Virus record (IMG/VR): IMGVR_UViG_3300047673_000550
Location: 1 to 39,170 of that record
Strand: one strand, 5' to 3'
Origin: a virus
Length of the DNA: 39,170 bases
The notes under the pieces are model-generated. The model saw nothing but the letters and a program-made list of their open reading frames with translations, was not told the origin of the DNA and ran no database searches. Each line of letters begins with the position of its first letter. Within the stretch, counting starts at the first letter, position 1. A program made the position numbers and the translations under genes. Below are positions 1 through 39,170 of the stretch, piece after piece.

Positions 1-186
1 ATGGCAGACGGTAAAAAACCCGGTCAAAACACCGGAAAACAAGGCGGTATTTTTCAAGAGCAAGGCCCTCGTGGTGGCTTGAGGGATAACTACGCGGCGG
101 TGCCTGACGGCAAGCCGTTACCTCCCACCAGCAAGCCAGGAAGCACGTGGGTTCCAACCCATACGACTCCTGATAGTAAGCGCTAA
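1..186 (+). CDS. Small YjzC-like protein
   Basis: A 61-residue hydrophilic protein rich in Gly, Pro and Lys with no signal peptide or membrane segment. The pattern G-x-x-x-G-K-x-G-G-I-F-x-E-x-G-P-R-G-G followed by a proline-rich LPPTSKPGSTWVP stretch resembles the short YjzC-type proteins seen in many bacteria, whose function is not known. The gene starts at the first base of the window, so its promoter and ribosome binding site are not visible. A strong intrinsic terminator follows directly, so it is probably a single-gene unit. It is likely a host gene flanking the prophage rather than phage cargo, but that is inference from position. The family assignment rests on recalled motif similarity only. 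Confidence 0.6.
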   Translation: MADGKKPGQNTGKQGGIFQEQGPRGGLRDNYAAVPDGKPLPPTSKPGSTWVPTHTTPDSKR

Positions 187-190
187 ACAA

Positions 191-222
191 AAGGCCGCGG
201 ATTTTTATCCGCGGCCTTTTTC
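191..222 (+). terminator. Intrinsic terminator after the YjzC-like gene
   Basis: The inverted repeat AAGGCCGCGGAT / ATCCGCGGCCTT has a loop of about three T residues and is followed by a T-rich run. It starts four bases after the stop codon of the preceding gene. The rest of the space up to 352 shows no gene I can support. Confidence 0.9.
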
Positions 223-352
223 TTTAATGGTTGATTTTGGAAGGGGTGGCTTACTCGAGTAGCCCTCTGTTCATTTTACTTTTCTTGTATAAAGAAGCTG
301 CTCACATTCTTGAAGGTTTGCAGGTACGGCCAAATCTAGATTTGTTATCTCC

Positions 353-390
353 AAAAAAAAGCCCTAGCACTTGGCTAGGGCAGCTTTTTT
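353..390 (-). terminator. Terminator of the toxin-antitoxin operon
   Basis: A perfect 8-bp stem, GCCCTAGC / GCTAGGGC, with loop ACTTG (361-381). Read on the minus strand it is followed by eight T residues (the A run at 353-360), just downstream of the antitoxin stop at 401. A T run at 385-390 makes it potentially bidirectional. Confidence 0.85.
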
Positions 391-400
391 GCCATCAATA

Positions 401-733
401 TCAGGCGCAAGCTTCTTCCGCTCGATGTGATACAACCTTGGACATTCCCACGCCTAGTGCTTGAAGCACTTTGAGAATGGTTGAGAGCTTTGGATCTCCA
501 CCTACAGCGATAGATCTGTAGAGATTGCCCCGGGCTAGGCCGGTGCTCTGAGAAAGGCTGACCATGCCGCCCCTAGCTTCTACAAGGCGGCGAATGGCAA
601 CGAGGAAAGCATCCTCTCCACCGATTTCGTCGATTTCTTCAAGCGCGACGGAAAGATATTCGATGGCAAATGCTTCATCGTCTCTTAGCATTTCGAGAAC
701 GCTGTCTTCATGAGAACGAGTGCGAGTTGTCAT
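401..733 (-). CDS. HigA-like antitoxin (HI1420 type)
   Basis: A 110-residue protein of the 'addiction module antidote' class. The N-terminal region (about 1-40) holds an acidic MLRDDEAFAIEYL-type segment typical of HI1420 antitoxins. Residues about 45-100 form a helix-turn-helix (LSQSTGLARGNLYRSI followed by PKLSTILKVLQALG) like the XRE/HigA fold. It should bind its toxin and repress the shared promoter. The ATG overlaps the toxin stop by four bases (ATGA), so translation is coupled, and its Shine-Dalgarno AAGGT lies 9 bases upstream inside the toxin gene. Toxin-first order is usual for this subtype. A terminator follows at 353-390. The family call is confident; the specific toxin target is unknown. 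Confidence 0.9.
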   Translation of the reverse strand: MTTRTRSHEDSVLEMLRDDEAFAIEYLSVALEEIDEIGGEDAFLVAIRRLVEARGGMVSLSQSTGLARGNLYRSIAVGGDPKLSTILKVLQALGVGMSKVVSHRAEEACA

Positions 734-1053
734 TTTCTTTTCACCTTAAAAGAGTTCCAGAGAGCCTTGGCCTGATCGATGTCGTTTTGCTGTCTATCCT
801 TTGAGCCTCCGCCCAATAGGAAGACCACCTTTTGTTCCTGAATTGCGTAATAGACGCGAAATCCAGGGCCAAAATTCAACTTCATTTCGAAGACCCCATC
901 ACCTACCGGCTCGGTGTCGCCAAAGTGCCCGAGGGAAGCTCGGTCCACTCTGGTGGTGATTCTTGCTTTAAATCGCATGTCTCGAACGGTGTCGAGCCAA
1001 GCTTGGTAAATATCCACTCCGTTGGCAGACAGTACGTGTTCCACTTCGTACAT
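730..1053 (-). CDS. RelE/ParE-superfamily toxin (HI1419/HigB type)
   Basis: A protein of about 107 residues with the hallmarks of the HI1419 'addiction module killer' group: an N-terminal W-L-D-T-V-R-D motif, a central R-x-x-R-A-S-L-G-H-F-G-D segment, G-F-R-V-Y-Y near residue 75 and a C-terminal GGGSKDRQQNDIDQA-like stretch. RelE-superfamily toxins of this kind usually cut mRNA on the ribosome. Start choice: GTG at 1056 and ATG at 1053 are both in frame. I prefer ATG because AAGGT then lies 9 bases upstream, the same spacing as for the antitoxin. The gene is followed with a 4-bp overlap by the antitoxin. A palindrome overlapping a good -10 box lies upstream, suiting autoregulation. Confidence 0.88.
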   Translation of the reverse strand: MYEVEHVLSANGVDIYQAWLDTVRDMRFKARITTRVDRASLGHFGDTEPVGDGVFEMKLNFGPGFRVYYAIQEQKVVFLLGGGSKDRQQNDIDQAKALWNSFKVKRK

Positions 1054-1088
1054 CACAAATGTACCTTAAAAGAGACACTGCGTTGATT

Positions 1089-1122
1089 GATATTTTATAT
1101 CGAGTCCAGTGGTTGGCCCGAA
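1089..1122 (-). promoter_or_regulatory. Predicted toxin-antitoxin promoter with palindromic operator
   Basis: On the minus strand a -35 TTCGGG (1117-1122) and -10 TATAAA (1094-1099) are 17 bases apart. The -10 box lies inside a perfect palindrome GATAT-TTT-ATATC (1089-1101). An operator covering the -10 is what an autoregulated toxin-antitoxin operon needs. The -35 match is weak; the palindrome is exact. Confidence 0.55.
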
Positions 1123-1145
1123 TTTTCAGCGTGGTGGCAATGTTG

Positions 1146-1162
1146 TAACAGTGTATCTGTTA
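1146..1162. repeat. Perfect inverted repeat between TA operon and integrase
   Basis: TAACAG-TGTAT-CTGTTA is a 6-bp perfect inverted repeat with a 5-bp spacer. It sits in the 250-bp AT-rich space between the toxin gene and the integrase stop, where an attachment site could be expected. It could be a core-type recombinase site or a transcription-factor site. No second copy was found at the right side of the window, so no att call is made. I see no gene in 1102-1309. Confidence 0.4.
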
Positions 1163-1309
1163 TGCATTGGTATTGGGAGGAACCCAAAAATTTCAGCTCC
1201 TTTGAGGTAGTCTGGATGAGCGTCTGTGACGTTTTAGCCAGTTGGCACAATCTCTAACATATTGATAAATAAGAAAAATATTTATGTGTTTTTCGAAGAC
1301 TCCGGTTTC

Positions 1310-2500
1310 TTACCGAGCAATCTGGCGGTCAATCAAATTTTTTTCAAGTTTCATGATTTCTCCCCAGTCTGTTTGAGAGTTGATCCATCGGGCGTATGTC
1401 GATAGCAGCATCTGAATGCTATGACCTAGCTGATTGGCAATAAATGCAGGGTTCATCCCCGCCATGAGACATGCGGTAGCGTAGGTGTGGCGGCAGTTAT
1501 ATTGTCGCCGTGAGCGAATGCCCAATTCGGTCAGCGCAGCCTGGAAGTGTTTGTCGGTCACACTCGATTGTTGAATGAACTCGAAATTCTTGGTTGGAGG
1601 GAATACATAGGGCGATTCGGCGCGTTTACGACGGCTCTGCAGGGCGCGTTGTTGCGCCTCCAGCTCTGCCTGCTCGAGGGCGTGCAGCGCGCGGCTATTG
1701 AGCATGACCTGTCGCACGTTCCGGGTTTTGGTGCGCTCCTCAATCTTGTAGTCCGCGACGATCCGACACACGTTGACCAGGCGCTTTTCCTTATCGACCT
1801 CTTCCCAGCGCAGCGCTGCGATCTCGCTGGGGCGCATGCCGGTGTAGAAGGCGAACTCGAAGTACGCCGCGTAGATCCGCATCGAATGGGTGAGCGTCTT
1901 ATATAGGTGGCCGATGATTTGGTTAGCCTCCCCAACCGTGAACGGATCGATCGGCTTTTTGGCCTTTACCGGCAGCTCGATGGACTCCACCGGGTTACGG
2001 TTGATCAAGCCGTCTCTCACTGCGGTACCGAACACTGTGGTCAGGCGCTGGATCGCCGCGCGCTTCACGCCCGGCGTCGGCCATTCGGTATTGGCCACCA
2101 CCTTGCGCAGCATCACCGATGTGATGCTGTCGATGGGCAGCATTGCCAGATACGGCATCCAGTACAGATTGAGCGAGCCGAGGTAGTTCTTGCGTGTCCC
2201 GGCCACGATCTCGCGACTGTTGAGCCACTCCTGGGCGTACTCCCCGAAACGGGGAGTCGCTGAGTAGTTGGCATAGGTGGAGTTGGGGAACAGTTCGGCA
2301 TAGCGCTGATCATCCAGCACGCCGTGCTTGATCAGGCTGGTTACGTTAGAGCGTAAGTCGGCGGCAGCCTTAATCCCCTTCGGCGTTTGGGGATAGGGGA
2401 GGGTTTCGCAACGGCGTTGCCCGTTCCAGGTGAAGCGAATGCGGATGGACTGTCCAGCAAATTCAACTCCGGTGGGCAATCCCATTGGCTCTCGAGCCAT
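1310..2500 (-). CDS. int: Phage integrase, tyrosine recombinase
   Basis: A 396-residue tyrosine recombinase that would catalyse prophage integration and, with the excisionase, excision. The N-terminus (about 1-75) matches the arm-type DNA-binding domain of the DUF3596 group (GVEFAGQSIRIRFTWNGQRR). A SAM-like core-binding domain follows at about 83-180, and the catalytic domain at about 185-390. Visible catalytic residues are R223 (TGMRPSE), K258 (RTKTRN), R337 (YNCRHTYAT), H360 (QLGHS) and Y369 (STYARW). The first position of the HxxR box is Tyr334, common in this subgroup. The ATG has AAGGAG 9 bases upstream. The start lies inside the excisionase-like gene. It is the last gene of the leftward operon, next to the presumed attachment region. 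Confidence 0.95.
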   Translation of the reverse strand: MAREPMGLPTGVEFAGQSIRIRFTWNGQRRCETLPYPQTPKGIKAAADLRSNVTSLIKHGVLDDQRYAELFPNSTYANYSATPRFGEYAQEWLNSREIVAGTRKNYLGSLNLYWMPYLAMLPIDSITSVMLRKVVANTEWPTPGVKRAAIQRLTTVFGTAVRDGLINRNPVESIELPVKAKKPIDPFTVGEANQIIGHLYKTLTHSMRIYAAYFEFAFYTGMRPSEIAALRWEEVDKEKRLVNVCRIVADYKIEERTKTRNVRQVMLNSRALHALEQAELEAQQRALQSRRKRAESPYVFPPTKNFEFIQQSSVTDKHFQAALTELGIRSRRQYNCRHTYATACLMAGMNPAFIANQLGHSIQMLLSTYARWINSQTDWGEIMKLEKNLIDRQIAR

Positions 2501-2805
2501 GCTTCGTATCTCCTTAGGCTGTAGTAAATGCGGCTATCGATGGTGTTCCAGACACCTTTGGGGATGACACCTCTGGCGCGTTTTCCCTGCAACGCCCGGC
2601 GGGTTGTGCCGACCAACTCGGCCATCTTGTCTTCGGGAATCTTGTCCAAGTGATAGATGGGCAGAGATGACTCAGCAGCATCCTCAATGTGGGCATAGTT
2701 TTCACCAAGCAGCCCGGACGGGTATTTCTGAGTAGTCAGAGTTGGATTGGTACAACTTCCGTGACCGCTGCACATGTGGAAGTGTTGGAATGCATGTTCG
2801 ATCAC
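2341..2805 (-). CDS. Excisionase-like DNA-binding protein
   Basis: A protein of about 154 residues from a GTG start at 2805. AAGGAG lies 7 bases before the GTG, and GTGA overlaps the stop of the upstream gene, so the start is well supported. The core (about residues 47-110) reads KIPEDKMAELVGTTRRALQG, then a GVIPKGVWN-type segment and a YYSLRRYEAWLESQW end. This is the winged-helix pattern of phage excisionases in which a helix-turn-helix is followed by a wing. Such proteins bend attachment-site DNA and steer the integrase towards excision. The last 53 codons overlap the integrase start in another frame, so the two are translationally linked. The N-terminal 40 residues, with several Cys and His, are not explained by the family. 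Confidence 0.75.
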   Translation of the reverse strand: MIEHAFQHFHMCSGHGSCTNPTLTTQKYPSGLLGENYAHIEDAAESSLPIYHLDKIPEDKMAELVGTTRRALQGKRARGVIPKGVWNTIDSRIYYSLRRYEAWLESQWDCPPELNLLDSPSAFASPGTGNAVAKPSPIPKRRRGLRLPPTYALT

Positions 2806-3410
2806 GGGTTGACTCCTTGAGCATGTTGGCCAACGAGTGCGGCGTGCTTCCACGCTCTGCGATTCCAAGCTGCGAAGCCGGCTCGGTACGCGTAATGCTC
2901 ACGGGCGAACGAGTCGGATGTCTTCGCACCGGGTGCGGTGATGTAGGTGCCTCGCTGGGCGCAGTACTGCAGGCCCTCGGGGACAGGGAACTCTTTCTCG
3001 AACTCGACGCGCTCGTCGACCTGCACTTCGTCGACGGCTTTTTGTGATGGGCTTTCAGAGTTGCTGTCAGGGTGCGTATACCCCACAGCAGGCTGCGCGG
3101 GCGGGCGATTTTGAGCGGTTAGCGTTGCATTGGGAGTGGCTGCCTCGCGCAGCTTTTCGTGGGGTATAAGTGCCTCGGTGGTGCTGCTGGAATGAGCAAT
3201 AATGCCTGCTGCTGCGCAGCAGAGACTGTTTGTTTCTAGTGTGTTGACGCTGGCTTCTTCGCAGAGCAAAGCGGTCGGGGATTGGCTGGTGTGCTGGTCC
3301 TTTTGCATGCCGCTTTCCTCCGATGTGTAAGTGCGCGTTGGTGCTTCAGCCGCTGATGGGGCGTTAGCCGGGTTGCGGTGGTTGCTGGTTTGGGGACGGA
3401 TCTCGCTCAT
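2802..3410 (-). CDS. Phage protein of unknown function
   Basis: A 202-residue protein that I do not recognise. Residues 1-125 are low-complexity and rich in Ser, Thr, Ala, Pro and Glu, probably disordered. Residues about 132-200 look folded: VEFEKEFPVPEGLQY, then a Tyr/Ala/Trp-rich helix (REHYAYRAGFAAWNRRAWKHA). That last pattern is typical of short phage proteins that read 'AYRAGWNAW', of unknown role. The ATG has AGGAG 8 bases upstream and overlaps the stop of the preceding gene (ATGA); the stop overlaps the GTG of the excisionase-like gene. It is thus an internal member of the leftward early operon. No membrane segment is seen. Confidence 0.75.
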   Translation of the reverse strand: MSEIRPQTSNHRNPANAPSAAEAPTRTYTSEESGMQKDQHTSQSPTALLCEEASVNTLETNSLCCAAAGIIAHSSSTTEALIPHEKLREAATPNATLTAQNRPPAQPAVGYTHPDSNSESPSQKAVDEVQVDERVEFEKEFPVPEGLQYCAQRGTYITAPGAKTSDSFAREHYAYRAGFAAWNRRAWKHAALVGQHAQGVNP

Positions 3411-3886
3411 GCGGCGCTCTCCTGTTCGGCCGGTTCCAGCAGGGCAGCCATAGCGAGCGCCTGGTCGCGGAGGGTTCGCGTGTCGCGTTCCAGCTTTTTG
3501 CCGGTGCGAAAGGCGCTGAACGTTTCAGACGCGATCCGGAGTTTCTCGGCGATTTCCAGTAGGGTCAGTCGTTCTTCTTCACCCAGTTTTGAAGCAGCGA
3601 GGGCGCGCTCGTAATGGGCGTAAAGTTTTTCGCGTTGGTCATTGGCCTGGCAGAGGGCGAGTTCCAAGTTACGGTTCTCTTCCCAGGTTTCCGATCGCTG
3701 AATGGCTTTCCCTTCATCCATTCCATCTCGATACCCTACGCAGCTGCCGTCGTCGTAGCCTTCGCTGTAGCCCTCTGAGTGTCCCTGGGCGTGGCCGCTA
3801 CTGAAGCCGTGCCGGTAGGCGAGCCAATAAACGCCGGCGATCATGATGGCGATTGCTATCAGCGCGTAGATTTGAACTGTGGTCAT
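3407..3886 (-). CDS. Membrane-anchored coiled-coil phage protein
   Basis: A 159-residue protein. Residues about 5-24 form one membrane helix (IYALIAIAIMIAGVYWLAY). Residues 26-60 are a Gly/His/Tyr/Asp repeat region (GHAQGHSEGYSEGYDDG), and the rest is charged and helical with coiled-coil character (about 65-155). The layout suggests an inner-membrane protein with a cytoplasmic coiled coil. The function is unknown; similar proteins occur in early operons of Pseudomonas prophages. The ATG has AGGAG 8 bases upstream, and the gene overlaps its downstream neighbour by four bases. I infer an early host-modulating role only from its operon. Confidence 0.75.
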   Translation of the reverse strand: MTTVQIYALIAIAIMIAGVYWLAYRHGFSSGHAQGHSEGYSEGYDDGSCVGYRDGMDEGKAIQRSETWEENRNLELALCQANDQREKLYAHYERALAASKLGEEERLTLLEIAEKLRIASETFSAFRTGKKLERDTRTLRDQALAMAALLEPAEQESAA

Positions 3887-3943
3887 GTGGTGTGCTCCTA
3901 GTGAAGTCTTCGGCTGGTGGTGGCAGCCATTCGGTTTTGGGTG

Positions 3944-4261
3944 TTACTCGTTGGTGTCGTCCTGTTGCCGCTGCATGTCTTCGTCGGCCTTGTAGGCGCG
4001 GATGTCGATCAGGGAAGCGACGTGCCGGATGTGGGCGTACTTCGGTGCCTTGCGGCTGGTGTCCAGCGTGGTGATGGGAAGCTGGATGCGGCCGCTGCTG
4101 ATCTCGGCCACGAACGATTGCTCGTTGAGATTGCGGAAGTATTGCTCGCGGACTTTTTCCAGCGGGATCAGCACATCGCCGAAGATGCGGTAAAGCAGTT
4201 CGACGGTGGCGGACTCTGGTGCCGGGTGCAGGCGTAGCGGGTTTTGGGCTGTGTTACTCAT
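3944..4261 (-). CDS. PrtN-like pyocin/late-gene activator
   Basis: A 105-residue protein related to the pyocin activator PrtN. The shared features are an LLYRIFGDVLIPLEKV N-terminal block, the Y-F-x-x-L motif, an S-x-x-I-x-L-P-I block and the end block KAPKYAHIRHVASLIDIRA. In Pseudomonas aeruginosa PrtN turns on R/F-pyocin genes after RecA-dependent loss of PrtR. Here it sits in the repressor-controlled leftward operon, so it would be made upon induction. It could act on this phage or on a resident tailocin cluster; the sequence does not tell which. An AAGGAGG lies about 12 bases upstream of the ATG. The start overlaps the end of the small upstream gene. Confidence 0.82.
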   Translation of the reverse strand: MSNTAQNPLRLHPAPESATVELLYRIFGDVLIPLEKVREQYFRNLNEQSFVAEISSGRIQLPITTLDTSRKAPKYAHIRHVASLIDIRAYKADEDMQRQQDDTNE

Positions 4262-4433
4262 GGCTTTGTTGGGCCTCCTTGCGTTGTTTTCTGGCCGGGT
4301 GGTTCCAGGCGTTCAGGCAGTGCCGTTTGGTCAGCTCCCGCAGATGTTCGGGCACTTCGAGGAGCGCGGCGTTGCGCTCCTCTCGTGTCCGCATGGCGAT
4401 GATCTGGCGGGCGTATTCCCTAGGCCACGTCAC
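4254..4433 (-). CDS. Small conserved phage protein
   Basis: A 59-residue reading frame starting with GTG at 4433, overlapping the KilA-C gene by 14 bases at its start and the PrtN-like gene by 8 bases at its end. It reads MTWPREYARQIIAMRTREER and then VPEHLRELTKRHCLNAWNHP, a compact basic helical protein. I recall the pattern 'ALRTxEERxAALxxVPxHLR...WNHP' from small genes in Pseudomonas phage early operons, without a known function. Filling the gap between two tightly packed genes with good codon use supports it as real. An internal ATG at 4394 is an alternative start. Confidence 0.7.
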   Translation of the reverse strand: MTWPREYARQIIAMRTREERNAALLEVPEHLRELTKRHCLNAWNHPARKQRKEAQQSHE

Positions 4434-4704
4434 GGCTGACTGCCGGGATGGCAGGCAGGTCGATGCCCAACTGTTCGGCCAGCCAGCGGATGCCGGGTTG
4501 TTTCACCCTGGTCGACTGGCTGTACTGCATGCCGAGCTGGTCGTGGTACCACTGGCCGTCCTTGGTGCGCAGGTAATCGCGGTCGCGGTTGGGGTAGGCC
4601 GGTAGGTTCTTCTCGTTCAGTAGGCCTTTTTCCCGCATGCGAGCGATGAGCTTTGGCCGGGTGAGGCCGAGTTGGGTTGCGGCTTGGGCGAGGGTGCGTT
4701 CCAT
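4420..4704 (-). CDS. KilA-C domain DNA-binding protein (antirepressor-like)
   Basis: A 94-residue protein consisting almost wholly of the phage antirepressor KilA-C domain. It has an LAQAATQLGLTRPKLIARMR helix-turn-helix, then KGLLNEKNLPAYPNRDRDYL, and the C-terminal block PGIRWLAEQLG. In full-length antirepressors this domain follows a Bro-N or Ant domain; here it stands alone. The start is ATG at 4704 with GAGGGGG 6 bases upstream; an in-frame start at 4794 would run back inside the neighbouring gene and lacks this support. It probably binds DNA and modulates the lysis/lysogeny switch or replication, but its target is not visible. Confidence 0.85.
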   Translation of the reverse strand: MERTLAQAATQLGLTRPKLIARMREKGLLNEKNLPAYPNRDRDYLRTKDGQWYHDQLGMQYSQSTRVKQPGIRWLAEQLGIDLPAIPAVSRDVA

Positions 4705-4714
4705 GGCGTCCCCC

Positions 4715-5305
4715 TCATGCCGCGTGCGCGGCTGGGGTGGCCGCTGCAGCGAGGTGGTTGATGGACTCGGTGACCTTGCCGTAGATCTCGACATCGGTGC
4801 CGTACGCGGTGAAGCACCGGGTGTGCGGGGTTGTGTTGCCGATGCTCAGAATGGTGGTGACGCCCGAGCGCGATTGCGTGCGGTGTACCGCGATTTGCAG
4901 AGGGTAGTCGAAGCCCATATCGAGGCTCAGCACGCCGCCGGCGCGTACCAGCTCGAACACGCGTTGCTTGTCGGATACCTCGAAGCGGCCATATTCGCGG
5001 CTGGCATGTGGGCGATGCACCAGATCGCTGGTGTTGCTCGCGTCGAAAGGGCCATTGGCAATCTCTTCGATGAAGTCGGCCAGCTTGAGGTGTGTTTTCT
5101 TGTCATTCTGCAGGGTCAGCGTGTGGCGTTCGCTGCCCAGCTCGACGACGAAGGTACTCTCGGTTGCGCCTCGTTCGACCTTGAGGCGGAACGCCAGGCA
5201 GTCACGCTTGGGCGCTGTACGGAGGACGTGGTTGAAGGTCTCGGTCAGGTTGACCTGGGCGTTGAGCAACTGCAGCGTGCGGTTGTCGATTTTGTACTTG
5301 ATCAT
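4715..5305 (-). CDS. Early phage protein of unknown function
   Basis: A 196-residue soluble protein that I do not recognise. It starts MIKYKIDNRTLQLLNAQVNL and is of mixed alpha/beta appearance, with an Ala-rich tail (AAAATPAAHAA). No signal peptide, membrane segment or catalytic motif is seen. The ATG overlaps the stop of the 58-residue upstream gene (ATGA), and the next gene starts 10 bases after its stop, so it is the second gene of the leftward operon. Its place next to the operator-controlled promoter suggests it is made immediately on induction. Confidence 0.75.
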   Translation of the reverse strand: MIKYKIDNRTLQLLNAQVNLTETFNHVLRTAPKRDCLAFRLKVERGATESTFVVELGSERHTLTLQNDKKTHLKLADFIEEIANGPFDASNTSDLVHRPHASREYGRFEVSDKQRVFELVRAGGVLSLDMGFDYPLQIAVHRTQSRSGVTTILSIGNTTPHTRCFTAYGTDVEIYGKVTESINHLAAAATPAAHAA

Positions 5306-5478
5306 GCTGCATGCCCTCCGCCATTCGGATCGAATGGGGTAGGGGCGGGACGTGCGAGCTGTTTCGGTTTGCTGGTGACAAACGAGCAGCCGCTCTCGCG
5401 GGCCAGGCGGCGGATTTCGAAGATTCGAAAAGGGTCAGCGGCGGCCGGGTGGACGTGCAGGGTTGCTGTGGTGTGCAT
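5302..5478 (-). CDS. Small first gene of the leftward operon
   Basis: A 58-residue reading frame starting MHTTATLHVHPAAADPFRIF, with a basic centre (EIRRLARESGCSFVTSKPKQ) and a Pro/Gly-rich end. It is the first gene after the predicted leftward promoter and its stop overlaps the ATG of the next gene, which argues that it is translated. The function is unknown. Similar small proteins, to my recollection, occupy this position in Pseudomonas prophages. Upstream GAG-containing sequence gives only a weak Shine-Dalgarno match. Confidence 0.65.
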   Translation of the reverse strand: MHTTATLHVHPAAADPFRIFEIRRLARESGCSFVTSKPKQLARPAPTPFDPNGGGHAA

Positions 5479-5514
5479 GGTTTTGCCTCGCTCTGTGGTG
5501 GAAGAGTGAGACCA

Positions 5515-5542
5515 AAATTAACCTAAAAGGTTAACAAGTCAA
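5515..5542 (-). promoter_or_regulatory. Predicted leftward early promoter (PL-like)
   Basis: On the minus strand TTGACT (5537-5542) and TAATTT (5515-5520) are 16 bases apart. The space between them is filled by the operator at 5518-5534. The order -35, operator, then TTAATTTT is the same as at the rightward promoter at 7181-7208. The -35 is strong and the -10 is weak. Confidence 0.6.
5518..5534. promoter_or_regulatory. Repressor operator at PL
   Basis: TTAACCTAAAAGGTTAA is a perfect inverted repeat (TTAACCT / AGGTTAA, 3-bp spacer). The same consensus occurs at 7150-7166 and 7190-7206 around the repressor gene, which identifies it as an operator for the S24 repressor and/or the Cro-like protein. 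Confidence 0.8.
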
Positions 5543-5549
5543 GCGACTT

Positions 5550-5566
5550 TTCACCTTTGAGGTGGT
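5550..5566. promoter_or_regulatory. Second, weaker operator at PL
   Basis: TTCACCTTTGAGGTGGT keeps the ACCT-N3-AGGT core of the operator consensus with changed outer bases. It lies 32 bp centre to centre from the perfect operator, upstream of the predicted -35, so it may allow cooperative repressor binding. Confidence 0.5.
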
Positions 5567-5656
5567 GATGTCTTTTTGATGGCCTGAGTCGGATTCGAAG
5601 CCGGATCAGGTAGAATCGAGAAATTTAAACTGAGCATTTAGGACTTAAAGGGATTT

Positions 5657-6451
5657 ATGAATATAAAAGAGTTGTTGACGAAAGACAGTATAATTGTGGC
5701 CATACTTCCAGTTTTTGGTTATATAGTTGCTATCGCTTATGAGTATGGTTACGCGGCTTATTTTAGCTACCCTGTTTCATTGATAGTAGTGGATCTCAGA
5801 ATGACCCTAACCTCTATGGTTTTAGGGATTGCATATGTTTATGTGTTGCTGAGGATTTTTGATTTTATAAATTTGATGTCAGATGCTGATGGTTCCGTTT
5901 CAAAATTCTTCAAGGGGTTGTCATCATCATATATGGTGGCGATGGTAATTATTTTTGCGTCTGGGTTTAGTGGCCAGTTTCTTAAATTAGGTTTGGCTTT
6001 GTTAGCAATTTATACGGTCATTCAAGGCATTTTTTTCATATTTGATGCCAAAAAAAATGGTGTGGCTGCCGCTCTGGATACAATTGCAAAGGAGGCTGAA
6101 GTCAAGGAAATACCTGCACCACGCACCGATTACTTAGCTGGAAGAATACTGAAATGGTCTCACGAGTACGGCGTAATTGCATTGATGATATTAGGTTTGG
6201 TTTTCGGTGCGGGCAGGTGGGTTGCGACTAACAAGCAGCAATATTCTTATTTTGAAATGGAGGGAAATAAATACATAGTCGCCGCTATCTATGGTGACAG
6301 TGTTGTAGGTGTGAAGATAAAGGGAGGAGTCGCTTTAGAGGAATTTGCAGTAGTTTCTAAAAGTAATGATGTGATGAATAAGCTGGGTGTTCTGTATCTA
6401 AATCGACAAGTTGTTGAAAGTCCGGTGTTGCCGGTGCCTTTGCCCTATTAG
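5657..6451 (+). CDS. AT-rich polytopic membrane protein of unknown function
   Basis: A 264-residue protein. Hydrophobic segments lie at about 12-35, 42-66, 90-128 (probably two helices) and 172-190, giving four or five membrane helices. They are followed by a soluble C-terminal domain of about 70 residues that looks beta-rich (YFEMEGNKYIVAAIYGDSVV). There is no signal-peptidase site. The ATG has AAAGGGA 5 bases upstream. The gene is much richer in A+T than its neighbours and runs opposite to the leftward operon, convergent with the repressor gene 32 bp away. That is the usual place for genes expressed in the lysogen. Superinfection exclusion is a reasonable guess, not shown. I do not recognise the family. 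Confidence 0.85.
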   Translation: MNIKELLTKDSIIVAILPVFGYIVAIAYEYGYAAYFSYPVSLIVVDLRMTLTSMVLGIAYVYVLLRIFDFINLMSDADGSVSKFFKGLSSSYMVAMVIIFASGFSGQFLKLGLALLAIYTVIQGIFFIFDAKKNGVAAALDTIAKEAEVKEIPAPRTDYLAGRILKWSHEYGVIALMILGLVFGAGRWVATNKQQYSYFEMEGNKYIVAAIYGDSVVGVKIKGGVALEEFAVVSKSNDVMNKLGVLYLNRQVVESPVLPVPLPY

Positions 6452-6483
6452 TAGGGTAGGGATAAGATTTATCAAATTAATGA

Positions 6484-7131
6484 TTATAAATCCGAGATTT
6501 TCCATCTCGCTCTTCCGCATATTGTCCACTCTTCAGTCATGCGGATGATTCGCTCCGGCCAATCTGGATTCAATGCAAATAGATACTGTTCACCTCCTTC
6601 CTGTCTAAGTTGCTTTAGTGTTGCAGCCTGATCACTAGATCTTTTCGCCGCCACGAAATGGCCAGGTAGAGCCTCGAGTGAAGGATCGACTACGATCTTA
6701 TCTCCCTCTAGAAACTTTGGCTCCATACTTATCCCTTCCACTCGTAGAATGAATGCTTTAGGCCCAACTGGGCCGGGAGCATCAATCCATTCTTCCGCAT
6801 CTCTTGGGTCGAAATTTCCATGGAGTTCACACCATGCCCCAGCTGCGATAGCCCCCATTACCGGCAGTTTTCTCCCCGTGTGACTTAGCAAGGTGGCGTT
6901 GTTGAACTCCCCCAGTCCATAGGGCATGTCGAGATAACCGTTGTGAAGGTTTAGAGCCTTTTCTATCTCGCGAGCTATTTGATCCCCAATTCCTTTTGTA
7001 GGGTTTTTGCCACCGAACGCACTCACCTGTGCTGGGGCTTTGCCTAACCGTTCGGCTACGTCGGTCAGTCGGAGCTTTTGCTCCGCCATCACTCTGCGGA
7101 AATTCTGTAAACGAGTGTCTGAAATTTTCAT
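6484..7131 (-). CDS. LexA-like self-cleaving phage repressor (S24)
   Basis: A 215-residue CI/C2-type repressor. Residues about 1-65 hold the helix-turn-helix (LTDVAERLGKAPAQVSAFGG). Residues about 90-215 form the S24 peptidase domain. The predicted cleavage bond is Ala97-Gly98 (AIAAGAW), the nucleophile is Ser135 (VEGISMEP) and the general base is Lys173 (AATLKQL). The Ser-Lys spacing of 38 agrees with LexA. RecA-stimulated self-cleavage would make the prophage SOS-inducible. It is transcribed divergently from the Cro-like gene. Operator copies lie at 7150-7166, about 20 bp before its ATG and so suited to autoregulation, and at 7190-7206 over the rightward promoter. Confidence 0.95.
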   Translation of the reverse strand: MKISDTRLQNFRRVMAEQKLRLTDVAERLGKAPAQVSAFGGKNPTKGIGDQIAREIEKALNLHNGYLDMPYGLGEFNNATLLSHTGRKLPVMGAIAAGAWCELHGNFDPRDAEEWIDAPGPVGPKAFILRVEGISMEPKFLEGDKIVVDPSLEALPGHFVAAKRSSDQAATLKQLRQEGGEQYLFALNPDWPERIIRMTEEWTICGRARWKISDL

Positions 7132-7149
7132 CGGCAGATTCTGGCTGGA

Positions 7150-7166
7150 TTAACCTTTAAGGTGAA
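7150..7166. promoter_or_regulatory. Operator near the repressor start
   Basis: TTAACCTTTAAGGTGAA matches the consensus TTAACCTnnAAGGTTAA with one outer half changed. It lies 18 bp upstream of the repressor ATG and so can control repressor synthesis. Confidence 0.75.
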
Positions 7167-7180
7167 TGCTAAATTTGGTA

Positions 7181-7208
7181 TTGCAAAAAATAACCCTAAA
7201 GGTTAATT
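7181..7208 (+). promoter_or_regulatory. Predicted rightward early promoter (PR-like)
   Basis: TTGCAA (7181-7186) and TTAATT (7203-7208) are 16 bases apart with the operator 7190-7206 lying between and over the -10. The arrangement mirrors the leftward promoter. Both hexamers are imperfect. Confidence 0.55.
7190..7206. promoter_or_regulatory. Operator at PR
   Basis: ATAACCCTAAAGGTTAA matches the operator consensus with two changes in the left half; the right half AAGGTTAA is identical to that of the leftward operator. Confidence 0.75.
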
Positions 7209-7230
7209 TGTGGTGACGGAGGTACAGCCC

Positions 7231-7464
7231 ATGAAGCTGCGTCAATACATACACAAATTGGATTCTGAAGCGCAGACGGCTTACGCCGAACGTTGCCGAA
7301 TCGCTGTGAGCTACCTGCGCCTTCACGTGAAGTATGCGAGCAAAGATCCTAGCGTCGCTCTGATTAAGGCATTGGCTCGTGAGAGTGAAGGCAATGTTTC
7401 GCTCGCCGAGGTTCTGGAGCATTTTGGTGTTATCGATTCAGACCCGCTCGAAAAAGTAGCTTAG
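7231..7464 (+). CDS. Cro-like regulator
   Basis: A 77-residue protein, starting MKLRQYIHKLDSEAQTAYAE, encoded divergently from the repressor. The start is ATG at 7231 with GGAGG 7 bases upstream; an in-frame GTG at 7210 lacks a ribosome site. The N-terminus resembles the YdaS/Cro type of small helix-turn-helix proteins, in which a MxLxxYxxxL start is followed by an AxR...S-x-x-Y helix pair. Position, size and the operator at its promoter point to a Cro role: binding the same sites and shutting down repressor synthesis during lytic growth. The sequence match itself is modest. Confidence 0.75.
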   Translation: MKLRQYIHKLDSEAQTAYAERCRIAVSYLRLHVKYASKDPSVALIKALARESEGNVSLAEVLEHFGVIDSDPLEKVA

Positions 7465-7467
7465 TAA

Positions 7468-7696
7468 GAAAAAAGGCGACCCAAGGGCCGCCCAGTTCCT
7501 CCCGACACGCACCACCACAGCGCTGTCGGGTCGCGATAAAGGTAGGCGGGCACACCACATGCAACCACCTCTCTTTATCGCGCTTTTCCAAGGCTCGGAA
7601 GCCTTGGTGTTGCTGCCTTTTCCACCACAGATAGGGCAGCTGTTGCGCCAGGGGTGAGCAATGGATTGCTCGCCCCGGCACGGTGCCGGTATCGAT
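7468..7696 (-). ncRNA. Candidate structured antisense RNA between cro and cII
   Basis: The 331-bp gap between the Cro-like and CII-like genes contains six inverted repeats in a row. They are 7501-7507/7524-7530, 7532-7540/7574-7582, 7588-7595/7600-7607, 7612-7617/7635-7640, 7651-7662/7665-7676 (12 bp, one G-U) and 7675-7680/7684-7689. On the minus strand a possible promoter (TTGAGA 7725-7730, TAGATC 7703-7708, 16 apart) precedes them, and an intrinsic terminator ends them at 7469-7491. This would give an RNA of about 230 bases opposing the rightward early transcript, comparable in idea to lambda OOP but in a different interval. The hairpins could equally act in the plus-strand leader. No convincing coding frame is present. 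Confidence 0.4.
7469..7491 (-). terminator. Minus-strand intrinsic terminator downstream of the Cro-like gene
   Basis: Read on the minus strand, GGCGGCCC pairs with GGGTCGCC (one G-U) and is followed directly by six T residues (A run 7469-7474). On the plus strand no T run follows. It therefore only makes sense as an end point for leftward transcription through 7490-7790, where no ordinary gene is found. Confidence 0.6.
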
Positions 7697-7795
7697 CCCT
7701 AAGATCTAGCCGGCGTTTGGGCCTTCTCAAGCCACGCGGCAAATGTATCACCACTGCATGCCGCGCGGCACTGGCAACTTACAAGGATTAATGCC

Positions 7796-8314
7796 ATGAG
7801 CCGTATCATTCTGAGCTCTCTAGACCGGGCGCAGCGGGAAGTTCTGCCGCTCGATCTCGCGCTTTACCACGCTGCACGGGACTACCCCGGCGGCGCCGCT
7901 GCCATCGCCGCCACCACCGGCCGGAATGCGACCACGCTGCAGCACAAGCTTTCCCCAACCCACCCAAGCCACACGGTGAACATTCAAGAGTTTGGCGAAA
8001 TTCTGGAGTTGACCAAGGATCGCCGCATTCTGGATGCGGTGCATGCGTTGGTCGGTGACACGACTTGGCAGGAGCTGGCCGAGGCGTACACCAATGATAT
8101 GCCCGAGACGCTGACCACCGGTATCGCGGAATACTTCCGCAAGGTGGCGGATCTGGCCGACACCTGGGCCAGGAGCATTGGTGACGGTGTCGTTACTGAC
8201 GAGGAACTGGCCGCGATTCGCCTGCAGGTGTTTCGAGGGATTCAGGGGCTATTGGGGCTTTTCAATCGCGCCACGTATGTCAACCAGACAACGCGGGGTG
8301 TGGATCGTGGCTGA
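7796..8314 (+). CDS. Phage regulatory protein CII (CP76-like)
   Basis: A 172-residue protein of the phage regulatory CII family. The N-terminal half has PLDLALYHAARDYPGGAAAI and then TGRNATTLQHKLSPTHPSHT, a helix-turn-helix arrangement in which L-x-x-K-L-x-P is the typical signature. The C-terminal half is helical and acidic and may mediate oligomerization. Such proteins activate lysogeny or early promoters in related phages. The ATG has AAGGA 8 bases upstream. It is the first gene of the rightward early group after the structured leader and overlaps the TraR-like gene by 8 bases. Confidence 0.88.
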   Translation: MSRIILSSLDRAQREVLPLDLALYHAARDYPGGAAAIAATTGRNATTLQHKLSPTHPSHTVNIQEFGEILELTKDRRILDAVHALVGDTTWQELAEAYTNDMPETLTTGIAEYFRKVADLADTWARSIGDGVVTDEELAAIRLQVFRGIQGLLGLFNRATYVNQTTRGVDRG

Positions 8315-8534
8315 TATCGCTGACTTCGCTAATGACCTAGTACAAGAGCGTATCGATCAAGCGCTCGCTGCTCGCAACGCCACCAAGCCTGCCTTGGTGG
8401 CGCATTCGTTTCTGTTCTGCGAAACGTGTGATGACCCGATCCCTGAGGCCCGCCGTTTGGCACAGCCCGGCTGCACTCAATGCGTGGGATGCCTTTCTGT
8501 CGACGAACTGAAGGGGGCTCGCCATGCTGGATGA
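8307..8534 (+). CDS. TraR/DksA-family zinc-finger protein
   Basis: A 75-residue protein from GTG at 8307, which overlaps the CII gene end. Residues 1-22 (DIADFANDLVQERIDQALAA) form the N-terminal helix with the acidic tip. Residues about 34-58 hold a four-cysteine zinc site (FCETCDDPIPEARR, then GCTQCVGC), the TraR pattern. TraR-like proteins bind in the secondary channel of RNA polymerase and mimic DksA with ppGpp. A phage copy would shift host transcription during lytic growth. An upstream in-frame ATG at 8178 would run through the CII gene and is not credible. It overlaps the primase start by 11 bases. Confidence 0.88.
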   Translation: MADIADFANDLVQERIDQALAARNATKPALVAHSFLFCETCDDPIPEARRLAQPGCTQCVGCLSVDELKGARHAG

Positions 8535-10740
8535 GGTTCTGGGGCAATTCGCCGATTACGGGCTTGAGCCCGCGCAGCCATTGGTATTCGGTAAGCTCAC
8601 TCGGTGCAAAACAGCACAGGACAAGGGCAAGGAAAAGAACGGCTGGTACATCGCCCATGAGCATCGCACTGAGAAGGGCGAGACGCTGATTTTCGGCGCG
8701 TTCGGTGACTGGCGTTCGGGTGAGTCGCAGAAGATCAAGGTCAAGGCCGGGCGGATGTCGCCGGAAGAGCGTGAGGTTATGCGCGCTCGACAGGAGGAGG
8801 CCAAGCGCCGCGCTGCAGAGATTGCGGCCAGTGCGGCACGTCGTGCAGCCAAGCGAGCGGCGGGCATGTTCAAACGCATGCCGGAGAAGGGTCGTAGCGA
8901 CTATCTGGATCGTAAGCAGATCGTCGGTATCGGTGTTCGGTATGCGCCGCGCACCGGTGCGTTCCTGGTGCCGATGTGCAACGTGCGCGACGAGATTGTC
9001 GGCCTGCAGGTGGTGTTTCCAACCAAGCAGGAAGACACCGGCCGTGACAAGACGTACTGGCCCTATGGGATGTCGAAGGAGGGCGCTTTTCACCTGATCG
9101 GTCCGCATCCGGATCCGGGTGAGCCGGTGTTGGTGTGTGAGGGCTACGCAACGGGCGCAAGCCTGCATATGGCGACGTCGCTGACCGTGGCCATTGCGTT
9201 TGACGCAGGCAACTTGCTGGTTGTGTGCAAGGCGATGCGTGAGCGCTTTGCCGGCTGCCCGTTGATCATCTGCCGGGATGATGACTGGAAGACCACCAAG
9301 CCGAATGGCGATGCGTGGAACCCTGGTGAAGAGAAGGCCAACAACGCGGCGCTGATCGTCGGTGGCCAGGTGGTTGCGCCGATTTTCTCCGGCGAGCGTG
9401 AGGTCAAGTGGACCGACTTCAACGACTTGCATGTTGCTGAAGGTTTGGAGGCTGTGCGCCGTCAGGTGCTGGCGGTGGTCAAACCGCCGGCCGCTGGTGG
9501 TTGGAAAGACATGCTGGCTCGAAGCGAAAGCGGCGCGCTGATTGCGCATATGCAGAACGTCGAGTTGATCCTGGCCAACGATGAACGCTGGGCCGGGGTG
9601 ATCAGTTACAGCGCGTTCAGTTCGAAGATCGTGAAGCTGCGTGCGGCGCCTTATGGCGGCGGCACGGGCGATTGGGCGGACATTGATGATGTGCGGGTGA
9701 TGAAGTGGCTCGCGCAGCAGTACAACTTGCGGGTCAAGGCGTCGCATGTGATCGAGGCGGTGAGCGTGGTTGCACATGACCATGCGTTTCATCCGGTGCG
9801 GCAGTACCTGCGCAAGCTCGAATGGGATCGCGTGCCGCGCCTGGAAAGCTGGCTCACGGACGTCATGGGCGTCAAGGCGACAGACTACTCGTCCAAGGTT
9901 GGCAAGCGCTGGATGTTGTCAGCCGTGGCGCGGGTTATGAAGCCGGGCTGCAAGGCTGACTCGGTGATGATCCTGGAGGGCGCGCAGGGCGCTGGTAAGT
10001 CGACGGCGATGAGCATTCTCGGCGGTGAGTGGTTCATGGATACGCCGTTTGCCCTGGGCGACAAGGACGGGTTTCAGGCGATCCGGGGCAAGTGGATCGT
10101 CGAGCTGGGTGAGCTGGACAGCTTCAACAAGGCCGAGAGCACCAAGGCCAAGCAGTTTTTCTCGGCATCCACTGATACCTACCGTGAGAGTTACGGCCGT
10201 CGCACGATGGACGTGCCGCGTCAGTGCGTGTTCGTTGGGACGACGAACCAGGACGAGTACCTGAAGGACGCGACCGGTAACCGGCGTTACTGGCCGGTGG
10301 CGTGTACCAAGGTGGATCTGGAATTGTTGCGTTCGATTCGCGAGCAGCTTTGGGCTGAAGCGGTGTTTTGCTATGACGCGGGCGACCTTTGGTGGGTGAC
10401 GCTGGATGAGGCGTCGATGTTCGGTGAGGAGCAGGACGAGCGCTTTGTGGTGGATGAGTGGGAAGGGCCGATTCTGACTTGGCTGGAAGAGTCGCAGATC
10501 GGCGAAACCACCACGGGCAGCGAGGTACTGGCCAGTGCGCTGAAGCTGGACTTTGGGCATTGGGGTAAGCCGGAGCAGATGCGTGTCGGTGCAATCATGC
10601 ATCGATTAGGGTGGCGGCGTGTGCGGTTGCCTGCGCTGGTGAAAAGTGGGCAGCGGCCGTGGGCTTATAAGAAGCCGGCAGGGTGGGGCGGTGCTTCGGT
10701 GTTGCAGCGGGAAGCGTTTGAGGAGCCTTGCTTTGATTAA
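8524..10740 (+). CDS. Toprim/VapE primase-helicase
   Basis: A 738-residue replication protein. A positively charged linker at about 72-118 follows an N-terminal domain. A Toprim domain covers about 195-320, with E206 in VLVCEGYATG and the acidic CRDDDW (250-255). The C-terminal part is a VapE/superfamily 3-like ATPase: Walker A GAQGAGKS (486-493), Walker B WIVELGELD (524-532), sensor GTTN (572-575) and the family signature TGNRRYWPV (584-592). It would prime and unwind phage DNA at the origin. The ATG has AAGGGGG 6 bases upstream and overlaps the preceding gene. Clustered TGTCCCA repeats downstream at 11.1-11.4 kb may be its origin, which is inference. Confidence 0.93.
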   Translation: MLDEVLGQFADYGLEPAQPLVFGKLTRCKTAQDKGKEKNGWYIAHEHRTEKGETLIFGAFGDWRSGESQKIKVKAGRMSPEEREVMRARQEEAKRRAAEIAASAARRAAKRAAGMFKRMPEKGRSDYLDRKQIVGIGVRYAPRTGAFLVPMCNVRDEIVGLQVVFPTKQEDTGRDKTYWPYGMSKEGAFHLIGPHPDPGEPVLVCEGYATGASLHMATSLTVAIAFDAGNLLVVCKAMRERFAGCPLIICRDDDWKTTKPNGDAWNPGEEKANNAALIVGGQVVAPIFSGEREVKWTDFNDLHVAEGLEAVRRQVLAVVKPPAAGGWKDMLARSESGALIAHMQNVELILANDERWAGVISYSAFSSKIVKLRAAPYGGGTGDWADIDDVRVMKWLAQQYNLRVKASHVIEAVSVVAHDHAFHPVRQYLRKLEWDRVPRLESWLTDVMGVKATDYSSKVGKRWMLSAVARVMKPGCKADSVMILEGAQGAGKSTAMSILGGEWFMDTPFALGDKDGFQAIRGKWIVELGELDSFNKAESTKAKQFFSASTDTYRESYGRRTMDVPRQCVFVGTTNQDEYLKDATGNRRYWPVACTKVDLELLRSIREQLWAEAVFCYDAGDLWWVTLDEASMFGEEQDERFVVDEWEGPILTWLEESQIGETTTGSEVLASALKLDFGHWGKPEQMRVGAIMHRLGWRRVRLPALVKSGQRPWAYKKPAGWGGASVLQREAFEEPCFD

Positions 10741-11092
10741 GGAGATCGATTCGCTACTTCGGTTGTGGGCGCAGGAGCTGCATTCCGAACATTCGAAAGG
10801 AGGGCTCGCTGGGGGGAACATGGTTGCGATGATGATGGAGAGCAACGGGCAACTGATCAGGGGGCGGCGGGCCTTCCGTGCGCCGCTGGAAAGTTCGTTG
10901 GACATCGAGCTGATCGTGACCAAACACCTCGCGCCGGAGCTGGTGACGGTGGTGCGTGAGCATTACTGCACGCTCGACGTGGATATGCGCCTGCGGTATG
11001 CCCACTGCGGTTGTGGCCGCGACACGTACTACCAGCGTTTGCATGAGGCGCATCTGCAGATCTTCGGCGTGATGATGGGGCTGGCTGCGTGA
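10733..11092 (+). CDS. Q-like late antitermination protein
   Basis: A 119-residue protein starting at TTG 10733, inside the end of the primase gene, with GAGGAG 7 bases upstream. It starts MIKEIDSLLRLWAQELHSEH. The C-terminal half (LAPELVTVVREHYCTLDVDM, then RDTYYQRLHEAHLQIFG) resembles the sigma-region-4-like helix-turn-helix of small phage antitermination Q proteins. Its place between replication genes and the late operon fits that role. The late operon contains several internal intrinsic terminators, which such a protein would need to override. The family match is moderate; an unrelated DNA-binding regulator cannot be excluded. Confidence 0.65.
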   Translation: MIKEIDSLLRLWAQELHSEHSKGGLAGGNMVAMMMESNGQLIRGRRAFRAPLESSLDIELIVTKHLAPELVTVVREHYCTLDVDMRLRYAHCGCGRDTYYQRLHEAHLQIFGVMMGLAA

Positions 11093-11116
11093 CCCCAGGC
11101 ATTGCTCCTGCTGTTG

Positions 11117-11166
11117 CTGTCCCACTGGCCCGTCTTGTCTCGCTGCGTTTTGATGCAGTGGGACAG
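11117..11166. repeat. Inverted repeat CTGTCCCACTG / CAGTGGGACAG
   Basis: A perfect 11-bp inverted repeat (11117-11127 and 11156-11166) with a 28-bp spacer directly after the Q-like gene. Its TGTCCCA core recurs on both strands through the 524-bp gap before the holin gene, in which I find no convincing gene. Confidence 0.8.
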
Positions 11167-11312
11167 GTGCGGGCCTTGTCGTTGTTGGGCTGTCCCACCG
11201 TCCCGCTTGCGACTGCCTCCCGCCCATGTGTGCATAGCGGGCAGCAGCACGCGCTTACGCGCGAACGCGTGTTTTTAAAATTCTTCCTTTACACGAGAAA
11301 GAAGAAAGATAA

Positions 11313-11362
11313 GTAGGACAGTGGGGCGAAGCCCCGAATTTAGGCGCTCTCAGGTGTCCTAC
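11313..11362. repeat. Nested inverted repeats with TAGGACA cores
   Basis: GTAGGACA (11313-11320) and TGTCCTAC (11355-11362) are perfect complements and enclose a GGGGC-GAA-GCCCC hairpin (11323-11335). Further TGGGAC cores lie at 11378-11383 and 11387-11393. The region may be a replication origin, a late promoter/Q-site or a structured leader. Confidence 0.7.
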
Positions 11363-11573
11363 TTCGATTCCGAAAAGTGGGACGTATGGGACACCACTGA
11401 AGCAACAGAATACCGGGGTGGTGTATTCGCCGACATTCGCTAGGCGTTCACCCTGCGTTGCCCACTTATTCACCGGGTGGCATTAAAACAGGGTTGCTGC
11501 CACCGGAATCGACCTGTAAAAAGTAGTCATCTTCGATAGGTGCGACCGCAGAGAGCGGCAGGCACCCACCACC

Positions 11574-11599
11574 AAACCCGGCCATTGCGCCGGGTTTTT
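11574..11599 (+). terminator. Intrinsic terminator just upstream of the holin gene
   Basis: AAACCCGGC / GCCGGGTTT stem around CATTGC with five T residues, ending 18 bp before the holin ATG. A terminator here would silence the late operon until antitermination occurs. Confidence 0.8.
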
Positions 11600-11616
11600 G
11601 CGTTTAGGGGTTGGCG

Positions 11617-11955
11617 ATGACAAACGAGCAACAAGCGCTGGCAGAGATGCCGATCTGGTTAGTGATCGTCCTGGCCCTAGTCGGCGGCGTATCGGGGGAG
11701 ATGTGGCGAGCCGACAAGGATGGGGCGCGAGGCTGGGCATTGTTGCGCCGGCTGGCACTTCGGTCCGGTGCCTGCATTGTCTGCGGGGTGTCGGCGATGA
11801 TGCTGATGATCGCCGCCGGCATGACGATCTGGACGGCGGGCGCCTTGGGTTGCCTGACGGCAATGGCCGGTGCCGATGTTGCCATCGGGTTGTATGAACG
11901 CTGGGCTGCCAAGCGGTTGGGCGTTTCGGAGTCGGCATCGACCGACCGAAGCTAG
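11617..11955 (+). CDS. Phage holin
   Basis: A 112-residue inner-membrane protein with hydrophobic helices at about 13-28 (IWLVIVLALVGGVSG), about 52-72 (GACIVCGVSAMMLMIAAGM) and about 75-92 (TAGALGCLTAMAGADVAIG), plus a charged C-terminal tail. Size, topology and position before the packaging genes match HP1-type holins of Pseudomonas prophages. These make the membrane lesion that lets the endolysin out. The start is ATG at 11617 with AGGGG upstream. It is separated from the endolysin and spanins, which lie at the far end of the late operon (32.4-33.5 kb). Confidence 0.8.
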   Translation: MTNEQQALAEMPIWLVIVLALVGGVSGEMWRADKDGARGWALLRRLALRSGACIVCGVSAMMLMIAAGMTIWTAGALGCLTAMAGADVAIGLYERWAAKRLGVSESASTDRS

Positions 11956-12015
11956 GTCGGTGGCCGGGTGGGGGCGCCATTTTTCCGGGTCCTCCCTGAG
12001 GGCCGCCCCCTATAC

Positions 12016-12034
12016 GGGTTAGCGAACTCGCGGG
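12016..12034 (+). other. Predicted cos site (cosN-like core)
   Basis: The segment GGGTTAGCGAACTCGCGGG contains GCGAACTCGCGGG, which matches the lambda cohesive-end core GCGACCTCGCGGG at 12 of 13 positions. It lies about 55 bp upstream of the small terminase gene, just as cos does in lambda. The lambda-type Nu1/gpA terminase encoded next to it is the enzyme that cuts such sites. By analogy the overhang would be near 12017-12028. Confidence 0.7.
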
Positions 12035-12087
12035 ATCTCTGCAGCTGAGAATTTGGCAGGGATGTCCGTCTTTTCAAAGGGTTAGAT

Positions 12088-12612
12088 ATGGGCAGATCAG
12101 TTAGCAAGGCCGACTTAAGCGAGATCGTCGGCCGTGATGAACGCACCCTGACCCGATGGCAGAACGACGGCATGCCTGTGACCGAGTTCGGCCTCGGTCG
12201 GGGCAACGAAAACCAATACGACACCGAAGCCGTCATTCAGTGGCTGATGCACCAGGCCGCACTCAACGGCAAAAAAGAATCTTCACGCGACCGGCTCGAC
12301 CGGATCCGTGCCGACCGCGAAGAACTCGCGATGGCCAAGGATCTGGGCGAGGTTGTGATCGCGGCTGATCTGGTCGAGCGTTTCGAAGCCATGATCACCG
12401 CTGCCAAAGTGGAGCTGCTCAATTCCTTTCCGGACGCGTTAGCCGCCGAATTGTCGGCGCGCTACGACGTGGAAGTTGATGAGCAGCTCATTCGCGACCC
12501 TATTGAAGCCATCCTGAGGAGGCTTTCTGACTATGACAAGGATGATGCCCCGTCAGATGGATATTCTGACGAACCGGACGATTCGGAGGGCCTTGAGGAA
12601 GACGGCGACTAA
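12088..12612 (+). CDS. Terminase small subunit (lambda Nu1-like)
   Basis: A 174-residue DNA-packaging protein. The N-terminus (SKADLSEIVGRDERTLTRWQ and then NDGMPV) is the winged helix-turn-helix of Nu1, which recognises cos. The middle (about 65-125) is a charged coiled coil for subunit assembly. The very acidic tail (DDAPSDGYSDEPDDSEGLEEDGD-like) contacts the large subunit in the family. The ATG is preceded by AAAGGG. The gene overlaps the large-subunit gene by 80 bases, so the acidic tail is read in a different frame from the large-subunit N-terminus. Confidence 0.9.
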   Translation: MGRSVSKADLSEIVGRDERTLTRWQNDGMPVTEFGLGRGNENQYDTEAVIQWLMHQAALNGKKESSRDRLDRIRADREELAMAKDLGEVVIAADLVERFEAMITAAKVELLNSFPDALAAELSARYDVEVDEQLIRDPIEAILRRLSDYDKDDAPSDGYSDEPDDSEGLEEDGD

Positions 12613-14545
12613 AGCGCTGCGCGGCGCCTGCCGCAAGTGGGCACCGCCGCCCCGAATGAGCATTATCGAGTGGGCGGACAAGTACCGCTGGCTCGCACCG
12701 GAAGAAGCGGCACGCCCCGGCAAATATCGCTTTGACGTGACGCCTCACCTGATCTGGCCCGGTGGGCCATTGGAGGCACTGGACGATCCGACTGTTAGTG
12801 AGATCGTCGGCCGCAAATCGGCGCAGGTGGCCTGGACGTCTGGCGTTCTGGGAAATGCCCTGGGCAAATGGATCGACATTGACCCGTCCCCGATCCTGGT
12901 GTTGTTTCCCAAAGCCGAAGCGGCCAAACAGTACGTCGGCGAAAAGCTCGAACCGATGATCGAAGCCACGCCACGGCTGCGCAAGAAAGTCGACCTGCGC
13001 AGCCGCAAGCTTCAACAAAGGCAGGACTTCAAGCGTTTCCCTGGTGGCTTCCTGAAAATGGTTGGCTCCAACAGCCCGGCTAGCGTGAAGTCCACGCCAG
13101 TGCCACGGGTGGCCATTGAGGAACCGGACGACTGCAACCTCAACCTGCGTGGGCAGGGCGATAGCATCAAGCTGGCGAAGGAGCGACTCAAAACCTTTCG
13201 TCGTTCGAAAATCATCATCGGCGGCACACCGACCATCAAAGGTCTATCGGCCATCGATGCGGAGTTGGAGCTATCAGACAAGCGTGTTGGCTTGGTGCCC
13301 TGTCACGAGTGCGGGCAAGAGCACGCGCTGAGCTTCGACAACCTGCACTGCGATGAGGATCCTGAGTACCAGCATGAGGTGTACGGCAAGAAGCGTCCGG
13401 AAAAGACTTTCTACTCTTGCCCGCACTGCGGCGGGATCTGGGACGATAACCAGAAAAACGCCAACCTCAAGCATGGGCGCTGGTCAGCTACAGCAGAGTT
13501 TCGCGGTATCGCGGGCTACATCCTCAACGAACTCTACGCAACGTTCTGGGGATCTCGCTTTGAGGTGCTGATGGAAAAGAAACTCCAGGCTGAGCACGCT
13601 GCAGCGCAGGGCAACATCGGCCCGATGATCGCCTTCGTCAATAGCTCCAAAGGCGAAAGCTACGAATACCAGAGCGATGCTCCGAAGACTGACGAACTGG
13701 AGAAGCGCGCCGAACCCTACGCGGAACTCACCGCGCCCCAAGGTGTGCTCTTGGTCACCGTTGGCGTCGACGTGCAAGGCGACCGCTTGGCGCTAGTGAT
13801 CACTGGATGGGGGCGGGGTGAAGAGTCGTGGCGTCTGTATTGGGGCGAGCTGCACGGCAACCCCATCGATCCGCATGACGCTGTCTGGCAAGAGCTGGAC
13901 AGGGTCATCTCCAGACCGATTCCCATCGCAAGCGGCGCCCAACTGGCGGTGTCGGCGGTCAGCATCGACAGCTCTGACGGTAATACCAGCGATGCGGTTT
14001 ATGCGTATGTGCGTGATCGTCAACGCTACAACGTTATGGCGATCAAAGGTGCTTCCGTTGACAGCCGTGACAAGGAGATTTTTACCAAGCCGCCGCAGTC
14101 GGTGGACACCTCGCAAGACAACACCAAGGCTGCCAAATACGGGCTGAGGGTCCACATCGTTGGCACGCACAAAGCCAAGACTCTGATCGACGGCCGACTT
14201 CGGCTGAAAGGCGCAGGGCCTGGCCGAATGCACTGGTATAGTGAGATCCGCTCGGACTACTACGAGCAGCTCACCAACGAAGTGCTGGCGCCGCACCCAC
14301 GCAACCCCAGCAAGATGGTTTGGCAGAAAAAGGCCGGACGGCGCAACGAAGCGCTCGACTGCGAGGTGTACGCCTTGCATGCGGCGCGCAGTCTGAAAAC
14401 CCACCTGCTGCGCGATCACGAATGGGACCAGCTGGAGCAGCAACTGCTACAGCCAACTCTGTTCACCACCGAACAACCGGTCGCACCGGTACCGCGCCGA
14501 GCCGTCGCTCGTGGGCGGGGCACCCGCAGTCGCGCGGGCTACTAG
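12533..14545 (+). CDS. Terminase large subunit (lambda gpA-like)
   Basis: A 670-residue packaging ATPase and cos nuclease. GRKSAQVAWTSGV (93-105) corresponds to the unusual Walker A region of gpA-type terminases. ILVLFPKAEAAKQY (121-134) follows. Paired zinc-binding motifs CHEC (about 257) and CPHC (about 295) precede the nuclease part, in which GVDVQGDRLALVITGW (about 412-427) supplies acidic residues. The protein docks on the portal and pumps DNA into the head. The ATG at 12533 has GGAGG about 10 bases upstream and lies inside the small-subunit gene. Length and order fit the lambda family. Confidence 0.95.
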   Translation: MTRMMPRQMDILTNRTIRRALRKTATKALRGACRKWAPPPRMSIIEWADKYRWLAPEEAARPGKYRFDVTPHLIWPGGPLEALDDPTVSEIVGRKSAQVAWTSGVLGNALGKWIDIDPSPILVLFPKAEAAKQYVGEKLEPMIEATPRLRKKVDLRSRKLQQRQDFKRFPGGFLKMVGSNSPASVKSTPVPRVAIEEPDDCNLNLRGQGDSIKLAKERLKTFRRSKIIIGGTPTIKGLSAIDAELELSDKRVGLVPCHECGQEHALSFDNLHCDEDPEYQHEVYGKKRPEKTFYSCPHCGGIWDDNQKNANLKHGRWSATAEFRGIAGYILNELYATFWGSRFEVLMEKKLQAEHAAAQGNIGPMIAFVNSSKGESYEYQSDAPKTDELEKRAEPYAELTAPQGVLLVTVGVDVQGDRLALVITGWGRGEESWRLYWGELHGNPIDPHDAVWQELDRVISRPIPIASGAQLAVSAVSIDSSDGNTSDAVYAYVRDRQRYNVMAIKGASVDSRDKEIFTKPPQSVDTSQDNTKAAKYGLRVHIVGTHKAKTLIDGRLRLKGAGPGRMHWYSEIRSDYYEQLTNEVLAPHPRNPSKMVWQKKAGRRNEALDCEVYALHAARSLKTHLLRDHEWDQLEQQLLQPTLFTTEQPVAPVPRRAVARGRGTRSRAGY

Positions 14546-14555
14546 GAAAACAAAC

Positions 14556-14771
14556 ATGACAGACGCACAACAGCGCCTCGCGGAAGTCCGGGCGGCGATC
14601 TCTGACGTCCTGAAGAAAGGCCAGCGCTTGCGTCGTGCGGATCGCGAACTGTATCGCGCCGAGCTGAACAGCCTTCGCCTGCTAGAGCAGCAATACGCGA
14701 AGGAGGTCGCGCTGGAACAGGCCCAACAACAGGGACGCGGCCGTAACCGCATCTCCTACATGAAGATCTGA
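14556..14771 (+). CDS. gpW-like head-tail connector
   Basis: A 71-residue protein (TDAQQRLAEVRAAISDVLKK) with a helix, a short basic turn and a second helix, the size and position of lambda gpW. gpW sits beneath the portal ring, closes the filled head and prepares it for tail joining. The start is ATG at 14556 with AGGA 9 bases upstream; an in-frame start at 14511 lies within the terminase gene. The portal gene follows after two bases. Confidence 0.88.
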   Translation: MTDAQQRLAEVRAAISDVLKKGQRLRRADRELYRAELNSLRLLEQQYAKEVALEQAQQQGRGRNRISYMKI

Positions 14772-14773
14772 CT

Positions 14774-16384
14774 ATGGGATTTTTTCGAAAAGACCCGGCC
14801 GAGTTGCTGATGCGTGAGGCGATCAAGCTCGCCAAGTCGGCAAACGAAGCCCGACCTATCGTCGCTCAAGGCGGCGGTGGTGGTGTTGAGACTCGGTGGC
14901 GCGGTGCCTCCCGGGTGCTGCGTAGCATGGCCAGCTGGATACCCGGTCTTGGTAGCCCGCGTCGGGATCTCAATCAGAATGAGCGGCGAATGCTGGTGGC
15001 TCGCTCGCGGGATGCCATGCGCAATCACCTGATCGCCCGTGCAGCCATCACTCGCCTGCGTACCAATGTCGTTGGCACCGGACTGGTTTGCCGCGCACAG
15101 ATCGACCATGACGCGCTTGGACTCGACGAACTACAGGCCGATGCAATCAACGCTCAGCTTGATCGTTTGTGGTCGTTGTATGCCGATGACCCTCGGGAAT
15201 GTGACGCCGAGGCGTCGCTCAATCACTACCAGCTACAGGCATTGGTGTTGATCTCGTCGATGGTTGGCGGTGATGTATTGGTGGCCAGTCCCGACGATGA
15301 GCGTCCTGGCTGTGTGTTCAGTACCCGGCTGCAATTGATCGAGTCAGATCGGGTGTGCAATCCGCCTGGGCAACTGGATGGCGTCAACCTGGTGGACGGA
15401 GTGGAGTTTGACCGGCTCGGCGCGCCATTGGCCTATCACGTCTGCAGCGGCTACCAGAACGAATACACCTCCGGCCAAGCGCTTAAGTGGGAACGGTTGC
15501 CGGCCTTCGGAGAGGCCACTGGCCGGCGCCGTGTGATGCACGTCATGGCGGACAAGGAGCGGCCAGGGCAAAAGCGTGGCGCGCCCTATTTGGCTCCGGT
15601 GCTGGAGCCGCTGCAGAAGTTGGAGCGCTACAGCAGTGCCGAACTGATGGCGGCGGTGATCTCGGCGATGTTCACCGTGTTCATCAAGAAGACCAATGAC
15701 TTTCAGGTTGGCAATCTGCCGCTGACGGCACTGGCCAACGAAGGTGACGGCGTTGGAGGCGACACCACCGGCGATGGTGAGTTGGCCTTGGGCGAGGGCG
15801 CCATTGTCGATTTGGGCCAAGGTGAAGAGCCTGTGATAGCCAACCCAGCGCGACCCAACGCGCAATTCGATCCGTTCTTTACCGCCGTCGTCAAGGAAAT
15901 CGGCGCCGCGCTCGAACAGCCAATGGAAGAGCTTTTGCTGCATTACAGCAGCAGCTATAGCGCTGCCCGCGCCGCCATGTTGCAGGCGTGGCGGTTCTAC
16001 AGCCTGCGTCGTTGGTGGCTGATCTGTGACTTCTGTCAGCCCAGTCGAGAGTTGCTGATTGATGAAGCGGTGGCGAGGGGGCTGATCAAATTGCCGGGCT
16101 ACGCCGATCCGGCCAAACGCAAAGCGTACTGCCAAGCGATCTGGATCGGTCCGGCCCGTGGCGCTATCGATGAACTCAAGGAGGCCAACGCCGCCGGCAA
16201 GCGCATTGAAATCGGCGTCAGCAATGAAACTCTGGAAACAGCCGCAATGACCGGTGAACCGTGGCAGCAGGTGTACCGACAGCGTGTCCGCGAGGTCGAG
16301 CAACGCCGCAAGGATGGCCTGCATGTCCTTCCCAAAGGACGCGAGCAGGAAACTCCACCGCCCAATAACCCCAACGAGGAATAA
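14774..16384 (+). CDS. Portal protein (lambda gpB-like)
   Basis: A 536-residue protein of the lambda portal family. Diagnostic stretches are RNHLIARAAITRLRTNVVGT (about 82-101), the acidic segment around LDRLWSLYADDPRECDAE, the HYQLQALVLISSMVGGDVLV block (about 157-176) and, in the stem/crown region, LEQPMEELLLHYSSSYSAAR (about 379-398). Twelve copies form the ring through which DNA enters and leaves and on which the terminase and gpW dock. An Arg/Gly-rich N-terminal part (residues 30-45) is likely flexible. It is followed two bases later by the head protease gene. Confidence 0.95.
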   Translation: MGFFRKDPAELLMREAIKLAKSANEARPIVAQGGGGGVETRWRGASRVLRSMASWIPGLGSPRRDLNQNERRMLVARSRDAMRNHLIARAAITRLRTNVVGTGLVCRAQIDHDALGLDELQADAINAQLDRLWSLYADDPRECDAEASLNHYQLQALVLISSMVGGDVLVASPDDERPGCVFSTRLQLIESDRVCNPPGQLDGVNLVDGVEFDRLGAPLAYHVCSGYQNEYTSGQALKWERLPAFGEATGRRRVMHVMADKERPGQKRGAPYLAPVLEPLQKLERYSSAELMAAVISAMFTVFIKKTNDFQVGNLPLTALANEGDGVGGDTTGDGELALGEGAIVDLGQGEEPVIANPARPNAQFDPFFTAVVKEIGAALEQPMEELLLHYSSSYSAARAAMLQAWRFYSLRRWWLICDFCQPSRELLIDEAVARGLIKLPGYADPAKRKAYCQAIWIGPARGAIDELKEANAAGKRIEIGVSNETLETAAMTGEPWQQVYRQRVREVEQRRKDGLHVLPKGREQETPPPNNPNEE

Positions 16385-16386
16385 CC

Positions 16387-17619
16387 ATGCCCCGCGCATT
16401 TGAGCTGGCTGCATCGCAGCCTTGGCTGATGCTGCCTGGCGCCCTGGACAACCTGCTGACCATTGCAGATCGGATGGGCGATCCGGCAGCGCTGGAAACC
16501 CGTACCGGCATGCGGCTGGATAACAGCCGTACCGTCATTGTGCGCAATGGCGTGGCCATCATTCCGGTGGTCGGCCCGGTGTTTCGTTACGCCAATCTCT
16601 TCACGGAAATCAGCGGCGCGACGAGCACTCAGGTGTTAGCCACCGACCTGCAAACGGCGCTGGATGATCCCAAGGTCAGCGCAATCATCCTGAACATCGA
16701 CAGCCCTGGCGGTGTAGCGGCTGGCATCAACGAGCTGGCCGATCAGATCCATTCGGCCCGTGATCGTAAACGCATTGTCGCCTACATCGGCGGCACTGGT
16801 GCCAGCGCGGCTTATTGGATTGCTTCAGCGGCCAGCGAGATCGTTATCGACGAAACCGCACTCGCCGGCAGCATCGGTGTAGTCGTCGAGGCTCTCGTCG
16901 GCGGTGAAGAAGCCAACGGTCGCAAGCGCTACCAGATCGTCAGTCGCAACGCGCCCAACAAGCGAGTTGATCTGGCCACCGAAGAAGGTCGGGCCAAAGT
17001 CGGCGAGACGGTCGACGCCATGGGCGATGTGTTCGTGGCCAAGGTGGCTCGCAACCTGGGCGTGGATCCGGAGCGCGTTCCCGAGATGGGCGACTTTGGC
17101 GGTTTGCGCGTTGGTGTCGCCGCCGTTAACTCCGGCTTGGCCCACCGCCTTGGCTCCCTTGAAACATTGATTACTGAACTGGCCAAACCGGCCGCAACAC
17201 AACCGAGGAAATACAACATGACCACCGTCAGCAGCACGGCGGAGTTGCGTGAGGCGCTGGCCGCCGGCACGGATCCGCAAACCATCGAGATCGCTCAAGC
17301 CAGCCAACCGGATCTGGAGAGTGTTCGTACCCAAAGCCGTGAGGAGGGAGCTACCGCCGAGCGACAGCGCATTACCGGAATCAACGCCATGGCCAGCAAG
17401 GGTTTCGAGACCGAGATCGCCGCCGCCATCGATGCCGGCACCTCGGTCGAGGCCACCGCTCTGCAGCTGTTTAAGGCGGCGCAGGATCGCGGTATTTCAC
17501 TGAGTGCGATCAAGGCTGACGCCACCGGCGCGTCTACGTCCACTCCGACGGGCGATGCAGCTCAGGGTGAACGTAAAGCAGTTGTGAACGCCATTGTTGA
17601 AGGCGCCTCGCGCCGCTGA
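16387..17619 (+). CDS. S49 head maturation protease with C-terminal scaffold (lambda gpC-like)
   Basis: A 410-residue fusion of a prohead protease and a scaffold, as in lambda gpC/Nu3. Residues about 45-265 are the S49/SppA-like protease: SPGG (106-109), the nucleophile Ser140 in GASAAYW, and Lys192 in NAPNKRVD as likely general base. Residues 278-410 form a charged helical scaffold. It would direct capsid assembly, then cleave scaffold and itself. An internal in-frame ATG with its own ribosome site at 17218 can make the scaffold alone. The gene lies between portal and decoration protein, as expected. Confidence 0.93.
   Translation: MPRAFELAASQPWLMLPGALDNLLTIADRMGDPAALETRTGMRLDNSRTVIVRNGVAIIPVVGPVFRYANLFTEISGATSTQVLATDLQTALDDPKVSAIILNIDSPGGVAAGINELADQIHSARDRKRIVAYIGGTGASAAYWIASAASEIVIDETALAGSIGVVVEALVGGEEANGRKRYQIVSRNAPNKRVDLATEEGRAKVGETVDAMGDVFVAKVARNLGVDPERVPEMGDFGGLRVGVAAVNSGLAHRLGSLETLITELAKPAATQPRKYNMTTVSSTAELREALAAGTDPQTIEIAQASQPDLESVRTQSREEGATAERQRITGINAMASKGFETEIAAAIDAGTSVEATALQLFKAAQDRGISLSAIKADATGASTSTPTGDAAQGERKAVVNAIVEGASRR
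17218..17619 (+). CDS. Nested capsid scaffold (Nu3-like, in-frame internal start)
   Basis: An in-frame ATG at codon 278 of the protease gene is preceded by GAGGAA with 8 bases spacing and starts a 133-residue protein (MTTVSSTAELREALAAGTDP...). The product is Ala/Glu-rich and helical, as capsid scaffolds are. In lambda, Nu3 is made from an internal start of gene C in the same way. The abrupt change from the globular protease to low-complexity helical sequence right before this Met supports a separate product. Confidence 0.7.
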   Translation: MTTVSSTAELREALAAGTDPQTIEIAQASQPDLESVRTQSREEGATAERQRITGINAMASKGFETEIAAAIDAGTSVEATALQLFKAAQDRGISLSAIKADATGASTSTPTGDAAQGERKAVVNAIVEGASRR

Positions 17620-17631
17620 TTGGAGATCTTC

Positions 17632-17982
17632 ATGAGTAATCCTGACCGCCAAACCTACGCCCCCGACCAACTGTCGGCGGGCGCCTTTCCGGTGATCATC
17701 GACACCGCCGTGATTGCCTCCGGACAGAAACTCAACCGTGGCGCCGTCCTTGGCCAGGTGAAAACCAGCGGTGAGTTTGTCCTGGCCAAAGCAGCGGCAA
17801 CTGATGGCTCCGAGGCGCCAGTGGCAATCCTCGATCAGGCCACCGATTCGACCAAAGGCGCGCAGATCGCGCCTATCCGCCTGACCGGCGAAGTGCTGGC
17901 CAGCCAACTCACTCTCGGCGAGGGCTTCACCCTGGCGCAGGCGAAAGCCGCGCTACGAACCCTGAGCCTATTCGTTCGTTAA
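17632..17982 (+). CDS. Head decoration protein (lambda gpD-like)
   Basis: A 116-residue protein with the gpD layout: a flexible N-terminus (SNPDRQTYAPDQLSAGAFPV), then beta-rich core segments (LNRGAVLGQV, GEFVLAKAAATDGSEAPVAI) and a C-terminal part with VLASQLTLGEGFT. Trimers of gpD clamp the expanded capsid. The start is ATG at 17632 with GGAG 7 bases upstream. The major capsid gene follows after 13 bases, as in lambda. Confidence 0.9.
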   Translation: MSNPDRQTYAPDQLSAGAFPVIIDTAVIASGQKLNRGAVLGQVKTSGEFVLAKAAATDGSEAPVAILDQATDSTKGAQIAPIRLTGEVLASQLTLGEGFTLAQAKAALRTLSLFVR

Positions 17983-17995
17983 TTCGGAGTTCTAA

Positions 17996-19024
17996 ATGGA
18001 TATTTTTGATACCCGCACCATGCTCGAAGCGGTTGAGCAGATGCCGACTGCGCGCCGTTTTTTGTTGAACACGTTTTTCAACGGTGGCAGCCCAGTGACG
18101 TTCCCAACCAAAACGGTCGACATCGACATTATCAAGGGCAAGCGAAAAATGGCGCCCTTTGTTCACCCGCGTCTGCCTGGCAGTGTGTCGTTGCGTGAGG
18201 GCTACACCACCAGCAACTACACCCCGCCTTACATCCAACCCAAGCGCGAAACCACTGCCGAGTTGGTACTCAAGCGCTCGGCCGGCGACAACCCGTTTTC
18301 TTCGCGTACTCCATTGGAGCGGGCAGGGCAGTTGCTCGGCAAGGATCTACGTGATTTGGATGATGAGATCGTACGCCGTGAGGAGTGGATGTGTGCTCAA
18401 GCTCTCACCACCGGCAAGGTACGGGTGATCGGCGAAGGCGTGGACGACACCATCGACTTCCTGATGTCCAGTGATCATAAGATCAGCCTGGGCAGCGGAC
18501 AATGGAACAGCTCTGACGGTGACCCTATTGCCAATCTGCGTGGCTGGAAACGCAAAATCGCCAAGGACTCTGGACGTACAGCCAACACCGTCGCCATGAG
18601 CGGTGAGGCACTGGATGCCTTCCAGTCGAACGCGACGGTGATGAAACAGCTCAATACTCGCCGTGTGGATATGGGGCTGATCAAACCCGAGGAGCTGCCC
18701 GACGGTGTGACGTACCTCGGCTATCTGAATGATCCGGGCGTCGACCTTTATGGCTATGACGAGTGGTACCTGGATGACGACGAAGAAGAACAGCCAATGA
18801 TTCCGGCCGGCGGTCTGATTCTCGGTTCCACCTCGACGCGCAACGCCATGTTGTATGGCGCGATCCAGGATCTGGAAGCCGTGGAAAGCGGCTTGGTCGA
18901 AGCGGCGCGCTTCCCAAAAAGTTGGGTGACCCAAGAGCCAAGCGCTCGCTGGCTGAAGCTCCAGAGTGCAGCATTGGCTGGCCTGCTCGAACCGGATGCC
19001 TTCATCTACGCCAAGGTGGTGTGA
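17996..19024 (+). CDS. Major capsid protein (lambda gpE-like)
   Basis: A 342-residue HK97-fold capsid protein of the lambda gpE family, with the usual length. Characteristic stretches are DIFDTRTMLEAVEQMPTARR at the N-terminus, TFPTKTVDIDIIKGKRKMAP (about 41-60), LGKDLRDLDDEIVRREEWMC (about 112-131) and the C-terminal LQSAALAGLLEPDAFIYAKV. About 415 copies would form a T=7 shell if lambda-sized. GGAG lies shortly before the ATG. Confidence 0.95.
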   Translation: MDIFDTRTMLEAVEQMPTARRFLLNTFFNGGSPVTFPTKTVDIDIIKGKRKMAPFVHPRLPGSVSLREGYTTSNYTPPYIQPKRETTAELVLKRSAGDNPFSSRTPLERAGQLLGKDLRDLDDEIVRREEWMCAQALTTGKVRVIGEGVDDTIDFLMSSDHKISLGSGQWNSSDGDPIANLRGWKRKIAKDSGRTANTVAMSGEALDAFQSNATVMKQLNTRRVDMGLIKPEELPDGVTYLGYLNDPGVDLYGYDEWYLDDDEEEQPMIPAGGLILGSTSTRNAMLYGAIQDLEAVESGLVEAARFPKSWVTQEPSARWLKLQSAALAGLLEPDAFIYAKVV

Positions 19025-19025
19025 C

Positions 19026-19244
19026 ATGGCCAAGAAAGCCGAATTTCTGGTGATCGATGGTTGCGTGCAGGATGGTCGCGTCGTTGTCGTAAAGGGCGAG
19101 CCATACAGTCCGCCGAATAAAGAAATCGAGGAAGCGTTACTCGCTGAGGGGCGTATTGCCCCGCTCAAGGATCCGCGAGCACAAGAACTGCTGCGCCAAC
19201 AGTCGGACGTTGCCAATGAGGACGAAGACAGCGGAGGTGAGTGA
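19026..19244 (+). CDS. Small head-region protein (lambda FI position)
   Basis: A 72-residue acidic protein (AKKAEFLVIDGCVQDGRVVV, ending in EDEDSGGE) starting two bases after the capsid stop. A beta-rich first half is followed by a helix and an acidic tail. In lambda the FI gene, which promotes packaging and has an acidic region, holds this place. Sequence similarity to FI is not evident to me, so the role is inferred from position. Similar small genes follow the capsid gene in many Pseudomonas prophages. Confidence 0.75.
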   Translation: MAKKAEFLVIDGCVQDGRVVVVKGEPYSPPNKEIEEALLAEGRIAPLKDPRAQELLRQQSDVANEDEDSGGE

Positions 19245-19558
19245 TGGGCTTTCGCGAATTGAGCGACGACATGGATGCCCTTGTTCTGGATGGCTTGGGC
19301 GATATGGCAACGGTCGGCGGTCGAGCGATCGCCGGTTTCTTTTCTGCGCCTTGGTTGCAGCCGCGCATGGGGCGAATCAACACCGCATTGCGCGAGCCGC
19401 AATTTGAGATTCGCGTCGTCGATGCTGCAGGTGTAGAGCCGGGACAGCTGGTGGTTGTTGATCTTGCGAGGCAAGACGGGGGAGGCCAGTACGACCTGGT
19501 CAAACTGGAGCCAGATGGCACGGGCTGGGTGGCATTGCTATTGAGGCCCAAAGCATGA
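19244..19558 (+). CDS. Head-tail joining protein (lambda gpFII-like)
   Basis: A 104-residue protein starting at ATG 19244, which overlaps the preceding stop, with GGAGG upstream. The pattern FEIRVVDAAGVEPGQLVVVD and the end GWVALLLRPKA fit the beta-barrel FII family. FII binds at the bottom of the filled head to accept the tail. The neighbours (capsid before, gpZ-like after) agree with this. Confidence 0.78.
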   Translation: MGFRELSDDMDALVLDGLGDMATVGGRAIAGFFSAPWLQPRMGRINTALREPQFEIRVVDAAGVEPGQLVVVDLARQDGGGQYDLVKLEPDGTGWVALLLRPKA

Positions 19559-20211
19559 GCGTTGGCAGTCACTTCAAGCCCTCGGCCGGCGGCGGGATGA
19601 TCTCGCTGCAGACCTCGGCGGCAGATCTGAAGGCCTTTCAGGACTTTGCCGCCGTGCTGCCAAAATCAGCGGCCAACGCCCAGCGCCGAGCCATCAACAA
19701 AACCCTGCGCTGGCTTGCCACACAAATTGCCCGCGCCGTCGGCCGACAGGAACGCATTGCGGTTGCTGCGGTGCGGCAGCGGCTGCGGGCCTATCCGGTC
19801 AGTGGGGGTGCCAACAGCGGCAAATTGTGGTTCGGCCTCAACGCCATGGAGGCCAGCCGCATCGGTCGGCCTCGGCAGAGTCGCTCCGGTGTCTCGGTGG
19901 CAGGCCGGCGCTTTCAGGGCGCGTTCTTCAAAAAGGTCTACGGCAACAGCGCAGACGTCTGGATTCGTACCGGCAGCAAGTACTTCAAGGCGAGCGATTA
20001 TCCCGACAGCGATGTCAGCGGTGCGGTCGGCGCGAGTTCGGGCTGGATCGCCGAGCACGACAACCGCTTCCCGCTGGCCAAGGCCAAGGTGTCGTTGGAG
20101 CAGGCCCGCCCGCACTTCGAGAGCTGGGTGCGTAAGGCTGACGAACACCTGGTGCATGTCCTGCAGCAGGAACTCAATTTCGAAGTGCAGAAGCACTTGA
20201 AGGGGAAATGA
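19555..20211 (+). CDS. Tail completion protein (lambda gpZ-like)
   Basis: A 218-residue basic protein. ANAQRRAINKTLRWLATQIA (about 40-59), the LRAYPVSGGANSGKLWFGLN block (about 78-97), VAGRRFQGAFFKKVYGNSAD and the 'VWIR' segment fit the minor tail protein Z family. Z-like proteins finish the tail end that joins the head. The ATG overlaps the FII-like stop by four bases (ATGA). It marks the junction between the lambda-type head module and the P2-type tail module. Confidence 0.8.
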   Translation: MSVGSHFKPSAGGGMISLQTSAADLKAFQDFAAVLPKSAANAQRRAINKTLRWLATQIARAVGRQERIAVAAVRQRLRAYPVSGGANSGKLWFGLNAMEASRIGRPRQSRSGVSVAGRRFQGAFFKKVYGNSADVWIRTGSKYFKASDYPDSDVSGAVGASSGWIAEHDNRFPLAKAKVSLEQARPHFESWVRKADEHLVHVLQQELNFEVQKHLKGK

Positions 20212-20212
20212 T

Positions 20213-20734
20213 GTGACGGATCAAGTCGACGAGCCGTTCAGTCTTGAGCAGTTGTATCAAGCCATTGAACGGCGCATTCAGGACCACTTCCCGGGCCTGC
20301 AGACGGTGTCCATGTGGCCGGATGATTTGGATCGCTTACCGCTGCCGGCAGTGCTGATCGAACTGGCCGAGATGGAGCCGGGTCTCGATCCGGGAACTGG
20401 TGAAACCGGCTTGACCTGCAAATTCGAGGCTCGGGTGATCACCGATCCGATTCAGCCGGATCATCATCAACAGGCGGTGTTCCTGGCGGGCCATCTTGCC
20501 GCGTTGCTGCGCATGCAGTGCTGGGGCGTTGAGGTCGAACCGGCCGAGTTCGTGCAGGCCATGCAGGACTGGACCAAACCCGAACTGGACGGCTACACCG
20601 TCTGGGTCGTGGAATGGACGCAGCAGATCTACCTCGGCGATGCCGAATGGCCTTGGCCGGATCAGCCGCCGGGCACCTTGGTGTTGAATATTGAGCCAGG
20701 CGACGGCCCGTTCCGTCCGGAGGGCGTGCAATGA
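20213..20734 (+). CDS. Tail terminator-like protein
   Basis: A 173-residue acidic protein starting at GTG 20213, immediately after the gpZ-like gene. QLYQAIERRIQDHFPGLQTV at the N-terminus, LPAVLIELAEMEPGLDPGTG in the middle and TVWVVEWTQQIYLG near the C-terminus follow the alpha/beta layout of phage tail terminators (gpU of lambda, Mu gp37-like). It would cap the tail tube once it reaches final length. The C-terminal Pro/Gly-rich part is probably extended. Family recognition is by layout and position, so the name is tentative. It overlaps the spike gene by four bases. Confidence 0.65.
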   Translation: MTDQVDEPFSLEQLYQAIERRIQDHFPGLQTVSMWPDDLDRLPLPAVLIELAEMEPGLDPGTGETGLTCKFEARVITDPIQPDHHQQAVFLAGHLAALLRMQCWGVEVEPAEFVQAMQDWTKPELDGYTVWVVEWTQQIYLGDAEWPWPDQPPGTLVLNIEPGDGPFRPEGVQ

Positions 20735-21318
20735 GTTCCGGTTACGTCGCGGCCCAGCACGACCGCATGCTCGCTGGCCTGGTCAAGGATTGCTACGTGG
20801 TGGCGGTGGATCTGGCCGCATCACCCCCAGTGTGCCGAGTCTCGGACGGGGAGTGGGTCAGCGGCTGGGTTCGCTGGCACAGCGTTGCAGCTGGCAAGGC
20901 GCGGCACTGGCGGGCACCGAGCATCGACGAGCAGGGTACTTTGATCAGTGCCAGCGGCGACGTGGCGCAAGGCACGTTCATTCCTGGTCTTTACGGCAAT
21001 GGTGGCCCGCCACCGGACAACCGCGACCACGTCGAGGTCTGGCGTTTCGATGATGGCGGCTCACTGGTCTACGACTGGCAAGCCAACAGTTACACCATCA
21101 CCCTGCCGAGCGGTACGGTCACCATCAAGGTCGGATCGACCCAGGCCGAAGTCACCGACAACGCTGTCAGCGTGAAGTCCGGAACGATCAATCTGGAGGG
21201 CGCCGTGAACATCAAGGGGCCGGTCAACATCGACGGATCGTTGCACGCGACACAGAGCATCACCAGCGATGCCGACATTCTGGCCGCTGGCGTAAGTGAC
21301 AACCATCACAAGCATTAA
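20731..21318 (+). CDS. V: Baseplate assembly protein V (spike)
   Basis: A 195-residue central spike protein of P2 gpV type. An OB-like domain (about 20-110, with WVRWHSVAAGKARHWRAPSI) leads into a beta-helical part with repeats VTIKVGSTQAEV, VSVKSGTINLEGAVNI and VNIDGSLHA. It ends with SDNHHKH, where His-x-His residues of the trimer bind an iron at the needle tip. It punctures the outer membrane when the sheath contracts. An intrinsic terminator follows within 20 bases. Confidence 0.92.
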   Translation: MSSGYVAAQHDRMLAGLVKDCYVVAVDLAASPPVCRVSDGEWVSGWVRWHSVAAGKARHWRAPSIDEQGTLISASGDVAQGTFIPGLYGNGGPPPDNRDHVEVWRFDDGGSLVYDWQANSYTITLPSGTVTIKVGSTQAEVTDNAVSVKSGTINLEGAVNIKGPVNIDGSLHATQSITSDADILAAGVSDNHHKH

Positions 21319-21333
21319 CTCATCACTCATTCA

Positions 21334-21355
21334 GCCCGCCGCGTGCGGGCTTTTT
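21334..21355 (+). terminator. Intrinsic terminator inside the late operon
   Basis: GCCCGC-CGCGT-GCGGGC followed by five T residues, directly after the spike gene and 17 bp before the next start. Confidence 0.85.
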
Positions 21356-21371
21356 CATGCCTGGAGAAACC

Positions 21372-21602
21372 ATGGCCAAACATCAAGATGATTCGACTGC
21401 GCCTGAGTCTGTCCCGATCAGCGCGGTGCAGATGACCTCGACCGTGACCTTTCGCGACACCCTCTACACCTCGCGCACGGTCATCCTGCCTGACGGCCGC
21501 ACCCTGGCCGTAGCGAAAGCCCAGGTGTCGGTTGATGCCACCGACGATGTAGCGCTGAAGTGCCTTAAAGCCCACGCCGAGTTCGAGCAACTCAAGGAGT
21601 AA
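21372..21602 (+). CDS. Small tail-module protein of unknown function
   Basis: A 76-residue protein with a hydrophilic N-terminus (MAKHQDDSTAPESVPISAVQ), then beta-like TVTFRDTLYTSRTVILPDGR and a C-terminal helix. The start is ATG at 21372; an upstream in-frame ATG at 21357 lies in the terminator tail. Small genes occur at this place between V and W in Pseudomonas R-type tails. No function is known to me. Confidence 0.78.
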   Translation: MAKHQDDSTAPESVPISAVQMTSTVTFRDTLYTSRTVILPDGRTLAVAKAQVSVDATDDVALKCLKAHAEFEQLKE

Positions 21603-21607
21603 ACCCG

Positions 21608-21934
21608 ATGATCGGAATGGATCGCCACACCGGGCAACCCATCTCCGGCATCGAGCATTTACGTCAGTCGGTGGCGGACATTCTCGGCACGCCGCTGCTG
21701 AGCCGCCGCGAGCGTCCGGAGTACGGCAGCAAGCTGCGGCGCATGGTCGATCTGCCCATCAACGAAGGCTGGAAAAGCGCCGCTCAAGCGGAAGCGGCCC
21801 GGGCGCTGCGCCAGTGGGAGCCGCGACTTAAGCTTGAGCGCGTCGTCGCCATCTCGGTGCTGGGCGGGAAAATCAATTTCAGGATCACCGGCGAATACCT
21901 TGGTGAGCGCGGCACGTTGGAGGTGTGGGTATGA
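21608..21934 (+). CDS. W: Baseplate wedge protein W (gp25-like)
   Basis: A 108-residue protein of the GPW/gp25 family. EHLRQSVADILGTPLLSRRE, the RPEYGSKL motif (about 36-43) and the end block LGGKINFRITGEYLGERGTL are diagnostic. It forms part of the baseplate wedge next to the sheath and is thought to start sheath assembly. It overlaps gene J by four bases. Confidence 0.93.
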   Translation: MIGMDRHTGQPISGIEHLRQSVADILGTPLLSRRERPEYGSKLRRMVDLPINEGWKSAAQAEAARALRQWEPRLKLERVVAISVLGGKINFRITGEYLGERGTLEVWV

Positions 21935-22815
21935 GTACGCTGGTGGATCTGACGGAGCTGCCCGCACCTGACGTGCTGGAGCCGCTGGACTTTGAAGAGG
22001 TATACGGCGAAGCGCTTGGCGTGTTTCGCGGTTACATGGGCGGCAACTGGACGGCGGCGCTGGAGAGCGATCCGGTGACCAAACTGCTGGAGGTCGGCAG
22101 TTACATCAAACTCGGCAACCGGGCGCGGGTCAACGACGCGGCCAAGGCACAGCTGCTGGCCTATGCCGTCGGCGCCGATCTGGAGCAACTGGCCGCGAAC
22201 GTCAATCTCAAACGCCTGGTGATTCAGGCGGCGGATCCGCTGGCGGTGCCGCCGGTCGAGGCAGCACTGGAATCCTACGATGCTCTGCGTGAACGGGTGC
22301 AGATGGCCTATGAGGGTTTGACCACGGCGGGGCCACGCAACAGCTACATCCTGCATGCCCGTAACGCCTCGGCGATGGTTGCTGACGCAACAGCCGAAAG
22401 CCCGGCGCCGGCCTGCGTCGACGTGACGGTGCTGGGCTTGGAAGGGGACGGCGCGGTCGGGCCGGAGATGCTGGCCCTGGTCGCCGATGCTGTGAATGAT
22501 GACGATGTGCGCCCGGTCGGTGATCGGGTGACAGTGCGCGGTGCGGAGATACTGCGGTACCGCGTTGATGCCGTGCTGCACATGAAGGGCTCCGGTCCGG
22601 AAAACGACGCCGCGCTTGCCGAGGCGATCAAGCGGCTTGAGGCCTGGATCAATCCTCGCCGCCGTTTGGGCGTCGAAGTAGCGCGCTCCGGTGTCGATGC
22701 GCAGTTGCACGTTGCCGGTGTGGCCCGCGTGGAGCTGAAGGACTGGCTGGATCTTAAACCGACCAAGGCGCAGGCGGCGTACTGCACCGGCTATTCCGTC
22801 GTGTTAGGAGGTTGA
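21931..22815 (+). CDS. J: Baseplate assembly protein J
   Basis: A 294-residue wedge protein of P2 gpJ type. It has DLTELPAPDVLEPLDFEEVY at the N-terminus, SDPVTKLLEVGSYIKLGNRA (about 49-68), the tract QLLAYAVGADLEQLAANVNL (about 78-97), and YEGLTTAGPRNSYILHARNA with ALSADA-like features around residues 130-150. The start is ATG at 21931 overlapping the W stop; an in-frame GTG at 21925 is less likely. It links the baseplate hub to the fibre-bearing periphery. Confidence 0.93.
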   Translation: MSTLVDLTELPAPDVLEPLDFEEVYGEALGVFRGYMGGNWTAALESDPVTKLLEVGSYIKLGNRARVNDAAKAQLLAYAVGADLEQLAANVNLKRLVIQAADPLAVPPVEAALESYDALRERVQMAYEGLTTAGPRNSYILHARNASAMVADATAESPAPACVDVTVLGLEGDGAVGPEMLALVADAVNDDDVRPVGDRVTVRGAEILRYRVDAVLHMKGSGPENDAALAEAIKRLEAWINPRRRLGVEVARSGVDAQLHVAGVARVELKDWLDLKPTKAQAAYCTGYSVVLGG

Positions 22816-22816
22816 T

Positions 22817-23428
22817 ATGCGCAGTCTTTTGCCGCTCAACAGCACTCCCCTGGAACGAGGTATCGAGGCGACGTTCGCCGAGACCACGTTGATTCCGTTG
22901 CGCACGCTGTACAACCCCGACACCTGTCCGGTTCATCTGCTGCCGCATCTGGCGTGGGCCTGGTCAGTTGACCGCTGGGATCCGGCTTGGCCGGAAGCGG
23001 TCAAACGCGCCGCCATCAAGGCCTCGTTCTACATCCACAAACACAAGGGCACCATCGGTGCATTGCGCCGGGTAGTCGAACCGCTGGGCTATCTGATCGA
23101 GATCTCGGAATGGTGGCAGACCATCCCGGAAGGCGTGCCGGGGACCTTCGCGTTGAAGGTCGGCGTGCTGGACACCGGCATCACCGAGGAGATGTACCTC
23201 GAACTCGAACGCCTGATCGACGATGCCAAACCCGTCAGCCGAAAACTGACCGGCCTCGACATCACGCTTGAAACCCGCTTGGACGCCTATGTCGGCTTCG
23301 CTGTTTATGACGGTGATGAGATCGACGTTTACCCGTGGAGCAATCCGGACATGGACGTAATGGTTCAGGGGAACCATGGCGTCAGCGAATACACCCTCGA
23401 CGAATTGGACGTATATCCCCATGGTTGA
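22817..23428 (+). CDS. I: Tail protein I
   Basis: A 203-residue baseplate protein of P2 gpI type: LLPLNSTPLERGIEATFAET at the N-terminus, CPVHLLPHLAWAWSVDRWDP (about 37-56), and the helical block AAIKASFYIHKHKGTIGALR (about 65-84). It attaches the tail fibre. AGGAGG lies 5 bases before the ATG. The gene overlaps the fibre gene by 8 bases. Confidence 0.93.
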   Translation: MRSLLPLNSTPLERGIEATFAETTLIPLRTLYNPDTCPVHLLPHLAWAWSVDRWDPAWPEAVKRAAIKASFYIHKHKGTIGALRRVVEPLGYLIEISEWWQTIPEGVPGTFALKVGVLDTGITEEMYLELERLIDDAKPVSRKLTGLDITLETRLDAYVGFAVYDGDEIDVYPWSNPDMDVMVQGNHGVSEYTLDELDVYPHG

Positions 23429-25055
23429 TAAAAATTCTATTTTTGGCGGCATGCTCACCACGCAAGGTGCCGCCAAGAAAACCAACTGCGACGCACTGGG
23501 CATCCCTTGGGAGCCGCGCTACATGCTGATCGGTGATGCAAATGGCACCGACCCCGTTCCCAGCGCCTCGCAAACCAAACTGGTAAATCAGGTTTACCGG
23601 GCGCAGCTCAATCAGTTGCGTGTGTCTCCCACCGATTCCAATGTCCTGATTGCTGAGCTGGTGTTGCCACCGGATGTAGGCGGTTGGTGGATTCGTGAGC
23701 TTGCGCTGGAAGACAAGGACGGCGTTTTCTGCGCGGTGGCGAATGCGGCACCGAGCTACAAGCCGTTACTCGCCCAAGGCTCTGGCCGCAACCAGGTGGT
23801 GCGGATGCACATCATCACCAGCGGCACCTCGAACATTCAGTTGAAGATCGATCCGTCTGTTGTCTTGGCGACTCGCGGCTATGTGGACGACTTGATCAAC
23901 GGACTGCTACCTGCGAATAAGGTGGCCGGGACGTACACCAAGGTCACCGTGAATGATCGAGGCGTATTTGTGTCCGGGTCGAATCCGACAACCTTGGCCG
24001 GGTTTGGAATTAAGGACACCTACACCAAGACAGAAATCGAGTCGATGATTGCGCAGGCCTCGGCATTGCCGGTGGGGGCTACGGTAGCTTTTCCGTTGGA
24101 CAAGGTCGCGCCGGGCTTTCTTGAACTGGACGGCAGCGTCAAGAGTATTGCGGTCTATCCGGATCTGGCGGCATTCCTCGGTACGGCCTTCAACAAGGGC
24201 GATGAGGGCGCCGGAAATTTCCGCTTGCCCGAGTCACGCGGCGAATTCTTGCGAGGCTGGGATCACGGACGCGGTACGGATGCTGGGCGGGCAATTGGCA
24301 GTTGGCAAAAAGCAACGTTGACGGCAACGGATGTTGTTACCCCGGCGGGGTTAGGAATTCAAGCCGCCGCCGCTGGATGGAAACATAACGCGGATGGCTC
24401 GGGCGCTGCCCATTTACTTGTTGGTGGTGATGTTGTTAGTGCGGCGCAGTATGTCGGCGCCGGGATCTCTGTTGTTGATCCCGCTTCGTCGTCAGCGGCG
24501 GTTTACCTGACGGATGACGCTCAGTACACGCGAGGCACCCTCGTTGGAGCACGCCCGCGCAACTTGGCGGTAATGTGGTGCATCAAGGCTTGGAACGCGC
24601 CGATTAATCAGGGAAACATCGATATCGTCGCGCTCTCGGCATTGGCGACCCAGGCCACCGAAGTCAAACTCGGTACGGCTAAGATCGCAACGCAGGCGCT
24701 GACAGATGCCGGGGTCGATGACGGCACCATCGTTACTCCGAAAAAGCTACGTTTTGGCTTCCAGATCGGTTTGGGCACCAACGGCTATATCGCGTTTCCG
24801 AGCTGGCTTGGCGGACTGGTTCTTCAGTGGGGATCAACCGTGCTGATCAACAGCGGTTCGTCGGTTTCTGTGCCGATGCCCCTCGAATTCCCCAATGCGA
24901 TTCTGAATGCCTTTGTCTCGGTAAACGGCTCGGGAAACTTTACGGCAGCTTTGTGCGGTGCTGTGAGCGCGACCAGTAAAACGGCCATTACTGTTTATCA
25001 CTTTTCCGGTGGCGGCGGTGCGGCCAACTACCGCTGGCTCGCAGTCGGGAGATAA
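23421..25055 (+). CDS. Tail fibre protein
   Basis: A 544-residue receptor-binding fibre. Residues 1-150 (DKNSIFGGMLTTQGAAKKTN, IRELALEDKDGVFCAVAN) match the N-terminal P2-type fibre domain (DUF3751) that binds gpI. Residues about 165-220 form a shaft with a VTVNDRGVFVSGSNPTTLAG repeat. Residues about 225-390 form a tail-collar domain (PVGATVAFPLDKVAPGFLEL, then FRLPESRGEFLRGWD and ARPRNLAVMWCIKA). A C-terminal head (about 440-544) probably contacts the host surface. The start is ATG at 23421 within the gpI gene end. This is usually the most variable gene of such phages and sets host range. Confidence 0.93.
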   Translation: MVDKNSIFGGMLTTQGAAKKTNCDALGIPWEPRYMLIGDANGTDPVPSASQTKLVNQVYRAQLNQLRVSPTDSNVLIAELVLPPDVGGWWIRELALEDKDGVFCAVANAAPSYKPLLAQGSGRNQVVRMHIITSGTSNIQLKIDPSVVLATRGYVDDLINGLLPANKVAGTYTKVTVNDRGVFVSGSNPTTLAGFGIKDTYTKTEIESMIAQASALPVGATVAFPLDKVAPGFLELDGSVKSIAVYPDLAAFLGTAFNKGDEGAGNFRLPESRGEFLRGWDHGRGTDAGRAIGSWQKATLTATDVVTPAGLGIQAAAAGWKHNADGSGAAHLLVGGDVVSAAQYVGAGISVVDPASSSAAVYLTDDAQYTRGTLVGARPRNLAVMWCIKAWNAPINQGNIDIVALSALATQATEVKLGTAKIATQALTDAGVDDGTIVTPKKLRFGFQIGLGTNGYIAFPSWLGGLVLQWGSTVLINSGSSVSVPMPLEFPNAILNAFVSVNGSGNFTAALCGAVSATSKTAITVYHFSGGGGAANYRWLAVGR

Positions 25056-25058
25056 GAA

Positions 25059-25499
25059 ATGGCGTCAGGAAAAATGTACTACTCGAAAACCACGGGCTGC
25101 TGCTATCTGCTGGGTATGCATGATGGGCAGATCCCCGAAGACGCGGTACCTATCAGCAAGGAGCGCTATCAGGCTGTCATCGCAGAGCCTGTGCCGGGGA
25201 TGGTACGCGACCATGATGCTGAGGGACTGCCAATTCTGGTCGTTCCGCAAACTTCGCCCGACGAGCTTATGCGGGATGAACGTGCGTGGCGTGATGCGGA
25301 AATCGAGCGGGTGAAATGGCTGCGTGAGCGTCATCGAGACGAGCAGGACGTCGGCGAGCCAACCACGCTGACCGCTGACCAGTTCAGCGAACTTTTGGCT
25401 TATGTGAAGAGCCTGCGTGATTGGCCGCAGTCCCCCGATTTTCCTTCGGCCGAGTATCGACCCGTGGCACCTGAGTGGATGGCCAACCAATCCCAATAA
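25059..25499 (+). CDS. Tail fibre assembly chaperone
   Basis: A 146-residue protein directly behind the fibre gene. The N-terminus (YYSKTTGCCYLLGMHDGQIP) and the pattern PEDAVPISKERYQAVIAEPV are those of small phage fibre-assembly proteins. The C-terminal part (TADQFSELLAYVKSLRDWPQ, then FPSAEYRPVAPEWM) is their usual ending. It would help fold or trimerize the fibre. Two terminators follow. Confidence 0.82.
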   Translation: MASGKMYYSKTTGCCYLLGMHDGQIPEDAVPISKERYQAVIAEPVPGMVRDHDAEGLPILVVPQTSPDELMRDERAWRDAEIERVKWLRERHRDEQDVGEPTTLTADQFSELLAYVKSLRDWPQSPDFPSAEYRPVAPEWMANQSQ

Positions 25500-25524
25500 A
25501 CGCCCCGCACTGACGGGGCGTTTT
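25500..25524 (+). terminator. Intrinsic terminator after the fibre module (first)
   Basis: ACGCCCCG / CGGGGCGT stem with loop CACTGA and a short T run, starting at the stop codon of the chaperone gene. Confidence 0.8.
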
Positions 25525-25558
25525 CATTTGCATTACGCGCAACTCGAACACACCTCAC

Positions 25559-25582
25559 AGCCCCGCGAAAGTGGGGCTTTTT
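25559..25582 (+). terminator. Intrinsic terminator before the sheath gene (second)
   Basis: AGCCCCGC-GAAA-GTGGGGCT (one G-T pair) with a stable GAAA loop and five T residues, 22 bp upstream of the sheath start. With the one at 25500 it forms a tandem pair. Confidence 0.8.
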
Positions 25583-25603
25583 CGTTTCTGGAGAACGAGC
25601 CTT

Positions 25604-26770
25604 ATGAGTTTCTTCCACGGCGTCACGACCACCTCGGTCGATACCGGCGCACGCACTATCTCGTTGCCGTCCTCGTCGATCATCGGCTTGTGCGACACCT
25701 TCACTCCCGGTCTGGTCGGTGGCGGTACCGCCAAGGCCGGCGAACTCAAGCTGATCACCACCGAGCGTGAAGCCATTGCCGCGTTCGGCGCCGAGTCGGC
25801 GATCACCAAGGCCTGCCAGGCGATCTACACCAAAGCCAAAGCGGTGATCGTCGCCATCGGTGTGCCAAAGATGGACGATCCGGCGCTGCAGACCTCGGCC
25901 ATCATTGGCGGTGTTCTGGCATCCGGTCAGCGTACCGGCCTGCAGGCGCTGCTCGATGGTAAGAGCCTGTTCAACGCCCAGCCGCGATTGCTGATTGCAC
26001 CCGGCCACTCCGCCACCCAAGCGGTGGCCACGGCCATGGACAGCCTCGCGCAGAAGCTACGGGCTATCGGCATCATCGACGGGCCATGCACCACCGACGA
26101 GGCTGCCATGGCCTACGCGAAGAACTTCGGCAGTCGTAACCTTTTCATGGTCGACCCCGGTGTGCAGTTCTGGGACACCGGCGAAAGCAAGACGGTGGAC
26201 GCGCCTGGTTCGGCCTGGACTGCCGGCCTGTTCGCCTGGACGGATGCCACCTACGGTTTCTGGGCCTCGCCGTCAAACAAGGAGTTTACCGGTATCACCG
26301 GTACCACCCGTGCAGTCGAGTACCTGGACGGCGACGAGACCTGCCGAGCCAACCTGCTCAACAACGCCAACATCACCACGATCATTCGTGATGACGGCTA
26401 TCGCTTGTGGGGCAACCGCACGCTGTCGAGCGATCCGAAATGGGCGTTCGTCACCCGCGTCCGCACGCTGTTCATCATCATGGACGCGGTACAGGTCGGT
26501 CATAAATGGGCGGTCGATCGCTCAATTACCAAGACCTACGTCAAGGACGTCACCGACGGCCTGGAGGCGTTCGGGCGCGACCTAACAAACCAAGGCGCGG
26601 TGATTAAGTTCGAAGCGTATCCGGATCACGAAATGAACACGGCCAGCCAGATCGAGCAGGGCAAGGTGTACTGGCGGATCCGCTTCACCGACGTGCCGCC
26701 GGCTGAAAACCCGAACTTCCTTTTCGAGGTCACCAACGAGTGGATGACCGAAGTGCTTGAACCTGCCTAA
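25604..26770 (+). CDS. Tail sheath protein FI
   Basis: A 388-residue contractile sheath protein of P2 FI/R-pyocin type with the usual length. SFFHGVTTTSVDTGARTISL at the N-terminus, VGVPK-like 'VIVAIGVPKMDDPALQTS' (about 83-100), GFWASPSNKEFTGITGTTRA (about 214-233) and the ALWGNRTLSSDP-like RLWGNRTLSSDPKWAFV block (about 267-283) are characteristic. Subunits form the spring-loaded cylinder around the tube. The start is ATG at 25604 with GGAG upstream; an earlier in-frame GTG overlaps the terminator. Confidence 0.95.
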   Translation: MSFFHGVTTTSVDTGARTISLPSSSIIGLCDTFTPGLVGGGTAKAGELKLITTEREAIAAFGAESAITKACQAIYTKAKAVIVAIGVPKMDDPALQTSAIIGGVLASGQRTGLQALLDGKSLFNAQPRLLIAPGHSATQAVATAMDSLAQKLRAIGIIDGPCTTDEAAMAYAKNFGSRNLFMVDPGVQFWDTGESKTVDAPGSAWTAGLFAWTDATYGFWASPSNKEFTGITGTTRAVEYLDGDETCRANLLNNANITTIIRDDGYRLWGNRTLSSDPKWAFVTRVRTLFIIMDAVQVGHKWAVDRSITKTYVKDVTDGLEAFGRDLTNQGAVIKFEAYPDHEMNTASQIEQGKVYWRIRFTDVPPAENPNFLFEVTNEWMTEVLEPA

Positions 26771-26782
26771 GGAGGCACCCTG

Positions 26783-27286
26783 ATGATTCCTGAAGTTCTC
26801 TCCAACTGCGCCGGGTTTATTGACGGCGTCAGTTTTGCCGGTGACATGCCGAGCCTCACCTTGCCCAAGGTGGTCCTGAAAACCGACGGCTATCGAGGCG
26901 GCGGCATGGCCGGCGAAGTCGAGATCTCGACCGGGGTGGAAAAACTCGAAGCCGGTTTCACCACCAACGGTGTGCGCCGCGAAGCGCTGAAGTTTTTCGG
27001 TCTGTCTGATCGCACCGCCTGCAGCGCGGTGTTCCGAGGCGCGTTCAAAGGCCTAAAGGGCAAGGTCACTCCGGTGATCGTCACCATGCGTGGCGGTATC
27101 AAGGAAGTCGACATGGGCGACTGGAAGCCCGGCGACAAGGCCGAGACCAAACACACCATGGCACTGACCTACTACAAGCTCGAAGTCGCCGGTCGGGTGG
27201 TTTACGAGATCGACATGCTGGGCATGGTCCTGGTCGTCGACGGCGTCGACCAGCTCGCTGACGAACGTTCGGCCCTGGGCCTTTAA
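26783..27286 (+). CDS. Tail tube protein FII
   Basis: A 167-residue tube protein of the P2 FII family: MIPEVLSNCAGFIDGVSFAG, then LPKVVLKTDGYRGGGMAGEV, the 'EKLEAGFTTNGVRREALKFF' block and the C-terminal KHTMALTYYKLEVAGRVVYE. It builds the inner tube through which DNA passes. AAGGAGG lies 7 bases before the ATG. Confidence 0.95.
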   Translation: MIPEVLSNCAGFIDGVSFAGDMPSLTLPKVVLKTDGYRGGGMAGEVEISTGVEKLEAGFTTNGVRREALKFFGLSDRTACSAVFRGAFKGLKGKVTPVIVTMRGGIKEVDMGDWKPGDKAETKHTMALTYYKLEVAGRVVYEIDMLGMVLVVDGVDQLADERSALGL

Positions 27287-27297
27287 GGAAAAACGCA

Positions 27298-27612
27298 ATG
27301 ACTCAAGCAATTCAAGTAACACCCGAAAAACCGCTGCCGAAGTGGCTGGAACTCACCGAAGACGGTTTCCGCATCGGTCTCAAGTACCCCACCGAACTGA
27401 ATGGCGTTCAGGTCGACACCGTGTCGATGCGCGCACCGTGTGTGCGGGATGTGCGTGCTGCGCAGGCCGCTTCCAATGGCGATGCAGAGCAGCGTGAGCT
27501 GGCACTGTTTGCCTCACTGACCCAGACCCCCGAGGAGGATCTGGTGGCGCTCAAGATGGTCGATTACATGCGCCTGCAGGCTGGCTATTTTCGCTTGGTC
27601 ACGGACGACTAG
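27298..27612 (+). CDS. E: Tail assembly chaperone E
   Basis: A 104-residue chaperone between tube and tape-measure genes, the fixed position of tail assembly chaperones. APCVRDVRAAQAASNGDAEQ, then the RELALFASLTQTPEEDLVAL block and the end YMRLQAGYFRLVTDD are typical of phage tail assembly proteins of the gpE kind. These coat the tape measure during tail assembly. AAGGA precedes the ATG. A second open frame continues past its stop and probably forms an E-E' fusion by frameshifting. Confidence 0.88.
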   Translation: MTQAIQVTPEKPLPKWLELTEDGFRIGLKYPTELNGVQVDTVSMRAPCVRDVRAAQAASNGDAEQRELALFASLTQTPEEDLVALKMVDYMRLQAGYFRLVTDD

Positions 27613-27730
27613 GTGTGACGGCACCACATTGAAGACGCTGGCCAAACGCTTGGCGAAGGACACTGGATTCTCCGCCGCCGAGATCTTGGCCATGCCTTTC
27701 AACGAAATGGTGTGGTGGCTCTCTGAGTGA
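27521..27730 (+). CDS. E' frameshift extension of the tail chaperone
   Basis: In the +1 (equivalently -2) frame relative to E, the sequence is open from 27521 to the TGA at 27728-27730 and has no credible start of its own. Past the E stop it reads LKTLAKRLAKDTGFSAAEIL and then AMPFNEMVWWLSE. This has the small helical domain and terminal Trp-rich motif typical of the second part of tail chaperones (E' of P2). The shift must lie between 27521 and about 27610. Candidates are CCC-G at 27529 with a GAGGAGG stretch just after it, or TTT-C at 27589. The coordinates give the open interval, not the exact shift point. Confidence 0.55.
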   Translation, partial: PRPPRRIWWRSRWSITCACRLAIFAWSRTTRCDGTTLKTLAKRLAKDTGFSAAEILAMPFNEMVWWLSE

Positions 27731-27767
27731 GCCACCGCTGCAACCCTCCGGCACATAAGGCACGCAC

Positions 27768-30266
27768 ATGGCGAAGAACCTCGCGCTCGGCTTTGTCATT
27801 GGCGGCGCCGTCGATCCGACGGTAGGCAAAGCGTTCAAGGACGTCGAAAGCAAGATCAAACATTTGGACACTGTGGGCAGCAAGGCCCGCGTGTTGCAGA
27901 ACACCATCGGCGACACCATGCGTCTGCGCGATGAATGGCGCAAAGCGCACACCACGGGCGCCGAAGGCGCAGACAAGCTGCTGGCCAAATATGAAAAGAA
28001 TCTCGCACTGCTCAAGAAACAGGGCGTCGAGGTGGGGCGGCTGAGCAAGGCATACGCCACGATGGGCCGCGTGGCCGCCGGCGCCGAACTGAAAGCGTTG
28101 GGCCACCGGCAGATCGAGGAGGGCCGGTCCGGCCTGAAAAGCACCCTCGGTCAAGCCGGTGCGCTGACCGCTGCAGCAGCCATCCCGACCAAGGTCAGTG
28201 CGGACTATGGCGCGATCATTCGCGACATTGCGATCAAGGCCAACATTGCCAACTCGCCGGAAGAGGCGCAACTGTCCAAGACCGTGATCGACACGTCACG
28301 CGATACAGGCATGGCGCGCAATCAGGTGGCCGAGGTGGTCAACGCCCTGGTCGGCGCCGGTATGGAGTTGGACAAGGCGCTGTCCTATGCACCGACCGCA
28401 GCCAAGTTCGCGGTGGGCCAAGGATCGGAAGGCACTGAAACGGCGAAGATGATCAACGCATTGGGGCAGAACGCCAAGATCACTGACCCGAAGGTGATGC
28501 AGCAGGCGCTGGAAGCCATTGCCTATCAGGGCCAGGCGGGCAGTTTTGAAGCGGTCGACATGGCCAAGTGGTTTCCTGAGTTGCTGGCTGGCATGGGCAA
28601 ACAGGGTATCACCGGCATGGATTCGGTGACGCAACTCGGCGCGATGCTGCAGGTGCAGATGAAGACGGCCGGTGGTTCGGACGAAGCGGCGAACAACCTC
28701 AAAAACTGGATGGAGAAAATCGGCTCCGGTGAAACGGTCAAGGCCTACCAGAAGGCCGGGATCGACTATAAGGGGTCGATGCAGACCGGTTTGCAGAATG
28801 GCAAATCCACACTGGAATCCAGTTTTGCCCTGGCCCAGAAGTACATCGAAGCGACCGATCCGAAGCGAGCTGCCGAGATGGCCAAGGCCACAGCGGCTAT
28901 CAGTAAAGAGGCCGATCCCGAAAAAGCAAAAGCCATGATGAAGTCTCTGGAGGAGGCTTTGCGTACCGGTGACCTGTTCTCTGATATGCAGGTCAAGGCA
29001 GCCTTGACTGCGTACATGCAGAACAAGGATCTGTATGAGCAGCTGAAAAAGGATTCCGCCGGGGCGACCGGAATCCTGGACAAGAACTTGGCCGAGCGCC
29101 GGCAAACCTCGGCGCAGAAATGGTCTGAAATGGCCCAGTCGATGGACGATGCCATGCGCAGCATCGGCGATGCGATCCGGCCGGTCACCGATTCCGTAGC
29201 CGACGGCCTCAACAACGTCAGTCGCAAACTGTCGGGCTTTGCCGACGAATTTCCACGGGTCACGCTTGGCATCGGCACGGCCGTGGCTGGACTGGTTGCG
29301 CTCAAGGGGGCCGTCAGCGCCTTCAAGGTTGGCAAGGGATTGATGAACCTTGGACGGGGCACCCTGATGGGCAACCCAAACATCCCGCAAAAGGTGATCG
29401 TCACTAATCTGCCCGGTACTGGTGGCGGGCTGAGTGGGGGTGATCTCGATGCCAGCGGCGAAGGCAAGAAAGGCAAAGGTGGTAAAGGCGGCGGGAGAGG
29501 AGGTGGCGGTCGCGGCGCCAAGATCGCGGGCGGCATGAAAGGCCCCGCGATCCTTGCAGTCGCGCAGGCGGGTTATCAGGCTTACGACACTTACGAAAAC
29601 GCCGAGACGCAGGATGAAAAGGCCGAGGGCTATGGTAAGGCTGCTGGAGGTTTGGCCGGCACATTGGCCGGCGCCGCTGCTGGTGCCGCCATCGGCACGG
29701 CAGTGCCCATTATCGGCAACATCGTCGGCGGTCTGATCGGTGGTTACCTCGGTTACATGGGCGGCGATGCCTTGGGCGGATCGCTTGGCAAGTCAATGTT
29801 CGGTGCGGACGAGTCGTTGAAGAAAGTACCGGATGCCGGGCCACTGATGATGGCCAACGCCGGACAGAACCTGCCGCCGGTGATGGGCAACATTGCCCGC
29901 TCATTTGCGCCTGCCGCCGCGACTCCGCTTGTTCAGGGCACTCCAACGCCCTCGGCAGTGCAGAGCCTGTTGCCAGAGCGCGCTGCCGATGCGGCTGCGA
30001 TGGGTGATGTGACGCGTTCCCTGAGCGCACCCGCGCCGCCGAGCGTACCGGCGCTGCTGGCTCCTCCGCCGGCAGCGATTAAAACCGAGCCGCCGAAGAT
30101 CGAGCAGCGCGTCGAGATCTCGGCGCCTCTGCACATCACCGTACAGGGGGATGTGAAGGATCCGGCGCAAATGGCACGCGAGCTGCGGCCTTTTATCGAG
30201 CAGCAGATGCAGCAGGCCACGCAGCAGTTGCAGAGCCGCAAGCTGTATGACGAACCGCATGTGTAA
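27768..30266 (+). CDS. Tape measure protein
   Basis: An 832-residue protein whose length sets tail length. Residues 1-110 form a basic coiled coil. Residues about 110-330 match the TP901-type core: SADYGAIIRDIAIKANIANS, then RNQVAEVVNALVGAGMELDK and the 'KMINALGQNAKI' segment. Hydrophobic and Gly-rich segments lie at about 497-520 and 625-680 (GGLAGTLAGAAAGAAIGTAV, GGLIGGYLGYMGG), likely membrane-active during DNA entry. A Gly/Lys linker lies at about 560-590 and a Pro/Ala-rich stretch at about 700-775. It is by far the longest gene of the tail module, as expected. Confidence 0.93.
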   Translation: MAKNLALGFVIGGAVDPTVGKAFKDVESKIKHLDTVGSKARVLQNTIGDTMRLRDEWRKAHTTGAEGADKLLAKYEKNLALLKKQGVEVGRLSKAYATMGRVAAGAELKALGHRQIEEGRSGLKSTLGQAGALTAAAAIPTKVSADYGAIIRDIAIKANIANSPEEAQLSKTVIDTSRDTGMARNQVAEVVNALVGAGMELDKALSYAPTAAKFAVGQGSEGTETAKMINALGQNAKITDPKVMQQALEAIAYQGQAGSFEAVDMAKWFPELLAGMGKQGITGMDSVTQLGAMLQVQMKTAGGSDEAANNLKNWMEKIGSGETVKAYQKAGIDYKGSMQTGLQNGKSTLESSFALAQKYIEATDPKRAAEMAKATAAISKEADPEKAKAMMKSLEEALRTGDLFSDMQVKAALTAYMQNKDLYEQLKKDSAGATGILDKNLAERRQTSAQKWSEMAQSMDDAMRSIGDAIRPVTDSVADGLNNVSRKLSGFADEFPRVTLGIGTAVAGLVALKGAVSAFKVGKGLMNLGRGTLMGNPNIPQKVIVTNLPGTGGGLSGGDLDASGEGKKGKGGKGGGRGGGGRGAKIAGGMKGPAILAVAQAGYQAYDTYENAETQDEKAEGYGKAAGGLAGTLAGAAAGAAIGTAVPIIGNIVGGLIGGYLGYMGGDALGGSLGKSMFGADESLKKVPDAGPLMMANAGQNLPPVMGNIARSFAPAAATPLVQGTPTPSAVQSLLPERAADAAAMGDVTRSLSAPAPPSVPALLAPPPAAIKTEPPKIEQRVEISAPLHITVQGDVKDPAQMARELRPFIEQQMQQATQQLQSRKLYDEPHV

Positions 30267-30275
30267 GGAGGAACA

Positions 30276-31121
30276 ATGGCCTATATGGAACAGCTGCAGT
30301 CGGGGCTGAAAAATCTGGCTGCAGCGGGGGAGACTGGACGCCGCAGCCTGGACGGCATGATGGGACCGGTCAACGGAGCTATCAGCGAGATCAACGGCGC
30401 GGCTTCGGAGCTGGAAGGCATTCCAATCGTGGGGCCGGCGGTCGGTGCAAAACTCCAGCGCGTCATGCGCAGCGTCAACGCCGCGCAGGCCAAAGTCGGC
30501 CAGGTGGTGGCCACCTACAACAAGGCCACCCGCGCCGTGTCGCAGATTGATGAGCGGATGGGCGAACTCAAGGAACAGGCAGCGCGGGCGTCCACCGCGA
30601 TCAACAAGATCGCCGGCAAGGTCAGCCCATCCTTGGGGAACATTCTGCCGACCGGATCACTGGCGGGTGACGCGACACCGGTTCCGGAAGCAGTGAAGCC
30701 GTTTCCGCACCTACTGATCGTGCAGCCGCTGGATCCCAAGGCGGTCCCGTATTACTTCAACCTGGACACCGCCGCCTTCGACGAACTGCGACGCTCGACG
30801 GAGTACCGCTGGGCGTCGCAGGAACGGTTGACCCGCCGTCCGGCGCAGCAAGCGGTGGGCATTGGCGAGGAAAAAATCACCCTCAAGGGCGCGATTTTCC
30901 CCGGCTTCAAGGGCGGGATCAAACAGCTGGACACCCTGCGCAGTCTCGGTGCCCAGCTCCTGCCTCTGACCCTGACCACTGGCTATGGCGACGTGCTCGG
31001 CACCTGGTGCTTGAAGAACGTCGAAGAAGAACAGAGCGCGCTGCTGCAGGGCGGGATCCCGCGCAAGCAGGCGTTCACCTTGGAGTTTGTGCGCTATGGC
31101 GATGACCTGCAGAACGTCTGA
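30276..31121 (+). CDS. U: Tail protein U with long N-terminal extension
   Basis: A 281-residue protein. Residues about 140-281 match P2 gpU (FPHLLIVQPLDPKAVPYYFN, then YRWASQERLTRRPAQQAVGI, the IFPGFKGGIKQLDTLRSLGA block and the end AFTLEFVRYGDDL). P2 gpU alone has roughly that length. The first 135 residues are an added Ala/Gly-rich helical region (GMMGPVNGAISEINGAASEL) with coiled-coil character and no signal peptide. gpU completes the tail at the baseplate or tube end. The extension may pack along the tape measure or the hub, which is inference. It overlaps gene X. Confidence 0.88.
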   Translation: MAYMEQLQSGLKNLAAAGETGRRSLDGMMGPVNGAISEINGAASELEGIPIVGPAVGAKLQRVMRSVNAAQAKVGQVVATYNKATRAVSQIDERMGELKEQAARASTAINKIAGKVSPSLGNILPTGSLAGDATPVPEAVKPFPHLLIVQPLDPKAVPYYFNLDTAAFDELRRSTEYRWASQERLTRRPAQQAVGIGEEKITLKGAIFPGFKGGIKQLDTLRSLGAQLLPLTLTTGYGDVLGTWCLKNVEEEQSALLQGGIPRKQAFTLEFVRYGDDLQNV

Positions 31122-31302
31122 CGGGGATCTGCTGGACACCCTTTGCTACCACGCCTATGGGCATTTGAGCGGAACGGTCGAGGCGGTGCTGGACGCCAAT
31201 CAGGGTCTGGCCGACGAGCCGCAACCGTATCGCGCCGGCATCGTGATCGAGCTGCCGGATCTGCCGGCACCCGATGACAGCGAGGTGATGCTGTGGGGCT
31301 GA
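31096..31302 (+). CDS. X: Tail protein X (LysM-like)
   Basis: A 68-residue protein of P2 gpX type: CRTSDGDLLDTLCYHAYGHL, then a VEAVLDANQGLADEPQPYRA segment and the end GIVIELPDLP. This is the LysM-like fold found at the baseplate hub. ATG at 31096 has GGAG 10 bases upstream; ATG at 31102 is an alternative. The start lies within gene U. An intrinsic terminator follows at 31337. Confidence 0.9.
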   Translation: MAMTCRTSDGDLLDTLCYHAYGHLSGTVEAVLDANQGLADEPQPYRAGIVIELPDLPAPDDSEVMLWG

Positions 31303-31336
31303 TGCCCCTCCGGTATGCCGCGCAATGACTCAATCG

Positions 31337-31361
31337 GCCCGCCCAGTGCGGGCTTTCTTTT
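31337..31361 (+). terminator. Intrinsic terminator between genes X and D
   Basis: GCCCGC-CCAGT-GCGGGC followed by TTTCTTTT. The stem is identical to that of the terminator at 21334. Confidence 0.8.
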
Positions 31362-31371
31362 GGATGGAATG

Positions 31372-32418
31372 ATGACCCCAATCTTTCGTGTCGTGGCCGA
31401 CGGCGCCGACATCACCCAGCGGATCAATGACCGCCTGCTGCAGTTGAAGACGACAGACAAACCCGGCATGGAATCCGACGAGTTCGAATTGCGCATCGAC
31501 GACCGCGACGGCGCTGTGGTGCTGCCTCCACGCGGGGCCAGCATCGAGATCTTCCTCGGTTATGCAGAAACCAAACTGACCCGCATCGGCCGTTACGTCG
31601 TCGATGAGATTGAGCTATCTGGTCCGCCCGATACGCTGGTCATCACCGGTAAGGCCAGCGACATGCGCGGCAGTGGCAAGACCACTCGTAGCGGCAGTTG
31701 GGAAAATGCGCCGCTGTCGAGGATCGTTGCCGATGTTGCCGCCCGCAACGGCTGGCAGGCGGTCTGCCCGGTGCAGACCAAGGTGCCGCGCGCTGATCAA
31801 CTCAACGAATCGGATTTCAATTTCATCACGCGTCTGGCCAAGCAGTACGACTGCACGGCCAAGGTCGCCGACGGCAAGCTGCTAGTCATGCCGCGCCAGG
31901 CCGGGCAGAGCGCCTCGGGTAAGAGCTTCGGTGTAGTACCAATCCAACGGCGTGACGTGAGTCGATTCCAGTATCGGCTCGGTGATCGGAACACGCACAA
32001 GGCGGTATCGACCAAACACCAGGACAAGAAAACCGGAAAGCTCGCAGTGGTCACTTTAGACAACGACGAATCGCCGGACGGCTTACCGCCAGTGCATACC
32101 GACCGCCACATCTACCCGAACAAGTCAGCCGCCGAAGCGGCAGCCCAGGCACGTCTCACTGCGTTCAACCGCTCCACTGCCGGCGTCCGACTGGAAATGC
32201 CAGGGCGCACCGATCTGTTTGCCGAACGATCGATCAACGCCCAAGGCTTCAAGGTTGGGCTTGATGGCGAATACCTGGTCGATTCGGTGGAGCATGTGTT
32301 TACCCAGTCCGGCTGGAGCACAACAGTCGAGTGTAACGGGGGCAAGAAGGGCAAGGCGAAAGCCAAAGGCAAGAAGAAAAAAGCGGCGAAGGATCTGAAG
32401 GTCGTTCAGCTCAACTAG
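31372..32418 (+). CDS. D: Late control / baseplate hub protein D
   Basis: A 348-residue hub protein of P2 gpD type. IFRVVADGADITQRINDRLL at the N-terminus, SDEFELRIDDRDGAVVLPPR (about 34-53), a domain around VPRADQLNESDFNFITRLAK (about 141-160) and a C-terminal YLVDSVEHVFTQSGWSTTVE are diagnostic. The very basic tail (GGKKGKAKAKGKKKKAAKD) is unusual and may bind DNA or the spike. gpD-like proteins form the hub on which the gpV spike sits. ATG codons at 31369 and 31372 are equivalent candidates. Confidence 0.92.
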   Translation: MTPIFRVVADGADITQRINDRLLQLKTTDKPGMESDEFELRIDDRDGAVVLPPRGASIEIFLGYAETKLTRIGRYVVDEIELSGPPDTLVITGKASDMRGSGKTTRSGSWENAPLSRIVADVAARNGWQAVCPVQTKVPRADQLNESDFNFITRLAKQYDCTAKVADGKLLVMPRQAGQSASGKSFGVVPIQRRDVSRFQYRLGDRNTHKAVSTKHQDKKTGKLAVVTLDNDESPDGLPPVHTDRHIYPNKSAAEAAAQARLTAFNRSTAGVRLEMPGRTDLFAERSINAQGFKVGLDGEYLVDSVEHVFTQSGWSTTVECNGGKKGKAKAKGKKKKAAKDLKVVQLN

Positions 32419-32452
32419 TAGTGTCGCATCCCAACACCTCAAGGAGACATCG

Positions 32453-33016
32453 ATGTCACTGACAGAACAGCAACTGCAACGCATCATGCCCAACGCCCGC
32501 CGCCAAGCGGGCGTTTTTGTATCTGCACTCAACGCTGCCATGGCGCACCGACAGATCAACACACCGAAACGCCAAGCCGCGTTCCTGGCTCAAATCGGAC
32601 ACGAGTCCGGTCAGCTGCAGTACGTCCGGGAGTTGGGCGGCGATCAATACCTGAGCAAATACGACACCGGTGCCCTGGCCGCAAAACTGGGCAACACCCC
32701 GGCAGCGGACGGCGATGGCCAGCGTTATCGCGGTCGTGGGCTGATACAGGTGACCGGCCACGACAACTACCTGCGCTGCAGCCTGGCACTGTTCGGCGAC
32801 GAGCGATTGCTGCGTACCCCAGAGCTGCTGGAGTTGCCGCAGTGGGCTGCTGAATCGGCGGCATGGTTCTGGTCGGTGAATGGGTTGAACACGCTCGCGG
32901 ATCAGAACGAATTCAATGCGATCACCCACAAGATCAACGGTGGTCTCAATGGCCTGCAGGATCGTCTGGAGCTGTGGGGACGGGCGAGGGAGGTTTTATG
33001 CGTCTCTGCGACCTGA
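32453..33016 (+). CDS. Endolysin, glycoside hydrolase family 19
   Basis: A 187-residue lysozyme-like chitinase-fold enzyme that would cut peptidoglycan at lysis. AAFLAQIGHESGQLQYVREL holds the likely catalytic Glu51 (HES) and Glu60. GRGLIQVTGHDNYL (94-107) is the substrate-cleft signature, and AAWFWSVNGLNTLADQNEFN (about 138-157) with KINGGLNGLQDR follows. No signal peptide is present, so release depends on the holin. AAGGAG lies 7 bases before the ATG. It overlaps the spanin gene by 19 bases. Confidence 0.95.
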   Translation: MSLTEQQLQRIMPNARRQAGVFVSALNAAMAHRQINTPKRQAAFLAQIGHESGQLQYVRELGGDQYLSKYDTGALAAKLGNTPAADGDGQRYRGRGLIQVTGHDNYLRCSLALFGDERLLRTPELLELPQWAAESAAWFWSVNGLNTLADQNEFNAITHKINGGLNGLQDRLELWGRAREVLCVSAT

Positions 33017-33540
33017 TACCTGCGCCTTATCGGCTGCTTGGCAAGGTGGTGCTGCTGATCGCCTTGGTCGGCATATCCGTCGCCATTACCTGGCAGGTGC
33101 AGGGCTGGCGCTACGGTAGTCGCCTCAGCGAGCAGTCCCGGCAGCACACCGAAACCCTCAATCAGTTGGCCCAAGCCACGGCCGCGCAACAGCGTGTCGA
33201 GCAGGACAAGCGCCTCGCACTCGAGCAGCGTCTGGCGACCAGCGAACAAACCCATTACCGAGCCTTGAGCGATGCCCAACGTGATCAAGGTCGCCTGCGC
33301 GACCGCCTTGCCACTGCTGATCTGCGCCTGTCAGTCCTACTCGACGCCACCACCGGGGCCGGCAACGGATCGTTGTCAGCCACCACCGCCACCGGCGGCG
33401 TGGTTCATGACCCCACAAGAGCCGAACTTGACCCAGCGCATGCTCAACGAATTATCGGCGTCACCGATGACGGCGACCGGGGGCTGATTGCCCTCGCGGC
33501 CTGTCAGGCATACGCCAAAGCAGTCTCAACACCGAAGTGA
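32998..33540 (+). CDS. Rz: Inner-membrane spanin Rz
   Basis: A 180-residue protein. One N-terminal membrane helix at about 16-34 (KVVLLIALVGISVAITWQV) is followed by a long coiled coil (about 45-125, SRQHTETLNQLAQATAAQQR, QGRLRDRLATADLRLSVLL) and a C-terminal region ending CQAYAKAVSTPK. This is the i-spanin layout. With Rz1 it bridges the envelope and fuses the membranes in the last step of lysis. The start is ATG at 32998; the earlier in-frame region lies inside the endolysin gene. Rz1 is nested in another frame. Confidence 0.88.
   Translation: MRLCDLIPAPYRLLGKVVLLIALVGISVAITWQVQGWRYGSRLSEQSRQHTETLNQLAQATAAQQRVEQDKRLALEQRLATSEQTHYRALSDAQRDQGRLRDRLATADLRLSVLLDATTGAGNGSLSATTATGGVVHDPTRAELDPAHAQRIIGVTDDGDRGLIALAACQAYAKAVSTPK
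33272..33487 (+). CDS. Rz1: Outer-membrane spanin Rz1 lipoprotein nested in Rz
   Basis: A 71-residue protein in the +1 frame wholly inside Rz. MPNVIKVACATALPLLICAC is a lipoprotein signal peptide with lipobox I-C-A-C, giving lipidated Cys20. The mature part is Pro-rich (STPPPGPATDRCQPPPPPAA), the Rz1 hallmark, and ends in a short helical segment. Full embedding of Rz1 in Rz is known from lambda. Only 52 residues remain after processing, similar to known o-spanins. Confidence 0.85.
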   Translation: MPNVIKVACATALPLLICACQSYSTPPPGPATDRCQPPPPPAAWFMTPQEPNLTQRMLNELSASPMTATGG

Positions 33541-33657
33541 AAAAGAGCGGCCGGTCCGGATGCGTCAACATCCAGATCGACCGCCGTCCCTGCAGATGGT
33601 CCCTGCAAGTCCAGCCTAGGCTCTTGCTCCGTGCACAAAGCGCGGCGAGCCTAGCAC

Positions 33658-33673
33658 CTGTTTATTCATACAG
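33658..33673. promoter_or_regulatory. LexA box upstream of the methylase gene
   Basis: CTGTTTATTCATACAG is an exact CTGT-N8-ACAG LexA operator with an AT-rich centre, 17 bp before the methylase ATG. The rest of the gap 33541-33657 has an imperfect hairpin (CTAGGCTC / GAGCCTAG) that may end the late operon. Confidence 0.85.
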
Positions 33674-33690
33674 TAAAGGTCTTGCTTTCA

Positions 33691-34485
33691 ATGTCTACAC
33701 CCATCATCCCTTGGATGGGCGGCAAACGCCGCCTGGCCGACCGCCTCATTCCGCTTTTTCCGCCACACGAATGCTACGTCGAAGTCTTTGCCGGCGGTGC
33801 CGCGCTCTACTTCATGAAGCCCCAGCCATCGCCGGTCGAAGTCCTCAACGACATCAATGGCGACCTGGTCACGCTTTACCGCGTCGTGCAGAACCACCTC
33901 GAAGAGTTCGTGCGCCAGTTCAAATGGGCGCTCAGCTCGCGACAAGTGTTCGAATGGCAGAAAATGACCCGCCCCGAAACCCTCACCGACATCCAGCGCG
34001 CCGCCCGATTCTTCTACCTGCAGCACCATGCCTTCGCCGGTAAGGTCTCCGGTCAGACGTTCGGCACCGCGACCACTGCACCGGCCATCAACCTGCTGCG
34101 GATCGAGGAAAACCTCTCGGCCGCATGGCAGCGCCTGTCCGGCACCTACGTCGAAAACCTCCCTTGGCTTGAATGCGCTGAACGCTACGACCGTGCCCAC
34201 ACCTTCCATTACATGGACCCGCCTTACTGGCAGACCGCCGGCTACGGCGTGGACTTTCCGTTCGAGAACTACGAACGGATGGCAGACTTCATGCGCCGCT
34301 GCAAAGGCAAGGTGATGGTCAGCATTAACGATCATCCCGATATCCGCCATGTATTCGAAGGCTTCCACTTTGAGACTCTGGACATCCGCTACACCACGAC
34401 CAATCAGCGACAGGGTAAGGCCGAAATCAGTGGTGAGCTATTGATAATGAACTGGGAGCCAGTTGTTTTTGGGCAGCTCTTTTAA
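33691..34485 (+). CDS. D12-class DNA adenine methyltransferase (Dam-like)
   Basis: A 264-residue N6-adenine methyltransferase. PWMGGKRRLAD (7-17) is the AdoMet-binding motif X. YVEVFAGGAALYF (29-41) is motif I, and HYMDPPYWQ (173-181) is the catalytic motif IV DPPY. VLNDINGDLVTLYRVV (51-66) is also typical of the D12 family. It would transfer a methyl group to adenine, possibly in GATC. With no restriction enzyme next to it, it is an orphan methylase. The LexA box upstream places it under SOS control. ATG 33691 is chosen; TTG 33682 is possible but has no proper spacing. Confidence 0.92.
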   Translation: MSTPIIPWMGGKRRLADRLIPLFPPHECYVEVFAGGAALYFMKPQPSPVEVLNDINGDLVTLYRVVQNHLEEFVRQFKWALSSRQVFEWQKMTRPETLTDIQRAARFFYLQHHAFAGKVSGQTFGTATTAPAINLLRIEENLSAAWQRLSGTYVENLPWLECAERYDRAHTFHYMDPPYWQTAGYGVDFPFENYERMADFMRRCKGKVMVSINDHPDIRHVFEGFHFETLDIRYTTTNQRQGKAEISGELLIMNWEPVVFGQLF

Positions 34486-34797
34486 TCACCAAAGCTGAAG
34501 GTTGCAATACAAGGTGATCAGCAGGTTTATAAGTCGAATGGTTTCGATGTAAGCGGTGATTAATAGAGTGGCAGTCATTAATTTTTCTCGCAGGCACACG
34601 TCGCTTCGTTCGGCGAGGTGGCGTGTGTTAGTTTTGGGAGGATGACAGGGGGGTGAACATACCGCCTGCGCAATAAGTGTGTCAATTAATCGAAGGAATT
34701 TATTTTTTATTGCTGTGTCGAGTAATACTGTAATACCACGTGCTGGTGTGAAGCATGGGGGGCTTCTTTGTTAGTCTCTGTGAAGGCGACTCAATAC

Positions 34798-35053
34798 GTA
34801 GGTACGTAGGTACTTAGGTACTTAGGTACTTAGGTACTTAGGTGCGTAGGTACGTAGGTGCGCAGGTACGTAATTGGCGAGCTAGCCAAATGACGAAATA
34901 GCGAAATAGCGAAATAACGAAATAACGAAATAACGAAATAAAGAGATAAAGAGATAAAGAGATAAAGAAATAAAGAAATAAAGAAGTGGTAAGTTGGCAA
35001 TGTGGCAATGTGGAAAAGTAGCGAAGTAGGAGAGCAGAGGCGTGGCAAGGTCA
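34798..35053. repeat. Octanucleotide-periodic tandem array
   Basis: Nine units of GTAGGTAC/TTAGGTAC type fill 34798-34869. After three diverged octamers comes a second family: CGAAATAG x2, CGAAATAA x4, AGAGATAA x3 and AGAAATAA x2 (34894-34981). Weaker units (CAATGTGG x2, CGAAGTAG) follow to about 35053. The 8-bp phase is kept across all of them, about 32 units. The array lies in the 595-bp space between the convergent methylase and SRAP genes, in which I find no supported gene. The part before it (34486-34797) is AT-rich with one hairpin near 34595-34628. Confidence 0.85.
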
Positions 35054-35080
35054 TTTGGCAGAGCTGTTTAGAAGGGCTGC

Positions 35081-35758
35081 TTACACCTGTGCTATTAGAT
35101 TCGCTCCTTGATTGCGGATATTGCCAATCGCTCGATTCACCTTGAACCACTCAAATACGTCTGTGCTTTCACCCTGGTGCAGCACTATCTTTTCGGCGCG
35201 TTCTTTGGGGGTTGCTGGATCCAGCCATTCACGCGCCAGCTCAGGCGAAAGCGCTACCGGACGTCGGTCGTGGATATCCACCATCCCACCGGCACTGTCG
35301 GCGGTGATGATCACAAAGCCGTCATTCTCGGTGAGTTCTTTTCCCGCGACTGGGTATTGTCCAATTGCAGCGCACAGAATGGGCGCAAGATCCCGATGAC
35401 GAATCAAATACGGCTGCTTTTTAGGTCCGCCCTCATCCACCCACTCGAACCAGTTATTGATTGCGACGATAGCTCGATGCGGCCATATGGCCCGAAAGAA
35501 CGGGCCGTGTGCGACCTTTTCTACCCGAGCATTGATAGGGGCCGCACGATCTTTCGCCCAATGCGGCCGCCAACCCCAGCGCACCATGTCCGCATATAGA
35601 AATCCTTCCTCCTGGTGAAAGAGCGCAAGCTGTGTGGTGGGTGCGGCGTTGTAGCGTTCGAGCGGCAGATCCCCGACATGGTTAGCGATTGCATTGGGCA
35701 TGCTCAAGGCTGCAACAAAGTCGTGAATGCCGCTGTACTGCGAGAGTCGTCCGCACAT
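35081..35758 (-). CDS. yedK: SRAP-domain protein (YedK/HMCES)
   Basis: A 225-residue SOS-response-associated peptidase-fold protein. The active-site set is complete: Cys2 exposed after Met removal, Asn76 (INARVE), Glu105 (WFEW) and His163 (IHDRRP). Cys2 forms a stable thiazolidine link to abasic sites in single-stranded DNA and so protects them. The usual H-D-R-M-P motif reads H-D-R-R-P here. The gene is divergent from umuDC with a LexA box between them, so it should be induced by DNA damage. Its 3' end faces the octamer array. Confidence 0.93.
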   Translation of the reverse strand: MCGRLSQYSGIHDFVAALSMPNAIANHVGDLPLERYNAAPTTQLALFHQEEGFLYADMVRWGWRPHWAKDRAAPINARVEKVAHGPFFRAIWPHRAIVAINNWFEWVDEGGPKKQPYLIRHRDLAPILCAAIGQYPVAGKELTENDGFVIITADSAGGMVDIHDRRPVALSPELAREWLDPATPKERAEKIVLHQGESTDVFEWFKVNRAIGNIRNQGANLIAQV

Positions 35759-35819
35759 TGCCTGCCCGCCTATCTGATAATTCCTACAAAAATTGACCGC
35801 AAAGCTTTCAGAAAGTTAA

Positions 35820-35835
35820 CTGTATATTCGTACAG
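35820..35835. promoter_or_regulatory. LexA box shared by SRAP and umuDC genes
   Basis: CTGTATATTCGTACAG is an exact CTGT-N8-ACAG site, 18 bp upstream of the umuD ATG and 61 bp upstream of the SRAP ATG. It can repress both divergent transcripts. Confidence 0.9.
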
Positions 35836-35853
35836 TATTGGAAGTCGTGCGTC

Positions 35854-36279
35854 ATGAGTTACTCAATTCTAGGCCTCATCAGTGAGGGCGGTTCGAAGGT
35901 ACCGCTGTGTCTTTTCCGCGTCCCGGCCGGGTTCCCCTCGCCGGCAGCGGATCACATCGAAGCGCAGATCTCGTTGGATGAGGTGCTGAACATTCGTGCG
36001 CCACATGTCTACTTGGTGTCGCTCACCGGTGAAAGCATGCAGGGCGCCGGGATATATGAGGGAGACCTTGCCATTGTCGACCGATCAATTGAGCCCGCCC
36101 ACGGCCACATCGTCATCGCGCTCCTGAACAATGAACCCGTCTGCAAGCGCCTGTGCCTTCGCGGTCGAGAAGTCATCCTGATGTCGGAAAACCCAAAGTT
36201 TCCGCCACGGTACGTCCTTGAAGGTGACGAACTGGCGATCTGGGGTGTGATAACCAGCAGCGTGCGCAGCCATGTCTAG
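35854..36279 (+). CDS. umuD: UmuD-type polymerase V accessory protein
   Basis: A 141-residue S24 protein of UmuD length. Predicted self-cleavage is at Ala25-Gly26 (RVPAGFPSP), where E. coli has Cys24-Gly25. The nucleophile is Ser61 (TGESMQG) and the base Lys98 (PVCKRL). After RecA-stimulated cleavage UmuD' dimers join UmuC to form polymerase V. The gene overlaps umuC by 8 bases. The start is ATG at 35854, after the LexA box. Confidence 0.95.
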   Translation: MSYSILGLISEGGSKVPLCLFRVPAGFPSPAADHIEAQISLDEVLNIRAPHVYLVSLTGESMQGAGIYEGDLAIVDRSIEPAHGHIVIALLNNEPVCKRLCLRGREVILMSENPKFPPRYVLEGDELAIWGVITSSVRSHV

Positions 36280-37549
36280 GGCGCTGCCGATATTCGGCCT
36301 GATCGATTGCAACAGCTTCTACGCCAGTTGTGAACGCGTGTTCCGACCAGACCTCGCCAAAGTCCCCATCGTGGTGCTGTCGAACAACGACGGCTGCGTC
36401 ATCGCCCGAAGCTACGACGCCAAGCCCTACGTGAAAATGGGCGAACCGTACTTCCAGATCAAACACAAACTCAAGCAACACGGCATTGTCCCGTTCTCCT
36501 CGAACTACGCGCTGTACGGTGACATGAGCGAACGTGTCATGACCTTGATCGAGTCGATGGTACCGGCCGTCGAGGTCTACAGCATCGACGAAGCCTTCGT
36601 CGACCTCACCGGCATCAACGACGTGGACGGCCTCGGCCGCAAGATTCGCAGCCAAGTGCTTCGCTGCACGGGCATCCCGGTCGGCGTTGGTATTGCTCAC
36701 ACCAAAACCCTGGCCAAGCTGGCCAACCACACCGCCAAACGCCTGCAGGCGCAAACCGGTGGCGTCGTGAACATCTGCGACCCGATCAAGCGCGACTGGG
36801 TGTTACGCAATACGGACGTGGCTGAGGTCTGGGGAGTAGGGCGGCGTATGAAGCTGCATCTGGATGGAATGGGCATCAAGACTGCGATGGATCTGGCCAA
36901 GGCAGATGCCTGGACGCTACGCAAAAACTTCAGCGTGGTAATCGAGAAAACCGCCCGAGAGCTGGCTGGCACTGCATGCCTTGAGTTGGACGAGCCAGAT
37001 CCGCCCAAGCAGGAGATCTGTTGCTGCCGGATGTTCGGCAAGCGCCTCACAGAGCTGGCACCGATCAAAGAGGCCGTCGCCACTTACGTGATGCGCGCCT
37101 CGGAAAAACTGCGGGCCCAGAACTCACTGTGTAAGAAAATCCGCGTCAGCATTCGCACCGGCATGTTCAATCCGAATGAGGTCAAGTACGCAAACGGAGT
37201 CCTCGTCGAGCTGCCATATCCCACAGATGATGTGCGTCTGCTGACAAAGGCAGCTGTCGACGCTGTCGAGCGCGTATTCCGGCCTGGATTCAAGTACAGC
37301 AAGGCAGAGGTGATGCTCGTCAACCTTTGTCAGCGTAGTGAATTCACCGAGGATCTCTTTGCCACCACGCAATCCGCCGAGGCGACGAACCTGATGACGG
37401 TGCTGGATAAGATCAACGAGAGGTGGGGCAGAGGCACCCTTCGCTCTGCGAGTGTACCGATTAGCCCCGATTGGGTAATGAGGCGCGAGATGATGAGTAA
37501 GAGCTATACGACAAAGCTTGATCAGTTGTGGACGGTAGCATGCAGCTAA
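36272..37549 (+). CDS. umuC: UmuC, translesion DNA polymerase V catalytic subunit
   Basis: A 425-residue Y-family polymerase of normal length. Catalytic acids are visible in LIDCNSFYASCE (Asp12) and YSIDEAFVDL (Asp106, Glu107). The steric-gate region FYAS, the CIARSY-like palm/fingers motif (SNNDGCVIARSYDAK) and helix-hairpin-helix part (about 185-215) are present. A C-terminal little-finger region and the RSEFTEDLF segment, which may act as a clamp-binding motif, follow. It copies past DNA lesions with low fidelity after SOS induction. Prophage-borne umuDC pairs are known. Confidence 0.95.
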   Translation: MSRALPIFGLIDCNSFYASCERVFRPDLAKVPIVVLSNNDGCVIARSYDAKPYVKMGEPYFQIKHKLKQHGIVPFSSNYALYGDMSERVMTLIESMVPAVEVYSIDEAFVDLTGINDVDGLGRKIRSQVLRCTGIPVGVGIAHTKTLAKLANHTAKRLQAQTGGVVNICDPIKRDWVLRNTDVAEVWGVGRRMKLHLDGMGIKTAMDLAKADAWTLRKNFSVVIEKTARELAGTACLELDEPDPPKQEICCCRMFGKRLTELAPIKEAVATYVMRASEKLRAQNSLCKKIRVSIRTGMFNPNEVKYANGVLVELPYPTDDVRLLTKAAVDAVERVFRPGFKYSKAEVMLVNLCQRSEFTEDLFATTQSAEATNLMTVLDKINERWGRGTLRSASVPISPDWVMRREMMSKSYTTKLDQLWTVACS

Positions 37550-37679
37550 ATGGGAAGGGTATTGTTTAGTTTCGGCCCTTCTGCTTTCCTGCTGGACGAG
37601 GCATTATTCGCTGGGGACGAGAGGAACAACCCGAACGCGGTAGATAACTTTGGCACTAGAATTTTCAAGGAAGTATATT

Positions 37680-39170
37680 TTGAACAAAAAAAGCTTACTA
37701 AATGCCATCCGGATTGGCCACCGCGTTGCGGAGGACGAAAAAAATGAATTAGCGAATTATTTCGTCAAAACATCTCAATGGAATAAATTAGCAAATGGTG
37801 AAATTGACATAATTTACGGAGCGAAAGGCACAGGTAAAAGTGCGCTTTACTCCTTGCTTACAAACAACGCCCAAGATTTTCTAAATCGAAGAATTTTGTT
37901 GGTTCCAGCCGAGAATCCATTAGGGGCTTCAGCTTTTCAGGGGCTTATTGATGAGAATGCTGATAGTGAAGTAGACCTGAGTTACATCTGGAAGCTTTAT
38001 ATGCTTCAGTTGATATCCGCAGAGTTGCGAAAGGCTTCGGTTGCTAGTGATGTGGCGAACAAGCTTATTGCAGCATTGGAAGTGGCTGGCTTACTGCCTA
38101 AAACATTTACACTAGCTTCTTTGTTTGCAAGAGCAAAAAACTATATCCAGAGTTTTGCTGAGAAAGACCCGACAGAGGTAGAGTATAATCTCGGGCTGGA
38201 CCCAACTTCAGGTCTGCCGATAGCCACGAGAAAAGCCAGTTATGGACCAACTGATACGAAATCGCGCTTATCTAGTGTCCCAGTAAATGACCTACTCAGT
38301 TTTGCTAACGATGGATTGGCTGAAGTTTCACTTCAGGTATGGTTGCTTTTTGATCGACTCGACGTTTCATTCTCATCTTCACCAGAGCTTGAAAAATCAG
38401 CATTGCGTGCTCTCTTTAGAGTTTATGCAGATTTAAAACCACTTGACAATATAAAGGCAAAAATTTTTGTTCGAAAGGATATATGGGAGCGGATTACAGA
38501 AGGGGGGTTTCGCGAAGCAAGCCATATTATAAAAACTGATACGATTGAGTGGGATCGCGATGGCCTACTGAATCTTGTTGTGAATCGACTTTTAAACAAT
38601 CAAGTGCTTGTTGATTATTTGAAAGTTGATAGGGGGGAGGTGGTTAGCGATTCAAGCAAGCAGGAGTTGATTATAAAAAGAATACTTCCTGATAAGGTCG
38701 ATACTGGGAAGAACCCCGATGCCTTTGACTGGATAATTTCGCGAGTACAAGACGGTACCAAGAAAACTGCACCCCGGGAATTAATTCACATGCTTGAATG
38801 CTTGATATCAAATCAAGTGAAAAAAATTGAGCAAGGAAAACCTGAGCCAGAAGCGGAAATATTATTTGATCGGGCAGTTTTCAAAGATTCGCTAACAATT
38901 GTTTCTACAGTCAGATATACACAAACACTTTGTGCGGAATATCCGGACCTGAAAAAATACACTGAACTACTGAAAGACGAAAAAGCAGAGCAAAAGGTTG
39001 AGACGTTGGCTCGGATTTGGGGGGTATCACTAGACGAGGCCCAATTATTGGCTGATAAGTTAGTTGTAGCGGGTTTCTTTGAAGCGCGTAATGAGAAGAA
39101 CATTCCTACGTACTGGGTGCCATTTTTGTATCGCGATGCTCTTGATTTGGTTCAGGGAAAAGCGGTTTAG
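37680..39170 (+). CDS. P-loop ATPase resembling the Sll1717 family
   Basis: A 496-residue ATPase. IIYGAKGTGKSALYSLL holds Walker A (about 47-54). VWLLFDRLDVSF (about 220-231) fits Walker B, and KIFVRKDIWERI (about 261-272) could supply a sensor or arginine finger. The N-terminal ANYF...W-x-K-L-x-x-G-x-x-D-I-I-Y-G pattern resembles the 'Sll1717 family' of P-loop ATPases, with unknown biochemical role. No nuclease or membrane domain is visible. The start is TTG at 37680 with AAGGAAG 6 bases upstream; TTG at 37650 is possible. Its base composition is markedly AT-rich compared with umuC, pointing to separate acquisition. The stop is at the window edge, so partners downstream are not visible. Confidence 0.8.
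   Translation: MNKKSLLNAIRIGHRVAEDEKNELANYFVKTSQWNKLANGEIDIIYGAKGTGKSALYSLLTNNAQDFLNRRILLVPAENPLGASAFQGLIDENADSEVDLSYIWKLYMLQLISAELRKASVASDVANKLIAALEVAGLLPKTFTLASLFARAKNYIQSFAEKDPTEVEYNLGLDPTSGLPIATRKASYGPTDTKSRLSSVPVNDLLSFANDGLAEVSLQVWLLFDRLDVSFSSSPELEKSALRALFRVYADLKPLDNIKAKIFVRKDIWERITEGGFREASHIIKTDTIEWDRDGLLNLVVNRLLNNQVLVDYLKVDRGEVVSDSSKQELIIKRILPDKVDTGKNPDAFDWIISRVQDGTKKTAPRELIHMLECLISNQVKKIEQGKPEPEAEILFDRAVFKDSLTIVSTVRYTQTLCAEYPDLKKYTELLKDEKAEQKVETLARIWGVSLDEAQLLADKLVVAGFFEARNEKNIPTYWVPFLYRDALDLVQGKAV

Follow-up and report, generated by a model that had tools for sequence, protein, structure and literature searches.

Copies of a centromere elsewhere in the cell cause partition incompatibility. 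Like the repeats described here, the centromeres parH of TP228 (ParF/ParG) and parS of pSM19035 (omega) consist of tandem short boxes, in a 4+4-bp layout in the former and in 7-bp units in the latter. In both, the boxes lie at the promoter of the par operon, and a small ribbon-helix-helix protein whose N-terminal tail is flexible binds them cooperatively. Type Ib centromere-binding proteins are also repressors (PMC5016525), and according to a citation in the same article the parC repeats of plasmid R1 express incompatibility (Dam and Gerdes 1994, cited in PMC5016525). In the integrative element SGI1, integrated mimics of the IncC parS bind the plasmid ParB, stabilise SGI1 and destabilise or expel the IncC plasmid (PMC10954446). 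Phage-plasmids are reported to turn into integrated prophages, losing plasmid genes (PMC11652158). Accounts of competition between integrated prophages and phage-plasmids have mostly centred on repressors, exclusion proteins and nuclease defence.

Here we compare with these systems an array of ~30 octamer units in the window, that is, the whole stretch of 39,170 nucleotides analysed (IMG/VR record IMGVR_UViG_3300047673_000550).

Prophage setting of the array

The window is a Pseudomonas-type prophage record, with integrase, terminase, portal and tail genes followed by lysis genes, a methyltransferase gene and the array. Since it encodes a tyrosine integrase, we take it to be an integrating prophage. 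The array sits near the lysis genes, between a D12 methyltransferase gene and a convergent SRAP/HMCES gene. The flanking genes had been called convergent in the original prediction, and their strands agree with this; the SOS neighbourhood that it proposed is borne out by SRAP, UmuD and UmuC. The features are:

1310-2500, minus strand: phage tyrosine integrase (Pfam PF00589)
33682-34485, plus strand: D12-class N6-adenine DNA methyltransferase, left neighbour of the array, start codon uncertain (Pfam PF02086, E 1.2e-23)
34750-34766, plus strand: weak terminator-like hairpin (5 pairs) between the methyltransferase gene and the array
34795-34872, no strand: class 2 octamer block of ~10 units, ACGTAGGT / ACTTAGGT / GCGTAGGT (TRF; par-box score -0.54)
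34873-34884, no strand: linker between the two blocks, with weak periodicity (lag-8 identity down to 0.38 nearby)
34885-34991, plus strand: main block, par-box-like, TAGCGAAA x2, TAACGAAA x3, TAAAGAGA x3 and TAAAGAAA x2 (TRF; par-trained score 5.35)
34992-35036, plus strand: degenerate octamers in the main-block register, GCAATGTG x2, GAAAAGTA, GCGAAGTA and further units (TRF and lag-8 identity)
35081-35758, minus strand: SRAP/HMCES-type gene, right neighbour, 3' end towards the array (Pfam PF02586, E 6.4e-43)
35854-36279, plus strand: UmuD-like gene
36272-37549, plus strand: UmuC-like gene

No promoter-like sites were found inside the window array. The ORFs at 33537-34043 and 34028-34315 were rejected as genes, since they read the methyltransferase gene in other frames; anchoring on them nevertheless retrieved the correct loci. 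A toxin-antitoxin-like pair (HI1420-type antidote, Gp49-like) lies at the left end of the prophage (401-1056), and 37650-39170, up to the record end, encodes a 506-aa protein that weakly matches an ORC-CDC6-like ATPase (PHROG 14159).

Period and register of the octamers

Over 34798-35053, identity at lag 8 was 0.762, compared with 0.299 ± 0.026 (maximum 0.391) in 1000 dinucleotide shuffles. It was also high at lags 16, 24 and 32, and at most 0.41 at every other lag. TRF reported three tracts of period 8: 34795-34872 (TACGTAGG, 9.8 copies), 34888-34985 (AAATAACG, 12.2 copies) and 34995-35013 (TGGCAATG, 2.4 copies). The units ACGAAATA, GCGAAATA, AAGAGATA, AAGAAATA, GCAATGTG and GCGAAGTA share a common register across ~34885-35036. 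Between the GTAGGTAC block, which ends at 34872, and this second part, lag-8 identity drops to 0.38 (34861-34876), and when both parts are anchored on their RCG steps the GTAGGTAC block is 1 bp off register (34796 versus 34893). The dip and the offset mean that a single register is established for the second part (34885-35036) only. Thus, of the ~32 octamers in unbroken 8-bp register that had been predicted, the period and a count of ~30 units stand, and a single register is supported within 34885-35036.

The units are contiguous, with no unique spacers between repeats, so a CRISPR array was rejected, as the original prediction had it. There was no match to a structured RNA family in Rfam at gathering thresholds, and readings of the array as a promoter or a terminator were unsupported. 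The 106-aa ORF over the array (34830-35150, minus strand) has no Pfam match, and a protein-coding repeat was likewise rejected. A Rho-type spacing of C residues in the transcript was dropped after inspection by eye, since YC steps are absent from several of the unit families.

Recurrence at one site and turnover between relatives

We collected loci anchored on SRAP from 80 genome contigs and 80 viral contigs and scanned them for exact tandem repeats. In these 160 loci and the window, all exact octamer runs lay within ~450 bp of the SRAP 3' end. Counting exact runs of 2.5 copies in the 1.23 Mb around SRAP, period 8 occurred 22 times, always at this site, and periods 7 and 9 three times each. 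Anchoring on the methyltransferase side retrieved further arrays in the same intergene.

Among distinct intergenes between the methyltransferase and SRAP/UmuD, 20 of 71 have octamer arrays and 51 do not; because octamer-pattern scans had contributed seven of the 20 (L162, L254, L272, L283, L284, L297 and L299), the figure free of this bias is 13 of 64. The lag-8 score is sharply bimodal, at least 0.85 for the arrays (n = 20) and at most 0.55 for the rest (n = 51), and no period other than 8 was recurrent at the site in the 71 intergenes. The array units vary widely (TTATTTCG, TCATTGCG/TCATTACG, TTAATTCT, AATTGCGT, CTTATGTA, TTGAAGCG, TTTAACGN and others). Where relatives lacking an array have a spacer of similar length, it contains other sequence.

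Other repeats were seen in these loci. TAGGGCTATGGGTGTATA elements recur in 2-4 copies in the intergenes of L001, L081, L143, L247, L248, L051 and L205, and array-free relatives have paired CTGTTWATTACACGAAAAGTGGAAAT elements with ~110 bp between them. Hexamer arrays (TTTCGG, TGCGGT) occur elsewhere in two SRAP-bearing loci (L053 2376-2412 and L153 5629-5665).

Related pairs with flanks 88-98% identical differ in copy number or in unit family. L017 and L209 are 98% identical over the first 300 columns, and their arrays differ by gaps of 56 bp and 8 bp, which upholds the predicted variation in copy number between close relatives. Between L205 and L297, with flanks 96% identical, the array switches from ACGAATTA/ACGAAATA to AAGAAACA/AAGAAATA, and the arrays of L246 and L283 are almost wholly different between flanks that are 88% identical. 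The arrays therefore grow and shrink by whole 8-bp units, with drift, in line with the repeated slippage that had been suggested. Of templated expansion, the other route suggested, no sign was seen; slippage with selection or recombination suffices. Variability per position in the arrays did not track that in par sites (Spearman 0.19), which gives no support to purifying selection on the box positions.

Octamer boxes at partition loci

A scan of viral contigs for ACGNAWTN repeats led to Pseudomonas phages with a ParA gene (Pfam CbiA and AAA_31), in which octamer blocks flank the parA promoter and reappear before the next gene. A profile of this ParA (family A1) was used to fetch relatives independently of the repeats, and the set was supplemented with named plasmids and phages. 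Lag-8 repeats were present upstream of the ParF-like parA gene at 27 of 38 loci of phage-plasmids and plasmids, and the same 38 regions had zero repeats at lags 5-7, 9 or 10. The box differs from one par locus to another (ACGAATTA, AAAGAATT, ACGCTATA, TCATTGCG, TTAGCTAT and others).

The gene after parA encodes a protein of ~80-110 residues whose tail is basic and whose C-terminal part is a ribbon-helix-helix. The profile of this protein matches 2kel, 9kkd and ParG (1p94), three members match Pfam RHH_10, and a structure model (helices 52-64 and 69-83) matches mostly ribbon-helix-helix folds, ParG among them. The E-values are individually weak and the matches concordant. By architecture, these ParA/ribbon-helix-helix loci are type Ib par systems.

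The par-bearing Pseudomonas phages share with the array prophage family lysis genes and a methyltransferase that is 93-94% identical. As they also encode a tyrosine recombinase of 430-500 residues, the plasmid lifestyle is unproven for each metagenomic record; it is backed by pPAC1.3b, a named, complete circular phage-plasmid with the same gene mix, including capsid and tail genes and an octamer-box par locus. On a conjugative plasmid of Pseudomonas sp. HR96 (L387 4575-8182), umuD, umuC, SRAP, boxes, parA and parG follow one another. SRAP is thus right at the par locus, as it is at the prophage arrays, and is ~40% identical to that of the window. The 'Rep' label of a 329-aa gene in the par-bearing phages had no Pfam support and was left out of the evidence.

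In the par-bearing Pseudomonas phages the same boxes also stand in successive intergenes of small-gene operons (L256 5565-6472, L311 6577-7471 and L170 1497-1525), and their ParG-like protein may be a wider regulator. An apparently cyanobacterial contig has CGAAATAA x4 (L164 3741-3771), and Nostoc plasmids (hits H25 and H27) have a ParA from the same family; the octamer box code may extend past Proteobacteria. On one viral contig (L313 6414-6955), TTGACGCA x18.6 is interspersed with 7-bp repeats (TTGACGC), putting periods 7 and 8 next to each other.

Comparison of array units with par boxes

With a 12-base match, 16 of 50 unit families were common to arrays and par sites, compared with a mean of 2.25 and a maximum of 7 after shuffling. 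Because the first par loci had come from the octamer-pattern scan, which makes the comparison circular, the tests were rerun without any locus that the pattern had contributed; 10 of 31 families were then shared, against maxima of 5 for shuffled units and 5 for control DNA from the same loci. Families of the window main block match par sites of Pseudomonas phage-plasmids (ACGAAATA), of L343 (AGCGAAAT), and of L332, Aeromonas pWP8 and Aliivibrio phage H905 (AAAGAAAT).

EM training on par tracts yielded a box model, [AT]T[AG]ACG[AC]A, that scored 2.26 over all prophage tracts, compared with 0.03 ± 0.21 for position-permuted units. We also built an independent model, with par loci found through ParA only and prophages through SRAP or methyltransferase only. 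Its consensus is T-A-A-C-G-A-A-[AT] (TAACGAAT-like), and it scored 2.01 on the prophage arrays, compared with 0.57 ± 0.23 for permuted units (maximum 1.39 of 500). A block scoring at least 3.3 in this model was present in 12 of 13 prophages, with the window main block at 5.35, and most high-scoring blocks have the same orientation. We consider it quite probable that most array blocks are par-type boxes, which is better supported than any function. The statement that the array fits no iteron pattern is thus not supported: most blocks, the window main block included, match the 8-bp boxes of ParA/ParG-type par operons.

About one-third of the blocks do not fit the par-box consensus, including the window GTAGGTAC block (34795-34872; score -0.54). 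The non-fitting blocks (GTAGGTAC, CTTATGTA, GTGCACAA and GTACAAAA) seem to form a second class, of GT(A/G)C type. The GTAGGTAC family is also present in L254 and L161. No par locus using the GTAGGTAC/CTTATGTA families was found in the viral-contig scan, and 249 scanned Pseudomonas genomes gave a single array of these families, in genome G046 (L393 8359-8622; contig C1, ~897.4-897.6 kb). There, ~28 octamers (TGGGTACC, TACGCAGG and GTAGGTAC) drift in one tract right behind the tyrosine integrase gene of another integrated element, which lacks par genes; this is a third context for such arrays. At the distant par locus L373 the boxes are of GTAC type and irregularly spaced, a lead at most. Some unit families may have arisen by slippage and drift rather than by capture of par specificities.

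Absence of matching partition genes

Searches of the window for ParA, ParG and RHH_1 gave no match. Neither A1 nor A2 (the ParA/ParG family) matched in 18 array-bearing phage records, while three par-bearing phages, used as positive controls, were matched. As many viral records are fragments, absence of par is firm solely for the more complete ones. ParA of family A1 was absent from three array-bearing host genomes; it occurs in 8 of 399 sampled Pseudomonas genomes.

Compared with a type Ib centromere, the window array has the tandem short boxes of fixed period, and its main block, though not its GTAGGTAC block, has the box sequence of par-operon sites; neither in the window nor in the 18 array-bearing records are the boxes located at a ParA and ribbon-helix-helix operon. 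As in an SGI1-like parS mimic, an integrative element without par genes (here with an integrase) has boxes that match those of another replicon.

Discussion

We suggest that the prophage array is a par-less, multi-specific centromere mimic, or decoy, directed against competing phage-plasmids, a reading to which we give an even chance or a little less. It is suggested by boxes that lack par genes, a promoter-free array and an integrating element, and from the existence of competitors with related virions (methyltransferase 93-94% identical) together with the fast change of box family. Small ribbon-helix-helix (ParG-like) centromere-binding proteins of type Ib recognise boxes of this kind, and the array would bind the one made by a rival phage-plasmid or plasmid. 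This protein would be titrated, or the plasmid partition complex would be tied to the chromosome, and the incoming element would be destabilised by partition incompatibility. Several unit families in one array would cover several partition specificities; slippage of units with point mutation would allow rapid change in copy number and specificity, presumably under selection for the decoy effect. The array might also aid partition of the excised phage genome. More tentatively, and at rather less than an even chance, the decoy may be a fast-evolving DNA-only weapon that collects and amplifies the boxes of many rivals and so excludes phage-plasmids.

The main rival is a functionless relic of phage-plasmid ancestry or recombination, in which the par genes were lost and the boxes expand and decay by slippage. 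Conversion of phage-plasmids to integrated prophages with loss of plasmid genes is reported (PMC11652158), lysis and methyltransferase genes are common to par-bearing phages and array prophages, and the HR96 plasmid, with its umuDC-SRAP-boxes-parA-parG order, has boxes directly behind an SRAP gene ~40% identical to the window's. Yet one array often holds several box specificities, its copy number exceeds that at par loci, and long perfect runs remain, such as 13 units of AAAGAATT. Families also switch while the flanks stay 88-96% identical, where a decaying relic would be expected mostly to degrade, and we regard a relic as unlikely, if a serious contender.

An ordinary minisatellite, arising by slippage in an AT-rich spacer with the period of 8 and the par-box likeness coincidental, is already disfavoured and seems to us improbable: all 22 period-8 runs are at one spot, against three each for periods 7 and 9, and the par-trained model fits the arrays far better than permuted units. 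What speaks for a minisatellite is that indels are whole units, that a few of these loci have repeats of 4, 6 and 9 bp in or near them, and that in G046 the GTAGGTAC family has expanded next to an integrase where there are no par genes. Box binders can regulate from between the small operon genes of par-bearing phages, where the same boxes stand, and type Ib proteins double as repressors (PMC5016525); the array could on these grounds be an operator or organising site for a phage or host regulator, for instance a different ribbon-helix-helix protein, with no part in partition competition. The array is placed between convergent genes with no internal promoter-like site, the window has no RHH_1 or ParG match, and near-identical prophages have different unit families, unlike the operator of one regulator, all of which makes this reading very improbable.

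If the decoy reading is true, a par-less box array at a conserved prophage site would be a form of exclusion by DNA only, and the array would be a record of the partition specificities that are relevant. The matches between arrays and par sites yield box-protein pairs that can be tested directly, and a predicted 8-bp box code is gained for ParA/ParG-like par loci, which are widespread in plasmids and phages.

In comparison with TP228 parH and pSM19035 parS, the prophage array is not attached to a par operon or promoter, and it has more units and mixed families. The STRR-type repeats of cyanobacteria are short, tandem and intergenic, with unit variation as in the prophage arrays; they differ in being seven-bp and dispersed, with no tie to a par locus or to a fixed prophage site. 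No relevant work on octamer repeats in Pseudomonas prophages came up in literature searches, which also gave no account of prophage octamer arrays as par boxes and none for ParG with ACTC. The par locus of the Halomonas plasmid pZM3H1 has a family A1 ParA (53% identical), an 80-aa partner and predicted repeats near the promoter (PMC3606827); its putative parS is given as 7-bp imperfect inverted repeats, however, and neither octamer arrays nor par-less copies are described (PMC3606827). The closest parallel in principle is SGI1, also an integrative element with mimics of a competitor's centromere and no partition operon. SGI1 has two 22-bp inverted repeats of the ParB type (type Ia) and a helper protein, Sci (PMC10954446), whereas the boxes of the prophages are type Ib-like, 8 bp long and arrayed in tandem by the dozen, often with several families in one array, and their destabilising effect is predicted. 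The principle is therefore already known from SGI1; its type Ib, multi-family, tandem form in prophages appears to be new.
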